Assembly: GCF_019443405.1 (NCBI RefSeq)
Contig: NZ_CP080376.1
Location: forward strand, 248,001-312,000
Direction: 5' to 3'
Length of the DNA stretch: 64,000 nucleotides
Source: Brevundimonas sp. PAMC22021
Lineage (GTDB): Bacteria; Pseudomonadota; Alphaproteobacteria; Caulobacterales; Caulobacteraceae
How positions within the stretch are numbered: the stretch's first letter is position 1; every line of letters starts with the position of its first letter. This document shows, one piece after another, positions 1 to 64,000 of the stretch. The notes under the pieces are model-generated. The model worked only from the letters and a program-made list of their open reading frames with translations, had not been told where the DNA came from and searched no databases. The position numbers and the translations under genes were made by a program.

Positions 1-2078
<2,078 letters not shown>

Positions 2079-2097
2079 GGCCGGAACAATACACGGC

Positions 2098-2126
2098 AAA
2101 GGCCCGGATAGATCGTCCGGGCCTTT
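2098..2126 (+). terminator. Probable intrinsic terminator after ctaD
   Basis: An 8-bp GC stem GGCCCGGA/TCCGGGCC (2101-2108 and 2116-2123) with a 7-base loop is flanked by AAA and TTT and followed by a TTTCGCTTT stretch. It sits 20 bp after the ctaD stop, so ctaB may be only partly co-transcribed with coxB-ctaD. Confidence 0.7.
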
Positions 2127-2192
2127 CGCTTTCGCCGTCATCGGACAGATGGTCCCGGCGACAGGACCTCGGGTTCGGAGTAGACAGCGCGC

Positions 2193-3185
2193 ATGGCGCA
2201 CAGCGAGGCGAGACAGGACGGACGGGCGAGCGCGATCTCGACCGCGCAGCCGGAGGACTTCTTTCAGCTGCTGAAGCCGCGCGTCATGTCGCTGGTGGTG
2301 TTCACCGCCGCGACGGGCCTGATCGTGGCCCAGACGCATGGCGGCGGGGCGCTGCATCCGCTGGCGGCCGCGATCGCCATCCTGTGCATCGCCTGCGGGG
2401 CGGGGGCCGCGGGCGCCCTGAACATGGCGCTGGAGGGCGAGACCGACGCCCTGATGCGGCGAACGCGCGGGCGGCCCGTGGCGGCCGGGCGGGTAAGGGG
2501 CCATGACGCCATGGCGTTCGGCGTCATCCTGTCGGTGTTTTCCGTGATGCTGCTGGGCATGACCGCCAACTGGCTGGCGGCGGGACTGCTGGCGATGACC
2601 GTGGTCTATTACGCCGGCTTCTACACCCTGCTGCTGAAGCGCAGGACGCCGCAGAATATCGTCATCGGCGGGGCGGCGGGGGCCTTTCCGCCGGTGATCG
2701 GCTGGGCGGCGGCGACGGGTACGGCCCCCTGGCAGGCGTGGCTGCTGTTTTTGATCATCTTCCTTTGGACGCCGCCGCACAGCTGGGCGCTGGCGCTGTA
2801 TTCGGCCGGAGACTACGCCAAGGCCGGCATTCCCATGATGCCGGTGGCCAGGGGCGCGCGATCGACCCGGCTGCAGATCCTGGTCTATTCGCTGCTGTTC
2901 GTGCCCGTGGCCATCGCGCCCGGGATCGTGGGTCCGGGCGGCGCGATCTATCTGGCCGTGGCGGTTCTAGGCGGCCTGGCGTTTCTGCTGCTGGCGCTGC
3001 GGCTGTTCCGCTCGCGGGCCGGCGACGAGCCGGACAAGGCCGAAGCGGTGGGGCGCGAGGCGGCGCTGTACGACGTGCGGGCGCAGGCCAAGCCGGCGCG
3101 CGACCTGTTCGCCTTTTCGATCCTTTATCTGATGGCCCTGTTCGCGGCGCTTCTGGTCGAGGCGCTGCCGGGGGTGGGAGGCTGA
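2193..3185 (+). CDS. ctaB: Protoheme IX farnesyltransferase (heme O synthase)
   Basis: Integral membrane UbiA-family prenyltransferase that adds a farnesyl group to heme B to make heme O, the precursor of heme A for the oxidase encoded alongside. The 330-residue protein has about nine hydrophobic segments. The first Asp-rich motif reads N-MALEGETDALMRRT (N-x3-E-x2-D type) with RGRPVAAGRV after it, and the second polar loop carries DYAKAGIPMMPV, both characteristic of CtaB/CyoE. The start at 2193 gives an N-terminal cytosolic tail before the first helix. It is followed at once by the small gene at 3191. Confidence 0.95.
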   Translation: MAHSEARQDGRASAISTAQPEDFFQLLKPRVMSLVVFTAATGLIVAQTHGGGALHPLAAAIAILCIACGAGAAGALNMALEGETDALMRRTRGRPVAAGRVRGHDAMAFGVILSVFSVMLLGMTANWLAAGLLAMTVVYYAGFYTLLLKRRTPQNIVIGGAAGAFPPVIGWAAATGTAPWQAWLLFLIIFLWTPPHSWALALYSAGDYAKAGIPMMPVARGARSTRLQILVYSLLFVPVAIAPGIVGPGGAIYLAVAVLGGLAFLLLALRLFRSRAGDEPDKAEAVGREAALYDVRAQAKPARDLFAFSILYLMALFAALLVEALPGVGG

Positions 3186-3190
3186 ACGCC

Positions 3191-3436
3191 ATGATCACGC
3201 TGAGCCCCGAGGAACTGGCGGCCCGCAAGCGCCGCAACCTGTGGATCGCGCTGGGGCTGGTCGCCTTTATCGTGCTGGTGTTCACCACCACCGTGCTGCG
3301 CCTGCACCAGAACCAGGACGACGCCGCCGCCACGGCCGAGCGCATGCGCGCGCAGGAGGCGGCGGGCACGAGCTTTTCTCCCCCCAGCGGCGCGCCGCCC
3401 CAGTCCGTCGCGGCCCGCCCGGAGACTCAGCGGTGA
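3191..3436 (+). CDS. Small single-pass membrane protein in the oxidase cluster (CoxF-like position)
   Basis: An 81-residue protein with a charged N-terminus (ELAARKRRN), one clear transmembrane helix at about residues 17-36, and a short polar Gln/Ala/Pro-rich tail. Its position, 5 bp after ctaB and overlapping ctaG by the sequence GTGA, matches the small hypothetical proteins found between ctaB and ctaG in many alphaproteobacterial oxidase operons. I recognise the position more than the sequence; a role in oxidase assembly is inferred from context. Translational coupling to ctaG is likely from the overlap. Confidence 0.8.
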   Translation: MITLSPEELAARKRRNLWIALGLVAFIVLVFTTTVLRLHQNQDDAAATAERMRAQEAAGTSFSPPSGAPPQSVAARPETQR

Positions 3437-3966
3437 ACCGCAAGAACCTGATCGCGCTGGCCTGCGTGCTGGCGGTGATGGGCATGACGGGCGCAGCCTT
3501 TGCGGCCGTGCCGCTGTACCGGCTGTTCTGCCAGGTGACCGGCTTTGACGGCACGACCATGCGGGCGGACAAGGCCTCGGACGTCGTGCTGGACGAGACG
3601 GTGCTGATCCGGTTCGACACCAATGTGCGCGACCTGCCCATGCGGTTCCGCGCCGAGCAGGTCAGCCAGCGGGTGCGGATCGGCGCCACCGGCATGGCCT
3701 ATTTCGACGTGACCAACACCTCGGACCAGCCGATCTACGCAACCGCCGCCTACAATGTCGTGCCCGAGCGGGCGGGCCCCTATTTTCAGAAGCTGCAGTG
3801 CTTCTGCTTCGACGGCCAGACCATCGCGCCGGGCGAGACGCGTCAGTTCCCGGTTCAGTATTTCATCGCCCCCGAGATCGCCACGGACCGTGAGGCGCAG
3901 GGCGTGCGCGAGATCACCCTGTCCTACACCTTCTATCCGACACAGGGTGCGGCGCAGGCGGGCTGA
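3433..3966 (+). CDS. ctaG: Cytochrome c oxidase assembly protein CtaG (Cox11-type)
   Basis: Periplasmic copper chaperone that delivers copper to the CuB site of subunit I. The protein has 177 residues: a single N-terminal membrane anchor (about residues 5-26) followed by the conserved VPLYRLFCQVTGF motif and, at about residue 122, the copper-binding CFCF motif in LQCFCFDGQ. The GTG start at 3433 overlaps the stop of the preceding gene (GTGA) and gives an N-terminus MNRKNLIALA typical of the family. Length and motifs are complete. Confidence 0.93.
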   Translation: MNRKNLIALACVLAVMGMTGAAFAAVPLYRLFCQVTGFDGTTMRADKASDVVLDETVLIRFDTNVRDLPMRFRAEQVSQRVRIGATGMAYFDVTNTSDQPIYATAAYNVVPERAGPYFQKLQCFCFDGQTIAPGETRQFPVQYFIAPEIATDREAQGVREITLSYTFYPTQGAAQAG

Positions 3967-4054
3967 TGCGCCAACCTCTGGCGCGGGTGAAAAGCCGCGG
4001 TTATAGCTGAAAAGAAAGGGCGGCCTCGCCGCCTGAGAGGGGAGAGGGATCCGC

Positions 4055-4960
4055 ATGGCCGACGCACACGCCAAGCCGCACCACGACTATCACCTGGTGG
4101 ACCCAAGCATCTGGCCGTTCGTGTCGTCGTTCGCCGCCTTTGTGATGTTTCTGGGCGCGGTGGTCTGGATGAAGGGCCTGGTTCCGGCCGGCAACGACGT
4201 CGCCGGGCAACTGCTGAGCGACGGCAAGCCGGCGCTGTTCTTTGCGGGGCTCGCGGGGGTGCTGATCTGCATGGCCGGCTGGTGGTCGGACGTGATCAAG
4301 GAAGGCCGCGTCGGCGACCACACGCCGGTGGTGTCGCTGGGCCTGCGCTACGGCATGATCCTGTTCATCGCCTCGGAGGTGATGTTCTTTGTCGCCTTCT
4401 TCTGGATGTTCTTCGACATGGCCCTGTTCCACGAGAGCCGGGCGCTGACGCCGGAGGTCGGAGCCTGGGCCGACACGGCCGCCGCCTGGTCCACCTGGCC
4501 GCCGCAGGGCGTCGAGGTGCTGAGCCCGTGGCAGCTGCCGCTTCTGAACACCGTGACCCTGCTGCTGTCCGGCTGCACCGTCACCTGGGCGCACCATGCG
4601 GTGCAGGTGGGCGACCGGGCCGGAGCCAGGCTGGCGCTGATCATCACCGTCGTGCTGGGCGTGCTGTTCACCTTCGTGCAGGCCTATGAATACAACCACA
4701 TCATCCACGAGAACCTGTTCTTCAACGAAGAGGCGCTGAACTCGGGCCTGTATGGTTCGGTGTTCTTCCTGGCCACGGGCTTTCACGGCTTCCACGTTCT
4801 GGTGGGAACGATCTTCCTGGCCGTCTGCCTGCTGCGCCTGATCAAGGGCCATCTGACGCCCGAGAAGCATTTCGGCTTCGAGGCGGCGGCCTGGTACTGG
4901 CATTTCGTGGACGTGGTCTGGCTGTTCCTGTTCGCCTTCGTCTACGTCGTCTTCGGTTGA
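4055..4960 (+). CDS. ctaE: Cytochrome c oxidase subunit III
   Basis: Non-catalytic core subunit of the aa3 oxidase; it stabilises subunit I and contributes to the oxygen channel. 301 residues with seven hydrophobic segments. Landmarks include the WW segment near residue 73, FIASEVMFFVAFFWMFF in helix III, the loop ending in STWPPQGVE, and the C-terminal AWYWHFVDVVWLFLF. It is slightly longer than many homologues because of the loop after helix III. A purine-rich GAGAGGGATCCGC ribosome site precedes the ATG. An 88-bp gap separates it from ctaG. Confidence 0.96.
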   Translation: MADAHAKPHHDYHLVDPSIWPFVSSFAAFVMFLGAVVWMKGLVPAGNDVAGQLLSDGKPALFFAGLAGVLICMAGWWSDVIKEGRVGDHTPVVSLGLRYGMILFIASEVMFFVAFFWMFFDMALFHESRALTPEVGAWADTAAAWSTWPPQGVEVLSPWQLPLLNTVTLLLSGCTVTWAHHAVQVGDRAGARLALIITVVLGVLFTFVQAYEYNHIIHENLFFNEEALNSGLYGSVFFLATGFHGFHVLVGTIFLAVCLLRLIKGHLTPEKHFGFEAAAWYWHFVDVVWLFLFAFVYVVFG

Positions 4961-4977
4961 TCGAAGGGCGGGTCTCG

Positions 4978-5004
4978 CGCTCCTCCCTCAGAGGGGGAGG
5001 AGCG
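4978..5004 (+). promoter_or_regulatory. Hairpin that contains the SURF1 ribosome binding site
   Basis: CGCTCCTCCC (4978-4987) and GGGAGGAGCG (4995-5004) form a perfect 10-bp stem with a 7-base loop. The right arm is the only Shine-Dalgarno sequence for the TTG start at 5010, so the folded RNA would hide it. The arms resemble the CTCCTCCC ends of the palindromic repeats at 17829, 22714 and 24753. Confidence 0.55.
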
Positions 5005-5009
5005 GCGTC

Positions 5010-5711
5010 TTGAGGCGGTTTTCGTGGCTGCTGACGGCGCTGGTGCTGCCGCTGGTCGGCGTGCTGGTCGCGCTGGGCATGTGGCAGGTCGAGCGGCTGC
5101 GCTGGAAGGAAGGGCTGATCGACGCGGCGGCTGCGGCGCAGGGGCGTGCGCCCGCGCCGCTGGGAGAGGTGCTGGCGGGCGGCGCCCCCGAGTTCCGGCG
5201 CGTGATCGTCGCCTGTCCTGGCCTCGCCACCGCGCCTTTCGTCGAGCTGCAAAGCATTCTGGATGGCGAGGCGGGCGTTCGGCTGGTGTCGGCCTGCCGG
5301 CCGGCGGGTGAAGACTTCACGCTGCTGGTGGACCGGGGCTTCGTCGCCGACGGCGTGACGGACCGACCGCGCGTGCTGCCCTCCACCCTACCGGGCGTGA
5401 TCGTGGGCGAACTGCGCACGCCGCCGAACCCCAGCCCCATGGCGCCACAGCCGGCGAACGGGCGCTTCTACACGCGGGACGGCGCGGCCATGGCGCGGGC
5501 GCTGGGCGTCGAAGGTTCGCTGCGTCCCGAGGTGGTGTTCGCCGTCAGCACGGCCAATCCCGAGACGCCGGCCCTGCGCCCCTCCGCGCCGCCGCCGGCG
5601 TTCTCGAACAACCACCTGGGGTACGCCCTGACGTGGTTCGGGCTGGCGATCGCGCTGGTCGGCTTTTATGCAGCGCTGCTGCGTCGGCGCCTGAAGAAAG
5701 AGCTCCCCTGA
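5010..5711 (+). CDS. SURF1 family oxidase assembly protein
   Basis: SURF1 proteins help insert heme A into cytochrome oxidase subunit I. The 233-residue protein has the two-helix layout of the family: an N-terminal helix at about residues 5-22 (WLLTALVLPLVGVLVALG, followed by MWQVERLRWK) and a C-terminal helix at about 202-223 preceded by NNHLGYALTWFGLA. The periplasmic middle contains VDRGFV and the LRTPPNPSPM segment. The start is a TTG after GGGGGAGGAG; no ATG gives the conserved N-terminus. It closes the oxidase cluster. Confidence 0.92.
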   Translation: MRRFSWLLTALVLPLVGVLVALGMWQVERLRWKEGLIDAAAAAQGRAPAPLGEVLAGGAPEFRRVIVACPGLATAPFVELQSILDGEAGVRLVSACRPAGEDFTLLVDRGFVADGVTDRPRVLPSTLPGVIVGELRTPPNPSPMAPQPANGRFYTRDGAAMARALGVEGSLRPEVVFAVSTANPETPALRPSAPPPAFSNNHLGYALTWFGLAIALVGFYAALLRRRLKKELP

Positions 5712-6976
5712 CCCATCGTCTTCACACCCTGTCCAACGGCGTGCGCGTCGTGTGCGATCCCATGCCGGGCCTCAAGACCCTGGCGGTCGTCGTGGCCGTG
5801 AAGGGCGGCGCGCGGTGGGAGAACGAGGCGCGGTCCGGCTGGTCGCATCTGCTGGAGCACCTGGTGTTCAAGGGCGCCGGCGACATGGCCGCGCGCGAGA
5901 TCGTGGAGCGGATCGAGGCGGAAGGCGGTTCGATCAACGCCGCCACCGGCTATGAACGCACCAGCTTCGAGGTGCGGGGGCTCGAGGGCTCGCTCGGCCT
6001 GTCGATGCAGGTCCTGTCGGACCTCCTGTTCCGGCCGACGCTCGACGCCGAAGAGATCGAGCGCGAAAAGGACGTGGTGGCCCAGGAGATCGCCGAGGCC
6101 TTCGACACGCCCGACGACCATGTGTTCGAAATGGCCCAGACCCAGGCCTTTGCCGGCCAGCCGCTGGGTCGGCCGATCCTGGGTTCGAACGACAGCCTGC
6201 GGCCGGTGGACCGTGAGGGAATCGAGGGCTGGCGGCGCGCGCTGTATGCGCCCGAGCGGATGGTGGTGACGGCGTCCGGCGCGGTGGACGAGGCCGAGCT
6301 GCTGGCGCTGGCCGAGCGCTGGTTCGGGGCTGAGCCGCGCGCGGGCGACCGCACAACGCCGGAGGCCGCGCGCTTTACCGGCGGCCATGATCGGCTGAGC
6401 CGGCGGATCGAGCAGTCGAACCTGGTGTTCCAGCTCCCGGCCCTCGCCGCCGTCGACCCGGCGCTGCCGACGATGCGGCTGTTCGGAGAAATCCTGGGCG
6501 GCGGCATGGCCTCGCGCCTGTTCCAGAGCGCGCGCGAGGAGCGGGGGCTGGCCTACGCCATCGACGCCTATCAAGAGGCCTATGAGGACACGGGCGTCCT
6601 TGGGATCTATGCGGGCGCGGCGGCGGATCGGGCGACAGCGCTGGCCGAAGTGGCCGCCGCGGAGGTGCGCGGGCTGGTCGAGCAGGGCCCCACGGACGCC
6701 GAACTGTCGCGCGCCAAAGCGGTGCTGAAGGGCGGCCTATGGATGGCCGACGAGAATCCGATGAGCCGGGCCGGTCGCGCGGCGGCCCAGACGCTGATCT
6801 TCGGCGCGCCGATACCGACGGACGTTTCCGTCGCGCAGATGGAGGCGGTCACGGGCGAGGACCTGCGGGCGGTCGGGGCGCGGCTGCTGGAAGGCGGGCG
6901 GGCGGCGACGGCGGTGCTGGGGCCGAAGTCGGGCGCCGCCGCGGGCGAGGCTTTTTCGCGGGCGCTGTTCGACTGA
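5708..6976 (+). CDS. M16 family zinc metallopeptidase (processing-peptidase-like)
   Basis: Zinc protease of the pitrilysin/mitochondrial processing peptidase family. The inverted zinc motif HLLEH (about residues 48-52) is followed by the downstream Glu in EIAEAF. The second half-barrel has GGGMASRLFQSAREERGLAYAID, the usual substrate-holding segment. About 422 residues. Start choice is difficult: homologues begin close to THRLHTLSNGVRV, and the only codon at that place is CTG at 5708, which overlaps the SURF1 stop as CTGA. The alternative GTG at 5633 would add a 25-residue Ala/Arg-rich N-terminus translated from within SURF1. I prefer CTG 5708. Confidence 0.85.
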   Translation: MTHRLHTLSNGVRVVCDPMPGLKTLAVVVAVKGGARWENEARSGWSHLLEHLVFKGAGDMAAREIVERIEAEGGSINAATGYERTSFEVRGLEGSLGLSMQVLSDLLFRPTLDAEEIEREKDVVAQEIAEAFDTPDDHVFEMAQTQAFAGQPLGRPILGSNDSLRPVDREGIEGWRRALYAPERMVVTASGAVDEAELLALAERWFGAEPRAGDRTTPEAARFTGGHDRLSRRIEQSNLVFQLPALAAVDPALPTMRLFGEILGGGMASRLFQSAREERGLAYAIDAYQEAYEDTGVLGIYAGAAADRATALAEVAAAEVRGLVEQGPTDAELSRAKAVLKGGLWMADENPMSRAGRAAAQTLIFGAPIPTDVSVAQMEAVTGEDLRAVGARLLEGGRAATAVLGPKSGAAAGEAFSRALFD

Positions 6977-7035
6977 GGCCCGTCGTCAGCGGGGGACTTG
7001 GAGACTGGCGTGCCGAGCCGCTACAGTCCGTCTCC

Positions 7036-7626
7036 ATGGCGCTTCTGGACTGGATGAGCGACGGCGCAAACGCCTGGGTGCGGGGCAATGGCGTGCGCCT
7101 GCGCAGCCCGCGTCCGGCCGACTATGAGGCGTGGTCGGCGCTGCGCCACGACAGCCGCCGCTATCTGCAGCCATGGGAGCCGCGCTGGCCCGAGGACGAC
7201 CTGTCCAAGGCCGCGTTCAAGCGCAGGCTGTCGATCTATCAGCGCGAGACGGAGCTGGGGACCGCCCTGCCGATGTTCGTGTTCGACGCCGCGGGGCACG
7301 AACTGTTCGGCGCGGTGACCCTGTCCAATGTGCGCCGGGGCGTGGCCGAGACCGGCACGCTCGGCTACTGGATCGGCCAGCCCTTCGCCGGGCGCGGCCA
7401 TGCGACGGCGGCGGTCAGCGCCATGGCGCGCCATGCCTTCGCGCGCCTGCGGCTGCACCGGCTGGAGGCGGCCTGCCTGCCGACCAACCTCGCCTCGCGC
7501 CGGGTGCTGGAAAAGTCGGGCTTTCGTCACGAGGGGCAGGCGAGGGCTTATCTTAAAATTAACGGCGAATGGGCAGATCATCTGCTGTTCGGCCTGCTCG
7601 AGGACGAAGTGGATCACGGCGGCTGA
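7036..7626 (+). CDS. GNAT N-acetyltransferase, RimJ/RimL type
   Basis: A 196-residue acetyl-CoA-dependent acetyltransferase resembling the ribosomal-protein alanine acetyltransferases. The N-terminal part has VRLRSPRPADYEAW, the middle beta strands end in FGAVTLSNV, and the acetyl-CoA pyrophosphate loop reads GQPFAGRGHATAAV (about residues 115-128). The C-terminal LHRLEAACLPTNLASRRVLEKSGF is typical of RimJ/RimL proteins. The ATG at 7036 is the first that gives a family-like N-terminus. Its place between the M16 peptidase and the PdeA-like gene matches the order I recall from Caulobacter. Substrate unknown. Confidence 0.88.
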   Translation: MALLDWMSDGANAWVRGNGVRLRSPRPADYEAWSALRHDSRRYLQPWEPRWPEDDLSKAAFKRRLSIYQRETELGTALPMFVFDAAGHELFGAVTLSNVRRGVAETGTLGYWIGQPFAGRGHATAAVSAMARHAFARLRLHRLEAACLPTNLASRRVLEKSGFRHEGQARAYLKINGEWADHLLFGLLEDEVDHGG

Positions 7627-7652
7627 CCGGCCGTCAGGAGGGGCGACAGGCC

Positions 7653-9320
7653 TTGAACGCGCGAGCCCGATCGCTGGCCTGGGACGCCACGACCTCCATC
7701 GAGGCGCTGGCCGCGGCCGATACGGCGCTGTGGGTGTGGACGCCCGGCGAGGACCAGTTGCGTTTCACCGGCGCGACCCGATCGCTGGGCCTGGGGCCGC
7801 TGGCGCCAGATTGCTCGGCGGCGGGCTTTGTCGCTTTGGCCCTGCCGCAGGACCGCAGCCTGGCCGAGCGGATGCTGAAGCCCCAGGAGGAGGGGACCGA
7901 GGTCGCCGTGCGCCTGCGCATGCGCGGCGCCGAGACCTGCCTGTGGCGCGGCGTGTGGCTGGAGGACGGGCTGCGCGCGGCGGGTGTCGTGGCGCTGGAA
8001 ACCAAGTTCGCGGGCTCGGACCGCGACACGCTGACCGGCCTGCTGGACCGCCGCACCTTTCTGCAGCGCGTGGGCGAGATGCTGGTCCAGCCCGGCGACT
8101 ATGAGCTGGTGGTCGGCGACGTCGACCGGATGCGTCGGCTGAACGAGGCGCTGGGGCACGAACGGGCGGACCTGGTGCTGTCGGCGCTGGGCTCGCGGCT
8201 GGCGGCCGCCTTCACGGCCGAAGCGGCGCAGGCGCGGATCGGCGAGGACGAGTTCGCGGTGCTGGCCAAGAAGGGCGGCGGGTCGGTGTCGCTGCGCATG
8301 CGCGAGGCGCTGGAGCAGCCGCTGCGGGTCGCGGGCTTCGACATCTATCCGACGGTGTCGATCGGCGCCCTGCAGGTCGAGGGCGGGCCGGATGCGCCGG
8401 ATGCGGCCGAGCTGCTGCGCCGGGTCGAACTGGCGGTGGAATCGGCCAAGAGCGCCGGGCGGGGCGGGTCGGCGGCCTATGGTCGGGCGCTGGAAAGCGA
8501 CTCGCTCAGCCGGCTGGCGCTGGAAGCGGATCTGCGCAACGCCTTCCTGCGCGGCGAGATCGTGCCCTTCTTCCAGCCGATCGTGAACCTGAACACCGGC
8601 GCCGTCGCGGGCTTCGAGGCGCTGGCGCGCTGGCGTCACCCACGCCGGGGGCTGGTGCCGCCCGACGAGTTCCTGGGCCTGACCGACGACCTGGGCATGA
8701 TGAACGAGCTCGGTCTGCTGATGATGACGGAATCGTCGCGTCAGCTGGCGGAATGGCTGCGCAGGCATCCGTCGGCCGGCGAACTGTTCTGCAGCGTCAA
8801 CTTGTCGGTTGGAGAGATCGAGCGGCCGCACCTGGTGGAGGACGTGCAGCGCATCATCGCCGACACGGGCCTGCCGCGCGGCGCGCTGAAGCTCGAGGTC
8901 ACCGAAGGCGACATCATGCGCGATACGGCCAAGGCGGCCGAGGTGCTGACGCGCCTGAAGGCGGTCGGGGCGTCGCTGGCGCTGGACGACTTCGGCACCG
9001 GCTTCTCGTCGCTGAGCTATCTGGCGCGCCTGCCGTTCGACACGCTGAAGATCGACCGGTATTTCGTGCTGACCATGAACAAGGACGAGGGCTCGGCCAA
9101 GATCGTCAAGTCGGTGGTCAATCTGGGACGTGACCTGTCGCTGGAGGTCGTGGCCGAGGGCGTCGAGAACGCCGAGCTGGCGCGCCTGCTGCTGGAGGCG
9201 CAATGCCACTATGGTCAGGGCTTCGGCTATGCGCCCGCGCTGCCGGCGCAGGAGGCCGAGGTCTATCTGGCCGAGTCGCTGGCGGACGGCGCCGCGCCGC
9301 TGAAGCAGCGTTCCGCCTGA
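7653..9320 (+). CDS. pdeA: PdeA-like c-di-GMP phosphodiesterase (PAS - GEDEF - EAL)
   Basis: A 555-residue protein that probably hydrolyses cyclic di-GMP. Order of parts: an N-terminal PAS-like region (about 10-110), a GGDEF domain whose signature is GEDEF (about 197-201), and a complete EAL domain with FEALARW (about 318), LKLEVTEGDIM, LDDFGTGFSSLSYL, KIDR and EVVAEGVE. In Caulobacter PdeA (CC3396) the same GEDEF variant is reported to bind GTP and stimulate the EAL domain rather than make c-di-GMP; orthology is supported by the matching neighbours. The TTG start at 7653 follows AGGAGGGG with good spacing. Unlike Caulobacter PdeA as I remember it, the C-terminus ends KQRSA. Confidence 0.85.
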   Translation: MNARARSLAWDATTSIEALAAADTALWVWTPGEDQLRFTGATRSLGLGPLAPDCSAAGFVALALPQDRSLAERMLKPQEEGTEVAVRLRMRGAETCLWRGVWLEDGLRAAGVVALETKFAGSDRDTLTGLLDRRTFLQRVGEMLVQPGDYELVVGDVDRMRRLNEALGHERADLVLSALGSRLAAAFTAEAAQARIGEDEFAVLAKKGGGSVSLRMREALEQPLRVAGFDIYPTVSIGALQVEGGPDAPDAAELLRRVELAVESAKSAGRGGSAAYGRALESDSLSRLALEADLRNAFLRGEIVPFFQPIVNLNTGAVAGFEALARWRHPRRGLVPPDEFLGLTDDLGMMNELGLLMMTESSRQLAEWLRRHPSAGELFCSVNLSVGEIERPHLVEDVQRIIADTGLPRGALKLEVTEGDIMRDTAKAAEVLTRLKAVGASLALDDFGTGFSSLSYLARLPFDTLKIDRYFVLTMNKDEGSAKIVKSVVNLGRDLSLEVVAEGVENAELARLLLEAQCHYGQGFGYAPALPAQEAEVYLAESLADGAAPLKQRSA

Positions 9321-9326
9321 CGCCGG

Positions 9327-9506
9327 CTACGGCTGCTGTTTGAAGGTGTCGCCGACCTCGGTGGCGTCCGGGCCGTCCGGACCGGCCGACCGCTGTTCCA
9401 CCGCCGCATTGTCCTTGACCGCCTTGTCCGAGGTGGAGGCGTCGGGCCTGCCCAGCGGAATGGCGCCGTTCTCGTCGCGGCCCTTGGTCTGGTTCTTGTC
9501 GTCCAT
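9327..9506 (-). CDS. Small hydrophilic protein, unknown function
   Basis: A 59-residue, strongly polar protein (MDDKNQTKGRDENG...) without cysteines, membrane segment or recognisable domain; probably intrinsically disordered. The start is supported by AGAGGAGACACCC directly upstream of the ATG. It is divergent from another small gene at 9614, and the 107-bp spacer has a general-stress-type promoter. By context it may be a stress-induced protein; no function is recognised. Confidence 0.6.
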   Translation of the reverse strand: MDDKNQTKGRDENGAIPLGRPDASTSDKAVKDNAAVEQRSAGPDGPDATEVGDTFKQQP

Positions 9507-9556
9507 GGGTGTCTCCTCTGCGGGGACACAGCGGATGGGTGCGCAGGCGGGTTCCC

Positions 9557-9581
9557 GGAACGGCGCGCGCCGGCGCCCGTT
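9557..9581 (+). promoter_or_regulatory. General-stress (EcfG/SigT-type) promoter
   Basis: GGAAC at 9557-9561 and CGTT at 9578-9581 are separated by exactly 16 bases, matching the GGAAC-N16/17-CGTT consensus of the alphaproteobacterial general-stress ECF sigma factor as I recall it. It points at the 70-residue gene at 9614. The -35 element lies in the palindrome GTTCCCGGAAC (9551-9561), whose other half gives GGAAC-N17-CGCT toward the small gene ending at 9327, a weaker match. Confidence 0.65.
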
Positions 9582-9613
9582 GACCCATCCTGAGATCAGC
9601 AGGAGACGCCTGG

Positions 9614-9826
9614 ATGAAGACCTATCGCGTGACCGTCGGCGAAGAAGGCGGCTCGACCCGCGAGCTTCTTGTGCCGTCAAAGACCGACATTCAGGCGGGC
9701 GATGCGGCCATGACCCAGATGCAGCCGGGCGAAAGCATCCTGAAGATCGAGGTCGACGAGGACGCCGAAGGCCCGCTGAACGTCGAACCGGCCGGCACTC
9801 AGACGCACCCCGACCAGATTACCTGA
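9614..9826 (+). CDS. Small acidic protein, unknown function, probably stress-induced
   Basis: A 70-residue protein (MKTYRVTVGEEG...) predicted to be mostly beta strand with an acidic patch DEDAEGP near the C-terminus. The ATG is preceded by CAGGAGACGCCTGG. The promoter directly upstream has a GGAAC-N16-CGTT element, so expression under general stress is likely. I do not recognise a family. It stands opposite the small gene 9327-9506 and converges on the YqgE gene, with only 6 bp between the two stop codons. Confidence 0.7.
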   Translation: MKTYRVTVGEEGGSTRELLVPSKTDIQAGDAAMTQMQPGESILKIEVDEDAEGPLNVEPAGTQTHPDQIT

Positions 9827-9832
9827 TCCGCG

Positions 9833-10402
9833 TCAGGCCGTGCCGCCGTGCGCCGACAGCATGGCGGCGTTGACGCCGAGCTGAGCCAGGGCGCGGGTCC
9901 ATTTGGTTTCGTGGTCGCCGTCGAAGATCAGGTCGAGGTCGGCCTCCGCCGTCAGCCAGACGTTGCCGGCCAGTTCGTCTTCCAGCTGGCCCTCGCCCCA
10001 GCCGGCGTAGCCGAGCAGCAGGGCCGAGCGGCGGGGACCGGACATCTTGTCGGTCATGGCGGCCAGGGCCTCGCGCGTGCCGGTCATGGCCAGCCCCTCG
10101 CCGAAGGGCAGGCTGTCGTCGCCGGTCATCCAGTCGTCGGTGTGCAGCACGAAACCGCGTTCGCGCTCGACCGGTCCGCCCATCAGCACGGGGCGGCCGT
10201 GGCTGTCCTCCGGCGCAGGCGCATCCAGCTTGTCCAGCACCGTCTTCAGGTCGACGCCCGGCGCGGGACGGTCCAGGCGCAGGCCCATGGCGTGGTCCGG
10301 CCCGTGGGCGCAGATCAGGATCACGGCGTGCTCGAAGCGCGGATCGTCGATGCCCGGCATGGCGACGAGCAGATGGCCGGTAAGGGACTGTGTGAGGTTC
10401 AT
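9833..10402 (-). CDS. YqgE/AlgH family protein
   Basis: A 189-residue soluble protein of the UPF0301/YqgE family; the molecular function is unsettled, though AlgH has been linked to regulation of alginate genes in Pseudomonas. Family features seen: the N-terminus LTGHLLVAMPGIDDPRFEHAVI, HAMGLRLDRP, VLMGGPVERERGFVLH (about 72-88), and the C-terminal LLGYAGWGEGQLEDEL (about 128-143), all conserved blocks of this family. Length is normal. It is divergent from the peroxiredoxin gene. Confidence 0.93.
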   Translation of the reverse strand: MNLTQSLTGHLLVAMPGIDDPRFEHAVILICAHGPDHAMGLRLDRPAPGVDLKTVLDKLDAPAPEDSHGRPVLMGGPVERERGFVLHTDDWMTGDDSLPFGEGLAMTGTREALAAMTDKMSGPRRSALLLGYAGWGEGQLEDELAGNVWLTAEADLDLIFDGDHETKWTRALAQLGVNAAMLSAHGGTA

Positions 10403-10516
10403 CGCTCCCTATAATCGGCATGCCGGAGCGGCTGCGCAAGCGGCCGGCTTGCGGGCCGTGAACAAGCCTTTATCTGTCCATCGGACGCGCCCGTGCGTTC
10501 TCAAAGGACCCCTCCC

Positions 10517-11002
10517 ATGACCATCCAGATCGGCGACCGGATTCCGAGCGCGACCCTGTCCACGCCTACGGCGGACGGCCCCAAGCCGATCACCACGGCC
10601 GAGATCTTCGACGGCAAGACCGTGGCCCTGTTCGCGGTGCCGGGCGCCTTTACCCCGACCTGCTCGGCGCGCCACCTGCCGGGCTTCACCGACAATCTGG
10701 ACGCCATCAAGGGCAAGGGCGTGGATGCGGTCGCCTGCATCTCGGTCAACGACGCCTTTGTCATGGCAGCCTGGGCCGAGAGCCAGGGCGTCAAGACCGA
10801 CCAGATCCTGATGCTGGCCGACGGCAACGGCGACCTGACGCGCGAGCTGGGCCTGGTGCTGGACGCGCAAGGCTTCGGCATGGGCCAGAGGTCGCAACGC
10901 TATTCCATGCTGGTCACCGACGGCGTGGTGACCCAGCTGAACATCGAACAGGGCGGCGAATTCCGCGTCTCGTCGGCCGAGCACCTCCTGGCGCAGCTCT
11001 GA
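10517..11002 (+). CDS. Peroxiredoxin, Prx5-like
   Basis: Thiol peroxidase of 161 residues that reduces peroxides in the cytoplasm. The peroxidatic Cys is in PGAFTPTCSARHLPGF (about residues 42-57; Cys near 49), the hallmark of the Prx5/type II group, and the conserved Arg lies in QRSQRYSMLV. The start ATG at 10517 follows AAGGACCCCTCCC. Family members use glutathione/glutaredoxin or thioredoxin as reductant; which one is used here cannot be told from sequence. Confidence 0.92.
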   Translation: MTIQIGDRIPSATLSTPTADGPKPITTAEIFDGKTVALFAVPGAFTPTCSARHLPGFTDNLDAIKGKGVDAVACISVNDAFVMAAWAESQGVKTDQILMLADGNGDLTRELGLVLDAQGFGMGQRSQRYSMLVTDGVVTQLNIEQGGEFRVSSAEHLLAQL

Positions 11003-11037
11003 TCGCCGGAACGCCTGACAAGGAGGAAGGCGTCCGC

Positions 11038-11541
11038 CTGACCACGGACGTCTTCTCTCCCGAACAGCGCAGCGCCGTGATGCGGCGCGTCCGAAGCCGC
11101 GACACCAAGCCCGAGCTTCTGGTGCGCCGTATCCTGCGCGCGGTCGGCATCGGCTATCGGCTGGGCGGCGGCGGTCTGCCGGGCAGGCCGGACCTGGTGA
11201 TGAAGGGCCGCAAGGTCGCGGTCTTCGTGCACGGATGCTTCTGGCACGGGCACGACTGCCCGCGCGGATCAAGACAGCCCAAGGCCAACGCCGACTACTG
11301 GGCGGCCAAGATCGGCCGCAACCGGGCGCGGGACGAGCGCAGCACCGAGGCGCTGCAGGCGGACGGCTGGCGCGTGGTCACGGTGTGGGAGTGCGACATG
11401 CGCGCGCCGCGCTTCGCCCAGGATCTGGTCGAGGCGGTGAAGGGTCAGGCCGCGACTTCGACCTCGCCCTCCGCGTCGCTCAGCACGTGCTGCAGCGCGC
11501 CCAGCAAGGCCGGCGGCGTCAGCGGCTTGGACACGAAATAG
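11038..11541 (+). CDS. vsr: Very short patch repair endonuclease (Vsr), orphan copy, probable CTG start
   Basis: Vsr nicks 5' of T in T:G mismatches formed by deamination of 5-methylcytosine. Catalytic positions are visible: Glu in TKPE (26), Asp in PGRPD (52), His in VHGCFWH (65 and 70), each one residue off the E. coli numbering as I recall it. The conserved N-terminus TTDVFSPEQRSAVMRR needs a start before the first ATG (11077); the only plausible codon is CTG 11038, 7 bases after GGAGGAAGG. No cytosine methylase is adjacent. The core ends near residue 135; the last 30 residues read antisense through the end of the histidine kinase gene and look like an accidental extension. Confidence 0.8.
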   Translation: MTTDVFSPEQRSAVMRRVRSRDTKPELLVRRILRAVGIGYRLGGGGLPGRPDLVMKGRKVAVFVHGCFWHGHDCPRGSRQPKANADYWAAKIGRNRARDERSTEALQADGWRVVTVWECDMRAPRFAQDLVEAVKGQAATSTSPSASLSTCCSAPSKAGGVSGLDTK

Positions 11542-13427
11542 GCCATGCCCGCCGCCTGGCAGGCGGCGACGTCCTCGGGCGAGGTGTCGGCGGTGACCGC
11601 CACCACAGGCGTCGCCGCATTGGGGCCGCCGCCAGCGCGCAGGCGCCGGGTGGTCTCGCGCCCGTCGAGTTCGGGCATGCGCACGTCCATGAAGATGACG
11701 TCGAAGAGGCTGTCTTCGCAGCGTTTCAAAGCCGCCATCCCGTCTGCGGCGGCGGCGATGTCGCAGCCCAGCGGCTGAAGGATCAGCTGCACGGCCCGGC
11801 GATTGATATCGTGATCGTCGACCACCAGCACCCGCAGCGGTCGTTCCTCGGCTTCAGCCTCCGGATCGGGTTCAGGCGCAGGCGCCGGAGCGGGCGCGGC
11901 CGTCAGTTGGGCCAGCAGCGCCTCGGCGGCCGACAGGGGCGCGGGCGGCGCGGCCTGCACCACCGGCGCGGCCTGTACGGCGGGCGCGGCCTGTACGACC
12001 GGCGCTGGGCGAGGCGCCGGGGAGGGACGAGGGCGATCGGCGAGCACCCGGGCGACGGCGGCGCGGCTTTCGTCCAGCGGCGTGATCTCGGCGACGGTCT
12101 GGCGCTCGCCCTCCGGCAGGAACAGGGCGATGGTGAAGATCGAGCCCTGGCCCGACTGACTGCGCACCGTCAGGCGACCGCCCATCAACTCGATCAGATC
12201 GCGGCTGATCGAAAGGCCGAGCCCCGATCCGCCGTGCTGGGCCGAGACGCCGTCTGCGGTCTGGTCGAACGGGGTGAACAGGCGCGCCATCTGCTCGCGC
12301 GTCATGCCCGCGCCGGTGTCGGCCACCTCCATCAGCAGCGACCAGCCGCCGGGCTCTTCCGGCCAGGCCTTGAGCCGCAGGGTCACCGCGCCGGCGTCGG
12401 TGAACTTCATGGCGTTGGACAGCAGGTTGTTCAGAACCTGGCGCAGCCGCATGCAGTCGCCGCGAACCGCCGCGGGGATGCCGTGAGCCCCCTCGATCCG
12501 CAGGTTCAGACCCTTGGCCAAGGCCGCGCCCTTCCACAGGCGCAGCGTTTGCGCCAGCATGGCGCGCAGGTCGAAGTCGGCGGCCTCCACCGACATGCGG
12601 CCGGCGCCCAGCTTGGAATGGTCCAGCAGATCGTCCAGCAGGGCCTTCATCATCAGGCCGGCGTCGGCGATCAGCTCGGCGTTGACGCGCACCTGGCTGT
12701 CGCCGCTGTCGCGCATTTCGGCGGCGCCTGTCAGGATGGCGCCGATGGGCGTGCGCAGGTCATGTCCGACGGCGGCCAGAAAGGCGCGCTGGCTGGCCAG
12801 CGCCTGCTCAATCTCTCGGTGGCGGCGCTGAGTGGCGCGACGCTCGCGGCCTTCCTGCACCGTGCGCTCGGCCAGGCGACGCCAGGCGTTGATGCAGTAG
12901 ACCACGAAGATGACCACCGCCGCGCTGACCGTGGTGACGGCCGCGTCCGAGGCGCCGAAACTCATCATGAACAGCGGCGCCAGCGCCATGTAGAAGACGT
13001 GCGGGCCTACGGTGCAGGCCAGCACCAGCGGGGATCGCGGCGCGTTCAGCGTGGAGTAGATCATTGCGGCCGGAAGCATGATGGCCACCGCGATGCCGCC
13101 CATCGGCCCGCCTTCCCACCACAGCGGCAGCGACAAGGCGCCGTAGAGGCCGGTGTTCAGCGACAGGACAAAGCAGCCCAGGAGCTTGCGCTCGCGGCCG
13201 ACGTCCGCCCGGCGGCTGGTGTTGATGGGGGCGAAGACCCACATCTCCAGCGCCTGAACGGCCATGTAGGCCAGCGTCCAGGCGGCGGCGAGCGGCGCGC
13301 CGACCAGGGGCGTCGCGGCCAGGCCGCTGGCCAGACCCACCGCCACCCGTTGCAGAACGGCGCGGCGGCGCTGCCGGACGGCGATGATCCATCCGCTGGC
13401 GATGTCGTGCCCGACGAGCTTGCTCAT
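11445..13427 (-). CDS. Hybrid sensor histidine kinase with receiver domain
   Basis: Membrane sensor kinase of 660 residues. The first 180 residues contain about five or six hydrophobic segments and no known sensor domain. Then come a HisKA domain with the phospho-acceptor His in AAVGHDLRTP (about 222), an N box NNLLSNAMKF, G boxes DTGAGM and GGSGLGLSIS, an Ala/Pro-rich linker with repeated PVVQAAP units (coded by 11935-12010), and a receiver domain with the phosphorylatable Asp in MDVRMPELDG (about 579). No output domain is present, so phosphate probably passes to an Hpt protein elsewhere. I took the second Met (MSKLVGHD) as start. The 3' end overlaps vsr by 97 bp. Confidence 0.92.
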   Translation of the reverse strand: MSKLVGHDIASGWIIAVRQRRRAVLQRVAVGLASGLAATPLVGAPLAAAWTLAYMAVQALEMWVFAPINTSRRADVGRERKLLGCFVLSLNTGLYGALSLPLWWEGGPMGGIAVAIMLPAAMIYSTLNAPRSPLVLACTVGPHVFYMALAPLFMMSFGASDAAVTTVSAAVVIFVVYCINAWRRLAERTVQEGRERRATQRRHREIEQALASQRAFLAAVGHDLRTPIGAILTGAAEMRDSGDSQVRVNAELIADAGLMMKALLDDLLDHSKLGAGRMSVEAADFDLRAMLAQTLRLWKGAALAKGLNLRIEGAHGIPAAVRGDCMRLRQVLNNLLSNAMKFTDAGAVTLRLKAWPEEPGGWSLLMEVADTGAGMTREQMARLFTPFDQTADGVSAQHGGSGLGLSISRDLIELMGGRLTVRSQSGQGSIFTIALFLPEGERQTVAEITPLDESRAAVARVLADRPRPSPAPRPAPVVQAAPAVQAAPVVQAAPPAPLSAAEALLAQLTAAPAPAPAPEPDPEAEAEERPLRVLVVDDHDINRRAVQLILQPLGCDIAAAADGMAALKRCEDSLFDVIFMDVRMPELDGRETTRRLRAGGGPNAATPVVAVTADTSPEDVAACQAAGMAYFVSKPLTPPALLGALQHVLSDAEGEVEVAA

Positions 13428-13501
13428 GCCTGTTCCCGATGCGGGCGAGTGGATTCGCCGACGCATGGACGCAAACTGCCTCTGTCAGCCCTAATGCTCC
13501 G

Positions 13502-14563
13502 TCAACGCGGGGCGCCGACCGCCTCCGAGACCGTGGAAAAGCCGTCGGCGCGGAGCCGCGCGGCCAGGTCGCGCTTGATGCGGCCGACCAGGCCCGGTCC
13601 GCCATAGATCAGGGCGGAATAGACCTGCACCGCCGATGCGCCCAGGCGGATGCGGCGATAGGCGTCTTCGCCGGACGCTATGCCGCCGACGGCGATCAGC
13701 GGCAGGCGACCGTGCGCCGCCTCGGCGGCCGCGCGCAGGGCCTGCTCCGCGAACGGCCTCAACGGCGCGCCCGACAGGCCGCCGCTCTCGCCGGCCTGGG
13801 CCGAGGCGAGGCTGGCGGGCCGCTCCAGCGTGGTGTTGGAGACGATCAGGGCGTCGATGTGGTGGTCGACGGCGGCTTCGACGATCTCGGCGATCTCGGC
13901 GGCCGACAGGTCGGGCGCGATCTTCAGGAACACCGGGCGGCGCGCGGGGGCGCCAAGCGGCGGTCGGGCCTGATCGATCCGGCCCAGCAGGTCGTCCAGC
14001 GCCTGACGGCCTTGCAGCGCGCGCAGGCCGGGCGTGTTGGGCGAGGAGATGTTGATGGTGAAGTAGCCGGCGAGGCCCTCCAGCCGCCGCAGCCCCTCGA
14101 CATAGTCGGCCGCCTTGTCCTCGGTGTCCTTGTTGGCCCCCAGATTGGCGCCGACGATCGCGCGGGCGGGCGCGCGTCTCAGATGGTCGGCGAAGACGTC
14201 GAGCCCGGCGTTGTTGAAACCCATCCGGTTGATGATCGCCTGATCCTCAGCCAGGCGGAACAGTCGCGGCCGGGGGTTGCCGGCCTGCGGGCGCGGGGTG
14301 ACCGATCCGCATTCGACAAAGCCGAAGCCGAGCCGCGACAGGCCGCGCAAGGCTTCCGCGTTCTTGTCGAGGCCGGCGGCGAGGCCGATCGGATTGGCCA
14401 GGTCGAGCCCCGCCAGCCGGGTGCGCAGGACCGGATCGTCGGGCGCGGCGGGAGGCAGCGGCAGGCGCGCCAGGCCCTTGATCGCCAGTTCGTGCGCCTG
14501 TTCCGGCTCAAGCCTGCGCAGGGCGGCGGCGCCCCAGTCGGACAGGGTCTCGACCAGGCTCAC
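13502..14563 (-). CDS. pyrD: Dihydroorotate dehydrogenase (quinone), class 2
   Basis: Membrane-associated flavoenzyme of pyrimidine synthesis, oxidising dihydroorotate to orotate with quinone as acceptor. 353 residues; class 2 features are the N-terminal amphipathic extension (about 1-45), GLAAGLDKNAEALRGL, NRMGFNNAG, the catalytic Ser region NISSPNTPGLR, and the FMN phosphate site VGGIASGEDAYRRI. The GTG start at 14563 overlaps the stop of the DUF952 gene as GTGA, which decides the start. It is the last gene of a three-gene overlapping operon (SixA-like, DUF952, pyrD). Confidence 0.95.
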   Translation of the reverse strand: MSLVETLSDWGAAALRRLEPEQAHELAIKGLARLPLPPAAPDDPVLRTRLAGLDLANPIGLAAGLDKNAEALRGLSRLGFGFVECGSVTPRPQAGNPRPRLFRLAEDQAIINRMGFNNAGLDVFADHLRRAPARAIVGANLGANKDTEDKAADYVEGLRRLEGLAGYFTINISSPNTPGLRALQGRQALDDLLGRIDQARPPLGAPARRPVFLKIAPDLSAAEIAEIVEAAVDHHIDALIVSNTTLERPASLASAQAGESGGLSGAPLRPFAEQALRAAAEAAHGRLPLIAVGGIASGEDAYRRIRLGASAVQVYSALIYGGPGLVGRIKRDLAARLRADGFSTVSEAVGAPR

Positions 14564-14910
14564 GCCAGGTCCGCCCCGAGCGTCACCTCGCCGTCGTCCG
14601 ACACGGCCATGGCCCGGATGCGGGTCACGGCCGAGACGGGCAAGGGACCATAGAGGTGCGGGAACAGGGCGCCGCCGCGCGACGGCTCCCACTTCAGCCC
14701 GCCCTCGACCACCGTCAGATCGACCGTCAGCAGGCGCAGGGAAGACTGGCCCGCATAGTGTTTGCGTGCGGTCTCGGTCAGCTGCGCCTCGGTCGACATG
14801 TGGATGTAGCCATCGGCGTGATCGACGGCGGAGCCTTCATATTCACCGGCGTCCCGCGCCTGCACCCAGGCCTCGGCGTCGACGATCTTGTAGGCGACAG
14901 CGTCCGTCAT
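14560..14910 (-). CDS. DUF952 family protein
   Basis: A 116-residue protein of the DUF952 family, which is widespread in alphaproteobacteria, often beside pyrD, and has no established function. Conserved points seen: YKIVDAEAW near the N-terminus, DGYIHMSTEAQL (about 33-44), LRLLTVDL, and the motif FPHLYGPLPVSAV (about 83-95). The ATG overlaps the upstream stop by ATGA and the stop overlaps pyrD by GTGA, so all three genes are probably translationally coupled. Confidence 0.9.
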   Translation of the reverse strand: MTDAVAYKIVDAEAWVQARDAGEYEGSAVDHADGYIHMSTEAQLTETARKHYAGQSSLRLLTVDLTVVEGGLKWEPSRGGALFPHLYGPLPVSAVTRIRAMAVSDDGEVTLGADLA

Positions 14911-15413
14911 CCTGCAACTCCGGCTTCGCGCGGCGTCAGAAAGCCCTCGAAGGTGGGACGGCCCGCCGCATCCACGGCGAAGACAGCGCAGGCGGCGGGC
15001 GGAAAGCCTCCGGACAGCCGCTCCAGCACCGCGGGCGAGGCCGCGGCCTCTTCCAGATACTGCACCGCCAGCAGATGGACGCCGGGATTGTGGGCCAGGA
15101 CCAGAAGACAGCCGGCCTCGGCCTCGGCCGCCTCCACGAAGCGACGCAGCGCGCCGACCGACGCATTGTAGAGGCCGGGCTCGTGACGCACCTCCACGTC
15201 GCCGAGGTCTTCGTGCAGCCGTTCCCAGGTGTCCCGGGTGCGGGCGGCGCTGGACACCAGGGCGAGGTCGGGACGCAGGTTACGCTCGGCCAGGGTGCGC
15301 GCCATGGCGGCGGCCTCGGCCCGGCCGGCCGCGGACAGGGGCCGGGCCTCGTCGCCGCCGGACGGCGCGGCGGTCTCGGCCTCGGCGTGCCGCATCAGGA
15401 TCAGTCGGTGCAT
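14907..15413 (-). CDS. SixA-type phosphohistidine phosphatase
   Basis: Histidine phosphatase superfamily protein of 168 residues. The catalytic RH motif is at the N-terminus (LILMRHAEAE, about residues 4-13), and the second His lies in LVLAHNPGVHLLA (about 104-116), as in SixA, which removes phosphate from histidine phosphotransfer proteins. Substrate here is unknown; the hybrid kinase nearby is not evidence of a pairing. First gene of the overlapping trio with DUF952 and pyrD. Confidence 0.88.
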   Translation of the reverse strand: MHRLILMRHAEAETAAPSGGDEARPLSAAGRAEAAAMARTLAERNLRPDLALVSSAARTRDTWERLHEDLGDVEVRHEPGLYNASVGALRRFVEAAEAEAGCLLVLAHNPGVHLLAVQYLEEAAASPAVLERLSGGFPPAACAVFAVDAAGRPTFEGFLTPREAGVAG

Positions 15414-15424
15414 GAGCCGGAGCT

Positions 15425-16180
15425 TTACGGGCGTTCGCGGCGGCGCGCCAGCGGACCGTTCCGCGCGGTGGGCTGAGGCTGTAGGGCGCGAGCGGGCGCC
15501 AGCACGCGCTGGGTCGAGCCGCTGGGCCGGATACGGGCATAGGCCTGGCGCGTCGCTTCCAGCAGGATCAGGCCCGCCGCGCCCGGCGCGATCCGCCGGC
15601 CGACCTGTTCAAAGCCGTCGGCCAGCCCCAGCAGCGGGCTCCATGGCGGACAATACAGGGTTTGGGACCAGGCCGAGGGCTCGAGCCCCGCGTCGCGCAC
15701 CAAGCCTTCCAGCTGGCGGCGGGTGAAGGGGCGACCGTGCCCGAAAGGCGTGCTCTCGGCCCGCGCCCACAGGCCTCCGCGCGCCGCCGCCGCCAGGATG
15801 ATGCGCCCGGCCGGCGCCAGCGCCCGCACCGCCTCGGTCAGCAGAACGGCGGGATCGTCGGCTTCCTCCAGCGCATGGACCAGCAGCACGCGATCAAAGG
15901 CGCCGGCGGCGAAGGGCAGGCGACGGTCATCCACCAGCAGGGTCCGGTTCTTGCCCACCGTCGGCCAGTGCTCGACACCCTGGCCGCCCGGCATGGCCGC
16001 GACCACCCGCCGCGCGCCGACAAAGGCGTCCAGCCACGGCGTGGCGTAGCCGACGCCCAGAACGTCGCAGTCGTCGGCCTCGCCCCAGGCGTCCTCCAGC
16101 CTGCGGGCGAGCAGGCGGCGGACCAGCGCCCCCGTGGGTTCGCCGTAAAAGGTCCTGAGCTCGTCGACGCCGCGCCGCAT
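15425..16180 (-). CDS. Class I SAM-dependent methyltransferase
   Basis: A 251-residue protein with a type 11 methyltransferase fold. The SAM-binding motif I is degenerate (DVLGVGYATPWLDAF, about 39-53); motif III/IV is better preserved in LPFAAGAFDRVLLVHALEEADDP (about 88-110) and the post-motif RALAPAGRIILAA. The C-terminal 50 residues are Arg/Pro/Ala-rich. It is 11 bp upstream of the SixA-like gene and divergent from the glyoxalase II-like gene, an arrangement I recall from other Caulobacteraceae. Substrate unknown. Confidence 0.85.
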   Translation of the reverse strand: MRRGVDELRTFYGEPTGALVRRLLARRLEDAWGEADDCDVLGVGYATPWLDAFVGARRVVAAMPGGQGVEHWPTVGKNRTLLVDDRRLPFAAGAFDRVLLVHALEEADDPAVLLTEAVRALAPAGRIILAAAARGGLWARAESTPFGHGRPFTRRQLEGLVRDAGLEPSAWSQTLYCPPWSPLLGLADGFEQVGRRIAPGAAGLILLEATRQAYARIRPSGSTQRVLAPARALQPQPTARNGPLARRRERP

Positions 16181-16226
16181 GCGCCCACTATAGGCCCGAG
16201 GATGCGCCTGCTGCTAGGATGGCGGC

Positions 16227-16949
16227 ATGACGCTGGACGTTCACGCCTTTCCCTGTCGTGCCGACAACTACGGCTATCTGGTGCGGGACCGCGCCAGCGG
16301 TCGGGTGGCGGCGGTGGATGCGCCCGATGCGGACCGGGTGCTGGATGAACTGGCGGCGCTGGGCTGGGGGCGGCTGGACCTGCTGCTGATCACCCACTGG
16401 CATCCGGATCACACCGAAGGCGCGGCGAGGCTGAAGGCGGCGACGGGCTGCGAGGTCGTGGGGCCTGAAGAGGCGGCGCGCGTCACGGCCCTGGACCGGA
16501 TCGTGCGGGACGGCGATGCGGTGGACCTCGGCGAGACGCGGTTCGAGACAAGCGAGGCCCCCGGCCATACGACCGGCCATGTGGTCTATCGCGCGGCCGG
16601 GGCGGGCGAGGCCTTTACCGGCGACGTGCTGTTCGCGCTGGGCTGCGGGCGGCTGTTCGAGGGCACGCCCGAGCAGATGTGGAACTCGCTTCAGGCGCTG
16701 GCGGCCTGGCCGGAGGAGACGCGCGTATGGTGCGGGCATGAATACACCGCCTCCAACGCCCGCTTCGCCCTGACGCTGGACGACCGTGCGGAGATGCGGG
16801 CGCATGCCAAAGCCATCTTCGCGATGCGGGAGCGGGGCGAACCGACCGTGCCCACCACCATCGGCGTGGAAAAGCGCTTCAACCCGTTCCTGACGGCGGC
16901 CGATGCGTCAGAGTTCGCCGCGCGCCGGGCGGCCAAGGACGCCGCCTAG
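16227..16949 (+). CDS. gloB: Hydroxyacylglutathione hydrolase (glyoxalase II)
   Basis: Binuclear metallo-beta-lactamase-fold hydrolase that converts S-lactoylglutathione to lactate and glutathione. 240 residues. Metal ligands are visible in THWHPDHTEG (about 53-62), APGHTTGH (about 111-118), the bridging Asp in FTGDVLFALGCGRLFEG, and CGHEYTASN (about 171-179). The C-terminal KRFNPFL is the substrate-side motif specific to GloB, here lacking the usual following arginine-rich end. The gene is monocistronic and divergent from the methyltransferase gene. Confidence 0.92.
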   Translation: MTLDVHAFPCRADNYGYLVRDRASGRVAAVDAPDADRVLDELAALGWGRLDLLLITHWHPDHTEGAARLKAATGCEVVGPEEAARVTALDRIVRDGDAVDLGETRFETSEAPGHTTGHVVYRAAGAGEAFTGDVLFALGCGRLFEGTPEQMWNSLQALAAWPEETRVWCGHEYTASNARFALTLDDRAEMRAHAKAIFAMRERGEPTVPTTIGVEKRFNPFLTAADASEFAARRAAKDAA

Positions 16950-16974
16950 CGGCCCTTAGTCAGCAGGCCAGGGG

Positions 16975-17739
16975 TCAGCGGGTCAGGGCTTCGTCGGCGA
17001 CCAGGCGCACGATGCGCGCCGAGGAGGGCCGGCCGGCCACGCCCGCGCGCGGATTGACGGCGATGCGAAGGGTGCCGCGCGACAGGGTGGCCTGCGAGGC
17101 GCCGCCCTGGTCGGTGACCACGATGCGCCGCACCTTGTTGGTCTCCGCCCGCAGGTTCGACGACCGCGCCATGCGTACAATGGCGTCCACGGCGGTCGAC
17201 AGCGCGTCGGCGGCGACCGCCTCGGAGCCCGGCTGGATGTCCACATCCACCTGGATCAACCGCCCCAGCGCCGAGGAGGCCCGGCCGCTTTGCCGCACGA
17301 TGTAGTTCCACATCTGCACCGCCGTCATCGACGGCGCCAGCAGCGACGCCGCCTCGCCCGCGCGCGACACGGGCGACCCCTGCGGCGCCGTGGTGGTGTA
17401 AAGCGTCATGCCGCCGTCGGGCGTGACCCGCAGGATCTGATCGCCGTTGTCGTTGCGGTACAGGATGTCGCCGCGCGGCGCGGGCGTCGGGCGCAGCACC
17501 CAGATCTCGGTCGAGCGTTCGAACCTGAGCAGGGGGCGCGAGCCCGAAGTGTCGAGGGTAAAGCTCTGGCCCGATCCCGCGACATAGCGTCCCGTGGCAG
17601 GCGCGCCGCGCCGCCCTTGCGCCTCCGCCGCCAGCGGCGACAGCAGGATCCCGAGCGCGCACACGCCCGCCACGATGGCGAACGCCATCGCGACGCGACG
17701 CGACCGGCGCGTTCTGCGGCGGGGGACCCACAAGTTCAT
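16975..17739 (-). CDS. Secreted protein of unknown function (possible DUF4908)
   Basis: A 254-residue protein with an Arg-rich N-terminus, a hydrophobic signal segment at about residues 17-37 and a likely cleavage after AEAQG. The mature part has a short beta-rich region (FTLDTSGSRPLLRFERSTEIW...) and a helical region with AVQMWNYIVRQSGRASSALG. It looks like a caulobacterial secreted family that I tentatively associate with DUF4908, without certainty. No catalytic motif is recognised. It converges on gloB. Confidence 0.75.
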   Translation of the reverse strand: MNLWVPRRRTRRSRRVAMAFAIVAGVCALGILLSPLAAEAQGRRGAPATGRYVAGSGQSFTLDTSGSRPLLRFERSTEIWVLRPTPAPRGDILYRNDNGDQILRVTPDGGMTLYTTTAPQGSPVSRAGEAASLLAPSMTAVQMWNYIVRQSGRASSALGRLIQVDVDIQPGSEAVAADALSTAVDAIVRMARSSNLRAETNKVRRIVVTDQGGASQATLSRGTLRIAVNPRAGVAGRPSSARIVRLVADEALTR

Positions 17740-17828
17740 GGATGCACAGATGAAAGAGGGCGGCGGCGGATTTTGGGCAAAGGCGGTTCTTGATTCCGGC
17801 TGCCCGTAACGGTGAGCACGATGGAGAG

Positions 17829-17955
17829 CCCCTCCGTCACGAGGCTGCCGCCTCGCGCCCTCCCCATCACTGCGCGACAGGGAGGAGAGATCGCCCTCTC
17901 CTCCCTGTCGAAGATGGGGAGGTGGATCAACGGCGAAGCCGGCGAGACGGAGGGG
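17829..17955. repeat. Palindromic intergenic repeat, copy 1
   Basis: A 127-bp element with inverted ends CCCCTCCGTC (17829-17838) and GACGGAGGGG (17946-17955). Its centre is a perfect 15-bp inverted repeat, CGACAGGGAGGAGAG (17875-17889) and CTCTCCTCCCTGTCG (17896-17910), with a 6-base loop. It stops one base before the stop codon of the alcohol dehydrogenase gene. The half-units match those of the copies at 22714 and 24753 in the opposite arm order. Confidence 0.8.
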
Positions 17956-17956
17956 T

Positions 17957-19027
17957 TCAGGCCGCCTGGGGCAGTTTCGCCATGTCGATCACGAAGCGAT
18001 AGCGCACGTCCGACCGCTCCATCCGCTCGTAGGCCTCATTGATCTGGTCCGGGGCGATGGTCTCGATGTCGCAGGCGATGCCGTGCTCGGCGCAGAAGTC
18101 CAGCATCTCCTGCGTCTCGCGGATGCCGCCGATCAGCGAGCCGGCCACCCGACGCCGGCGCCACAGCAGGGGCAGGGCGTAGACCGGCAGGCCCTCGGTG
18201 GTCAGGCCCAGCATGACCATGGTGCCGTCGCGGGCCAGCAGCTGCACGTGGTCGGCGATCTCGTGGGTGGCCGAGACGGTGTTGATGATCAGGTCGAAGC
18301 TTTCGGCCGCGGCCTTCATCGCCGCCTTGTCCTTGTTGATCAGGAAGTGTTTGGCGCCCATCCGCTCGGCGTCGGCCTTTTTGCGATCGGAGGTCGACAG
18401 GACGGTGACCTCGGCGCCCAGGGCGTGCGCCAGCTTGACCGCCATGTGACCCAGGCCGCCCAGCCCGATCACCGCCACCCTGGAGCCAGGGCCGACGTTC
18501 CATTCCTTCAGCGGCGACCAGGTGGTAATGCCGGCGCACAGCAGGGGCGCGGCGGCGTCCAGCGGCAGGGCGTCGGGGATCGACAGCACGAAATGCTGGT
18601 CCACCGTGATGTGGTCGGAATAGCCGCCCTGGGTGATCGGCTGGCCCGACTGCTCGGCGAACCTGTCCTTGGCGCCGTAGGTGCCGGTGAAGCCGGGGAT
18701 GCAGTACTGCTCTTCCCCCGCCTGGCACGAGGAACACTCGCGGCAGCTGTCGACCATGCAGCCGACGCCCACGCGGTCGCCAACCTTGAAGCGGGTGACG
18801 TCGGCGCCCACCGCCGCGACCACGCCGGCGATCTCATGGCCCGGCGCCAGCGGATAGTGGGCCGGTCCGGTCTCGCTGCGCGCCATGTGCAGGTCCGAAT
18901 GGCAGACGCCGCAGTACTGGATGTCGATCACCACGTCGTCGGGCAGGGGATCGCGGCGCGTGAAGCTGAAGGGCTCCAGCGGCTTGTCGGCGGCGACGGC
19001 GGCGAAGGCGCGTGTGGCGATCGGCAT
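17957..19027 (-). CDS. Zinc-dependent alcohol dehydrogenase, NAD(P)-linked (YahK/cinnamyl-alcohol type)
   Basis: Medium-chain dehydrogenase of 356 residues, probably an NADPH-dependent aldehyde reductase. Catalytic zinc ligands lie in CGVCHSDLH (about 42-50) and GHEIAGVVAAVG (about 66-77); structural zinc Cys residues are in CRECSSCQAGEEQYC (about 99-113). The Rossmann motif is GLGGLGHMAVKLA (about 183-195). The start MPIATRAFAA (19027) fits the family; an upstream start would add 25 residues without resemblance. The physiological substrate is not evident. Confidence 0.9.
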   Translation of the reverse strand: MPIATRAFAAVAADKPLEPFSFTRRDPLPDDVVIDIQYCGVCHSDLHMARSETGPAHYPLAPGHEIAGVVAAVGADVTRFKVGDRVGVGCMVDSCRECSSCQAGEEQYCIPGFTGTYGAKDRFAEQSGQPITQGGYSDHITVDQHFVLSIPDALPLDAAAPLLCAGITTWSPLKEWNVGPGSRVAVIGLGGLGHMAVKLAHALGAEVTVLSTSDRKKADAERMGAKHFLINKDKAAMKAAAESFDLIINTVSATHEIADHVQLLARDGTMVMLGLTTEGLPVYALPLLWRRRRVAGSLIGGIRETQEMLDFCAEHGIACDIETIAPDQINEAYERMERSDVRYRFVIDMAKLPQAA

Positions 19028-19102
19028 GGGCGAGTCTTTCGTGGCGTAAAAGGAAGGCTCAGGTGGCCAGCCGCACCCCGGCGCAACCGGCCGCACCCGC
19101 AC

Positions 19103-19852
19103 TCAGGCCAAGTTTTCGATCAGCGCCTGGGCCGCCGCCGGATTGCGCACCTTGGCCCCCGAGATGAAGTAGGCGAAGACGTCGCCGCGTTTCGCCCAAC
19201 CCCGCGCCCGGGCGGCGATGGCGTCCAGCTCGGCCGCCGTCATGCCGTTCGCTTCGTCCTCTCGGCTGGACATCAGCCGGGCATATCTAAAGTCAGATGT
19301 TTCCTCGTCGATGCAGGGCCAGGTCGGCTCCTCGTCATCGACGGCGTAGACGATGGCCGCACCGTATTTGCGCGCCAGGTCGTGGAACTGCTCGGTGGCG
19401 AAGGTCGGGTTGCGCACCTCCAGCGCATGGCGCAGGCGCAGGCCGTCCTTTTCCGGCGGCAACAGCTTCAGAAAGCCCTCGAAATCCTCGGGGTCGAACT
19501 TCTTGGTTCCCATGAACTGCCAGTTGATCGGCCCGAGCTTGTCGCCGAGCTCGGTCAGTCCCTGCGACAGGAAGCGGTTGAAGCTTTCGCCGCCTTCCGA
19601 CAGCACCTTGCGGTTAGTGCAGTAGCGGCTGGCCTTGACCGAGAAGACGAAACCGTCCGGCGTCTCGTCGCGCCACTTCCTCCAGCTGTCCGGCTTGAAG
19701 GTCGAATAGTAGGTGCCGTTGATCTCGATGGAGGAGAGCGCCCGCGAGGCGAACTCCAGCTCCCGCTTCTGCGCCAGCCCTTCCGGATAGAAGACCCCGC
19801 GCCACGGCTCATAGGTCCAGCCGCCCACGCCCACCCTGATCGCGCCTGTCAT
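19103..19852 (-). CDS. DUF72 family protein
   Basis: A 249-residue TIM-barrel-like protein of the DUF72/YecE family, whose function is unknown. Seen: GVGGWTYEPWRGVFYP at the N-terminus, SSIEINGTYYSTFKP (about 40-54), FVFSVKASRYCTN (about 68-80), and the segment ALEVRNPTF. The start at 19852 is preceded by GGGAGAACCACGC; an in-frame ATG 15 bp upstream is less well placed. It lies 75 bp upstream of the alcohol dehydrogenase in the same direction. Confidence 0.92.
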   Translation of the reverse strand: MTGAIRVGVGGWTYEPWRGVFYPEGLAQKRELEFASRALSSIEINGTYYSTFKPDSWRKWRDETPDGFVFSVKASRYCTNRKVLSEGGESFNRFLSQGLTELGDKLGPINWQFMGTKKFDPEDFEGFLKLLPPEKDGLRLRHALEVRNPTFATEQFHDLARKYGAAIVYAVDDEEPTWPCIDEETSDFRYARLMSSREDEANGMTAAELDAIAARARGWAKRGDVFAYFISGAKVRNPAAAQALIENLA

Positions 19853-19937
19853 GCGTGGTTCTCCCATAGTGCGTGCGGGATATCGCAGGATTCAGCAGCT
19901 CGAGCGATGGGCGAGACGTGGGGACGATCCGGATGCT

Positions 19938-21002
19938 TTATGATGGCGAGCGATCATCCGATGGTTTGGGCGGCGCAAGCGAGGCCAGGCAGACCAGGAA
20001 GGCGCCGCCGAAGGTCAGGATGTCTTCGGCCAGGGCGACGGGGAGGTCACGGCCGGCGGCGCGGGACAGGCGCAGGCGGACGGTGTGGCCGAGATAGGTG
20101 GCGGCAAGCGAGCCGACAGCCCCGGCCAGGGCGGCGGCCGGAGAGCGCCCGCCGGTCAGGGCGCAGCCCGAGGCGGCGCCGCTCGCCGCCCGCACGGCCA
20201 CCGCGATCGGCATCGTGCGGTGCGGGGCGTCGGGCATCTTGTCGCCGGCGAATTCATACAGCGCCAGGGGCGTGACGATGGCGGCGGCCTTGGTGGAGGC
20301 CAGGCCGGAGAAGCGGGTGTCCTTCAGGTCGATCCAGCCCAGGCGCGCCGCCCAGGTGACGGCCAGCAGCGGCGCGCTGGTGCGGTTGCCGCCGGATGCG
20401 CCCAGCAGAAACGCCAGACCTAGAGCGCGCCAGCCTTGCGGTCCTTGCGTCTCCAGCGGCGGGCGCGGCTCGGCCTTGCGCCGGACGGCCGCGACGCCGG
20501 CTTTCACCTTGTCGAGGAAGCGGCGGATCAGGGCGCGCGCCGCCTCGGTGGTCGCGCCGAACACCAGGTGCGAGGCGTAGGAGTAGGGGTGCGACCGCAA
20601 GGGCGCCTTCCAGAACGGATCGCCCAGGCCGGTGGCGGGGACCAGCCCCTCGTCCACCACTGTGGCGGAGGCGACACCGAAAGCCGCGCCGCGGCCCAGG
20701 GTCACGCGGGGCTCGATCTCTGCAGTCATGCCGTAGAGGCCGCCGACCGCGGCGCCCACGGCGTAGTGGACAGCCTCGCCCGCCGCGGGTTTCCTGCGGC
20801 GCGGCACGCCATGGCCGGTGACGGCGCGCGACAGGCGGTCGGCCGCCTTCTCGGTCGAGGGCGCGCCCTTCACGCCCGAGGTGATCCCGCCCTTGGACAA
20901 GAGGGACTGGAACTCGGTCATCACCAGGGCGGCGACCAGGCCTCCGGCGAGGCCGGCGGCGAGACCCAGCAAGGGATCGGCGTCGTCGCGGACGTTGGGC
21001 AT
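19938..21002 (-). CDS. Membrane protein: YagU/DUF1440-like part joined to DUF4126-like part
   Basis: A 354-residue protein with two parts. Residues 1-165 begin with a glycine-rich membrane helix (LLGLAAGLAGGLVAALVMTEFQ), carry a charged loop and GEAVHYAVGAAVGGLYG, and resemble the YagU/DUF1440 family. Residues about 190-345 (LGLAFLLGASGGNRTSAPLL, LYEFAGDKMPDAPHRT, GAVGSLAATYLGH) resemble DUF4126. Both halves are multi-pass membrane regions of unknown function, and I infer a fusion. ATG 21002 has GGAGAGACC upstream. Codon use is that of the neighbours. Confidence 0.75.
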   Translation of the reverse strand: MPNVRDDADPLLGLAAGLAGGLVAALVMTEFQSLLSKGGITSGVKGAPSTEKAADRLSRAVTGHGVPRRRKPAAGEAVHYAVGAAVGGLYGMTAEIEPRVTLGRGAAFGVASATVVDEGLVPATGLGDPFWKAPLRSHPYSYASHLVFGATTEAARALIRRFLDKVKAGVAAVRRKAEPRPPLETQGPQGWRALGLAFLLGASGGNRTSAPLLAVTWAARLGWIDLKDTRFSGLASTKAAAIVTPLALYEFAGDKMPDAPHRTMPIAVAVRAASGAASGCALTGGRSPAAALAGAVGSLAATYLGHTVRLRLSRAAGRDLPVALAEDILTFGGAFLVCLASLAPPKPSDDRSPS

Positions 21003-21076
21003 GGCAGGTCTCTCCGGCGCGGGATGGCGGCTGGTGAACCGCCGGACGCGAGCGCCGGTTCCGCCCGAGCGGCGCC

Positions 21077-22438
21077 TCAGTAGGCGAAGTCGGTGTAGAT
21101 GCGGCGCACGTCGCCCCGCCATTCGCCATGGTAGAGGTCGAGCAGGCGTTCGGCCGGAGTGACGCCGCTGTCGGCGATGTCTTCCAGTTCGGACAGGTAG
21201 CCGCGCTCGTCCACCATGCCGCCGGAGAAGCGGGCGCGGTTCTTCAGGCCCTGGCGGGCGATGGCCACCATGTCCACCGCAATGCCTCGGACCGAGCGGC
21301 CCGCGACCTCGGCCTTCAGCCCCAGGCGGGTCACGTCGCGGCGCAGGCGTTCGTGGTCCTCGACCTCCCAGTCCTTGACCAAGTCCCAGGCGGCGGCGAG
21401 CGAGGGGGCGTCATAGAGGACGCCGGTCCACAGGGCGGGCAGGGCGCAGATGCGGCTCCAGGGGCCGCCGTCCGCGCCGCGCATCTCCAGATAGGCCTTC
21501 AGCCGCACCTCGGGGAAAAGGGTGGTCAGGTGGTCGTTCCAGTCCTTCATCGTCGGCCGATCGCCCGGCAGCGCCGGCAGACGGCCATCCAGGAAGTCGC
21601 GGAACGACTGGCCCGAGGCGTCGACGTAGCGGCCCTCGCGCTTGGCGAAATACATCGGCGTGTCGAGCGCATAGTCCGCATAGCGCTCGAAGCCGAAGCC
21701 GTCCTGGAAGACGAAGTCCAGCATGCCGGTGCGGTCCGCGTCCGTGTCGGTCCAGACGTTGGCGCGGGCCGACAGAAAGCCGTTCGGCTTGCCTTCGGTG
21801 AAGGGCGAGCAGGCGAACAGGGCGGTGGCGATGGGCTGAAGCGCCAGCGAGGTGCGGAACTTCATCACCATGTCGGCTTCCGTATCGAAGTCGAGATTGG
21901 CCTGGATGGTGCAGGTGCGCAGCATCATGTCGAGACCCAGCGTGCCGACCTTTGGCATGTAGGCGCGCATGATGTCGTAGCGCCCCTTGGGCATGACCGG
22001 CACGTCGGCGCGGCTCCACAGCGGATCGAAGCCCGCGCCGAGGAAGCCCAGATCGATCTCGTCGGCGACGGTCTTAACCTCTTCCAGATGCTGGCCGGTC
22101 TCCGAGCAGATGTCGTGGATGGTGAGCAACGGCGCGCCGGACAGTTCGAACTGTCCGCCGGGCTCGAGGCTGACGGAGGCGGCGAAGCCCTCGCCATTGC
22201 GACGCTCCAGCCCGATGACGTGACCGCCCTCCTCGACCGGGGTCCAGCCAAAGCGGGTCAGGCCGTTCAGCATGGCCTTGATGCCGCTTTCACCTTCATA
22301 GGCGGGGCGGCGCAGGGTCTGTTTGTCGAAGCCGAACTTCTCGTGCTCGGCCCCGATGCGCCACTGGTCGCGCGGCTTCATGCCCTTGGACATGGCGCCG
22401 ATCAGATCGGCCTTGGTCAGCGGCGCGTGGTCGGCCAT
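21077..22438 (-). CDS. gshA: Glutamate-cysteine ligase, alphaproteobacterial type
   Basis: First enzyme of glutathione synthesis, ligating glutamate and cysteine with ATP. The 453-residue protein has the GCS2-like ligase fold used in alphaproteobacteria and plants: GAEHEKFGF (about 28-36), VSLEPGGQFELSGAPL (about 90-105), RTCTIQANLDFDTEADM (about 159-175), and the C-terminal substrate region KAYLEMRGADGGPW (about 314-327). Length is normal. It is followed, across 88 bp, by rsmE on the upstream side in the same direction; both are transcribed leftward. Confidence 0.94.
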   Translation of the reverse strand: MADHAPLTKADLIGAMSKGMKPRDQWRIGAEHEKFGFDKQTLRRPAYEGESGIKAMLNGLTRFGWTPVEEGGHVIGLERRNGEGFAASVSLEPGGQFELSGAPLLTIHDICSETGQHLEEVKTVADEIDLGFLGAGFDPLWSRADVPVMPKGRYDIMRAYMPKVGTLGLDMMLRTCTIQANLDFDTEADMVMKFRTSLALQPIATALFACSPFTEGKPNGFLSARANVWTDTDADRTGMLDFVFQDGFGFERYADYALDTPMYFAKREGRYVDASGQSFRDFLDGRLPALPGDRPTMKDWNDHLTTLFPEVRLKAYLEMRGADGGPWSRICALPALWTGVLYDAPSLAAAWDLVKDWEVEDHERLRRDVTRLGLKAEVAGRSVRGIAVDMVAIARQGLKNRARFSGGMVDERGYLSELEDIADSGVTPAERLLDLYHGEWRGDVRRIYTDFAY

Positions 22439-22527
22439 GTGGTGTGCGAAGCCCCTCAGGTGTCGCGGCTAGATGGGCGACCGAACCGCAACGCTCAAGG
22501 GCGCAGTTCTATCCCGCGCAGGAATTG

Positions 22528-23361
22528 TCACCGGTCCCAGTCGCCGGCCGCCGCCTGCCACAGGGTCATGGCGGCGATGGCGGCGGTGTCGGCCCGCAGG
22601 ATGCGCGGCCCCAGAGACACGGCGGTGGTGAACGGCAAGGCTCGCAGCCGCTCGCGCTCCTCCGGCGAAAAGCCGCCTTCGGGACCGATCAGAATGGCCC
22701 AGGGGCCTGAAGATCCTCCCCCCCTGGGGGAGGGGGACCGCGAAGCGGTGGAGGGGGAGCCTGCAAGCGTCGGTGGCTGCGGCTGACCCCCTCCACCCGG
22801 CTGCGCAGGGTCCCCCTCCCCCAAAGGGGGAGGAGTGAGTGCGGTGATCGCCGGGCTGCCGCCGGTCTCGTCACAGAACATCAGACGACGGGCGGGATCC
22901 CAACCGTCCAGAATGCCGTCGAGCTTTTGCGGATCGTCGACGGGGGGCACGTCCAGGCGCCCGGTCTGCTCGGCCGCCTCCTCGGCAATGGCGTCCAGCC
23001 GATCCAGGCGGATGCGGTCGGTGTTGGTGCGGGCGGTGATCGCCAGCCGAACCCGTCGCGCCCCCAGCTCGGCTGCTTTCTCGACGATGGTCTCGACGCG
23101 GGCCTTCTTCACCACCGCCACGATCAGCTCGAGGTCGGGGCCATGGGTTTGCGGCCGCACCCGCTCCTCCGCCCGCAGGATCACGCCCTTCTTCAGCACC
23201 TCGGCCACCGAGGCGCGCCATTCGCCGTCACGACCGTTGAAGACGAGCAGATCGTCGCCCGCCTTCAGCCGCATCACCTGAGTCAGATAGCGGGACTGGT
23301 CGAGCGTCGGCGCGACGGCCGCGCCGGGGGACAGATCGGATGTGACGTGGAGGCGGATCAT
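22528..23361 (-). CDS. rsmE: 16S rRNA m3U1498 methyltransferase RsmE with an in-frame repeat insertion
   Basis: SPOUT-fold methyltransferase that methylates U1498 of 16S rRNA. 277 residues against about 240 usual. The N-terminal PUA-like part (MIRLHVTSDL) and the SPOUT knot motifs WAILIGPEGGFSPEE (about 221-235) and LGPRILRADTA (about 250-260) are intact. The excess is a Pro/Gly/Ser-rich stretch at about residues 176-217, coded entirely by the palindromic repeat at 22714-22834. It lies just before the knot, in a loop between domains, so activity may survive. The reading frame is preserved through the insert. Confidence 0.93.
   Translation of the reverse strand: MIRLHVTSDLSPGAAVAPTLDQSRYLTQVMRLKAGDDLLVFNGRDGEWRASVAEVLKKGVILRAEERVRPQTHGPDLELIVAVVKKARVETIVEKAAELGARRVRLAITARTNTDRIRLDRLDAIAEEAAEQTGRLDVPPVDDPQKLDGILDGWDPARRLMFCDETGGSPAITALTPPPLGEGDPAQPGGGGQPQPPTLAGSPSTASRSPSPRGGGSSGPWAILIGPEGGFSPEERERLRALPFTTAVSLGPRILRADTAAIAAMTLWQAAAGDWDR
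22714..22834. repeat. Palindromic repeat, copy 2, inserted inside rsmE
   Basis: A 121-bp element with nested symmetry. The left arm begins TCCTCCCCCCCTGGGGGAGG and includes CCGCGAAGCGG; the right arm is its near inverse, with CTGCGCAG and CCCCCAAAGGGGGAGGA. The central ~30 bp (AGCCTGCAAGCG... to about 22785) is not palindromic. Arms match the ends of copies 1 and 3. Unlike those, it sits inside a conserved gene and is read in frame. Confidence 0.85.
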
Positions 23362-23371
23362 GCGATCCCGC

Positions 23372-23509
23372 TTACCGCTCTTGGGCGCTCTTGGCAGCAG
23401 CCTTCTTGGAAGCCTGACGCTCGCCTTTCCAGAAGGCACGTTTCGCCCAACGGAGATGCTTCCACCATTCGGTGGGAGGCGTCAGCATGCCCTTCTTCAC
23501 TGTAGCCAT
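23372..23509 (-). CDS. Small basic protein, unknown function
   Basis: A 45-residue, strongly basic protein (MATVKKGMLT..., then PPTEWWKHLRWAKRAFWKG) with two neighbouring Trp residues and a Lys/Ala-rich end. Such short WWKHLR proteins seem to occur in related genomes, from memory, but no function is known. There is no convincing Shine-Dalgarno sequence before the chosen ATG, and an upstream start would add 17 residues. It lies between the acyl-CoA dehydrogenase and rsmE, all leftward, 10 bp before rsmE. Confidence 0.5.
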   Translation of the reverse strand: MATVKKGMLTPPTEWWKHLRWAKRAFWKGERQASKKAAAKSAQER

Positions 23510-23581
23510 AGAGCGATTGTAAACGTGAGGTGACTTCGATGCGAGACCGCATGCGACCACCTGTGATCCTGCGACGCGACG

Positions 23582-24745
23582 CTACAACGTCCGCGCGATC
23601 AACAGCTTCATGATCTCGTTGGTGCCGCCGTAGATGCGTTGGACGCGGGCGTCCTTGTAGAGCTGGGCGATCGGGTATTCGGTCATGTAGCCGTAGCCGC
23701 CGTGCAGCTGCAGCATCTCGTCCAGCGTCTCGCCCTGGATGTCGGTGACCCAGTATTTGGCCATGGAGGCGGTGGCGGCGTCCAGCTGACCCTTCAGGTG
23801 CAGACCGATGCAGTGATCGACGAAGACCTTGGCCACCGTCAGCTTGGTCTTGACCTCGGCCAGCTTGAACTGGGTGTTCTGGAAATCGAGCACGCGCTTG
23901 CCGAAGGCCCGGCGTTCCTTGACGTAGGCCAGGGTGTGCTCGAGACCCCGCTCGGCGGCGGCGACGCCCTGGACCGCGATGTTCAGCCGTTCCTGCGGCA
24001 GCTGCTGCATAAGCTGGACAAAGCCCTGGCCTTCGACCCCGCCGATGATGTTGTCGGCCGGGACCTGGACGTCGTTGAAGAACAGCTCGGAGGTGTCGTT
24101 GGCCTCCATGCCGATCTTGTGCAGGTTGCGGCCGCGCTCGAAGCCCTCCGCACCATCCGTCTCGACCACGATCAGGGAGGTGCCGCGCGCGCCTTCGGCC
24201 GGGTCGGTCTTGGCCACCACGATGATGAAGTTGGCCAACTGGCCGTTGGTGATGAAGGTCTTGGAGCCGTTCACCACATAGCCGTTGCCGCCTTTGACGG
24301 CCGTGGTCTTGACCCCCTGCAGGTCCGAGCCGGCGCCCGGCTCCGTCATGGCGATGGCGCCGACCAGTTCGCCCGAGGCCAGGCGCGGCAGCCAGCGCTG
24401 CTTCTGCTCCTCGGTGCCGTAGTGCCAGATGTAGGGGGCGACGATGGCGTTGTGCAGCGACAGGCCGAAATGGTCCGCGCCCTTCCAGCCCAGCTGGCGC
24501 ATCAGCACCACCTCGTGGCGATAGTCGCCGCCCATGCCGCCGTCCGCCTCGGGGATGGAGACGCCCAGCAGACCCGCCTCGCCCGCCGCGTTCCACAGGC
24601 TACGGGGCACGGAAGAGTCGGCGATCCACTGCTGCACCTTCTCCAGCGGCGCGTGCTCGTCGATCCAGCGGCCGACGCTGTCGGAGAAGAGGGTGATCTC
24701 CTCGTCCTGCATGAAGTCGGGATCGGGGCTGTTGAGGACGTTCAT
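23582..24745 (-). CDS. Acyl-CoA dehydrogenase
   Basis: FAD-dependent alpha,beta-dehydrogenase of acyl-CoA esters, 387 residues. Family signatures: AIAMTEPGAGSDLQG (about 134-148, FAD/substrate site), KTFITNG, and the C-terminal QLHGGYGYMTEYPIAQLYKDARVQRIYGGTNEI (two adjoining signature blocks). The catalytic base Glu of the short/medium-chain class is expected in YGGTNEI. The start ATG at 24745 is 7 bases from GGGGAGGAG, which belongs to the end of repeat copy 3. Substrate chain length cannot be told. A second, longer acyl-CoA dehydrogenase lies upstream. Confidence 0.93.
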   Translation of the reverse strand: MNVLNSPDPDFMQDEEITLFSDSVGRWIDEHAPLEKVQQWIADSSVPRSLWNAAGEAGLLGVSIPEADGGMGGDYRHEVVLMRQLGWKGADHFGLSLHNAIVAPYIWHYGTEEQKQRWLPRLASGELVGAIAMTEPGAGSDLQGVKTTAVKGGNGYVVNGSKTFITNGQLANFIIVVAKTDPAEGARGTSLIVVETDGAEGFERGRNLHKIGMEANDTSELFFNDVQVPADNIIGGVEGQGFVQLMQQLPQERLNIAVQGVAAAERGLEHTLAYVKERRAFGKRVLDFQNTQFKLAEVKTKLTVAKVFVDHCIGLHLKGQLDAATASMAKYWVTDIQGETLDEMLQLHGGYGYMTEYPIAQLYKDARVQRIYGGTNEIMKLLIARTL

Positions 24746-24752
24746 CTGCTTT

Positions 24753-24903
24753 CTCCTCCCCATCGCCCGCGATGGGGAGGGGGACCACGAAGTGGTGGAG
24801 GGGTTGGGGCCGCCTCTCTCTTGAGCTTGGGAGGAGGTTCGCCCCTCCGTCTCGGCGGCTGAGCCGCCGATCCACCTCCCCATCGCGCAGCGATGGGGAG
24901 GAG
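24753..24903. repeat. Palindromic repeat, copy 3, between two acyl-CoA dehydrogenase genes
   Basis: A 151-bp element with outer ends CTCCTCCCCATCG (24753-24765) and CGATGGGGAGGAG (24891-24903), each forming its own small hairpin (CCCCATCG/CGATGGGG). Internal parts include ACCACGAAGTGGT and GGCGGCTGAGCCGCC. Its left end supplies the Shine-Dalgarno sequence of the acyl-CoA dehydrogenase starting at 24745. It fills nearly all the gap between the two genes. Confidence 0.85.
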
Positions 24904-24912
24904 AGTTGAGCT

Positions 24913-26697
24913 CTAGAACGCCTCGGCCGGCATCTGCATCAGGACGTCGGCGCCGGTCTTCAGCTTCTTCAGGTGCGCGCCGGCGTCGGGCAGGATGCGC
25001 TCGACGAAGTAGCGGCCGGTCATCAGCTTGTTGGCGTAGAAGGGATCGGTCGCGCCCGCATCAACCTGGGCTTGCGCCGCCTTAGCCATCTGCGCCCACA
25101 TATAGGCCAGGGCCGTGACGCCGAAGATGTTGAGGTAGTCGGTCGAGGCCGCGCCCGCGTTGTCCGGATTGGCCATGCCGTTCTGCATCAGCCACATGGT
25201 GGCCTCCTGCAGCTTCTTCTTGGCGTCGGCCAGGCCGTCGACGAAGGGCTTGATCGGACCGTCCGCGCCGTTCTCGGCCACAAAGGCGTCGATGTCGGAG
25301 AACCAGGTCATGATGGCCCGGCCGCCCTGGGCCGGCAGCTTCCTGCCCACCAGGTCCAGCGCCTGGATGCCGTTGGTGCCTTCGTAGATCATGGTGATGC
25401 GGGCGTCGCGCAGGTACTGCGAGGCCGGGAAGTGCTCGGTGTAGCCCGAGCCGCCGTGCACCTGCATGGCCAGGGACGCGACATGGAAGCCCTTGTCGGT
25501 CAGGTACGCCTTCACCACCGGGGTGATCAGACCCATGTAATCCTTGGCCCTGGTGGCGGTCGCTTCGTCCGCCGAGCCCTGCAGGTCGGCCTGAAGCGCG
25601 GTCCACAGCACCAGCGCCTGGCCGCCTTCCACGAACGCCTTGCCCTCCAGCAGCATGCGGCGGACGTCCGGGTGGACGATGATCGCATCGGCGGCCTGGT
25701 CGGGGTTCTTCGGTCCCGTCAGGCTGCGGCCCTGGATGCGGTCCTTGGCGAACTCGACGGCGGCCTGATAGGCGGCGGTGCCGATGGCCAGCCCCTGCAG
25801 GCCGGTGCCCAGGCGCGCCTCGTTCATGACCACGAACATGTTGTTCATGCCCCGGCCTTCTTCGCCGACCAGCCAGCCGGTGGCGTTGTCATAGGCCATG
25901 ACGCAGGTGGCGTTGCCGTGGATGCCCATCTTGTGCTCGAGGCCGGCGCAGACCACGCCGTTGCGCTCGCCGAGCGAGCCGTCCTCGTTGACCAGCACCT
26001 TGGGCACCACGAACAGCGACAGGCCCTTGATGCCGGCCGGCGCGCCCTCGACGCGGGCCAGCACCGTGTGGATGATGTTGTCGGTGAAGTCGTGCTCGCC
26101 CGCCGAGATCCAGATCTTCTGGCCGGTGATCGAATAGGAGCCGTCGCCGTTCGGAACCGCCTTGGTGCGCACCATGCCCAGGTCGGTGCCGCACTGGGGC
26201 TCGGTCAGGTTCATGGTCCCGCCCCACTCGCCGGTGGCCATCTTGGGCAGGTATTTTGCCTTCAGTTCGTCAGAGCCGTTGGCGTGGATGCCCGCATAGG
26301 CGCCCGCCGTCAGGCCCGGATACATCGAAAAGGCGGCCGAGGCCGCGGCTGTCATCTGGCCGAACGCCATGCCGATCACCGCCGGCATGCCCTGGCCTCC
26401 GAACTCGGTGTGGGCCGACAGCGCGGGCCAGCCGGCCTCCACCATCTGCTGATAGGCTTCCTTCCAGCCGGTCGGGCCGGTGACCACGCCGCCGTCGGAC
26501 AGCTTGCAGCCTTCCTGATCGCCGACCCGGTTGATCGGGGCGATGACTTCCTCGGCGAACTTGGCGCCTTCTTCCAGGATCTGGCCGACCAGGTCGGAGG
26601 AGACGTCCTCGAAGCCCGGCTGGTTGGCGTGGCGGTCGATCTCCAGCACTTCGTTGAGGATGAAGGTGAAGTCGCGGACGGGCGCCGTGTAGGCCAT
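24913..26697 (-). CDS. Acyl-CoA dehydrogenase with extra C-terminal domain
   Basis: A 594-residue acyl-CoA dehydrogenase of the long type (N-terminal alpha, middle beta, C-terminal alpha domain plus an added helical C-terminal domain, about 470-590), as in 3-methylmercaptopropionyl-CoA dehydrogenase DmdC and relatives. Signatures: TMNLTEPQCGTDLGMVRT (about 159-176), GQKIWISAGEHD, and QVHGGSGYTEHFPASQYLRD (about 418-437). The start at 26697 is 3 bp after the stop of the MerR gene, so the pair is an operon. Context suggests inducible acyl-CoA catabolism; the exact substrate is open. Confidence 0.92.
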   Translation of the reverse strand: MAYTAPVRDFTFILNEVLEIDRHANQPGFEDVSSDLVGQILEEGAKFAEEVIAPINRVGDQEGCKLSDGGVVTGPTGWKEAYQQMVEAGWPALSAHTEFGGQGMPAVIGMAFGQMTAAASAAFSMYPGLTAGAYAGIHANGSDELKAKYLPKMATGEWGGTMNLTEPQCGTDLGMVRTKAVPNGDGSYSITGQKIWISAGEHDFTDNIIHTVLARVEGAPAGIKGLSLFVVPKVLVNEDGSLGERNGVVCAGLEHKMGIHGNATCVMAYDNATGWLVGEEGRGMNNMFVVMNEARLGTGLQGLAIGTAAYQAAVEFAKDRIQGRSLTGPKNPDQAADAIIVHPDVRRMLLEGKAFVEGGQALVLWTALQADLQGSADEATATRAKDYMGLITPVVKAYLTDKGFHVASLAMQVHGGSGYTEHFPASQYLRDARITMIYEGTNGIQALDLVGRKLPAQGGRAIMTWFSDIDAFVAENGADGPIKPFVDGLADAKKKLQEATMWLMQNGMANPDNAGAASTDYLNIFGVTALAYMWAQMAKAAQAQVDAGATDPFYANKLMTGRYFVERILPDAGAHLKKLKTGADVLMQMPAEAF

Positions 26698-26700
26698 CGG

Positions 26701-27180
26701 TTACGCTCTCGCTTTGAAGGGGTGGTAGTCGTGGTTGAGCCGGGCGCGCAGCACCTGCTCGTAATCCTCGGCGCCCGGCAGCAGGTCCGGACGGTGCTCG
26801 CCCAGCTTGGACTCCATCCAGGCGCAGGCGTCCTCGGCGGTCTGGATGGCGCCCTCGATGTCCTCGAGCTGCTGCTTCAGCGTCTCGATCTGGGCGCGGT
26901 GGCGGCGCAGGGCGATCGCCATCTGATGGGTGTTGTGGTCCTTGCGGTCATACAGATCCAGCATCTCCTGGATCTCCTGCAAGGTGAAGCCGATGCGGCG
27001 CCCCCTCAGGATCAGCTTCAGCCGCGCGCGGTCGCGCGCGTTGTAGACGCGGGTCTGGCCCTTGCGGGCGGGGGTCAGAAGCCCTTTGTCCTCATAGAAC
27101 CGCAGGGCGCGCGCGGTCGCGTCGAACTCGCGGCACAGCTGGCGGATCGAATAGGTGCGATGATCGTCGGCGGTCGCCAT
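26701..27180 (-). CDS. MerR-family regulator of acyl-CoA metabolism (LiuR-like)
   Basis: A 159-residue transcription factor. The N-terminal winged helix (YSIRQLCREFDATARALRFY, EDKGLLTPARKGQTRVY) is the MerR type, followed by a dimerisation coiled coil (about 85-120) and a short C-terminal part without metal-binding cysteines. It resembles LiuR-type MerR regulators that control branched-chain or fatty acid degradation in proteobacteria. It heads an operon with the long acyl-CoA dehydrogenase. A palindrome CTTGACG-N4-CGTAAAG 15 bp upstream of its start is the probable autoregulatory operator. Confidence 0.9.
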   Translation of the reverse strand: MATADDHRTYSIRQLCREFDATARALRFYEDKGLLTPARKGQTRVYNARDRARLKLILRGRRIGFTLQEIQEMLDLYDRKDHNTHQMAIALRRHRAQIETLKQQLEDIEGAIQTAEDACAWMESKLGEHRPDLLPGAEDYEQVLRARLNHDYHPFKARA

Positions 27181-27194
27181 GACCGCCTCAATAA

Positions 27195-27212
27195 CTTGAC
27201 GCGCACGTAAAG
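27195..27212. promoter_or_regulatory. Probable MerR/LiuR-type operator
   Basis: Inverted repeat CTTGACG (27195-27201) - CGCA - CGTAAAG (27206-27212), close to the CTTTACG/CGTAAAG-type palindromes I recall for LiuR-like regulators. It lies between the divergent MerR gene (start 27180) and the DUF2256 gene (start 27232). Confidence 0.5.
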
Positions 27213-27231
27213 GGAAGGTTTTTCACGAGCC

Positions 27232-27441
27232 ATGGCCGTCAAGCACGTCAACGGCGCCCACAGAGGTATTGCGGGCGTGAAAAAGGGCGACCTGCCGACC
27301 AAGCCCTGCGAGGTCTGCGGCCGCCCGTTCACCTGGCGCAAGAAGTGGGCGCGAGACTGGGAGCAGGTGAAGACCTGCTCCGATCGCTGCCGCTCGGCGC
27401 GGCTCAGCCCCGGCGACGGCCCAGCAGCACGGGGATTGTGA
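27232..27441 (+). CDS. DUF2256 small zinc-ribbon-like protein
   Basis: A 69-residue protein with the complete DUF2256 core: [36 protein letters not shown] (about residues 18-53), with two Cys pairs (C-x2-C and C-x3-C) that probably bind zinc. Function unknown; in many bacteria it lies near cryptochrome/photolyase genes, which are not seen here. The last ~14 residues ([12 protein letters not shown]) run antisense into the 3' end of the DoxX gene, so the tail is probably non-conserved. Confidence 0.88.
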
Positions 27442-27820
27442 TGGCGAGCAGCAGCAGGTTCACGACCGACAGGCCGATGTCGCGTCCGAACGCGTGAACG
27501 CCAAGCATGGCGGCTTCCAGCACCATCAGGCCGAAGGCGGAGGTCAGCAGGGCCGGCCGGAACAGCCGCCAGGAGATGAGCGGTGTCAGCACGCCCAGCG
27601 CCAGAACCATCTCCGCCACGCCCAGCCCGCGCACCAGGTTCTCGGGCGCGAAGGCGGGCCAGCCCATCAGCGTCACCAGATTGGTCATCGGCTCGGACAC
27701 TTTGGCCCAACCGGCGGCGATAAAGAACATCGCCAGCCAACCCTGAAAGGTCCAGAGCGCGAGATTTCGCACATTAGCGTCGAGCCGGGCGCGAGCGGGG
27801 GAGAAGGTCGTGGTGGTCAT
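27404..27820 (-). CDS. DoxX-like membrane protein
   Basis: A 138-residue protein with four predicted transmembrane helices (about 22-40, 57-75, 82-100, 113-131), preceded by a polar N-terminus [11 protein letters not shown]. The segment [14 protein letters not shown] and [22 protein letters not shown] are like DoxX/DoxD-related proteins, a loosely defined group sometimes linked to redox or thiosulfate metabolism. The start is placed at 27820 because a good promoter ends near 27905, which makes longer in-frame starts (up to 27937) unlikely to be transcribed. Confidence 0.78.
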
Positions 27821-27908
27821 GGGAGGACGTCCGGCGACCGCCTGGGCCGCGAAAGAGGTGATCTGCAACAGCGGCGATATCGGATCGACATCGCCGCTTC
27901 GCAAGGGT

Positions 27909-27937
27909 GGTATAGCAAAGGTTTTGTGATTTGTCAT
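27909..27937 (-). promoter_or_regulatory. Sigma-70-like promoter of the DoxX gene with adjoining palindrome
   Basis: On the minus strand, -35 ATGACA (27937-27932) and -10 TATACC (27914-27909) are 17 bp apart. The -35 lies in one arm of an inverted repeat TTTGTCATCGA (27930-27940) / TCGATGACAAA (27966-27976), a plausible operator for an unidentified regulator. Confidence 0.5.
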
Positions 27938-27981
27938 CGAGCGTTGACATGCTGAAGGTCATCAATCGATGACAAAGTGTT

Positions 27982-28227
27982 TCAGCGGCTCAGGGAGAGG
28001 CTCTCTTCTGCATCCCTGGGCTGCGGACCGGGAACCTGGACGATCAGCTCGCCGGGCTGGCAGTCCAGCTCTCGGCACAGGGCGTCCAGGGTCGAAAAGC
28101 GCACCGCCCGGGCCTTTCCGGTCTTCAGGATCGACAGGTTCGGCAGGGTCACGCCGACGCGGTCGGACAGGTCGGTCAGGGACATGCGGCGCTCGAGCAG
28201 CAGGCGGTCAAGCTGGATCATGATCAT
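27982..28227 (-). CDS. XRE-family regulator (YozG-like), partner of DUF2975 protein
   Basis: An 81-residue Cro/C1-type helix-turn-helix protein: MSLTDLSDRVGVTLPNLSIL with FSTLDALCRELDCQPGELI form the HTH_26-type fold (about residues 15-65). Such tiny regulators are regularly the second gene after a DUF2975 membrane protein, as here (12-bp gap). The ATG at 28227 follows GAGGAGCAAGCGCC. It probably represses its own operon through the ATATCGATA palindromes upstream of the DUF2975 gene. Confidence 0.9.
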   Translation of the reverse strand: MIMIQLDRLLLERRMSLTDLSDRVGVTLPNLSILKTGKARAVRFSTLDALCRELDCQPGELIVQVPGPQPRDAEESLSLSR

Positions 28228-28239
28228 GGCGCTTGCTCC

Positions 28240-28767
28240 TCAGACCAACGTCAGCTGTTCGTCGCGCATGTCCGCGCCCTGCCGGAACACCTCGGCCAGG
28301 ATGAAGACCACCAGGATGCCCAGCCACGAGCCCAGGCTGAAATCGTAGTCTCCGACCGACTGGCCAATGGCGCCCGGCGCCACCATCGCCAGCAGCAGGG
28401 CGGTCAGCTGGATGCCGATCAGGCCGACGCCCACGGCGCGAAGCCGGTTGACGTTGGCGTGCTCGAACGCATCGCCCCGGTTTACCGACAGCAGGACCCG
28501 GCGCAGGCGATTGATGATCCACCAGGTGAAGCCGCAGGCGAAGAAACCACCCAGCAGCGTCAGATGTTCGGCGAAGACGACCGGGCGCTCTCCGGACGGC
28601 GCTTCGTCCCTCAGCCCGTCGATCAATCCGGCTCCGAAGTCCGGGATCACGACCGAGGCGACTAGCACAAGCCCCACAATCACCGTCGCCAGAGCCACAA
28701 AGACATTCGCCAGCCCCAGAAACCAGCGCAGCACGCTGGAGACCGAGCGTTTCCCGATCAGCTTCAT
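28240..28767 (-). CDS. DUF2975 membrane protein
   Basis: A 175-residue protein with four predicted transmembrane helices (about 17-40, 65-88, 112-132, 145-165) and the family motif LRRVLLSVNRGDAFEHANVNRLRAVGV in the cytosolic loop (two adjoining blocks near 88-114). Function is unknown. The start is supported by GAGGAGGGATATCGG before the ATG. It forms an operon with the XRE regulator downstream, the standard arrangement for this family. Confidence 0.9.
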   Translation of the reverse strand: MKLIGKRSVSSVLRWFLGLANVFVALATVIVGLVLVASVVIPDFGAGLIDGLRDEAPSGERPVVFAEHLTLLGGFFACGFTWWIINRLRRVLLSVNRGDAFEHANVNRLRAVGVGLIGIQLTALLLAMVAPGAIGQSVGDYDFSLGSWLGILVVFILAEVFRQGADMRDEQLTLV

Positions 28768-28812
28768 CCGATATCCCTCCTCGCATCCGCCGCCCGCTGC
28801 GGCTGTGTTGCG

Positions 28813-28860
28813 AATATCGATATGGCCATATCGACTGTCGAACAAATGAAATATCGATAA
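28813..28860 (-). promoter_or_regulatory. Promoter with overlapping ATATCGATA palindromes for the DUF2975-XRE operon
   Basis: Minus-strand -35 TCGACA (28841-28836) and -10 GATATT (28818-28813) are 17 bp apart. The spacer holds CGATATGGCCATATCG (28818-28833), overlapping ATATCGATAT (28814-28823); a further ATATCGATAA is at 28851-28860. Repressor binding here would cover the promoter, consistent with autoregulation by the XRE protein. Confidence 0.55.
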
Positions 28861-28885
28861 TCGAGATGAAGCTTTCGTAAGACTC

Positions 28886-30304
28886 CTATCGGGCTGGGGC
28901 GACGCTGTAGGCCAGCCGCGCCTCTTCGATCCGCCGGAGCTTGTCGTGGAAGGGCGCCCAGTCGTCGGAGGCCTCGATGGCGGTCCAGATCGCCTCGACC
29001 TCGTCGATCAGCATCTCTTCGGGCTCGGGCCGGGCGAAGACGGGATGCTCGAGCCGCTCAGGCGCATCCGGCTCGTGCTCGAACAGGGCGAAGCGGAAGG
29101 CGTCGATGGCCTCGCCCTGATAGAGCGCCTTGCGCGGCCCTGCGAGCGCCCGTGCCGAGGAGGAGAAGCCGGCGAACCAGTCAAAGAACAGCGGCTCCCA
29201 CCGCAGGGCTTCACCGCCTTCGCGCAGCAGGGCCAGGGTCGCGTCCAAGAGCCGCTGGTCCGCCGCCTCGCCCAGGCTCTTCACCCCCAGCCGCATCAGA
29301 AAGGCCGTGCGCAGTTCGCGGATGTAGGCCGCGCCAAAGCCGTTCAGCGCCTCGGTCAGCGGCTCGACATCGGCGACCAGCTTCAGACAGCCGGCCAGCT
29401 GCGTCAGGTTCCAGAACACCGCCTCCGGCTGACGGGCAAAGGCGTAAAGGCCGGTCTGGTCGAAATAGGCCGCGGTGAAGCCGGGCTCGTAAAACGGCAG
29501 AAAGCGCCACGGACCGTAGTCGAAGCTCTCGCCCGTGACGTTCAGATTGTCGGTGTTCAGGACCCCGTGAACAAAGCCCGTGGCGATCCAGCGGGCGGTG
29601 AGCCGGGCCGAGGCCTCGACGATCGCCGTCAGCAGGGCCGGGGCGTCGCCGGCCGGAACGTGCGGGTGATAAAGGGTGCGGATGTGCTCGACCAGGGTCT
29701 CGATCTGATCGCGCCGACCGAAATAGGCGGCGCGCTGAAACGTGCCGAAGCGGATGTGGCTGTGCGACAGGCGAACAAGCACGGCCGAGCGGGTGGGGGA
29801 CGGCTCGTCGCCGCGCTCCAGCGCCTCGCCCGTCTCGATCAGGGAAAAGGCGCGACTGGTCGGAACGCCCTGCGCCTCCAGCATCGACGCGGCCAGCACC
29901 TCGCGAACCCCGCCCTTCAGCGTCAGCCGACCGTCGGCCCCACGCGACCAGGGCGTGCGGCCCGAGCCCTTGGTTCCAAGGTCCAGCAAGCGGCCCGAGG
30001 CGTCGCGCATCTGCGCCGCCAGAAAGCCGCGTCCGTCGCCGAGATCGGGATTGTACGAGCGGAACTGGTGCCCGTGATAGCGCATGGCGATGGGGCCGGG
30101 CTGGCCGGGCAGAAGCTGGAAGCGGCCGAGGTGGTCGATCCATTCCGCGTCGCTCAGCGTCTCAAGCCCGACCTCGCCCGCGGCGCGGTCGTTGCGAAAG
30201 CGCAGGGTCGCCTGCGGGAAGTCGGCCGCGCGCACGGCGTCGCCGTATTCATCCCCCAGGTCAAAGAAGCGCGGTTCGGGGCGGTAGGCGGAGGATACGG
30301 GCAT
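28886..30304 (-). CDS. selO: SelO/YdiU family protein adenylyltransferase
   Basis: A 472-residue pseudokinase-fold enzyme. SelO proteins transfer AMP from ATP to hydroxyl side chains of target proteins and are linked to redox homeostasis. Seen: GHQFRSYNPDLGDGRGFL (about 77-94), DLGTKGSGRTPWSRGADGRLTLKGGVREVL (two adjoining family blocks near 106-135), HGVLNTDNLNVTGE (about 242-255) and the DYGPWRFL segment. The C-terminal Cys-containing motif of eukaryotic selenoprotein O is absent, as usual in bacteria. Start MPVSSAYRPE at 30304. Divergent from nhaA. Confidence 0.94.
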   Translation of the reverse strand: MPVSSAYRPEPRFFDLGDEYGDAVRAADFPQATLRFRNDRAAGEVGLETLSDAEWIDHLGRFQLLPGQPGPIAMRYHGHQFRSYNPDLGDGRGFLAAQMRDASGRLLDLGTKGSGRTPWSRGADGRLTLKGGVREVLAASMLEAQGVPTSRAFSLIETGEALERGDEPSPTRSAVLVRLSHSHIRFGTFQRAAYFGRRDQIETLVEHIRTLYHPHVPAGDAPALLTAIVEASARLTARWIATGFVHGVLNTDNLNVTGESFDYGPWRFLPFYEPGFTAAYFDQTGLYAFARQPEAVFWNLTQLAGCLKLVADVEPLTEALNGFGAAYIRELRTAFLMRLGVKSLGEAADQRLLDATLALLREGGEALRWEPLFFDWFAGFSSSARALAGPRKALYQGEAIDAFRFALFEHEPDAPERLEHPVFARPEPEEMLIDEVEAIWTAIEASDDWAPFHDKLRRIEEARLAYSVAPAR

Positions 30305-30354
30305 GGGCGGCAGATGCGGACGATGCGGGCCATGCGCAACCGGAGCGGTTGAAC

Positions 30355-30501
30355 CCCGAGGCCTCGATCCGTATTCTCCATCACAGAGATCAGGCCGGTT
30401 CGACCGGCCAGGCCGGCGTCGCGAGCAATCGCGGCGAACCCGGTCCGGCGTCCGTCGATAACCTGACGCCACGAAACGCTTTCCCTGATCCGGAGGCCGC
30501 C
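30355..30501 (+). promoter_or_regulatory. Structured 5' leader of nhaA, candidate nhaA-II/Li+-type riboswitch
   Basis: The leader has three hairpins in a row: GGCCGGT-TCG-ACCGGCC (30393-30409), CGCGA-GCAA-TCGCG (30420-30433, extendable by GGCCGG/CCGGTCC) and GGCGTC/GACGCC (30447-30452 with 30465-30470). A long-range stem GCCTC-GATC (30361-30369) with GATC-CG-GAGGC (30487-30497) would enclose them and bind the Shine-Dalgarno GGAGG. A structured motif upstream of nhaA in Caulobacterales (nhaA-II) is known to me; I could not compare it with a covariance model. Confidence 0.5.
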
Positions 30502-31737
30502 GTGGCTCGAACACTGACGCTTGATTTCCTAAAGACCGAAGCCGCCTCGGGCGCGGCGCTGGGCCTGGCCGCCGTGGCGGCGCTCGCCGTCGCCAACTCG
30601 CCGTGGGCCGCCGACTACTTCGCCTGGCTGAAAAGCGTGCACGCGCTGCAGATCGGGCCGATCCGGCTGGAAGAGACGATCTCCGACTGGATCAAGGAAG
30701 GCCTGATGGCGGTCTTCTTTCTCGTGGTCGGGCTGGAGATCAAATACGAGATCCTGCGCGGCGAACTGAGCGATCCCAGAAAGCTGGCCACGCCGGTGCT
30801 GGCGGCGCTGGGCGGCATGATCGGACCGGCGGCCGTCTATCTCCTGCTGAGCGCGCTGATCGGCGCCCCGCACGGGGGATGGCCGATCCCCTTGGCCACC
30901 GACATCGCCTTTGCCCTGGCCGTGTTCGGCGTCGTCGGGCGGGGACTGCCTTCGTCTCTGAGGGTGTTCCTGCTGACCCTGGCCATTGTCGACGATCTCG
31001 GCGCCATCGCCCTGATCGCCCTTCTGTTCAGCGAAGGAACGAACTGGACCCCATTGATCTGGGCGGTCGGGGCGTTGGCGGTCGGAGCGGTCGCCGCGCG
31101 GCGGATGCGGATCGCCGCCCCCTTCTGGGTGCTGGGGTTTGCGCTGGTCTGGTATCTAACCGTGCTGTCCGGTCTTTCGACCTCGCTGACGGCCGTCGCC
31201 TTCGCCGCCATCGTGCCGATCCAGCCGCGCGCCGAAGACGGGCAGAGCCCGCTGAAGGAGGCGATGCACGACCTGCACCCGTGGAACGCCTTTCTGGTGC
31301 TGCCGCTGTTCGCCTTCGCCAAGGCGGGGGTGTCGTTCGCCGGCCTGTCGTTCGAACAGGCCTTCGCGCCGCTGGTGGTCGCCGTCGCCCTGGGGCTGTT
31401 CCTGGGCAAGCAGGTCGGGGTGTTCGGGGCGGCGTGGCTGGCCTCGGCGCTGAGGATCGGCGCGCGTCCCAGCGGGGCCAGTTGGATTCAGGTTTACGGC
31501 GTGGCGCTGCTGTGCGGCGTCGGCTTCACCATGAGCCTGTTCATCGGGGTGCTGGCCTTCCCGGGCGCGGTGGATTCGCCCGAGCAGATCGAGGTCAAGC
31601 TGGGCGTGATCGGCGGCTCGGTCTTGTCCGCGCTGGCCGCCGCGCTGGTTCTTGGTCTCGGTGCGCGACGCCGTGTCGCCCGGCCTGCCGAAGACCCCGC
31701 TCCGGCGGAGGCGCGCGCCTCAACGCGCAAAGATTGA
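30502..31737 (+). CDS. nhaA: Na+/H+ antiporter NhaA
   Basis: Inner-membrane electrogenic sodium(lithium)/proton antiporter of 411 residues with about 12 hydrophobic helices. The ion-binding Asp pair is in LTLAIVDDLGAIAL (about 155-168) and the pH/ion-site Asp in PLATDIAFALAVFG (about 128-141); KEGLMAVFFLVVGLEIKYE is the conserved helix II block. The GTG start at 30502 follows GGAGGCCGCC and gives the N-terminus MARTLTLDFLKTE; the frame continues upstream through the structured leader, which is not protein-like. The C-terminal 25 residues are charged. Confidence 0.94.
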   Translation: MARTLTLDFLKTEAASGAALGLAAVAALAVANSPWAADYFAWLKSVHALQIGPIRLEETISDWIKEGLMAVFFLVVGLEIKYEILRGELSDPRKLATPVLAALGGMIGPAAVYLLLSALIGAPHGGWPIPLATDIAFALAVFGVVGRGLPSSLRVFLLTLAIVDDLGAIALIALLFSEGTNWTPLIWAVGALAVGAVAARRMRIAAPFWVLGFALVWYLTVLSGLSTSLTAVAFAAIVPIQPRAEDGQSPLKEAMHDLHPWNAFLVLPLFAFAKAGVSFAGLSFEQAFAPLVVAVALGLFLGKQVGVFGAAWLASALRIGARPSGASWIQVYGVALLCGVGFTMSLFIGVLAFPGAVDSPEQIEVKLGVIGGSVLSALAAALVLGLGARRRVARPAEDPAPAEARASTRKD

Positions 31738-31951
31738 CCTAACGTCAGGCTCTTCTGTCGCTTCCTTGTCACACAAAGGCGGATCGTGGCGAAAAATGGT
31801 CGCAGAGAACGACGCTCGCTTGTCGTTCGCGGGAATCCGTGGGTAGCCTCGCCGTACTGAATCCGCCTCCACGTAGAGGCGGGTCGATCGGGAACAGGAA
31901 ACGCTGCGTCGCCGGTGACGGCGGCCGGCCAGCTAGCCGGGAAGGACGCCC
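31738..31951. other. Intergenic region before the TonB receptor gene
   Basis: 214 bp without a gene. It has two simple hairpins: GAACGAC/GTCGTTC (31807-31813 with 31822-31828) and CGCCTC-CACGTA-GAGGCG (31864-31881). The last 40 bases contain GCCGGCCAGCTAGCCGG and GGGAAGGACGCCC just before the ATG. No known riboswitch or regulator site is recognised with confidence. Confidence 0.4.
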
Positions 31952-34576
31952 ATGCGCCGCCACTCTCTTTGCAACTCCGTGTCCGCCGCCGTGATCGGCG
32001 CCGCGACCCTGGGCCTCGGCCTTGCGGGCGCCGCCCACGCGCAGGATCAGGATGCGCCCGCCTCGGTCGACGACATCATCGTCACCGCCCAGAAGCGCGA
32101 GCAAAGCCTGCAGGAGGTGCCGATCGTGGTCACCACCCTGTCGGAGGCGCTGCTGGAAGGCGCGGGCGTGCAGGACATCAAGGACCTGCAGATCCTGACG
32201 CCCGGCCTGACGGTGACCTCGACCCAGTCCGAGGCGTCCACCACCGTGCGCATCCGGGGCGCGGGCACCGTGGGCGACAACCCCGGCCTCGAAAGCTCGG
32301 TCGGCGTGGTCATCGACGGGGTCTATCGCTCGCGCAACTCGGTCGGCTTCGGCGATCTGGGCGAACTGAACCGCATCGAGGTGCTGAAGGGCCCGCAAGG
32401 CACGCTGTTCGGCAAGAACACCTCGGCCGGCGTGATCAACATCATCACCGAACAGCCCTCGTTCGAGCCCGGCTTCGAGGCCGAGCTGACCGGAGGCAAC
32501 TATGGCGCGATTGGGGGATCGGCGTCCGTCACCGGCCCGCTGACCGACCAGATCGCCGGCCGCCTGTTCGTGGCCAAGCGCGAGCGCGAAGGCTTCTATG
32601 ACGTGGACCTGGGCGACGGCCCGCGCACCCTGACCGAGGACCAGACGCAGGACTACTGGACCACGCGGGGCCAGCTGCTGATCCTGCCCAACGACAGCGC
32701 CTCCGTCCGGCTGATCGCCGACTACACCAAGCGCGAGGAGTTCTGTTGCGCGGCGGTGCAGGTGCGCACGGGGCAGAGCTACCCCTTCATCAACGCCCTG
32801 GCGAACGGCGAGGGCCAGCGCCCGCCGAACGCGACCTTTGGCGTGCTGCCCTATAGCCGCACGGCCTATTCGAACCGCGAAACGCCGCAGGAGATCGAGG
32901 ACTTCGGCGTGTCGGCCGAGGCCAACATCGACTTCGGTCCGGACGTGACCCTGACCTCGATCAGCTCGTTCCGCGACTGGTCGTTCCAGCAGGGCATGGA
33001 CCTCGACTACACCGGCGCCGACATCCTGCACCGCGACAATGACGGCTCCAACGGCTACGGCGTCACCAACCTGACCCACGAGATGCGCTTGGCCGGCACG
33101 TCGGACCGGTTCGACTGGCTGGTGGGCGGCTTTGGCACCATCGAGAACATCTACCGCGACGACAGCTATGTGTTCGGCGCCGACTACAACGCCTTCGCCT
33201 CGTTCCTGCTGACCGCCAGCGTGCCGGCGGCTGCGGGCGGCCCGCGCCCGGATCGCCTGGGCTGCTTCACCAACCCTCGCGGCTTGCTGATCGGCACGGC
33301 GGGGCCAGTGGCGGGCCAGCCGGTGTGCGTGCTGAGCCCCACGGCCATCCCGACGCAGTTCGGCGCGGTCTTCACCCCCGGCAAGGCCTATCAGGATCAC
33401 TACAGCCAGCGGTCGGAATCGATCGCCGTGTTCACCAACAACACCTATCGCGTCACAGATCAGTTCGAGATCACGGCGGGCCTGCGCGCCACCTACGACA
33501 AGAAGCGCCTGCTTGGGCTACAGGACAATCTGGGAACCAATGGCCTGCAATGCGGCGGCGCCCTGGCCAGCCAGACGGCCGCCAACCGCCAGCCGGGCGC
33601 CATCGCCATCCCCGCCGCCGCCCTCGGCCTGATCTGCCTGCCCTGGTCCAATCCGCTGTATGACGGTCGACGGATCTCCGAAGAGTTCGACGACACCAAC
33701 ATCTCCGGCACGATCAAGGCGGCGTGGAAGCCGATGGAGGGCTGGCTGCTGTATGGCTCGTACGCGCGCGGCTACAAGGGCGCGGGCTACAACATGGACC
33801 GGGTGCAGACGGGGGTGACGCCGGACGCCTCCCTGTTCTTCGCCGCCGAAACCGTCGACAGCTACGAGCTGGGCCTGAAGACCACGCTGTTCAATCGCAG
33901 CGTCCTGTTCAACGCCACCTACTTCGATCAGCGGTTCGAGAACTTCCAGCTGAACACCTTCCTGGGCACCGCATTCGTGGTCGAGTCGATCCCGGAGCTG
34001 GAGTCCAAGGGCGTGGACATGGACCTGATCTGGCTGGCGCCGATCGAGGGCCTGACCTTCCAGGGCGGCGCGACCTACACCGACGCCAAGTACGGCGAGT
34101 TCGGCGCGGGCGACCTGTCCAGCCCCGGCCGCTTCCCGCAGCTGTCGCTGCTGCCCGGCGCGCGCGCCTCGTTCGCACCGGAATGGTCGGTGACGGGCGC
34201 GCTGGACTTCAACCGCAGCTTCGGACGCGGCCTGCGCGGCGGCTTCAACCTGTCGGCCAAATACTCGACCGAGTACAACACCGGCTCCGACCTGTTGCCC
34301 TACAAGTTCCAGGACGACTTCACCGTCGTGAACGGCCGGCTGATGCTGGGTTCGGAGAACGAGCACTGGACGCTGGAGGTGTGGGCGCAGAACCTGCTGG
34401 AGGAGGACTACACCCAGGTGGGCTTCGCCGCGCCGCTGCAGGGCACCGCCTTCACCAACACCACCACGCCGCAGGCGGACGGCACCTTCTACAATCCGGC
34501 CACGGACACGGCCACCTACAACGCCTATCTGGGCCAGCCGCGCACCTATGGGGTGACGCTGCGGGTCCGCTACTGA
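31952..34576 (+). CDS. TonB-dependent outer membrane receptor
   Basis: An 874-residue outer-membrane transporter energised by TonB. An N-terminal signal peptide ends near AHAQDQ; the TonB box region is DDIIVTAQKREQSLQEVPI (about 45-63), followed by the plug domain (TVRIRGAGT, GVVIDGVYRSR, IEVLKGPQGTLFGKNTSAG) and a 22-strand barrel ending in LRVRY with the terminal aromatic residue needed for outer-membrane insertion. The substrate is unknown; the plug type is common among receptors for iron complexes, vitamins and plant-derived molecules. It is monocistronic, closed by a strong terminator. Confidence 0.93.
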   Translation: MRRHSLCNSVSAAVIGAATLGLGLAGAAHAQDQDAPASVDDIIVTAQKREQSLQEVPIVVTTLSEALLEGAGVQDIKDLQILTPGLTVTSTQSEASTTVRIRGAGTVGDNPGLESSVGVVIDGVYRSRNSVGFGDLGELNRIEVLKGPQGTLFGKNTSAGVINIITEQPSFEPGFEAELTGGNYGAIGGSASVTGPLTDQIAGRLFVAKREREGFYDVDLGDGPRTLTEDQTQDYWTTRGQLLILPNDSASVRLIADYTKREEFCCAAVQVRTGQSYPFINALANGEGQRPPNATFGVLPYSRTAYSNRETPQEIEDFGVSAEANIDFGPDVTLTSISSFRDWSFQQGMDLDYTGADILHRDNDGSNGYGVTNLTHEMRLAGTSDRFDWLVGGFGTIENIYRDDSYVFGADYNAFASFLLTASVPAAAGGPRPDRLGCFTNPRGLLIGTAGPVAGQPVCVLSPTAIPTQFGAVFTPGKAYQDHYSQRSESIAVFTNNTYRVTDQFEITAGLRATYDKKRLLGLQDNLGTNGLQCGGALASQTAANRQPGAIAIPAAALGLICLPWSNPLYDGRRISEEFDDTNISGTIKAAWKPMEGWLLYGSYARGYKGAGYNMDRVQTGVTPDASLFFAAETVDSYELGLKTTLFNRSVLFNATYFDQRFENFQLNTFLGTAFVVESIPELESKGVDMDLIWLAPIEGLTFQGGATYTDAKYGEFGAGDLSSPGRFPQLSLLPGARASFAPEWSVTGALDFNRSFGRGLRGGFNLSAKYSTEYNTGSDLLPYKFQDDFTVVNGRLMLGSENEHWTLEVWAQNLLEEDYTQVGFAAPLQGTAFTNTTTPQADGTFYNPATDTATYNAYLGQPRTYGVTLRVRY

Positions 34577-34599
34577 TCCATCCCGCGAACGCAAAAAAG

Positions 34600-34632
34600 A
34601 AGCCCGGCTGGAGCGATCCAGCCGGGCTTTTT
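34600..34632. terminator. Strong intrinsic terminator between convergent TonB receptor and RND genes
   Basis: A 12-bp stem AGCCCGGCTGGA (34601-34612) / TCCAGCCGGGCT (34617-34628) with loop GCGA is followed by TTTTT and preceded by AAAAAAGA, so it can work in both directions. Confidence 0.85.
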
Positions 34633-34653
34633 CGTTGATGAACGCCTGGACCT

Positions 34654-37600
34654 CTACTCCGCCGGAGCGTGAGCCACGCGGCGCTGGTTCTCGAACCGCT
34701 TGCCCAGGCGACGCCGGACCCAGTGGGAGAAGTCGTCGACGATGGTGAAGATCGCCGGAATGTAGAGCAGCGACAGAAAGGTCGAGGAGATCAGGCCGCC
34801 CAGCACCGCAATGGCCATGGGCGAGCGGAACTCGACGTCGGCGCCCACGCCCATGGCGATCGGCACCATGCCGGCGCCCATGGCGAAGGTCGTCATCAGG
34901 ATGGGGCGGGCGCGCTTGTGCGCCGCGTCCATGATGGCGTCGAACCGGGGCATGCCTTCCTTCTCGGCGATGATCACGTAATCGACCAGCAGGATGGAGT
35001 TCTTGGCCGCGATTCCCATCAGCATCAGTACGCCGATCAGCGCCGACATGGAGAAGCTGCCGCCGGCGATCACCAGGGCGATAAAGGCGCCGCCGATGGC
35101 CAGGGGCAGGGCGGCCATGATGGTGATCGGATAGGCGAAGCTTTTGAACAGCAGCGTCAGCACCGCGTACATCAGCAGGATGCCCGAGGCGAAGGCGATG
35201 GCGAAGCCGGTGATCATCTCCTGGATGAACTCGGCGTCGCCGGCCGGGGTCTGGCGCACGCCCGCCGGCAGGTTCTGGACGGACGGAAGACGCTGCACCG
35301 CCTGGCCGGCCGCGCCGGTGGTGATCCCGTCCAGCTCGGCGGTGATGGAGGCGATGCGCGAACGGTCCTGGCGGCTGACGGTCGCCGGTCCGGCCCCGAA
35401 GGTGATGTCCGCCACGGCGCTGAGCGGAACGGCCGCGCCGCTGCTGGTCGGCACGCGCAGGGTCTCCAGCACCGTCAGGTCCTCGCGGGCCTCCTCGGTC
35501 AGCTGCAGCCGGATCGGGATCTGCCGGTCGCCGAGGTTGTATTTGGGCAGGTTCTGATCGACGTCGCCGATGGTCGCGACCCGCACCGCCTGCGAGATGG
35601 CGCCGGCCGAAACGCCGGCCAGCGCGGCTTCGTCGGGACGCGGCCGGACCAGGATTTCAGGCCGGGCGATGGCGGCGGTGTTGACCACATTGGCCAGGCC
35701 GGGGACGCCGCGCATCTCGGCCTCGACCCTGCGGGCCGCAGCCTCCAGCGTGGCCGGATCGTCGCCCAGGATCGAGAAGGTGTAGCTGGTGCCGTCGCCG
35801 GGTCCTCCGCCCTGCTGGGCGATGCCGGCCCGGATGCGGGCGCCGGGGATCTGCTTCAGCTCATCGACCATGGCGCGGGCAAAGGCCTGCTGGCTCAGCT
35901 CGCGGTCCTCCTTGGGCACCATGTCGGCATAGACATTGGCCTGGTTCACGTCCTGGCCGCCCACAGCGGCGTAGACCGACGTGACCTCGGGTCGCGCCTC
36001 CAGACGGCGCGTGACCTGCTGAACGATGTCGTCGGTCTGGCGCAGGGTCGAGCCGGGGGGCGTCTCGATCTGAAAGGCGGCGCGAGCCTCGTCGCCGGGC
36101 GACATGAACTCGAACGACATCTTCGCGGCGACCGACAGGAAGATCGATCCGACCAGGAACAGCACGCCAAAGGCGAACACTTTCCAACGGTTGCCCAGCG
36201 ACCAGCGCAGGGCGCGCAGATAGCCGCCCATCCAGAAGGGATCCTTGTCCTCGTGCTGGCTGTGCTTGAGCATATAGGCCGCCATCAGCGGCGTCAGGGT
36301 CCGCGCCACCACCAGCGAGAAGAACACCGAGATGCAGGCGGCCAGGGCGAAGGCCTTGAAGAACTGGCCGATGATGCCCGGCATGAAGCCGACCGGCGCG
36401 AACACGGCGATAATGGTCGCGGTGGTCGCCACCACCGCCAGGCCGATCTCGTCGGCGGCCTCGACGGCGGCGTCATAGGGCGGCTTGCCGTCGCGCATGT
36501 GCCGGACGATGTTCTCGATCTCCACGATCGCGTCGTCCACCAGGATGCCGATGGTCAGGGACAGGGCCAGCAGCGTCACGACATTCAGCGACTGATCCAT
36601 CGGCCCCAACACGGCGAAGGTCGGGATCAGCGACATCGGCATGGCCGTCGCCGCAATCACCGTCGCGCGCCAGTCACGCAGGAAGATGAAGACGACGATG
36701 ACCGCCAGGATCGCGCCGAGGGCCAGGGCTTCCAACGAGGCGAGATAGCTTTCCTCGATATACTGCACGGAGGAGGTGACCTGTTCGATGGTCAGCTCGG
36801 GGTGGGCCTCGTCGATGCGGGCGACCTCTTCGCGCACCCGTTCGGCCACGGTGACCTCGCTGGCCTCGCGCGAGCGCAGGAAGTTGAAGGTCACCGCCTC
36901 CTGGCCGTTGTAGCGGGCCAGGCGGCGCGGCTCGCTCCATTTGTCCTGCACGACGCCCAGATCGCCCAGCCGGACGTTGCGGCCGTCGCCAAGCGGCACC
37001 AGGGTCTCGCGCAGCTGCTCGACGGTTCCGGCCGCGCCCAGGGTGCGCACGGCGCGCTCGGAGCCGGCCACGGTGACGCGCCCGCCCGGCAGGTTGTTGT
37101 TGACGCTGGTCAGGGCCTGGCTGACCTGGGCGGCCGTCACGCCAAAGGCCGACAGGCGCTGGGGATCGAGCTCGACGCGGATTTCGCGATCGACCCCGCC
37201 CGAGCGATTGACCTCGCCGACCCCGCCCATGGCCAGAAGGGCGCGGCTCATCTCGTTGTCGATGAACCAGCTGATCTCTTCCGGCGTCATCGTGGGCGAG
37301 CGCACCACATAGGTGATCAGGGCGTCGCCGGTGATGTCGATGCGCTGGACCGACGGCTCCTGCATGTCCTGGGGCAGGGAGGCGCGCACGCCGCTCATGG
37401 CGTTGCGCACGTCGTTGGTCGCGCGCTCGGTGTCGGTGCCCAGCTCGAACTCGATGCTGGTCGAGGACACGCCGTCGCTGACGTTGGAGTAGATGTGGCG
37501 CACGCCCGACAGGCCGGCGATGGAGTCCTCGATCAGGCGCGTGACCTGGACCTCCATCTCGGCCGGCGCCGCGCCGGGTCGCGCGGCGGTGACGGCGACC

Positions 37601-37734
37601 AGCGGAAAGTCGATGTCGGGGTTGTTGTTGATCCGCATCCCGGTGAAGCCGACGATCCCGGCCAGGGTCAGCAGAACAAACAGCAGAATGATCGGGATCG
37701 GGTTCTTGATCGCCCAGGACGAGATCTGGTTCAT
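34654..37734 (-). CDS. RND-type efflux pump, inner-membrane transporter (HAE1 family)
   Basis: A 1026-residue AcrB/MexF-like proton-driven exporter with 12 predicted transmembrane helices and two large periplasmic loops. The N-terminus ([18 protein letters not shown]) and helix IV with the proton-relay pair in [17 protein letters not shown] (about 395-411) are present, as is [19 protein letters not shown] in the porter domain. It is somewhat shorter than AcrB. The adaptor gene lies 9 bp upstream; no outer-membrane channel gene is nearby, so an unlinked TolC-type partner is likely. Substrates unknown. Confidence 0.93.
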
Positions 37735-37743
37735 GGCCGCGCC

Positions 37744-38889
37744 TTACTTCGTCGCCGGTTGGACGGCCTGGGCGGGCTGTGCCGGCTGAGCCGGTTGCTG
37801 CGGCACGGCGACCCGGTCCCCGTCGTTCAGGAAGCCGGCCCCCTCGACCACCACACGGGCGCCGGCGGCCACGCCTTCGATCGCCGTCTGGGCGTCGGTG
37901 CGCGACAGCACCGTGATCGGCTGGAAGCGCACCGTGCTGTCGCCGTTCAGCAGAAACACGCCGGCGCGATTGTTGCGATAAAGCACCGAGCCGGTCGGCA
38001 CGGTGGTGGCCGGCCGGGCGCCCACCGCGATTTCGGCGCGCGCGAACATGCCCGGACGCAGGGCGCTGCCGGGCTGCAGCGAAACGCGGGCGATGCCCAG
38101 GCGGGTCTCGGCGTTCACTTCGGGCGTGACGACCCGAACGGTTCCGGTGGTCTGGCCGGCCTCGCTGGAGGTGATGCTCGCCGACTGGCCCGCGCGGACC
38201 AGCGGCAGTTCGGTCTCGGGCACCTGGGCGTCCAGCTCCAGCCGGCCGTCGCGAACCATCCGGAACAGCTCGGTCCCCGCCGCGATGATCTGGCCGCGCG
38301 TGACGCTGCGGCTGACGATCAGGCCCGAGACAGGCGCGCGGATGGTGGCCTGCGACAGGCGGGTCTGGGTCTCCGACAGGGCGGCGCGCGCCGAGGCGAC
38401 GCCTGCGCGCGAGGCTCTCTGATCGGCCAGCGCCGTGTCCAGAGCGGCCTGGGCCAGGAAGCCGCGCTCGCGCAGTTCCTGGGCGCGGGACAGGGCGGCG
38501 TCGTCGCGGGCGGCGTTGGCCTCGGCCGTCTGCACCGCCGCCTGCTGCTGGCGAAGCTGGGCGCGCAGCAGCGCATCATTCATCTGAACCAGGGGCTGGC
38601 CCTGGCGGACATAGGCGCCCTCGTCGACATAGACGGCCGTCGCGGTCAGGCCGCCGGTCTCGGCGCCGACGGGCACCTCTTCCCAGGCCGAAACGCTGCC
38701 GGAGGCGGTCACGGTGCGAGGCAGATTGCTCTGGCCGACCACCGCCGTGGTCACCGTTTGGCGAGACGCGCCCCCGGCGGCGCCCGCCTTTTCCTGGCCC
38801 GCCTTGTCCTCGCCGCCGCCGCAGGCGGCCAGCATCAGCACGCTGATCGCGGTCGTGAAGGCCAGGGCCGATCGGGTCATGGTCGCCAC
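37744..38889 (-). CDS. RND efflux periplasmic adaptor (membrane fusion protein), lipoprotein
   Basis: Periplasmic adaptor linking the RND pump to an outer-membrane channel. The protein has 381 residues, a signal peptide with lipobox LMLAAC (Cys about residue 25), a lipoyl-like half domain (EVPVGAETGGLTATAVYVDE), an alpha-helical hairpin rich in Ala/Gln/Arg (about 100-165), a second lipoyl half (ATIRAPVSGLIVSRSV) and a beta-barrel domain. The C-terminus is a Gln/Ala/Pro repeat (PAQPAQPAQ). GTG 38889 is chosen because GAGGA lies 8 bases before it; ATG 38880 is the alternative. Confidence 0.92.
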   Translation of the reverse strand: MATMTRSALAFTTAISVLMLAACGGGEDKAGQEKAGAAGGASRQTVTTAVVGQSNLPRTVTASGSVSAWEEVPVGAETGGLTATAVYVDEGAYVRQGQPLVQMNDALLRAQLRQQQAAVQTAEANAARDDAALSRAQELRERGFLAQAALDTALADQRASRAGVASARAALSETQTRLSQATIRAPVSGLIVSRSVTRGQIIAAGTELFRMVRDGRLELDAQVPETELPLVRAGQSASITSSEAGQTTGTVRVVTPEVNAETRLGIARVSLQPGSALRPGMFARAEIAVGARPATTVPTGSVLYRNNRAGVFLLNGDSTVRFQPITVLSRTDAQTAIEGVAAGARVVVEGAGFLNDGDRVAVPQQPAQPAQPAQAVQPATK

Positions 38890-39045
38890 AGTGTTGTTCC
38901 TCGGATCTGGTGAGCAGGGCCTCGAGCACAGCCATAGCCGTTCGCGCAACCGCCCTCAAACGTGCAAGCGTCGCATTACCACACCTTAATGCGCTTCTGA
39001 CGCCGCGCTTTGTGCGAACCGCCCGCCCATGCTACCGGCGCGCGG

Positions 39046-40854
39046 ATGAGCAGCACCCCCGTCGAGCGCATCCGAAACTTCAGTGTGGTGGCCCACATCG
39101 ACCACGGCAAGTCGACCCTGTCGGATCGGCTGATCCAGACGACGGGCGGGCTGACGGCGCGGGAGATGACCAGCCAGGTGCTGGACAACATGGAGATCGA
39201 GCAGGAGCGCGGGATCACCATCAAGGCGCAGACGGTCAGGCTGCACTACAAGGCGCAGGACGGGCTGGACTACGTCCTGAACCTGATGGACACGCCGGGG
39301 CACGTGGACTTCGCCTATGAGGTCAGCCGCTCGCTGGCGGCGTGCGAGGGCTCGCTTCTGGTGGTGGACGCGTCGCAGGGCGTCGAGGCCCAGACGCTGG
39401 CCAACGTCTATCAGGCCATCGAGAACAACCACGAGATCGTGCCGGTCCTGAACAAGGTGGACCTGCCCGCCGCCGAGCCCGACCGCGTGCGCGCCCAGAT
39501 CGAGGACGTGATCGGCATCGACGCCTCCGACGCCGTGCTGGCCAGCGCCAAGTCGGGCCTGGGCATCGAGGACGTGCTGGAGGCCATCGTCACCCGCCTG
39601 CCCGCGCCCAAGGGCGACGTCAATGCGCCGCTGAAGGCCATGCTGGTCGACGCCTGGTACGATCCCTACCTGGGCGTGGTGCTGCTGGTGCGGGTGTTCG
39701 ACGGCGTCTTGAAGACCGGCATGCGGGTCAAGATGATGCAGTCCGGCTCGACCCACCTGGTGGACCGCGTCGGCGTGTTTCTGCCCAAGAACACCCCGGT
39801 CGAGGCGCTCGGCCCCGGCGAGGTTGGCTTCATCACCGCCCAGATCAAGGAAGTGGCCCACGCCGCCGTTGGCGACACCATCACCGACGAGAAGAAACCG
39901 ACGGCCGAGCCGCTGAAGGGCTTCAAGGAGGTGCAGTCGGTGGTGTTCTGCGGCCTGTTCCCCGTGGACGCCGCCGACTTCGAGGACCTGCGCGCCGCCA
40001 TCGGCCGCCTGCGCCTGAACGACGCCTCCTTCACCTTCGAGATGGAGAGCTCGGCCGCGCTGGGCTTCGGCTTCCGCTGCGGCTTCTTGGGATTGCTGCA
40101 CCTGGAGATCATCCAGGAGCGCCTGAGCCGCGAGTTCAACCTGGACCTGATCGCGACCGCCCCCAGCGTGGTCTACAAGATCATCCAGCGCGACGGGACC
40201 GAGATCGACCTGCACAACCCCGCCGACCTGCCCGACGTGATGCAGATCGAAAGCATCGCCGAACCCTGGATCAAGGCCACCATCCTGACGCCCGACGAAT
40301 ACCTGGGCGGGGTGATCAAGCTGTGCCAGGACCGCCGGGGCGAGCAAAAGGAGCTGTCCTACGTCGGCAGCCGCGCCATGGTGGTCTATGAGCTGCCGCT
40401 GAACGAGGTGGTGTTCGACTTCTATGACCGGCTGAAGTCGATCTCGAAGGGCTACGCCAGCTTCGACTATGAGTTGACGGACTACAAGCAGGGCGACCTG
40501 GTCAAGATGTCGATCCTGGTCAACGCCGAGCCGGTCGACGCCCTGTCCATGCTGGTCCACCGCCAGCGCGCCGAAACGCGCGGCCGCGGCATGGTGGAGA
40601 AGATGAAGGAGCTGATCCCGCCCCACCTGTTCCAAATCCCGATCCAGGCCGCCATCGGCGGCAAGATCATCGCCCGCGAAACCGTCCGCGCCCTGCGAAA
40701 GGACGTGACCTCCAAATGCTACGGCGGCGACGCCACCCGCAAGAAGAAGCTGCTGGAAAAGCAAAAGGCCGGCAAGAAGCGCATGCGCCAGTTCGGCAAG
40801 GTCGAAATCCCGCAGGAAGCCTTCATCGCGGCGTTGAAGATGGACGAGGATTGA
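39046..40854 (+). CDS. lepA: Elongation factor 4 (LepA)
   Basis: Ribosome-bound translational GTPase of 602 residues that back-translocates or remodels stalled ribosomes. G motifs: AHIDHGKST (about 16-24), DTPGHVDF (about 82-89), NKVD (about 136-139). The EF4-specific C-terminal domain is complete, ending with [18 protein letters not shown] and [13 protein letters not shown] 39046 starts [20 protein letters not shown], the usual N-terminus. The restriction enzyme gene starts only 2 bp after its stop. Confidence 0.97.
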
Positions 40855-40856
40855 GC

Positions 40857-41717
40857 ATGGCAGATGAGATGACCGAATCCCTCGTCGTAGCTGCCCGTCG
40901 TCGCTTCCATGCTGGTATGATCCAAGCAGGATTGTTGACGACCAATGAAAAAGGAGTGGCTAGCATTGCCGATTCCGCGTCGGCGTCTAGTCGTGATATT
41001 TCCCGGTTGTTTCTCACCAAGATAGGCAACGAAGCACTTGGTGCGCGCCTTGCAGGTCAAACCGCAGGGCGTGGATTTGAAGATTTTGTGAGAACATTCT
41101 TAGCCGAGATATTCCCACGTCTGTCCATGGTCAGGTGTGGTGATTTCGAGATAGCATCCGGTGGATTGATCTCGACCTACGATCAGTATGCTCATCTAAC
41201 GGCCGTCGAGAGAGCTGTTCAGAACGATGCTGATCTCAGAGTGGCGATGGGGCGCGACTATATCATACGCCCTGACGTCGTCATCTATCGAAACCCGGTC
41301 TCCGACGAGATGTTAAACGCCTCCGAGAGCATCGTTGAAGATGAATTCGCGCGTCACACGCCTTTACGCCAGCGGAACGGCGGTGACCCAATCCTACATG
41401 CCAGCGTCTCATGTAAGTGGACGATCCGTTCAGATCGGGCTCAAAACGCTCGCAGTGAAGCGCTCAATCTGATCCGCAATCGGAAAGGTAAGCTTCCTCA
41501 CATCGCCGTGGTAACTGCGGAACCGTTGATGAGTCGCATTGCTTCTCTGGCATTAGGAACTGGCGACATCGATTGTGTCTATCATATCGGCTTACCTGAG
41601 TTGGGTGCCGCCACTTCAGAACGGGGGAGCGAAGAGGCCCAGGACCTCTTCCGTATGATGTCTGACGGTCGTCGCTTGCGAGACATATCAGACCTCCCCT
41701 TCGACTTGGCAGTTTAG
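40857..41717 (+). CDS. NgoMIV-type restriction endonuclease (predicted GCCGGC)
   Basis: Type II restriction enzyme, 286 residues, the same length I recall for R.NgoMIV. The NgoMIV/Cfr10I active-site pattern PD-x46-K-x13-E is present: Asp140 in IIRPDVVIY, then SCK with Lys187, and Glu201 in NARSEAL. These positions agree with those I remember for NgoMIV, which cuts GCCGGC as a tetramer. Its GC content is clearly below that of lepA, and it uses codons such as AAA, TTA and ATA, which points to transfer. It begins 2 bp after lepA without room for its own promoter and converges on the methylase gene with a 4-bp overlap. Confidence 0.9.
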   Translation: MADEMTESLVVAARRRFHAGMIQAGLLTTNEKGVASIADSASASSRDISRLFLTKIGNEALGARLAGQTAGRGFEDFVRTFLAEIFPRLSMVRCGDFEIASGGLISTYDQYAHLTAVERAVQNDADLRVAMGRDYIIRPDVVIYRNPVSDEMLNASESIVEDEFARHTPLRQRNGGDPILHASVSCKWTIRSDRAQNARSEALNLIRNRKGKLPHIAVVTAEPLMSRIASLALGTGDIDCVYHIGLPELGAATSERGSEEAQDLFRMMSDGRRLRDISDLPFDLAV

Positions 41718-42781
41718 GCGGCAATCGTCCGAGGTAGCAGTATGCTTTGCACAACTCGAGCCAAGGCGCCTGCTAGATGCGGAGGAACGGCATTACCAAT
41801 CTGCCTGGCCACCTCAACTTTGGTTCCGTAAAATCTAAAATCATCTGGGAATCCCATCAGGCGCGCGGCTTCTCTGTGACTGATGGGCCGATTAGCCTCT
41901 GGGTGAAGATACCGGCCCTTCTCTGGCTTGTAGAACTCTGTTCGGATGGTCACCGAGGGTCTGTCCCACCAAAGACGTCCAAATAGATCAGTCCCGCCAC
42001 TAGTCTTTCTTACCCAGCAATCTGGAGTGATGTCGGGGCGGTTCGCGAGAAGGTCAAAGCGGTTACCTCCTGGTGGAACCGCAGCATACCGATCTAGACT
42101 CTTCTGTGTGGGCGTTCGACCGAAATGAAGGCCGAGGATGCGGTGCGAGCCTATCTCGGTGCCGACTGTTTCTTCAGGCAGATCTGAAATTACGTCTCGC
42201 ACAGTGCGCCACCTGGGCAAGTTGCGGCTGACTTTCGGATCAGCGTGCGAGGGCAGCGGTGGGAAGTTCGGTAGATTGAATGCTTCGCGCCAACCCAAGA
42301 TGATTGTGCGCTTACGCGTTTGAGGTGCGCCATAATCAGCAGCGTTAACAATGGCAGCTTCGGTGTAAAAGCCGTGCTGCCGCGCCTTCTTCTCGATGAG
42401 GTTGCGCTCTGGGGAGCGGTAAAGCTCGGCGACGTTCTCCATCACAAAAGCCCGTGCGCCGGACTTCTCCGCAATTTCGATAAAGGGCTCCCAAAGCGCC
42501 CGGCGTGCATCGCCATCACGCTTACGATTAAGGAGGCTGAAACCTTGGCAAGGAGGCCCACCAATCACAACGTCCGCCTGAGGCACCTCGTTGTGCAACA
42601 GCCAGTGCTCGATGTTCGCCTGAACAGCGCGGCCGCTGAAGTTCAGCTCATGCGTCTTCACAGCCGCAGGATCGTTGTCGATCGCCAGGACGGGCTCAAA
42701 GCCGCCGCAGAAACGCTTGTCGCAGAAGCCGAGGCTCATGCCACCAGCACCGCTGAAAAGATCGATCAACCGGAGGGACAT
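41714..42781 (-). CDS. DNA cytosine-C5 methyltransferase (partner of the NgoMIV-type enzyme)
   Basis: A 355-residue 5-methylcytosine methyltransferase. Motif I is LIDLFSGAGGMSLGF (about 4-18), the catalytic PCQ is in GGPPCQGFSLLNRKR (about 73-87), ENV is motif VI, QTRKRTIILG motif VIII, and ARQIGNAVPPHLAGAL (about 329-344) motif X. It presumably protects GCCGGC sites. The start at 42781 has GGAAAAGCC upstream; an ATG 24 bp earlier has none. The low-GC composition is shared with its neighbours. The Vsr gene is upstream in the same direction. Confidence 0.93.
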   Translation of the reverse strand: MSLRLIDLFSGAGGMSLGFCDKRFCGGFEPVLAIDNDPAAVKTHELNFSGRAVQANIEHWLLHNEVPQADVVIGGPPCQGFSLLNRKRDGDARRALWEPFIEIAEKSGARAFVMENVAELYRSPERNLIEKKARQHGFYTEAAIVNAADYGAPQTRKRTIILGWREAFNLPNFPPLPSHADPKVSRNLPRWRTVRDVISDLPEETVGTEIGSHRILGLHFGRTPTQKSLDRYAAVPPGGNRFDLLANRPDITPDCWVRKTSGGTDLFGRLWWDRPSVTIRTEFYKPEKGRYLHPEANRPISHREAARLMGFPDDFRFYGTKVEVARQIGNAVPPHLAGALARVVQSILLPRTIAA

Positions 42782-42853
42782 GGCTTTTCCAACAGTGAGC
42801 GTCATGCAACAAAACGCGAACAAGCGGGCTTGTCAACAGAATGCAACCTATGA

Positions 42854-43270
42854 TTACATTCTGCCGCGAGGTAGCCTCAGGCGCTCTTGTATCAGCTCCT
42901 TGAGCTGAGTCGCGTCTTTAGTCTCGCATTCCCAAAGAGTGACCACGCGGAGCCCAGCTTTCACCAGCGCGGCCTCGACCTCCGCATCTCGTTCGCGGTT
43001 ACGAGCGAACTTTGCCTGCCATAGCTCTCGATTATGGATCGGCGTCGTACCTCGCCTGCAAGTATGTTGATGCCAAAAACAGCCGTGAACTTGGATCGCC
43101 CAACCCCGCGCTCGATTTGCGAAATCCGGCCGCCCGGGGAGGTTCTTGACGTTCCGGCGGTAAGCGACCTCGAGGCTGCGTAAGGCTTCAGCCACCTTAT
43201 CCTCGGGTGCGGTCCGCGCCTGCTTGACGCGAGACATGGCCTCGGAAGTCCGAGCATCTTTCGGTTTCAT
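42854..43270 (-). CDS. vsr: Very short patch repair endonuclease (Vsr) of the restriction-modification locus
   Basis: A 138-residue T:G mismatch endonuclease that repairs deaminated 5-methylcytosines made by the adjoining methylase. Catalytic residues are Glu in TAPED (23), Asp in LPGRPD (49), and His in VHGCFWHQH (62 and 67). WECE near residue 114 is the conserved C-terminal block. It lies 72 bp upstream of the methylase in the same direction. A second, divergent Vsr copy is encoded at 11038-11541 without a methylase. Confidence 0.93.
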   Translation of the reverse strand: MKPKDARTSEAMSRVKQARTAPEDKVAEALRSLEVAYRRNVKNLPGRPDFANRARGWAIQVHGCFWHQHTCRRGTTPIHNRELWQAKFARNRERDAEVEAALVKAGLRVVTLWECETKDATQLKELIQERLRLPRGRM

Positions 43271-43526
43271 AGGCGACGGCTACTGACCAGGTGGTGGCTT
43301 CATCTGGTAAGTAATAACGGCGATCCAAGGTTGGTTGCCTGAGCAGTGAGCCTGAGTGAAGGTCGCTCACGCCTACAACGTCGCTGTCTGGGAACGTCTA
43401 CTTCCGCTTGCGCATAGGTGGCTCAGACCGATCTATGTCGCATTCGGCTTCGCGGCCTGGCGGGCGTTCCAGCGGCTTGCAGGCCGACTTTCCCGCCATA
43501 GCTGACCTTTCGGCTAACCTCCCGCC
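43271..43526. other. Spacer at the edge of the restriction-modification locus
   Basis: 256 bp without a convincing gene. Composition changes from the lower-GC restriction locus to host-like GC within it. A 6-bp hairpin GTGAGC/GCTCAC (43346-43351 with 43365-43370) is the only structure noticed. Divergent promoters for vsr and the HTH gene are expected here but are not obvious. Confidence 0.4.
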
Positions 43527-44294
43527 ATGACCCGCGCCTATGCCGAAGCTCCCGCCACCCACTATCGCCTGACGGCGGAGACCTGGGCGATCATCGCCGA
43601 GGAGTACAAGAACGGGGCGACGGCCAAGGAGCTGGGGGCCAAGTGGAAGGTGGCGCCGTCCTCGGTCTATCGCTACGCCTGCCGCGACGGCTTCACCAAG
43701 AAGTCCATGGGCGATGCGCGGGCGCGGGCCCATGCGCGGATGGTGGAGGAGGAGCAGGGCGCGGCGCGGGCGCTGAACCCCGTGGGCTCGCGCGCGCTGG
43801 CCGGGCTGTTTGCGCCGGCGCCGGTGGGGAACGAACAGGCGGGCGATGCGGGCGAGCTGGCGCGGACGGCGACGCTGGCGTCCGGGCGGGCCATGCACGG
43901 GCGGCTGTGGGCCGAGGCCAAGGCGCTGGCGGCGCTGGCCGAAACCTACGCCAAGCTGGCCGAGCGGGGCGATCCCCGGCGAGGCGGCATGACGGTGGAC
44001 ACCATGCCGCTGGATCTGAGGCTCGCGGTGCTGCTGGACGAGGAGGTGAGCGAGCGCTTCAGCCTGATCGGCTCGGAGCCCGGGCGCGATCCCGACCACG
44101 AGATCAAGCAGCGGTACTGGGAGTGTCGCAACGCCCAGCACCGCGCCGAAGGTGAGATCACCGACATGCATAACCGCAAGTGGTTCAGGGCCCGCTGGCG
44201 GGCGGCGGCGCTGGAGCGGCAGCTGCGGGGGCTGGGGCACGAACCGATCCCTGAGCCGCCCGAGGGCCACCCGCGCCCCCGCTGGGACGAATAG
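43527..44294 (+). CDS. HTH-domain protein of unknown function, paralogue of the 183-residue protein at 44932
   Basis: A 255-residue protein. Residues about 15-55 (ETWAIIAEEYKNGATAKELG, then KWKVAPSSVYRYACRDGFTK) form a helix-turn-helix resembling transposase or terminase-small-subunit DNA-binding domains. The rest is helical and Ala/Arg/Glu-rich, ending in a Pro-rich tail. GC is host-like (about 70%). The protein at 44932-45483 shares the N-terminal pattern ETW-x2-I and the G-x-TA-x2-L spacing. I do not recognise a function; terminase-like or regulatory are both possible. Confidence 0.7.
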   Translation: MTRAYAEAPATHYRLTAETWAIIAEEYKNGATAKELGAKWKVAPSSVYRYACRDGFTKKSMGDARARAHARMVEEEQGAARALNPVGSRALAGLFAPAPVGNEQAGDAGELARTATLASGRAMHGRLWAEAKALAALAETYAKLAERGDPRRGGMTVDTMPLDLRLAVLLDEEVSERFSLIGSEPGRDPDHEIKQRYWECRNAQHRAEGEITDMHNRKWFRARWRAAALERQLRGLGHEPIPEPPEGHPRPRWDE

Positions 44295-44297
44295 GCG

Positions 44298-44822
44298 TCA
44301 GGAGACGTAGCGGTCGAACTCTTCCTTGTAGCGCGCGGCCAGGCGGTCCTGGTGCTCGCCGTGCTTCTTGAGGTGGATGAACCAGCCGTGTTCTTCCTCA
44401 TAGACGTGAGTCAGGACGGCCCCCTTGATGTGGCCGAACTTGTCGGCCCAAGCCTCGTCGGCGGGGTCGATGTTCTCCAGCTCGGCCATCTGCATCTTGG
44501 CCGTGTCCTGCTCGGTATAGGCGATGCCCGCCTGCGCCTTGTGCCCCGACTGGGCCATGGCCGGATAGAGCACCAGCTCCTCGGCCAGCGAATGGCCGTT
44601 CAGCACCAGCGCCAGGTCCTTGCAGGCGGCGATCCGCTCGGCGGGGGTGCGGGCGGCCGAGCCGCGCTCGAAGCCTGAGCGGATCTGGTCGTGGTGGTCC
44701 AGCGCCATGGACAGCCAGTCGCCGGGGGCGGCCATCTGGCGGGCCTTGGCGGTGGCCTCGGCGCGCTGCTCTTCCGACGGGGCGGGGGTGACGGCGGCGA
44801 TGGCCTTGTCGATGATGGACAT
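44298..44822 (-). CDS. Hemerythrin-domain protein
   Basis: A 174-residue protein with a four-helix hemerythrin/HHE fold that probably binds a di-iron centre. Candidate ligands: MALDHHDQIRSGF (about 40-52), GHSLAEELVLYPAM (about 75-88), and THVYEEEHGWFIHLKKHGEH (about 139-158). Such proteins sense or store oxygen or respond to nitrosative stress. It lies between two HTH genes without obvious functional relation to them, tail to tail with the one at 43527 (3 bp apart). Confidence 0.88.
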   Translation of the reverse strand: MSIIDKAIAAVTPAPSEEQRAEATAKARQMAAPGDWLSMALDHHDQIRSGFERGSAARTPAERIAACKDLALVLNGHSLAEELVLYPAMAQSGHKAQAGIAYTEQDTAKMQMAELENIDPADEAWADKFGHIKGAVLTHVYEEEHGWFIHLKKHGEHQDRLAARYKEEFDRYVS

Positions 44823-44931
44823 GGGGCGGGCTCCGAAAAACGGTTGGGATAGTCTACGGAGCGGAAGGGGCGAGGCGCGCGCCGGTTCCTGTGAGAGTGA
44901 ATCGCACGCCGGCCGAGGCGGGGGGGGCGCA

Positions 44932-45483
44932 TCAGGGCAGGTGCGGCTCGACCCCATGCGGCAGGCCCAGCGCCTCGCGCCAGTCCTCGCGGTGCAGCCG
45001 CGCCATCTCCGCGTCCAGCCAGGGCAGGGGCTTCAGCCGCCCGTCGGCGTCCCAGAAGCTCTCGGCCCAGGGCTGGTCCATCTCGCGCGCCCGCGCCCGG
45101 TCCCGCGCGGCGGCTTCGGGCGGGAGGTTGTCGGCGCGCCAGCGATAGAGCCATGAGATGTGCCACAGCGGCGCCTCGGAAAGCCGCTCGTCCCGCATGG
45201 CCTTTTCCAGGCACAGCGCCAGGTCGCGCGCGTCCTGCAGCCGCCGCTCGAACGCCTCGCGCTCGTTGACCGAGAAGCGGGCCCAGCCCTCCAGCGGCTC
45301 AGGGGCCGGGTCCTCGGCGCGCAGCCTGCGCCACCCCTCCGCCGCGCGCCGCCGCCACAGGTTGGCCAGCCCCACGTCATAGCGCAGCGCCAGCGACGCC
45401 GCCGTCTCGCCCCGCTCCCACGCCCGCCGGATCTCGGACCAGGTCTCGGGGCCTCGGATCTTGGGCGCGCCATGCCGGCTCAC
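44932..45483 (-). CDS. HTH-domain protein of unknown function (second paralogue)
   Basis: A 183-residue protein starting at GTG 45483, which overlaps the upstream stop as GTGA. The N-terminal helix-turn-helix (ETWSEIRRAWERGETAASLA, then LRYDVGLANLWRRRAAEGW) corresponds to that of the protein at 43527. The remainder is helical with several Trp residues (HISWLYRWRADNL, MDQPWAESFWD). The function is not recognised. It forms a two-gene operon with the 64-residue protein upstream. Confidence 0.7.
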   Translation of the reverse strand: MSRHGAPKIRGPETWSEIRRAWERGETAASLALRYDVGLANLWRRRAAEGWRRLRAEDPAPEPLEGWARFSVNEREAFERRLQDARDLALCLEKAMRDERLSEAPLWHISWLYRWRADNLPPEAAARDRARAREMDQPWAESFWDADGRLKPLPWLDAEMARLHREDWREALGLPHGVEPHLP

Positions 45484-45674
45484 AGCGGGATCCGCTTGAT
45501 GTCGGCGACCATGCGGTCGACCAGAGCCATGCGCCGCCGCTTCTCCGGGCCGTCCGGCAGGGCCTCGATCGTCTTCACCACATCGAGCACCTTCAGCACG
45601 CCCAGCATCCGCTGCTCGACACGCTCCACCCGATCCAGCCCCCGCCACCGGGCCGCCTTCGCCTTCGCCATCAT
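45480..45674 (-). CDS. Small basic helical protein upstream of HTH paralogue
   Basis: A 64-residue protein (MMAKAKAARWRGLDRVERVE...) that is nearly all amphipathic helix and strongly basic. The start is supported by GGGAGGACG before ATGATG. Its stop overlaps the GTG of the HTH gene, so the two are probably translated together. No family recognised; a small partner or DNA-binding cofactor of the HTH protein is conceivable. Confidence 0.65.
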   Translation of the reverse strand: MMAKAKAARWRGLDRVERVEQRMLGVLKVLDVVKTIEALPDGPEKRRRMALVDRMVADIKRIPL

Positions 45675-45758
45675 CGTCCTCCCGTATGGAGGAGGACCCT
45701 TAGACCACCGCTGCGTCAGGGGCGGACGGAGGGCTTGGTCGGAAGGGCGCGGCGACGC

Positions 45759-46022
45759 TCAGGCCGTCCGCCGGTAGACGCCCCGCCCGTTGAACGCGAG
45801 CCATCCGCGATCCCGCAGAACCTGAAGCTGCTGCCTGATCTTGGGCCGGACGTGGTTGTTGCCGGGATAGAGAGCCGCCAGCGCGGCTTCATGAGCATAG
45901 ACATCGGCCAGGGTGAACTCCGGCCGACCCACCGCCTCCACCGCCTTCATCACGGCGAGCAGCCAGCCGCGCGCGTTCTGTTTGCCTTCACTCGGTACAC
46001 TTCCCCCCGAGTCCTGAATTCG
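45759..46022 (-). pseudogene. Remnant of a DpnI-family (Dam-replacing) endonuclease: C-terminal winged-helix only
   Basis: The frame read leftward from 46022 gives QNARGWLLAVMKAVEAVG, then FTLADVYAHE and NNHVRPKIRQQLQVLRDRGW, ending GRGVYRRTA. These are the conserved C-terminal helix-turn-helix blocks of DpnI/Dam-replacing proteins, which bind and cut GATC when adenine is methylated. The catalytic N-terminal domain (about 170-180 residues) is missing; an in-frame TAG at 46023-46025 closes the frame. Homology starts before the first ATG (45953), which argues for a fragment and not a complete small gene. A Dam methylase occupies the place of the lost part. Confidence 0.8.
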
Positions 46023-46034
46023 CTAGTCCGAGAT

Positions 46035-46883
46035 ATGCACAAGCAGGCCGTCACCCAAGCGACAGATAAGGACCCCGCGCCCGTCGATCCGCGTCCATTT
46101 CTCCGTTGGGCAGGATCCAAGCAGCGCCTCCTCGGTCAAATCCTACCTTTTATTCCCTCGACGTACGGCCGCTACTACGAGCCTTTCCTTGGGTCCGGTG
46201 CCTTGTTTCTCGCGTTGCAACCGGAACGTGCTTCTCTATCTGACTTCAGCGAGGAGGTGGTGGGCGTTTGGAAGGCAGTTCGAGACAACGTGGACTACCT
46301 GTCCGACTACCTCCGCCCTCTGAAACCCGACAAAACGATCTTCTATGATATACGAGCCACCAGAACTCTCGATTACCCGGCACGTGCAGCAGAGTTCCTC
46401 TACCTAAATAAAACCTGCTGGAACGGGCTCTACCGGGTGAACAGCCGCGGCGAGTTCAATGTCCCTTATGGCGCTCCTCAGTCGGACTTCATTTTTGACG
46501 AGGCGAACCTCAAACTCTGCGCGGACATTCTGAAGCGCCCTAACATCACCCTGACCCGTTGCGATTTCGCCCAGACCCTGCGGAGCCCTCGTTCGGGTGA
46601 TCTCGTGTTCCTCGATCCGCCCTATGTCACGAAGCACAATCTGAATGGCTTCCGTGATTACAACGAGCGGCTATTCAGTTGGGCGGATCAGGAGCGCCTT
46701 GCCGCGACCGCTCGGCGGCTCGCGAATCGCGGCGTGCACGTGATCGTTTCCAATGCCGATCACGCCGATGTCATAGCGCTGTATGATGAATTCAGGCTCA
46801 TTCAACTTGAGCGGCCATCCACACTTGCTTCAAACGCGGCAAAGCGGGGCAGGGTTACTGAGGCGATGTTCGTTTCATTTTGA
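46035..46883 (+). CDS. dam: DNA adenine methyltransferase, Dam type (D12 class)
   Basis: A 282-residue N6-adenine methyltransferase of the alpha (D12) group. The N-terminal SAM motif is FLRWAGSKQRLL (about 16-27), motif I YYEPFLGSGALFLAL (about 46-60), catalytic DPPY in LVFLDPPYVTKHN (about 193-205), and VSNAD near 238. Length is close to E. coli Dam, and GATC is the expected target. GC is lower than in host genes. Caulobacteraceae normally use CcrM (GANTC) and lack Dam, so this is an acquired orphan. It ends 2 bp from the end of the converging PRTase-like gene. Confidence 0.92.
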   Translation: MHKQAVTQATDKDPAPVDPRPFLRWAGSKQRLLGQILPFIPSTYGRYYEPFLGSGALFLALQPERASLSDFSEEVVGVWKAVRDNVDYLSDYLRPLKPDKTIFYDIRATRTLDYPARAAEFLYLNKTCWNGLYRVNSRGEFNVPYGAPQSDFIFDEANLKLCADILKRPNITLTRCDFAQTLRSPRSGDLVFLDPPYVTKHNLNGFRDYNERLFSWADQERLAATARRLANRGVHVIVSNADHADVIALYDEFRLIQLERPSTLASNAAKRGRVTEAMFVSF

Positions 46884-46885
46884 GC

Positions 46886-47731
46886 TCAGGCAGCCACTGG
46901 TATCAGTTGGCGTGGGAACGGACTGATCCAGTTGGCATGGTTCGCGTGCAGAATAGGAACCGAGTTGTTGGGTGTCTTGTGGCTGAGAACGATCGCGAGG
47001 CCGCAATCGCCAAAGCCGCGCGGATGGGATTTCGAAGCCCGTTTGCCGTACCCTTCAAGCACAAGTTTTTCTTCATCCGTGAACGTGTCACATGCCTCAG
47101 AAAATAGATTGTCTTTCTCTTGGAGGATCACTGGTGCTCGAACGTCAAACTCCGTCTTGGCGCGGATTTCCGCCTCCGCACGCGACGTGGTCGCCGACAG
47201 GGCTAGGTAGCAACGAGCTTCCGAAGCGACGAGCTCTTCGATGATCGGCCAATAGTTCACCATCTGCTGGCCGCTTCCGGCGAAGTCGTCGACGAAGACA
47301 ACACTATCAATGGCCTTTAGCGCGAGACTTGGGAGCTCCCGAGGCATCACGCAAAGGTTTTGCCAGCGGTCTGCGGCAAGCCCATTGGCCTCTCTGAAGA
47401 GTCGCAGCATGGCTTGGCCGCTTTCGCCAGCGTCCCCCATTCCCACAAAGAACCAACGGCCCACGCGTTCATCTGATTTCTTGCTCCAGCCCGGCAAGCT
47501 CTCCAACGTCCCTTTGTAGCCTTGAAGGATGTCGTCTTCGCTGAGGAGGATCACACTGTCCAAGACGCGATGCGCGATAGTCTGATGCTTTTCGTCAAAC
47601 TGCTTTAACCAAGCGATCAAGCAATCGCGTGAGGGATGTCGGCGATATGGACGAAACCGGGCCTCCCAAGCCGCAAACTGTTCTTCCGATGCCGGCAGCG
47701 GCACCGCGGGCTCGATATTCATCTCACTCAT
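46886..47731 (-). CDS. Phosphoribosyltransferase-like protein of a putative conflict system
   Basis: A 281-residue protein. A PRPP-loop-like motif VVFVDDFAGSGQQMVNYW (about 143-160) follows a hydrophobic strand, as in type I phosphoribosyltransferases, but the rest does not match any nucleotide-salvage enzyme I know. It resembles the uncharacterised PRTase-like proteins found in phage-defence neighbourhoods. The ATG overlaps the stop of the ParB-like gene as ATGA, so the two are translated together. GC is low. An enzymatic role on nucleotides or nucleic acid is possible but unproven. Confidence 0.75.
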   Translation of the reverse strand: MSEMNIEPAVPLPASEEQFAAWEARFRPYRRHPSRDCLIAWLKQFDEKHQTIAHRVLDSVILLSEDDILQGYKGTLESLPGWSKKSDERVGRWFFVGMGDAGESGQAMLRLFREANGLAADRWQNLCVMPRELPSLALKAIDSVVFVDDFAGSGQQMVNYWPIIEELVASEARCYLALSATTSRAEAEIRAKTEFDVRAPVILQEKDNLFSEACDTFTDEEKLVLEGYGKRASKSHPRGFGDCGLAIVLSHKTPNNSVPILHANHANWISPFPRQLIPVAA

Positions 47732-48693
47732 ATCGGCCGGCGCTCCGCATCGAGCAGCTTTTCGCGAAGTGCCATGACAAATTGTTCGATCTCTTCCCAG
47801 AGATCCTTCTCTGCGGCGAATTCTTCGACATCCAGCGCCATCAGATCGTTTCGCAGCCTCACGATCGAACGTACCAACCCATCCGCTGTGCTGTGGATAC
47901 GGGCGGCGTCCACCTCGAGGTCGGAGATCAGGACGTCATCTCGATAAACGAGGTCATGAAGCCGACCGACCGTCTCGTCCTCGCGACCAGACTTCCGAGC
48001 CGCCGTGAGGTATGCCTTGATCTTGCGAAAATCAGTCACGGCCTTGAAGCCCGACAGCTTTTCCATGTGCTTCCGGATAAAAGCTTCAATCATGTCGACT
48101 CGATTGAACCAACCTGCTTTGATTACCGATCGGTCGGTTACGATCGGATACATCTCAATAAACAGGTCAGCCTGAAGCCGCTTCCTAGGGTCGGGATGCA
48201 GCATCATGTCGTGATATTTGGCTTCAAAAGTTAGGAGCTTCTTGCATCGCCCCACGACAGCAGTGTCGAGGCCCGTTAGCGAAGCTAAGACGTTGTCTCG
48301 GCGCTCATCAAGGTGGTCCATGAGGACGCCGAGCTTCAGCGCTGTCGGCATAAGCTCCCAGTCTTTCCGGAGCTTATGGATTTGGAACATCGTGACGATG
48401 TTTTCGGTGAGCGACGGCTCCGGTACCTCGTTAATTGGCACCTCCGGCATCCCCAAGGCGGTCGCGCAGGTCCAGCGCCGTTGGCCGTCGAGGATGGTGA
48501 AGTTCTGGGAGCCTTCTGCCCGATAGACAGTGAGAGGCACGAGGATGCCGACCTTCGCAATCGACTCCTTGAGCGTTTCCATCGGATCCTCGTCGAAGAG
48601 CACCCGAGGGTTATGGGGGTTTGCCCGCAGCTTGTTCGTTTCGACGGTCTGTGGCTTAGGCCGCGGCTGTGCCGCAGCTATTTCAATGCTCAT
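47728..48693 (-). CDS. ParB-like protein, first gene of the ParB/PRTase operon
   Basis: A 321-residue protein with an N-terminal ParB/sulfiredoxin-fold domain: NKLRANPHNPRVLFD (about 20-34), LKESIAKVGILVPLTVYR (about 41-58) and LDGQRRWTCATALGMPEVP (about 68-86). The following helical part (to about 150) may be a DNA-binding HTH, and the C-terminal half is unfamiliar. It is not the chromosomal ParB, which lies with parA near the origin. ParB-fold domains can bind CTP, act as nucleases, or accompany DNA-modifying enzymes. The function with the PRTase-like partner is unknown. Confidence 0.75.
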   Translation of the reverse strand: MSIEIAAAQPRPKPQTVETNKLRANPHNPRVLFDEDPMETLKESIAKVGILVPLTVYRAEGSQNFTILDGQRRWTCATALGMPEVPINEVPEPSLTENIVTMFQIHKLRKDWELMPTALKLGVLMDHLDERRDNVLASLTGLDTAVVGRCKKLLTFEAKYHDMMLHPDPRKRLQADLFIEMYPIVTDRSVIKAGWFNRVDMIEAFIRKHMEKLSGFKAVTDFRKIKAYLTAARKSGREDETVGRLHDLVYRDDVLISDLEVDAARIHSTADGLVRSIVRLRNDLMALDVEEFAAEKDLWEEIEQFVMALREKLLDAERRPI

Positions 48694-48850
48694 AAATCGC
48701 CCCCAATCGTGACAATGATAGGTTGCCGGAAGGCCCGCACAAGGACTTTCGGCGCGTCTACAGGGATTTGGTCAGGCATGCCTCCCAGTCCGCATCGAAT
48801 GTCCGACTATCTAAGCAGGCCTAGGATGTGCTGCTGGCACCACTCAACCT

Positions 48851-51196
<2,346 letters not shown>

Positions 51197-51272
51197 GAAC
51201 GAAATCTAGTATGCGGCCGGCCGTCCCGCCATAGCGCGGCGGGCGGGACAAGGGTTGCGGGTCGGAGCGGAT

Positions 51273-52004
51273 ATGCGGATGAGCAGGCGAGCGTGTGTGT
51301 TCCTGGCCGTGGTTGTCGCCCTGGCGGGCTGCGTGCGGACGCCGCCAGCGGAGCGGGCCGGCGCCGTTCGGCCGACGCGGGTGGAGGCGCCGCTGGTCGG
51401 CGGCCTGATCGACCGGGCGATCGACGGCGGCACGCGCGGGGCCGTGTCGCGGGCGGCCTCGGACCTGCAGCCGTGCGCGGCCGAGCTGACGGCGGCGCGG
51501 GTGCGCTTCAGCCCCGTTCCGGACCGGGTGGACACCGAAACCTGCGGCCTGACCAACGCGGGCGTGCTGGGCGCGGACCTCGGCACCGTGGCGCGCATGG
51601 CGCCGGGCGACGTGACCATGACGTGCGAAACGGCGCTGGCGCTCAGCGTCTGGCGCCGGCAGTCGCTGGAGCCGGCGGCGCGCGAGATCCTGGGCTCGGA
51701 TGTGGTGCAGATCGACCATTTCGGCGTCTACGCCTGCCGGCCTGTGAACAACGGGCGCGGCAGCACCCGACCCAGCGCCCATGGCCGCGCCGCCGCCCTG
51801 GACTTCGCCGGAGTGCGGTTGAGGGACGGACGGCGGATCACGGTGGCGGCGGACTGGAGCGGAGACGACGCCGAGGCCCGTTTCCTGCGCCGCATCCGCG
51901 ACGACGCCTGCCGCATCTTCGGCACCACCCTGAGCCCCGACTACAACGCCGTCCACCACGACCACCTGCACCTGGAGGCGGGCCGGCCGGGGCTGTGTTC
52001 GTGA
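51273..52004 (+). CDS. Extensin-like family lipoprotein
   Basis: A 243-residue envelope protein. The signal peptide ends in lipobox VALAGC (Cys about 21). The body matches the extensin-like C-terminal family (PF06904): LQPCAAELTAARVRFSPV, TCGLTNAGVL, MTCETALALSVW (about 116-127), SAHGRAAALDFAGV (about 169-182) and HHDHLHLEAG near the C-terminus. The conserved His/Asp residues recall D-Ala-D-Ala metallopeptidases (VanY/MepA-like), so a peptidoglycan role is possible. The start is ATG 51273 with GGAG upstream; TTG 51255 is also possible. Confidence 0.88.
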   Translation: MRMSRRACVFLAVVVALAGCVRTPPAERAGAVRPTRVEAPLVGGLIDRAIDGGTRGAVSRAASDLQPCAAELTAARVRFSPVPDRVDTETCGLTNAGVLGADLGTVARMAPGDVTMTCETALALSVWRRQSLEPAAREILGSDVVQIDHFGVYACRPVNNGRGSTRPSAHGRAAALDFAGVRLRDGRRITVAADWSGDDAEARFLRRIRDDACRIFGTTLSPDYNAVHHDHLHLEAGRPGLCS

Positions 52005-52011
52005 AACGGGT

Positions 52012-55000
52012 CTAGGCGGCGCGGGCGGCGTAGGTGCCGTTTGGGAGAGCCGTGATCCAGCCATAGCGGACAAGAGTGCCTATGGCCTGCGCAACACGCG
52101 GTTCGATACGCTTGCCGCCGCTTCTGAATGACCGCGAGACGGAGGGTGTGTCCAAAGGACGGCCCGCGCCTTCCAGAACCGCTCGGATGGCCAATGGTTG
52201 CTCCGCCTTGTCCTTCGGGAAGAGCGGCAAGCGATTGTCGATGGCAACTACGTTCTGCGGCAAGGCCAGGTCACCTGTCTTGGCAGCGGCTCCCCGGGCG
52301 AAGCGGGGAATCTGATAGTCGGGGCGCAGCCAGCGGACATGGCCGGCGGCCTCTTCGGCCGCGCGCTCGGTATTCAGGCCGACGAGCTTTTCCAGGATTT
52401 GTTCGTTAGTCAGGTTGTGCGGCCAGCCGTAGGCGTCGGCGGTAGCCTGATCGATCTGGTCGTGCAGGTTCTTGAGGATCAAGACCCGGCCGCGATCCTT
52501 GACGTCCTCGTCCTTTGAATCGAGCGGCCTCACGGCGCGGACCTTCTCCAGCACGTTGTAGAGACCGGTCAAGGTCAGGTCAGGATGCTCGGCCTGTACG
52601 GTCTTGCGCGTGGCGTCGAGCTCCTGACCAAGGTCGCGGAGGGTCTCCCGGATGGTGCCGGAAAGGATGGGAAAGGGAAATTTGGCGAAGCAATCCGTGT
52701 TATAAACCGGCGTATTCGCTTTGCCGGCTCTGCCCCCAAATTCGACGGAGAAGAGTTCGTGGAACTGCGATGACAGGACAGCCAGCAACGCCATGTCTGA
52801 ACTGACGAAGACGCGTAGCTTTTGGTCCGGGAGAATACCCTTTGACAAGGTTGTAAAATAGCGTTGTGGGGAGTTCTCCAGCGTCACCACATAGTGCTCG
52901 AGGTCGGCGATCCCTGCCCTCATTGCCGCACGGTTTGCCTCGAATTTCCAGAACTCGGAGCGCAGGCGAGGGTTTCGCTCGAGAGCGCGCCTAGGTTTCA
53001 CTTTCTCAAGAATGTAGCCGAACAGTGTCGGTAGATCAGTCCGAAGATCGCGCTCTGTTAATTCGTTAACATCAATGACATAAAGGCCGCGCCAAGATTG
53101 ACCAACGTCGTGGCCGTTCATGATCTTCGGCGCATAGCGCGCCTGATCGTCTAAATTCGGAAGAAGGTGTTCGCGCACTGCCCCATCAATATGAAGCTCC
53201 CGCGAGTACGGCTTCACCCCAGCATGACACATGCCTTCGTTGCTGAGTAGTGCAGCCATTTGGCTGGGGTCGTGACCGGCGGACAACTGCGGCGAGATAT
53301 AGTCTACGACATGGGTCGTGTATTCGGCACCTCCGAAAGTGCGGCCACCGACGGCATTGTGGTCCGGCGCAAATACCAGCGCCGAAGGTCCTCGAGATCG
53401 ATCGACCGCTGCAAATGCGACTCGGACCTTAGCTCCATCCTTGTCTGCCGGCCAATCGTGGTCAGGGACCGCAAATCGAACGAACCAAGTGTTGGAAAGC
53501 GCATTTCGCAATACTGCATTGTTCTGTTTCAATCGAATCCGGGATGTCGAAACAAAGCCAATACGGCGTACACTATCCGAGTAGGATGCGGCTGTAATCC
53601 AAAAAAACATCACCAAATCGGCTGCTTGGCTGAATTCAGGATAGATGGGCTTTAGTTGGTCTACATAGGCATCGGTTAGCAAGCCTCTCATATCTCTGTT
53701 GGACACAAAGGGCGGGTTTCCCACGATGAACTCCGCTTCCGGCCAATCCGGCCGTCGTGCATTTGGAAAAATTTGGACCGCCGCTCCGTCCTTCATCTCG
53801 AACTGCAGCTCGGGATAGCCCTCCCAAGTCAGGATGGCGTCCTTCTGCTGGATGTTGCCGAAGGCCTTGAGGATCGGCTCGGCCGGGTGTTCGGAGCGGT
53901 TGCGGTAGTGCTGCTGCAGATAGCCGATCCACAGCACCAGTTCGGCGATGGCCGCGGCGCGGACGTTCAGCTCAATGCCGAGGAACTGGTGCGGATCGAC
54001 GGTCTCGAAGCCGATGCCCTCGGTCTCGCCGAGTTCGGCCAATGCCTCCAGCACCTCGCCCTCCAATCGCTTCATCAGTTCCAGCGACACATAAAGAAAG
54101 TTGCCGGTGCCGCAGGCGGGGTCCAGCACGCGGGTGATGCAGAGTTGGTGATGGAAGGCGCGGACGGCGGCCACCGCCTCCTTCGGTTCCTTACGCTCGC
54201 GGGCGTCACCAGCCTTAACCAGAGCGGCGTTCCAGTCGGCGCGCAGGGGCTCCATCACGGTCACCTCGACTAGGCGTTCAACGTAGGAGCGAGGCGTATA
54301 GTGAGCGCCGAGCTTGCGCCGTTCCGACGGCTCCAACGCCTGTTCGACCAGGGTGCCGAAGATGGCGGGCTCTACGTAGCGCCAGTCGTGCTTCGAAGCG
54401 GCGAGAAGCTCGCCGATCTCCTCCCGCGCCATCGGGAAGGCCTGCGCGTCCTTGAAGAGGTTGCCGTTGAAATGTTTCAGGTAGGTCTTGAAGCCCGAGA
54501 AGAAGCGGTTGTCATAGATCGGATCGTCCATCCTTTTCCAAAGGTCACGCAGCAGAGGTGCAAAGCTGTCAGGACCGTCGAGGCATTCCTCTAGTAGGGC
54601 GGTGAACTTGCCCTTCGGCAGCAGGTCCACGTCCTCGGCGAACATGGTGAAGATGCAGCGCATTAGGAAATGTGCGACCTCTTCCGCCGGGTGCTTGCGT
54701 TCGAGCCGACGTGAGACAGCTGCCAGCCGCTCGGCAATCTGACGTGTGACGCGAGCCGACTCGCGGGTAGCATCGAGCGACTGCGGATCGGTCCAGATCG
54801 CCCTCAGTCGTGCGACCACGGCGGGATCGCGCAAATCTTCCAGCTGAATGCGAAAGCCCTTGCGGTCTGGGAAGTGGGAGTAAGCACGGCCGCTACCCGA
54901 GAAGTCGGAGTAGACTTCGAAGACATAGCCCACGTCGCAGACGATGATGAACGGCGGTGCGGGATGATCGGCGGGCAGGCGAAAGGCATAGTCCTCCGCT

Positions 55001-55407
55001 TGGCGGCGGGCGTTGCGCATCAGCACGTCCCATTTGCCTTGCGATGCGGCGGTTGATTCGGCTTCGTCTGCTTCAAACAGAGAGGCTTGCGCCTCGCCTC
55101 GGTAAGCAAGGCGCGACTGCTTGGCCTCCAGTATGAATGACCCGCGCTTGTACAGGTCGATACGCAGGGTGGACGCTAAGCCTTCGGATTCGCGCCGCTT
55201 TACCGCGCGCTCGAATACGTAATCGTTGGAATGGGTGTCGTCGCTGGCCGGGTCGGGCCTTGGAAGGCCTAGGGCTTCGCACAGCTCGGTCAGAAACATC
55301 TGATAGTTGGCGCGCTCGGCACCGCCGCGCGCCATGCTCCAGCGCCTGATAAACGCTTCGACGTCCAAGCCCGCCCCCGCTGGATATGCGATCTGCTGAC
55401 CTTCCAT
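52012..55407 (-). CDS. MmeI-type restriction-modification fusion (endonuclease-methyltransferase-specificity)
   Basis: A single-chain type IIL/IIG enzyme of 1131 residues that both methylates adenine and cuts at a distance from its site. N-terminal family blocks ERANYQMFLTELCEALGLPR and the PD-(D/E)xK nuclease IDLYKRGSFILEAKQ (Asp84, Glu94, Lys96) come first, then a helical connector, methylase motif I DPACGTGNFLY (about 431), catalytic NPPF (about 563), a target-recognition region (about 600-930) and a C-terminal part. The recognition site is not predictable. Coding for residues about 540-920 is much richer in A+T than both ends. ATG 55443 is an alternative start. Confidence 0.9.
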   Translation of the reverse strand: MEGQQIAYPAGAGLDVEAFIRRWSMARGGAERANYQMFLTELCEALGLPRPDPASDDTHSNDYVFERAVKRRESEGLASTLRIDLYKRGSFILEAKQSRLAYRGEAQASLFEADEAESTAASQGKWDVLMRNARRQAEDYAFRLPADHPAPPFIIVCDVGYVFEVYSDFSGSGRAYSHFPDRKGFRIQLEDLRDPAVVARLRAIWTDPQSLDATRESARVTRQIAERLAAVSRRLERKHPAEEVAHFLMRCIFTMFAEDVDLLPKGKFTALLEECLDGPDSFAPLLRDLWKRMDDPIYDNRFFSGFKTYLKHFNGNLFKDAQAFPMAREEIGELLAASKHDWRYVEPAIFGTLVEQALEPSERRKLGAHYTPRSYVERLVEVTVMEPLRADWNAALVKAGDARERKEPKEAVAAVRAFHHQLCITRVLDPACGTGNFLYVSLELMKRLEGEVLEALAELGETEGIGFETVDPHQFLGIELNVRAAAIAELVLWIGYLQQHYRNRSEHPAEPILKAFGNIQQKDAILTWEGYPELQFEMKDGAAVQIFPNARRPDWPEAEFIVGNPPFVSNRDMRGLLTDAYVDQLKPIYPEFSQAADLVMFFWITAASYSDSVRRIGFVSTSRIRLKQNNAVLRNALSNTWFVRFAVPDHDWPADKDGAKVRVAFAAVDRSRGPSALVFAPDHNAVGGRTFGGAEYTTHVVDYISPQLSAGHDPSQMAALLSNEGMCHAGVKPYSRELHIDGAVREHLLPNLDDQARYAPKIMNGHDVGQSWRGLYVIDVNELTERDLRTDLPTLFGYILEKVKPRRALERNPRLRSEFWKFEANRAAMRAGIADLEHYVVTLENSPQRYFTTLSKGILPDQKLRVFVSSDMALLAVLSSQFHELFSVEFGGRAGKANTPVYNTDCFAKFPFPILSGTIRETLRDLGQELDATRKTVQAEHPDLTLTGLYNVLEKVRAVRPLDSKDEDVKDRGRVLILKNLHDQIDQATADAYGWPHNLTNEQILEKLVGLNTERAAEEAAGHVRWLRPDYQIPRFARGAAAKTGDLALPQNVVAIDNRLPLFPKDKAEQPLAIRAVLEGAGRPLDTPSVSRSFRSGGKRIEPRVAQAIGTLVRYGWITALPNGTYAARAA

Positions 55408-55485
55408 GAAAGAGTGATGGTTAAGGCGGGTAAAACACGGCATACTGTGTGCCGCACACTATGTGACGCATCAGGAGCGGCTTCG

Positions 55486-55812
55486 ATGGGCGAGGCGGAT
55501 CTGTTTGAGAGCTTGCGGCTGGAGCTGCGGCGGGGGTCGCTGATCTTGGCCGTGCTGGCGAGGCTCAGAAGCGAGCAATATGGCTATTCGCTGCGCGTCG
55601 CCCTGGCCGAGGACGGCATCGAGATGGAGGAAAGCACCCTTTATCCGCTGCTGCGCCGGCTGGAGGGGCAGGGGCTGCTGCTCAGCGAATGGCGCGAGGA
55701 GGAGAAGCGGAAGAAGCGCTTCTACCGGCTGTCGCCGCAGGGCGAGGCGATGCTGACCAGACTGGCGGACGAGTGGCGGCGCATCAGCGCCTCCCTGACG
55801 CGCATCCTTTGA
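55486..55812 (+). CDS. PadR-family transcriptional regulator
   Basis: A 108-residue winged-helix regulator with the PadR core: RRGSLILAVLARLRSEQYGYSL (two blocks near 14-35) followed by MEESTLYPLLRRLEGQGLLLSEW (about 46-68) and RFYRLSPQGEAML. The ATG follows CAGGAGCGGCTTCG. It forms an operon with the HAAS-domain membrane protein downstream (27-bp gap), a standard pair. The palindrome TGTGTGCCGCACA (about 55447-55459) in the divergent promoter region may be its operator, also covering the MmeI-type gene start. Confidence 0.92.
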   Translation: MGEADLFESLRLELRRGSLILAVLARLRSEQYGYSLRVALAEDGIEMEESTLYPLLRRLEGQGLLLSEWREEEKRKKRFYRLSPQGEAMLTRLADEWRRISASLTRIL

Positions 55813-55839
55813 ATATCCGGGCCGGAGGAGGGACCGATC

Positions 55840-56955
55840 ATGAACGCACTGAACCTGACCGAACGCTATCTGAGGGCCGTGGCGGCGCAGCTGCCCACGG
55901 CCAAGCGCGAGGACATCACAGCCGAGCTGCGCGACCTGCTGATGACGCGGATGGAGGCGCGGGAAGCCGAGCTGGGCCGGCCGCTGAACGAGGCCGAGGA
56001 GGAGGCGGTGCTGCGCGACTTCGGCCATCCCCTGGCGGTCGCCGGTCGCTATGGCGAAGCGCAGGGGCTGGTGGGAGCCGAACTCTATCCCTGGTGGCTG
56101 TTCGGGGTGAAGGCGGGGCTGGCGGTGCTGGCGGCGATCACCCTGGTCGGCGTGGTGGTGCGCAGCATCGTCGGCGACGTGACCGTCGGTCAGGCGATCA
56201 CCCAAGGGCTGCATGGACTGCTGGAAGGCGCGGTGATGATCGTGGGCTTTCTGACCATCGCCGGCTTCATCATCGAGCGGCAGGCGAACAAGCCGCGCTT
56301 TCTGACCCACTGGCGGGTGCAGGACCTGGGCCTGTTCGAACTGGGCGGGCTGAGCGGTGACGCCTGGAGCGAGCAACTGGCCAAGGCCTGCGAGCGGGGG
56401 CGCAATGGCGCGACGACGCCCGTCGCGACCCGGCCGGCGGCCATGTCGCCGACCGCGAGAGCGGTGGCCAGCGCGGTGGGGTGGAGCGTGGCGCTGCTGT
56501 GGTGGACGGGCCTGCTGGGCGCCTCGATCCGGCCGGAGGCGCTGGGCGGCGGGGTCATGGACGGCGTCGATTTCGGCCGGCTGATCGGCGACCTAGTCGC
56601 CCTGTCCTACTGGCCGGTGCTGGCCTATATGGCGGCGCGGATCGCCTTTGATCTCTTGCGGGCGGCGACGGGGTCGCCGGTGCGGCTGACGGCGATCGGG
56701 GACATCGTGTTCGCCACGGCGGGCCTGGTCTTCGCCGGCTGGGTGTGGCTGGCGTCGCCGCTGTCGCCGCTGATCCGGGTCGACACGATCCCGGCGTTCG
56801 TGACGCGGGTGACGGACGCCTTCTCGACCGGTCAGGGCGTCATCGCGGCGATCATCATGATGACCGTGGCCGGCAGCTTCGTCGGAGAGTACTGGCGCAT
56901 CGTCAGAGCCGCGACCCGGCTGTTCACCGGCCGGGACGCGCGCCAGGGCTGCTGA
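55840..56955 (+). CDS. HAAS-domain (DUF1700-like) membrane protein
   Basis: A 371-residue protein. The first 70 residues form the HAAS domain (AVAAQLPTAKREDITAELRD, EEEAVLRDFGHPLAVAGRYG), a cytosolic helical module found in membrane proteins controlled by PadR regulators. Six or so transmembrane segments follow. Function unknown; related proteins sense or transmit envelope or membrane states. It depends on the PadR gene just upstream for expression. Confidence 0.85.
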   Translation: MNALNLTERYLRAVAAQLPTAKREDITAELRDLLMTRMEAREAELGRPLNEAEEEAVLRDFGHPLAVAGRYGEAQGLVGAELYPWWLFGVKAGLAVLAAITLVGVVVRSIVGDVTVGQAITQGLHGLLEGAVMIVGFLTIAGFIIERQANKPRFLTHWRVQDLGLFELGGLSGDAWSEQLAKACERGRNGATTPVATRPAAMSPTARAVASAVGWSVALLWWTGLLGASIRPEALGGGVMDGVDFGRLIGDLVALSYWPVLAYMAARIAFDLLRAATGSPVRLTAIGDIVFATAGLVFAGWVWLASPLSPLIRVDTIPAFVTRVTDAFSTGQGVIAAIIMMTVAGSFVGEYWRIVRAATRLFTGRDARQGC

Positions 56956-57009
56956 TCCACGTCCGAAAACCGCGAGACAGACGACGTGGGCAAGGTCATC
57001 CTGTGGCGC

Positions 57010-58083
57010 ATGACCCTGGACGACGAAACCTGCTGGAGGGCGCTGACGGCGCGGGACGCCCGCTTCGACGGCCGCTTCTTCACCGGCGTGGTCTCGACCG
57101 GGATCTATTGCCGGCCGGTGTGCCCGGCCAGGACGCCCCGGCGCGAGAACGTGGTGTTCCACCTCAGCGCCGCGTCGGCGGAGGCGGCGGGGCTCAGGGC
57201 CTGCCTGCGTTGCCGGCCCGAGACGGCGCCCGACATGGCGGCGTGGCGCGGATCGGCCAGCACCGTCAGCCGAGCCATGGCCCTGATCGAGGCGGGGGCG
57301 CTGGACGACGGCGACGCCGAGGGGCTGGCGGCCCGGCTGGGTGTCGGCGGTCGGCACCTGCGCCGGCTGTTTCGTCAGCATCTGGGCGCGGCCCCGGTCA
57401 GCGTGGCCCAGACGCGCCGGGTGCTGCTGGCCAAGACGCTGATCCACGACACCGACCTGTCGATGGCCGACGTGGCGCTGGCGTCGGGGTTCGGCAGCGT
57501 GCGGCGCTTCAACGAGGCCTTTAAGACCCTGTACGGTCGGCCGCCCTCGGCGCTGCGGCGACGTGGCGAGCGGACGCCGTCCGGCGGACTGACGCTGAGC
57601 CTCGGCTACCGCGCGCCCTATGATGTCGCGGCGATGATGACGGCGCTGGCGCGGCGGGACAACGAGGACGAGACGGTGCAGGGCGGGGTGTGGACGCGCA
57701 GGCTCGGCGTCGAGATCGACGGCGCGGAGGGCGAGGTCGCCGTGCGGGACGGCGATGGGGACCGGCTGGTCGTTTCGGTCGAGCTGTCGTCGCTGAAGGC
57801 GCTGCCGGGGGTGCTGGCGCGGGTGCGGCGCGTGTTCGACCTGGCCGCTGATCCGGAGGCGATCGCGCGCGACCTGTCGGTCGATCCGGTGCTCGCGAAG
57901 GCGATGACACAGCGGCCGGGGCTGCGTCCGCCCGGCGACTGGATTCTGCACGAAGGGTTGGCGAGTGACAGGCTGTGCACGGACGATCCGGCCTTGCTGG
58001 CGCGGGCGGAAGTCTGGCGGCCATGGCGGGCGTACGGCGCCCTCTACTGGCGGGCGGCGACGGAGATGGGAGAGGCGAGATGA
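57010..58083 (+). CDS. Ada-AlkA-type protein lacking the HhH-GPD glycosylase domain
   Basis: A 357-residue relative of the Ada-AlkA fusion (usually about 480-500). The N-terminal Ada domain has four zinc Cys residues (34, 38, 65, 68), with the spacing of E. coli Ada and the methyl-accepting Cys equivalent at 34. An AraC-type HTH (about 85-185) and the AlkA N-terminal beta domain (LTLSLGYRAPYDV, about 198-300) follow. Then RPGLRPPG joins directly to GDWILHEGL and WRPWRAYGALYW, the extreme AlkA C-terminus. The helix-hairpin-helix and catalytic Asp are gone without a frameshift. It probably still senses methyl-DNA damage and regulates. It overlaps ogt by ATGA. Confidence 0.85.
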   Translation: MTLDDETCWRALTARDARFDGRFFTGVVSTGIYCRPVCPARTPRRENVVFHLSAASAEAAGLRACLRCRPETAPDMAAWRGSASTVSRAMALIEAGALDDGDAEGLAARLGVGGRHLRRLFRQHLGAAPVSVAQTRRVLLAKTLIHDTDLSMADVALASGFGSVRRFNEAFKTLYGRPPSALRRRGERTPSGGLTLSLGYRAPYDVAAMMTALARRDNEDETVQGGVWTRRLGVEIDGAEGEVAVRDGDGDRLVVSVELSSLKALPGVLARVRRVFDLAADPEAIARDLSVDPVLAKAMTQRPGLRPPGDWILHEGLASDRLCTDDPALLARAEVWRPWRAYGALYWRAATEMGEAR

Positions 58084-58607
58084 AAGGCGAACCGATGCGG
58101 CTGACCCTGGGTCGGCTGGACAGTCCGATCGGGCAGGTACTGACGGCGACGGATGCGGATGGAAGGCTGCGGGCGCTCGACTTCCACGACTACGAGGACC
58201 GGCTGCGACGGCTGCTGATCCGACACTATGGCGAGGTGGAGCTGGTCGAGGGCGAGACGCCGGAGCCGGTGCGCGCGGCGCTGGAGGCCTGGTTCGCCGG
58301 CGACCTCCGGGCGTTCGACGGCCTGACCGTTGTGACCGGCGGCACCGACTTCCAGCGCCGTGTCTGGGCGGCCCTGCGGGAGATTCCGGCCGGAGAGACG
58401 CGCAGCTACGGCCAGCTGGCCGCGGCCATCGGCCAGCCGACGGCGGTGCGGGCCGTGGGGCTGGCCAACGGGGCTAATCCGGTCGGGATCGTCACGCCGT
58501 GCCACCGGGTGATCGGCGCGGGCGGCGCCCTGACCGGCTACGCCGGCGGGGTGGAGCGCAAGCGCTGGCTGTTGGAGCATGAACGCGCGGCCAGGACGCG
58601 CCCATAG
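58080..58607 (+). CDS. ogt: Methylated-DNA-[protein]-cysteine S-methyltransferase
   Basis: A 175-residue suicide repair protein removing alkyl groups from O6-alkylguanine. The active site is GIVTPCHRVIGAGG (Cys about 142), with ETRSYGQLAAAIGQP and AVRAVGLANGANP as the HTH and Asn-hinge blocks. ATG 58080 overlaps the stop of the Ada-like gene as ATGA and follows GGGAGAGGCGAG; an in-frame ATG at 58095 is also possible. Together with the Ada-like protein it forms an adaptive-response operon. Confidence 0.93.
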   Translation: MKGEPMRLTLGRLDSPIGQVLTATDADGRLRALDFHDYEDRLRRLLIRHYGEVELVEGETPEPVRAALEAWFAGDLRAFDGLTVVTGGTDFQRRVWAALREIPAGETRSYGQLAAAIGQPTAVRAVGLANGANPVGIVTPCHRVIGAGGALTGYAGGVERKRWLLEHERAARTRP

Positions 58608-58612
58608 AAAGG

Positions 58613-58634
58613 GGCGAGGGCCTCAGCCCTCGCC
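58613..58634. terminator. Probable bidirectional terminator between ogt and the alcohol dehydrogenase gene
   Basis: Inverted repeat GGCGAGGG (58613-58620) / CCCTCGCC (58627-58634) with a 6-base loop, located between two converging stop codons. No strong T run follows. Confidence 0.5.
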
Positions 58635-58662
58635 GCCTGTTCTTGCAGGCCGAAGCCATGCC

Positions 58663-59838
58663 TTAGTGCGGCGACAGGATGACCTTGCGCCATTCGTTGG
58701 GATTGCCGTGGAAGTTCTTGTAGCCGGTGGGGGCCTCTTCCAGCGGCAGGCGGTGGCTGATGATGTCGGTGGTCTCGATCTTGCCGTCCATGATCAGCTC
58801 GAGCAGGTGCGGCAGGTACTTCTGGACGTGGGTCTGACCGGTCTTGATGGTCAGGCCCTTTTCCATGAAAGCGCCGAGGGGGAACTTGTCGCCGATGCCG
58901 CCATAGACGCCGGGCACCGAGACGCGACCGCCCTTGCGACAGGCCATGATGGCCTCGCGGAAGACGTGCTGGCGATCGGTGCCGAGCTTGGTCTCCTGCT
59001 TGACCGCGTCGATGATGTTGTCGGGCGCAAAGCCGTGCGCCTCCATGCCGACCGCGTCGATGCAGGCGTCGGGGCCGATGCCGGCGGTCATCTCCTTCAG
59101 CGCCTCGCGGACCTTGACCTCGTGGTAGTTGAGGACCTCGGCGCCGTTGGCCTTGGCCAGCGCCAGACGCGCCGGCTGGTGGTCGATGGCGATGACGCGG
59201 GCGGCGCCCATGTGGATCGCGCTCTTGATCACGAACTGACCGACGGGTCCGCAGCCCCAGACGGCCACTGTGTCGCCGGGCTCGATCTGGGCGTTCTCGG
59301 CCGCCATCCAGCCGGTCGGGAAGATGTCGGACAGGAACAGCACCTTTTCGTCCGGAATGCCTTCCGGGATGACGATGGGGCCGATGTCGGAATAGGGCAC
59401 GCGGGCGTACTGGGCCTGGCCGCCCGCATAGCCGCCCGTCATGTGCGAATAGCCGAACAGGCCGGCCACCGGATAGCCGTAGGCGGTCTCGGAGATGTCG
59501 GACTTGTCGGCCGGATTGGAGTTGTCGCAGGCCGAATACTGCTCCTTGCCGCAGAAGAAGCAGGAGCCGCAGGCGATGACGAAGGGCACCACCACCTTTT
59601 GCCCGACCTTCAGGCTGGTGTTGCCGCGACCGACCTCGACCACCTCGCCCATGAACTCATGGCCCAGGATGTCGCCCTTGACCATGGACGGAATCTGGCT
59701 GTCGTAGATGTGCAGGTCCGAGCCGCAGATGGCGGTGGCTGTGATCTTGATGATGGCGTCACGCGGATTGACGATCTCGGGATCCGGAACCGTGTCCACG
59801 CGGACGTCGTGCTTGCCGTGCCAGGTGAGTGCGCGCAT
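58663..59838 (-). CDS. Zinc-dependent alcohol/formaldehyde dehydrogenase-like protein
   Basis: Medium-chain dehydrogenase of 391 residues resembling glutathione-independent formaldehyde dehydrogenases. Catalytic zinc: CGSDLH (about 38-43) and [12 protein letters not shown] (about 59-70). Structural zinc Cys: [17 protein letters not shown] (about 89-105). NAD-binding glycine motif: [13 protein letters not shown] (about 195-207). It lies 28 bp after an SRPBCC-family gene in the same direction, a pair seen in other alphaproteobacteria. The true substrate is unclear. Confidence 0.9.
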
Positions 59839-59866
59839 GCGATTGTTCTTTCTTGAAGGGGTGGGA

Positions 59867-60424
59867 TCAGCCGCGCGGCGCGGCGGCGGGGGCTTGCGAG
59901 GTCGAGACCTCGCCGGTTTCCATCAGCTGCTTGAAGCGGCGCAGTTCGCGGCGGGCCTGGACGCGCGGCTCGCGCTGCATGACCTTGGCCACGATCTTGC
60001 CGAGCCTGCCGGCCGGCGGGTCGTAGCTGATGAAGACCCGGACCTCGACGCCGCGACCTTGGGGATTGTCCTTGAACGACACCCAGCCTTCGTGGTCGAG
60101 GTCGGAACCCTCGGTCCCGCGCCAGGCGATCTTCTCGCCGGGAATGTCCTCGACGATCTCGCTGTCGAGTTCGACATCCTTGCCGCCGGGGCCGTCGATG
60201 ATCCAGCGGGTGTGCTTGGCGTCCGTCTGCTGCACCGATTTCACGTTCGGCATGAAGGCGGGCAGGTTCCCGAAATCGCGCCAGAAGGCGTAAAGCTCCT
60301 CACGCGGCTTGTTGATCATCACCGCCTGGATCGAGGAGGCGCTGTGCTCGCCCTCGTGCTGGTCCTTGTCGATGAAGTTGGTGGACGCCACGTCGGCGTC
60401 CGTCGAAATGGGGTCGTTGGCCAT
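59867..60424 (-). CDS. SRPBCC-family (polyketide cyclase/dehydrase-like) protein
   Basis: A 185-residue protein with a START/SRPBCC ligand-binding fold: [45 protein letters not shown] and [20 protein letters not shown] (about 30-145), flanked by a polar N-terminus and an Ala/Pro tail. The YcdJ/coenzyme-Q-binding-like group it resembles often neighbours membrane or stress genes. Operon with the alcohol dehydrogenase downstream, divergent from the SDR gene. A GGAAC element lies in the shared promoter region. Confidence 0.88.
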
Positions 60425-60557
60425 GAGGTCCTCCTGAGGCTCAAAACAAGCCTTCGGAGTCCGGATCGTTCCCTGCCGCCTTGTCGTGGGTTCAAGCGGA
60501 ACCGACCGTCATGTCGGGGCTTGAGAAGGCGACCCAAACTCGCCCGGAGCCCCCGCC

Positions 60558-61361
60558 ATGGCCGTCACGTCCGCCGAAACCGCCCGCCCCCTCGCCCTTG
60601 TCACCGGCGCCTCGTCCGGCATCGGCTATGAACTCGCCAAGCTGTTCGCCCAGGACGGCTATGACCTGCTGATCGCCGCCGACCAGCCCGCCATCGTCGA
60701 GGCCAAGCAGTCGCTGGAGGCCCTCGGCGTCCAAGTCACCGCCCTGCAGCTGGACCTGTCCAAGGTCGAGGCCGTGGATGAGCTTTACGCCGCCGCCGCC
60801 GGCCGCCCGATCGACGCCCTGGCCGCCAACGCCGGGCATGGCCTGGGTCACGCCTTCCTGGACCAGGACTGGAACGACATCATGCATGTCGTGAACACCA
60901 ACATCACCGGCACCATCCGCCTGCTCTACAAGGTCGGCGCCGAGATGCGGACGCGCGGGCGCGGCAAGATCCTGCTGACCGGCTCCATCGCGGGCCTGAT
61001 GCCGGGCTCGTTCCAGGCGGTCTACAATGGCACCAAGGCCTTTGTGGACAGCTTCTCCTTTGCCCTGCGCAACGAGCTGAAGGAGACGGACGTGTCGGTC
61101 ACCGTGCTGATGCCGGGTCCGGTGGACACAGAGTTCTTCGAACGCGCCGACATGCTCGACACCTCGGTGGGCCAGAGCAAGGACAAGTCCGATCCGGCCG
61201 ATGTCGCCAAGACCGGCTACGAAGCCATGAAGCGCGGCGACGGCGACGTGGTGGCGGGCCTGAAGAACAAGATCCAGGCGGCCATGGCGGCGGTCACGCC
61301 CCAGACCGCCCTGGCCGAAATGCACCGCGGCATGGCGGAGCCCGGCTCGGGCAAGAACTAA
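60558..61361 (+). CDS. Short-chain dehydrogenase/reductase
   Basis: A 267-residue Rossmann-fold oxidoreductase. Cofactor motif TGASSGIGYELA (about 16-27), NAG in LAANAGHGLG (about 92-101), catalytic Ser in LLTGSIAGLMPG (about 137-148) and YNGTK with the Tyr-x3-Lys pair (about 156-160), then MPGPVDTEFF. The basic/acidic context after the glycine motif does not settle NAD versus NADP. Similar SDRs are often induced with SRPBCC and dehydrogenase genes in stress regulons. Substrate unknown. Confidence 0.9.
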   Translation: MAVTSAETARPLALVTGASSGIGYELAKLFAQDGYDLLIAADQPAIVEAKQSLEALGVQVTALQLDLSKVEAVDELYAAAAGRPIDALAANAGHGLGHAFLDQDWNDIMHVVNTNITGTIRLLYKVGAEMRTRGRGKILLTGSIAGLMPGSFQAVYNGTKAFVDSFSFALRNELKETDVSVTVLMPGPVDTEFFERADMLDTSVGQSKDKSDPADVAKTGYEAMKRGDGDVVAGLKNKIQAAMAAVTPQTALAEMHRGMAEPGSGKN

Positions 61362-61373
61362 GCCGCGCCTGAC

Positions 61374-63713
61374 TCAAGCGGCCTGGGCCTCGCTTCGCTC
61401 CGGGAACACCGGGGCGGAGCCGGGGCGGCCGAACAGGAAGCCCTGCGCCTGAGGGCAGCCCTCGTCGGAGACCATGCGGCGCTGGGCCTCGGTCTCCACG
61501 CCCTCGGCCACGACCGGCAGGTTCAGGCTGCGGCCCAGACCGACGATGGCGCGGATGATCGAGCGGGCGGCTTCGTCGTCCTCGATGGCGCCGATGAAGC
61601 TGCGGTCGATCTTGATCTTGTCGAACGGAAAGCTCTGCAGGTTGCTGAGCGACGAATAGCCTGTGCCGAAGTCGTCCATGACGATGCGCACGCCCAAGGC
61701 CTTTAGCCGGTTCAGCGTGTGGAGCGCGGCGGCGCGGTCCTTCATCAGCACCGACTCGGTGATCTCAAGCTCCAGCCGCGATGGGTGCAGGTCGGTCTCG
61801 GCCAGGACCGTCGCCACCAGGTCAGGCAGGGTCGCCACCTGGAACTGCACCGTCGAGACATTGACCGATACGGCGTAGTCGATCGGCCAGGTCGCGGCCG
61901 TGCGGCAGGCCTCGCGCAGCACCCATTCGCCCAGGGCCACGATGGAGCCGGTGTCCTCGGCGATCGGAATGAAGACCTCCGGGCTGATCTCGCCCATTAC
62001 CGGATGCTTCCAGCGCAGCAGGGCCTCGTAGCCTGCGACTGTCCCGCCCGTGGTCGAGACCAGCGGCTGATAGGCGACGTGCAGCTGGCGGCGCAGAATG
62101 GCGTGACGCAGGTCGTGTTCGAGGTTGCGGCGGTTGCGGACCTCGGCGTCCATCTGCTGGTCAAAAAAGCGCGCCGCCCCGCGCCCGGCCTGCTTGGCGC
62201 GATAAAGGGCCACGTCCGCGCCGTGGCGCAGGGTGTCGGGATCGCCCGCGTCGTCCGGATAGACCGCCACGCCGATGGAGACGCCCACCGCCATCGGATC
62301 GCGCGTCACGTCCATCTCTGCGGCAAAGGTAGAGAGGATGCGGTCCGCCAGAATCTTGGCCCCTTCCGGCTGGGCCGCGCCGACCTGGACGATCACGAAC
62401 TCGTCGCCGCCGATGCGGGCGACGGTGTCTACGGTGCGGGTGCACGATCGCAGGATTTCGGCCACCCGGCACAGGACGCGGTCGCCCTCGGCATGGCCGA
62501 AGATGTCGTTGACGGCCTTGAACCGGTCGAGGTCCAGCGCCAGCACGGCCACCGGATCGCGCGTGCGGCGCGACCAGGCGACGGCGTGCTCCAGCCTTTC
62601 CTCCAGCAGGGCGCGGTTGGGCAGGTCGGTCAGGGCGTCGTGACGCGCCAGATGTTCGATCTGGCGCTGGGCTTCCTTTTTCTCGGTCAGGTCGCGCACG
62701 GCCAGCACCTGGCACTCGCGGCCTCGATATTCGACGGTGTGGGCGCAAACCTCGACGATCCTGGGCTCGGCGTCGGGTCGGGGCAGGGCGGCCTCGATTG
62801 GGGCGGCGCCGATCGAGGACACGCCATCGGCGGATGAGACGGTCAGCACCGCGTCGGCCGGTTGGCCCAGCAGCATCGCCGGCTTGCGTCCGCTAAGGGC
62901 GGCAAAGCGGGCGTTGACTTCCAGGATGCGGCCGTCGCGCACGATCATCAGCCCCTCCAGCGAGGCTTCGGTCAGACCGCGCAGGTCGGTCAGGCACCGG
63001 TCGATAAAGGCCGCCGCCGCCGTCAGCAGGATCAAAAGGGTCGCGGCGACCACAATGGCCCCGATCAGCCACACCCGGCTGACCCCGCCCTGCGGCCCCG
63101 CCACCGTGGGGTCGGGGATCAGGGTCGTGGCCGACATGCCGATGAAGTGCATCACGCAGATGCCCAGCAGGCTGAGCAACGCAGGGACGCCGATGCGCGC
63201 CGGGCCGCGCAACTGCGCGAACACATGAAAGGCGGCGCTGATCAGCGCGGCGCCCAGCAGGGCCGCTACGGCGATCTGTTCAAGGTCGTAGTGCAGGCGG
63301 GCGGACGCCTGGACCGCCGCCATGCCGGTGAAATGCATCGCCGCGACGCCCAGGCTGAACAGCACGCCGGCCCCGAGACGCCCCGCCGGCGAGGGCTGCG
63401 CCATGAACACCCGCAGCGCGATCCAGAACATGCCGACCGCCACCGCCACAGACAGGACGGTCAGGGACGGGCCAAAGCTCATCGGCATGCCGCCGTCATA
63501 GGCGAGCATGGCCACGAAGTGGGTGCTCCACACTCCGACGCCGCCGGCGGTGGCCGCCACGGCGACCCACTGATCGCGGCGAGCCGGGCCGCTGTCGCCC
63601 GCCCGGCTCAGCAGCAGAAAAAAGGCGAGACCGCCGACCAGCCAGATGGCGGCGGCAAGCGCGACCAGACGCAGATCGTGCTGGTTCCAGACGCAGTCGA
63701 TGATGTTGAACAT
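61374..63713 (-). CDS. MHYT-PAS-GGDEF-EAL c-di-GMP turnover protein
   Basis: A 779-residue inner-membrane protein. The N-terminal MHYT sensor has seven predicted helices with three motif copies, THFVAML (about 64), MHFTGMA (about 126) and MHFIGMS (about 188), proposed to bind copper and sense O2, CO or NO. A PAS-like segment is followed by an intact GGDEF domain (RIGGDEFVIV, about 437-446) and an intact EAL domain (YEALLRWKHP, LELEITESVLM, MDDFGTGYSSLSNL). Both cyclase and phosphodiesterase motifs are complete, so the net direction is open. Monocistronic; divergent from nadA. Confidence 0.94.
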   Translation of the reverse strand: MFNIIDCVWNQHDLRLVALAAAIWLVGGLAFFLLLSRAGDSGPARRDQWVAVAATAGGVGVWSTHFVAMLAYDGGMPMSFGPSLTVLSVAVAVGMFWIALRVFMAQPSPAGRLGAGVLFSLGVAAMHFTGMAAVQASARLHYDLEQIAVAALLGAALISAAFHVFAQLRGPARIGVPALLSLLGICVMHFIGMSATTLIPDPTVAGPQGGVSRVWLIGAIVVAATLLILLTAAAAFIDRCLTDLRGLTEASLEGLMIVRDGRILEVNARFAALSGRKPAMLLGQPADAVLTVSSADGVSSIGAAPIEAALPRPDAEPRIVEVCAHTVEYRGRECQVLAVRDLTEKKEAQRQIEHLARHDALTDLPNRALLEERLEHAVAWSRRTRDPVAVLALDLDRFKAVNDIFGHAEGDRVLCRVAEILRSCTRTVDTVARIGGDEFVIVQVGAAQPEGAKILADRILSTFAAEMDVTRDPMAVGVSIGVAVYPDDAGDPDTLRHGADVALYRAKQAGRGAARFFDQQMDAEVRNRRNLEHDLRHAILRRQLHVAYQPLVSTTGGTVAGYEALLRWKHPVMGEISPEVFIPIAEDTGSIVALGEWVLREACRTAATWPIDYAVSVNVSTVQFQVATLPDLVATVLAETDLHPSRLELEITESVLMKDRAAALHTLNRLKALGVRIVMDDFGTGYSSLSNLQSFPFDKIKIDRSFIGAIEDDEAARSIIRAIVGLGRSLNLPVVAEGVETEAQRRMVSDEGCPQAQGFLFGRPGSAPVFPERSEAQAA

Positions 63714-63852
63714 GATGCAATCCCCCGATTACATTGATCAAGATAAACAACCAAAGATTGCAAGATTGTGAAGCTCGCGTCTCTTCCGTCCGCAGCGGTC
63801 GTGAGCGTGGAACCGCTTGCGTCGCTCCGTGATCGGCCTACATTGCGCCTGC

Positions 63853-63873
63853 TTATGCTGAATGTGAGCATAA
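63853..63873. promoter_or_regulatory. Palindrome upstream of nadA, candidate NadQ-type operator
   Basis: Perfect inverted repeat TTATGCT (63853-63859) / AGCATAA (63867-63873) with a 7-base spacer, ending 15 bp before the nadA start. Alphaproteobacterial NAD synthesis genes are controlled by NadQ through palindromes of ATGCT/AGCAT type, as I recall. Confidence 0.5.
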
Positions 63874-63888
63874 GGTCTGGAGCAAGCG

Positions 63889-64000
63889 ATGGCGGACGGA
63901 GCGTTCGGGATGACAAAGGCGCTGGAGCGGGAAACCGCCGGCGTTTGGGCCAAGGTGAAGGACCATGTCACCCCGCTGGAGTGGCCGGCGCAGGCCGCCC
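63889..64000 (+). CDS. nadA: Quinolinate synthase NadA, N-terminal part (cut by window end)
   Basis: The first 37 codons (MADGAFGMTK..., then VKDHVTPLEWPAQAA) match the N-terminus I remember for alphaproteobacterial NadA, which condenses iminoaspartate and dihydroxyacetone phosphate to quinolinate with a [4Fe-4S] cluster. The conserved core starts beyond the window, so the call is tentative. The ATG is preceded by GGAGCAAGCG. The TTATGCT/AGCATAA palindrome upstream supports an NAD-regulated gene. Confidence 0.6.
   Translation, partial: MADGAFGMTKALERETAGVWAKVKDHVTPLEWPAQAA

Follow-up and report, generated by a model that had tools for sequence, protein, structure and literature searches.

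Palindromes that are read into proteins are best known from Rickettsia, where they are usually put down to small genomes and drift, and intergenic palindromic repeats of other alphaproteobacteria are known as CIR and RIME. Two further organisms relevant to the comparison, E. lithoralis and S. alaskensis, are free-living alphaproteobacteria. In PMC10969869, the Rickettsia RPE are described as palindromes of 100–150 bp that occur both between genes and in frame within unrelated conserved genes, where they encode peptides, and the CIR of Caulobacter as strictly intergenic; the RIMEs of rhizobia are mentioned in PMC2573895. REPs have been found within genes of several bacteria, E. lithoralis and S. 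alaskensis among them, with many in DNA repair genes, as single copies or inverted pairs lying mostly near gene 3' ends and in some cases in frame, and two Xanthomonas carry different REPs at about the same site of recB (PMC3733652). The Brevundimonas element described here resembles RPE in its length of 121 bp, its occurrence at a minimum of 59 loci, and its presence not only between genes but also, in frame, within six unrelated conserved genes. Unlike RPE, it is G+C-rich and belongs to a culturable genus with genomes of 2–4 Mb, and several unrelated Brevundimonas families are found in the same loops, the likeness to RPE being one of description. The initial annotation had likened the element to those of Rickettsia and pointed to its free-living alphaproteobacterial host; in-frame precedents outside Rickettsia include those in E. 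lithoralis and S. alaskensis (PMC3733652). In-frame palindromes are therefore an already known kind of insertion, and what stands out as unusual is that unrelated families have entered the same loops repeatedly. No literature on this Brevundimonas family or on its recurrence was found among open-licence papers.

The window analysed is the whole 64,000-nucleotide stretch C1:248001-312000 of the single contig that constitutes the 2.9-Mb genome of Brevundimonas sp. PAMC22021. The rsmE gene and the palindrome within it comprise the following features:

22528..23361, minus strand: rsmE, 16S rRNA (uracil1498-N3)-methyltransferase, stop codon included, 277 aa with the insert
22714..22834, no strand assigned: palindromic element of family A, 121 bp, in frame within rsmE
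22787..22834, minus strand: first-read arm, 48 nt, encoding PPPLGEGDPAQPGGGG
22758..22786, minus strand: spacer separating the arms, 29 nt, not conserved between relatives
22714..22757, minus strand: second-read arm, 44 nt, encoding PSTASRSPSPRGGG
22734..22754, plus strand: GGGACC..GGTGGAGG, forming the inner hairpin in one arm (genome C1:270734-270754)
22790..22814, minus strand: GGGACC..GGTGGAGG, forming the inner hairpin in the opposite arm (genome C1:270790-270814)

Each arm of the rsmE element combines a tip hairpin (TCCTCCCC..GGGGAGGA) with an inner hairpin of the GGGACC type. Positions 22711-22837, folded as RNA in the rsmE sense, reached −107.3 kcal/mol versus −66.9 ± 4.6 for shuffled sequences (z = −8.84), the corresponding DNA fold gave z = −8.49, and in both cases none of 200 shuffles folded equally well, confirming the palindrome that the initial annotation had delimited at exactly 22714-22834. 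Its placement in an open rsmE frame is likewise upheld, since RsmE homology picks up again in frame on either side of the insert, which also argues against a wrong reading frame. Beyond the insert, the SPOUT residues L224-I-G-P-E-G-G-F231, which adjoin its end, and L250-G-P-R253, farther downstream, are invariant in 46 aligned rows. The insert contributes about 40 residues, slightly fewer than the 42 or so first proposed: the closest empty relative, P0018, which is 94% identical to the window RsmE in the alignment, has 239 aa compared with 277, a difference of 38 aa, and the net gain of the gene is 114 nt over a 51-nt linker, as against an element length of 121. An assembly error can be dismissed, as the metagenomic proteins P0002 and P0003 (91% and 89% identical) bear an insert at the same place, and a known structured RNA found no support in Rfam, where a scan of window positions 17500-25200 returned no match at gathering score and only a chance-level miRNA hit of 23.4 bits versus the 66 required. 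Judging from the sequence, the insert is presumably translated into a hydrophilic, Pro/Ser/Gly-rich and probably disordered peptide, and RsmE, which carries it in a loop ahead of the SPOUT knot, has most likely kept its activity.

BLAST searches with the rsmE copy and two other copies in the window, followed by clustering, identified at least 59 distinct related loci in the genome. This is a lower bound, because 40 of 51, 82 and 77 candidates were scored for the respective queries, and a few of the 59 loci are supported by weak matches, with E up to 0.06. The two other window copies are:

17829..17955, no strand assigned: palindrome of sister family C, arms unlike those of the rsmE copy
24753..24903, no strand assigned: related palindrome, half family A and half family C, outside conserved coding sequence

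The arm pattern GGGACC-N(4-14)-GGTGGAGG occurs 32 times in this genome versus once for the reversed control, and 2722 versus 89 times across 131 genomes of the genus, 128 of which contain at least one match. In the inner stems of the 32 own-genome arms, 83 of 89 positions pair (0.93), compared with 0.39 for shuffled stems (maximum 0.54 of 500), and the pairs vary, the first position showing GC, AT and CG and the second CG and TA. Initially, the rsmE copy had been taken to match both of the other window copies in its arms. For the copy at 24753 this holds for one half (30 nt at 93% identity; 33/46 ungapped), the other half being family C. The copy at 17829, in contrast, has a different arm, with no BLAST match to the rsmE copy at E ≤ 1 and best ungapped matches of 24/46 and 26/48, close to the random level (mean 22, maximum 27, for 300 random window stretches compared with the 46-nt arm only). 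Family C, with arms of the form CCCTCCGTC..GACGGAGGG, accounts for the whole of the 17829 copy and half of that at 24753, and from this A/C hybrid the arms seem to be exchangeable modules. In the carB and E2 inserts described below, one of the two halves is likewise a C arm. Outside the genus, a phage collection contained no match to the element, and in a plasmid collection seven Sphingomonas records matched at about 72–88% identity. Related palindromes on plasmids of Sphingomonas parapaucimobilis, a member of another alphaproteobacterial order, begin at a gene end (L442 1501-1635, L443 1501-1630), and in the two records examined the match does not lie inside a gene.

All 59 loci were inspected with 1.5 kb on each side. 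At the 53 non-genic loci, whose neighbours were called from codon-position composition only, the gene ends facing the element comprised 53 3' ends versus 23 5' ends, and at 42 of these 53 3' ends the stop codon lay no more than 18 nt from the matched stretch, so that the usual home of the element is directly after a stop codon. The family thus shares with REPs the character of short palindromes found mostly by gene 3' ends and sometimes in frame. It differs from GTAG-tagged REPs in that none of the three window copies contains GTAG or CTAC. CGTC/GACG occurs in the rsmE copy in the spacer region only, and in the 17829 copy in both arms, not at the very end. A further difference from REPs concerns the Y1_Tnp (RAYT family) transposase, which is absent from this genome and from 127 of 131 genus genomes, being found in only four, whereas control genomes were positive in 5 of 14 cases; a RAYT-driven REP was rejected on these grounds. 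Two of the four genomes with a Y1 transposase, G113 and G114, also have a filled rsmE, numbers too small for meaning. Like MITEs, the elements are multicopy inverted repeats that are short and non-coding, yet the target duplication for which a search had been proposed is missing: among 21 delimited copies, including those in rsmE and sufS, 15 showed 0 nt and six a single equal base, none reaching 2 nt, which led to rejection of a MITE with target duplication. Comparison of filled and empty junctions revealed no clean insertion point and no consensus target. With CIR and RIME the family has in common the intergenic palindromic repeat, in the case of RIME by description only. CIR takes its name from CcrM sites, whereas none of the three window copies has a GANTC, and in 3 of 21 full copies one lies no farther than 10 nt from the matched stretch; in contrast to the strictly intergenic habit of CIR there are copies inside genes.

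In-gene copies were recognised by frames that run across the element and have coding composition to either side of it, the genes being named by NCBIfam. The search for further coding copies suggested in the initial annotation proved productive, as the 59 loci include seven in-frame insertions in six genes: rsmE, sufS, carB, a helicase gene, an E2 gene (twice) and a capsid gene. Besides rsmE, these own-genome insertions are:

C1:332265-332393: insert in carB
C1:947680-947801: insert in sufS
C1:1876228-1876278 (locus L164): half element inside an HK97 major capsid gene, in frame
C1:2105066-2105121: insert in the ligase-associated DEXH helicase gene
Within C1:2738137-2738260 and 2738562-2738607: two insertions in a lipoyl E2 acyltransferase gene

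The best NCBIfam models for the E2 gene are pyruvate dehydrogenase ones, with scores under their cut-offs. The E2 and carB insertion sites are linkers between domains. In sufS, the element starts a few bases past the end of the upstream open frame yet behind the sufS start, and is therefore part of the SufS N-terminus; most sufS relatives likewise start with MADG. Insert-free relatives exist for carB, sufS, the helicase, rsmE and the capsid, the last of these being represented by P0125 and P0126 without the insert and by P0122–P0124 and P0127 with an insert at the same place. Translated element matches are also seen in other genomes. Not every in-gene copy is cleanly coding, since a helicase insert of another palindrome type in G097 (locus L290) contains an in-frame TGA, which may reflect a pseudogene or a sequencing error.

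Among 33 family-A arms matching the pattern at the rsmE, carB, E2, helicase and sufS loci, 31 are read in a single codon phase, yielding GEGD.. or PSTASRSP, a count that treats relatives as independent; the two exceptions are the same helicase arm with one insertion common to G112 and G024. Counted by site, all seven own-genome insertions share this phase (chance 0.0005, with the capsid phase taken from its protein). Stop codons are missing from all six frames of the three arms sampled, so that avoidance of stops does not explain the bias.

Quite probably, then, the rsmE copy belongs to a dispersed REP-like Brevundimonas repeat that is at home after stop codons, rare within genes, and retained there by filtered survival. 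Copies would usually settle directly past stop codons, their hairpin probably serving as a structure at the mRNA 3' end, and an occasional copy would land within a gene. Such a copy would persist if its net length preserves the frame, if it is placed in a loop or linker, and if the codon phase of its arms yields a hydrophilic, harmless peptide. A selfish-looking repeat thus appears to be made into protein in genes that are not visibly broken. Within this account, we infer both the mobility of the element and the cause of arm conservation inside genes. Some observations weigh against it: the in-frame TGA of the G097 helicase insert, the two arms read in another phase, a net gain in rsmE (114 nt) that differs from the element length (121), junctions of filled and empty alleles that reveal no clean point of insertion, and a search for a Y1 transposase that yielded no mobiliser in this genome.

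The occupancy of homologous sites across the genus bears directly on this interpretation. The rsmE gene is present in 127 of 131 genomes, and 126 loci from 125 genomes were read, of which 124 (123 genomes) have both junction sides and are readable, the count omitting G039 and G105 (second part missing), G084 and G123. Element-derived inserts fill the loop at 18 of these 124 loci and the remaining 106 are empty, so that the empty site sought in relatives is common; the frame is intact at all 124, and empty linkers measure 45–63 nt, with exactly 51 nt in 85 of 106. An insert present in all Caulobacteraceae and conserved at the protein level is thus not what is observed: the empty alleles, together with arms conserved at the DNA and not the protein level, support the parallel with the in-frame palindromes of Rickettsia. 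The 18 filled loci hold six full family-A elements, seven full elements of family B (TCTCCCTCCCC..GGGGAGGGAGA), one of a further kind (G114), one half A (G008) and three single B hairpins, indicating an origin from at least three palindrome families, and fall into about 12 sequence groups. Among named species, B. guildfordensis and B. intermedia are filled, and B. basaltis has a half element. Filled and empty alleles are interleaved on the gene tree, quick insert-free trees requiring at least 16 (protein) or 15 (DNA) changes between the two states. A single clade was rejected for the A rows together with the half A (p 6e-39) and for the B rows (p 8e-48), and was not rejected for the similar inserts of G020 and G077, of G024 and G028, and of G098, G106 and G062. 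In a small control of 30 rsmE loci with their flanks, tip hairpins lie in the loop at nine loci and in the flanks at three, at the latter always no more than 220 nt from the edge of the locus. Similar recurrence is found elsewhere, with inserts at 4 of 29 readable loci for carB, 13 of 26 for the helicase (in addition to one short remnant) and 6 of 29 for sufS, in samples that favour filled alleles as they consist of the 30 best-scoring of 46 genomes for each gene, and at all three loops more than one palindrome family occupies the same site. E2, sampled in the same way, was left out of these counts in view of its naturally variable linkers, 4 of 30 E2 loci having been misplaced at the first site. 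Since the genes were chosen for their inserts in this genome, its own copies are no evidence of a hot spot, whereas those of other genomes are. Such recurrence could arise from permissive loops alone, from a target preference, or partly from recombination of filled alleles.

The most serious alternative, which we consider possible though less probable than the account above, ascribes the scatter of filled rsmE alleles largely to horizontal transfer or recombination, with some losses, in place of many separate insertions. Recombination may indeed have moved filled alleles, making the true number of rsmE events less sure. G020 and G037 have flanks 98.1% identical, and the bases beside the insert differ more; in G024 and G028 the whole insert with its spacer is closer at third positions (59/64) than are the flanks (167/222, p 0.0028), a pattern suggestive of transfer or conversion there; and the rsmE copies of the present genome (G000), G086 and G113 share an inner-hairpin variant unseen in the other 31 own-genome arms. 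Losses do occur, since helicase locus L303, which has no full insert, ends in GGGALDA like its filled relatives and looks like a deletion scar. Nevertheless, some 12 insert groups from three or more families call for several insertions in any case, the prevailing 51-nt empty linker is not scar-like, and the unlinked carB, sufS and helicase loops also hold different families.

A second alternative arises from the level at which the arms are conserved. In rsmE, 28 of 29 arm third positions are the same in each of four pairs, compared with flank values of 160/222 for G086/G113 (p 0.0025), 170/222 for G106/G098 (p 0.013), 162/222 for G106/G062 (p 0.0045) and 168/222 for G098/G062, that is, 72–77% identity, while the insert spacers drift to 45–76%. 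Arm third positions are thus conserved beyond the flanks, implying conservation at the DNA or RNA level, and this constancy may reflect recent arrival, conversion or selection on structure. If the last of these applied, in-gene copies might be kept for their folded mRNA, for instance in slowing ribosomes between domains, with the peptide as a by-product. The very stable RNA fold, the contrast between arms and spacers, and the location of several sites in the inter-domain linkers of E2 and carB are in keeping with this proposal; however, arm conservation would also be seen if other copies had converted the element or had recently given rise to it, the element is missing at most rsmE loci, and the phase bias suggests that the peptide is also under selection, so that we find it unlikely. 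Similarly doubtful is a bolder version of the preferred account, in which a non-Y1 mobiliser steers unrelated families to the same loops of housekeeping enzymes and the in-gene arms are fixed at the nucleotide level, the loops being true targets and the folded mRNA or DNA functional besides the peptide. That RsmE merely has an ordinary variable loop of palindromic appearance by chance is highly improbable, for although loop length differs in some other relatives (L087, L102, L104, L105), the arms recur at the DNA level in dozens of dispersed copies, which refutes a native loop, and the linker keeps one length in most empty genus loci.

A dispersed repeat that is occasionally retained inside genes thus remains the preferred reading, and makes Brevundimonas, some species of which can be cultured, a Rickettsia-like case. 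With filled and empty rsmE alleles distributed over 123 genomes, both the choice of site and the presence of the insert in the protein become testable, and the recurrence itself supplies a natural catalogue of conserved-enzyme loops in which some 35–50 added residues are tolerated.
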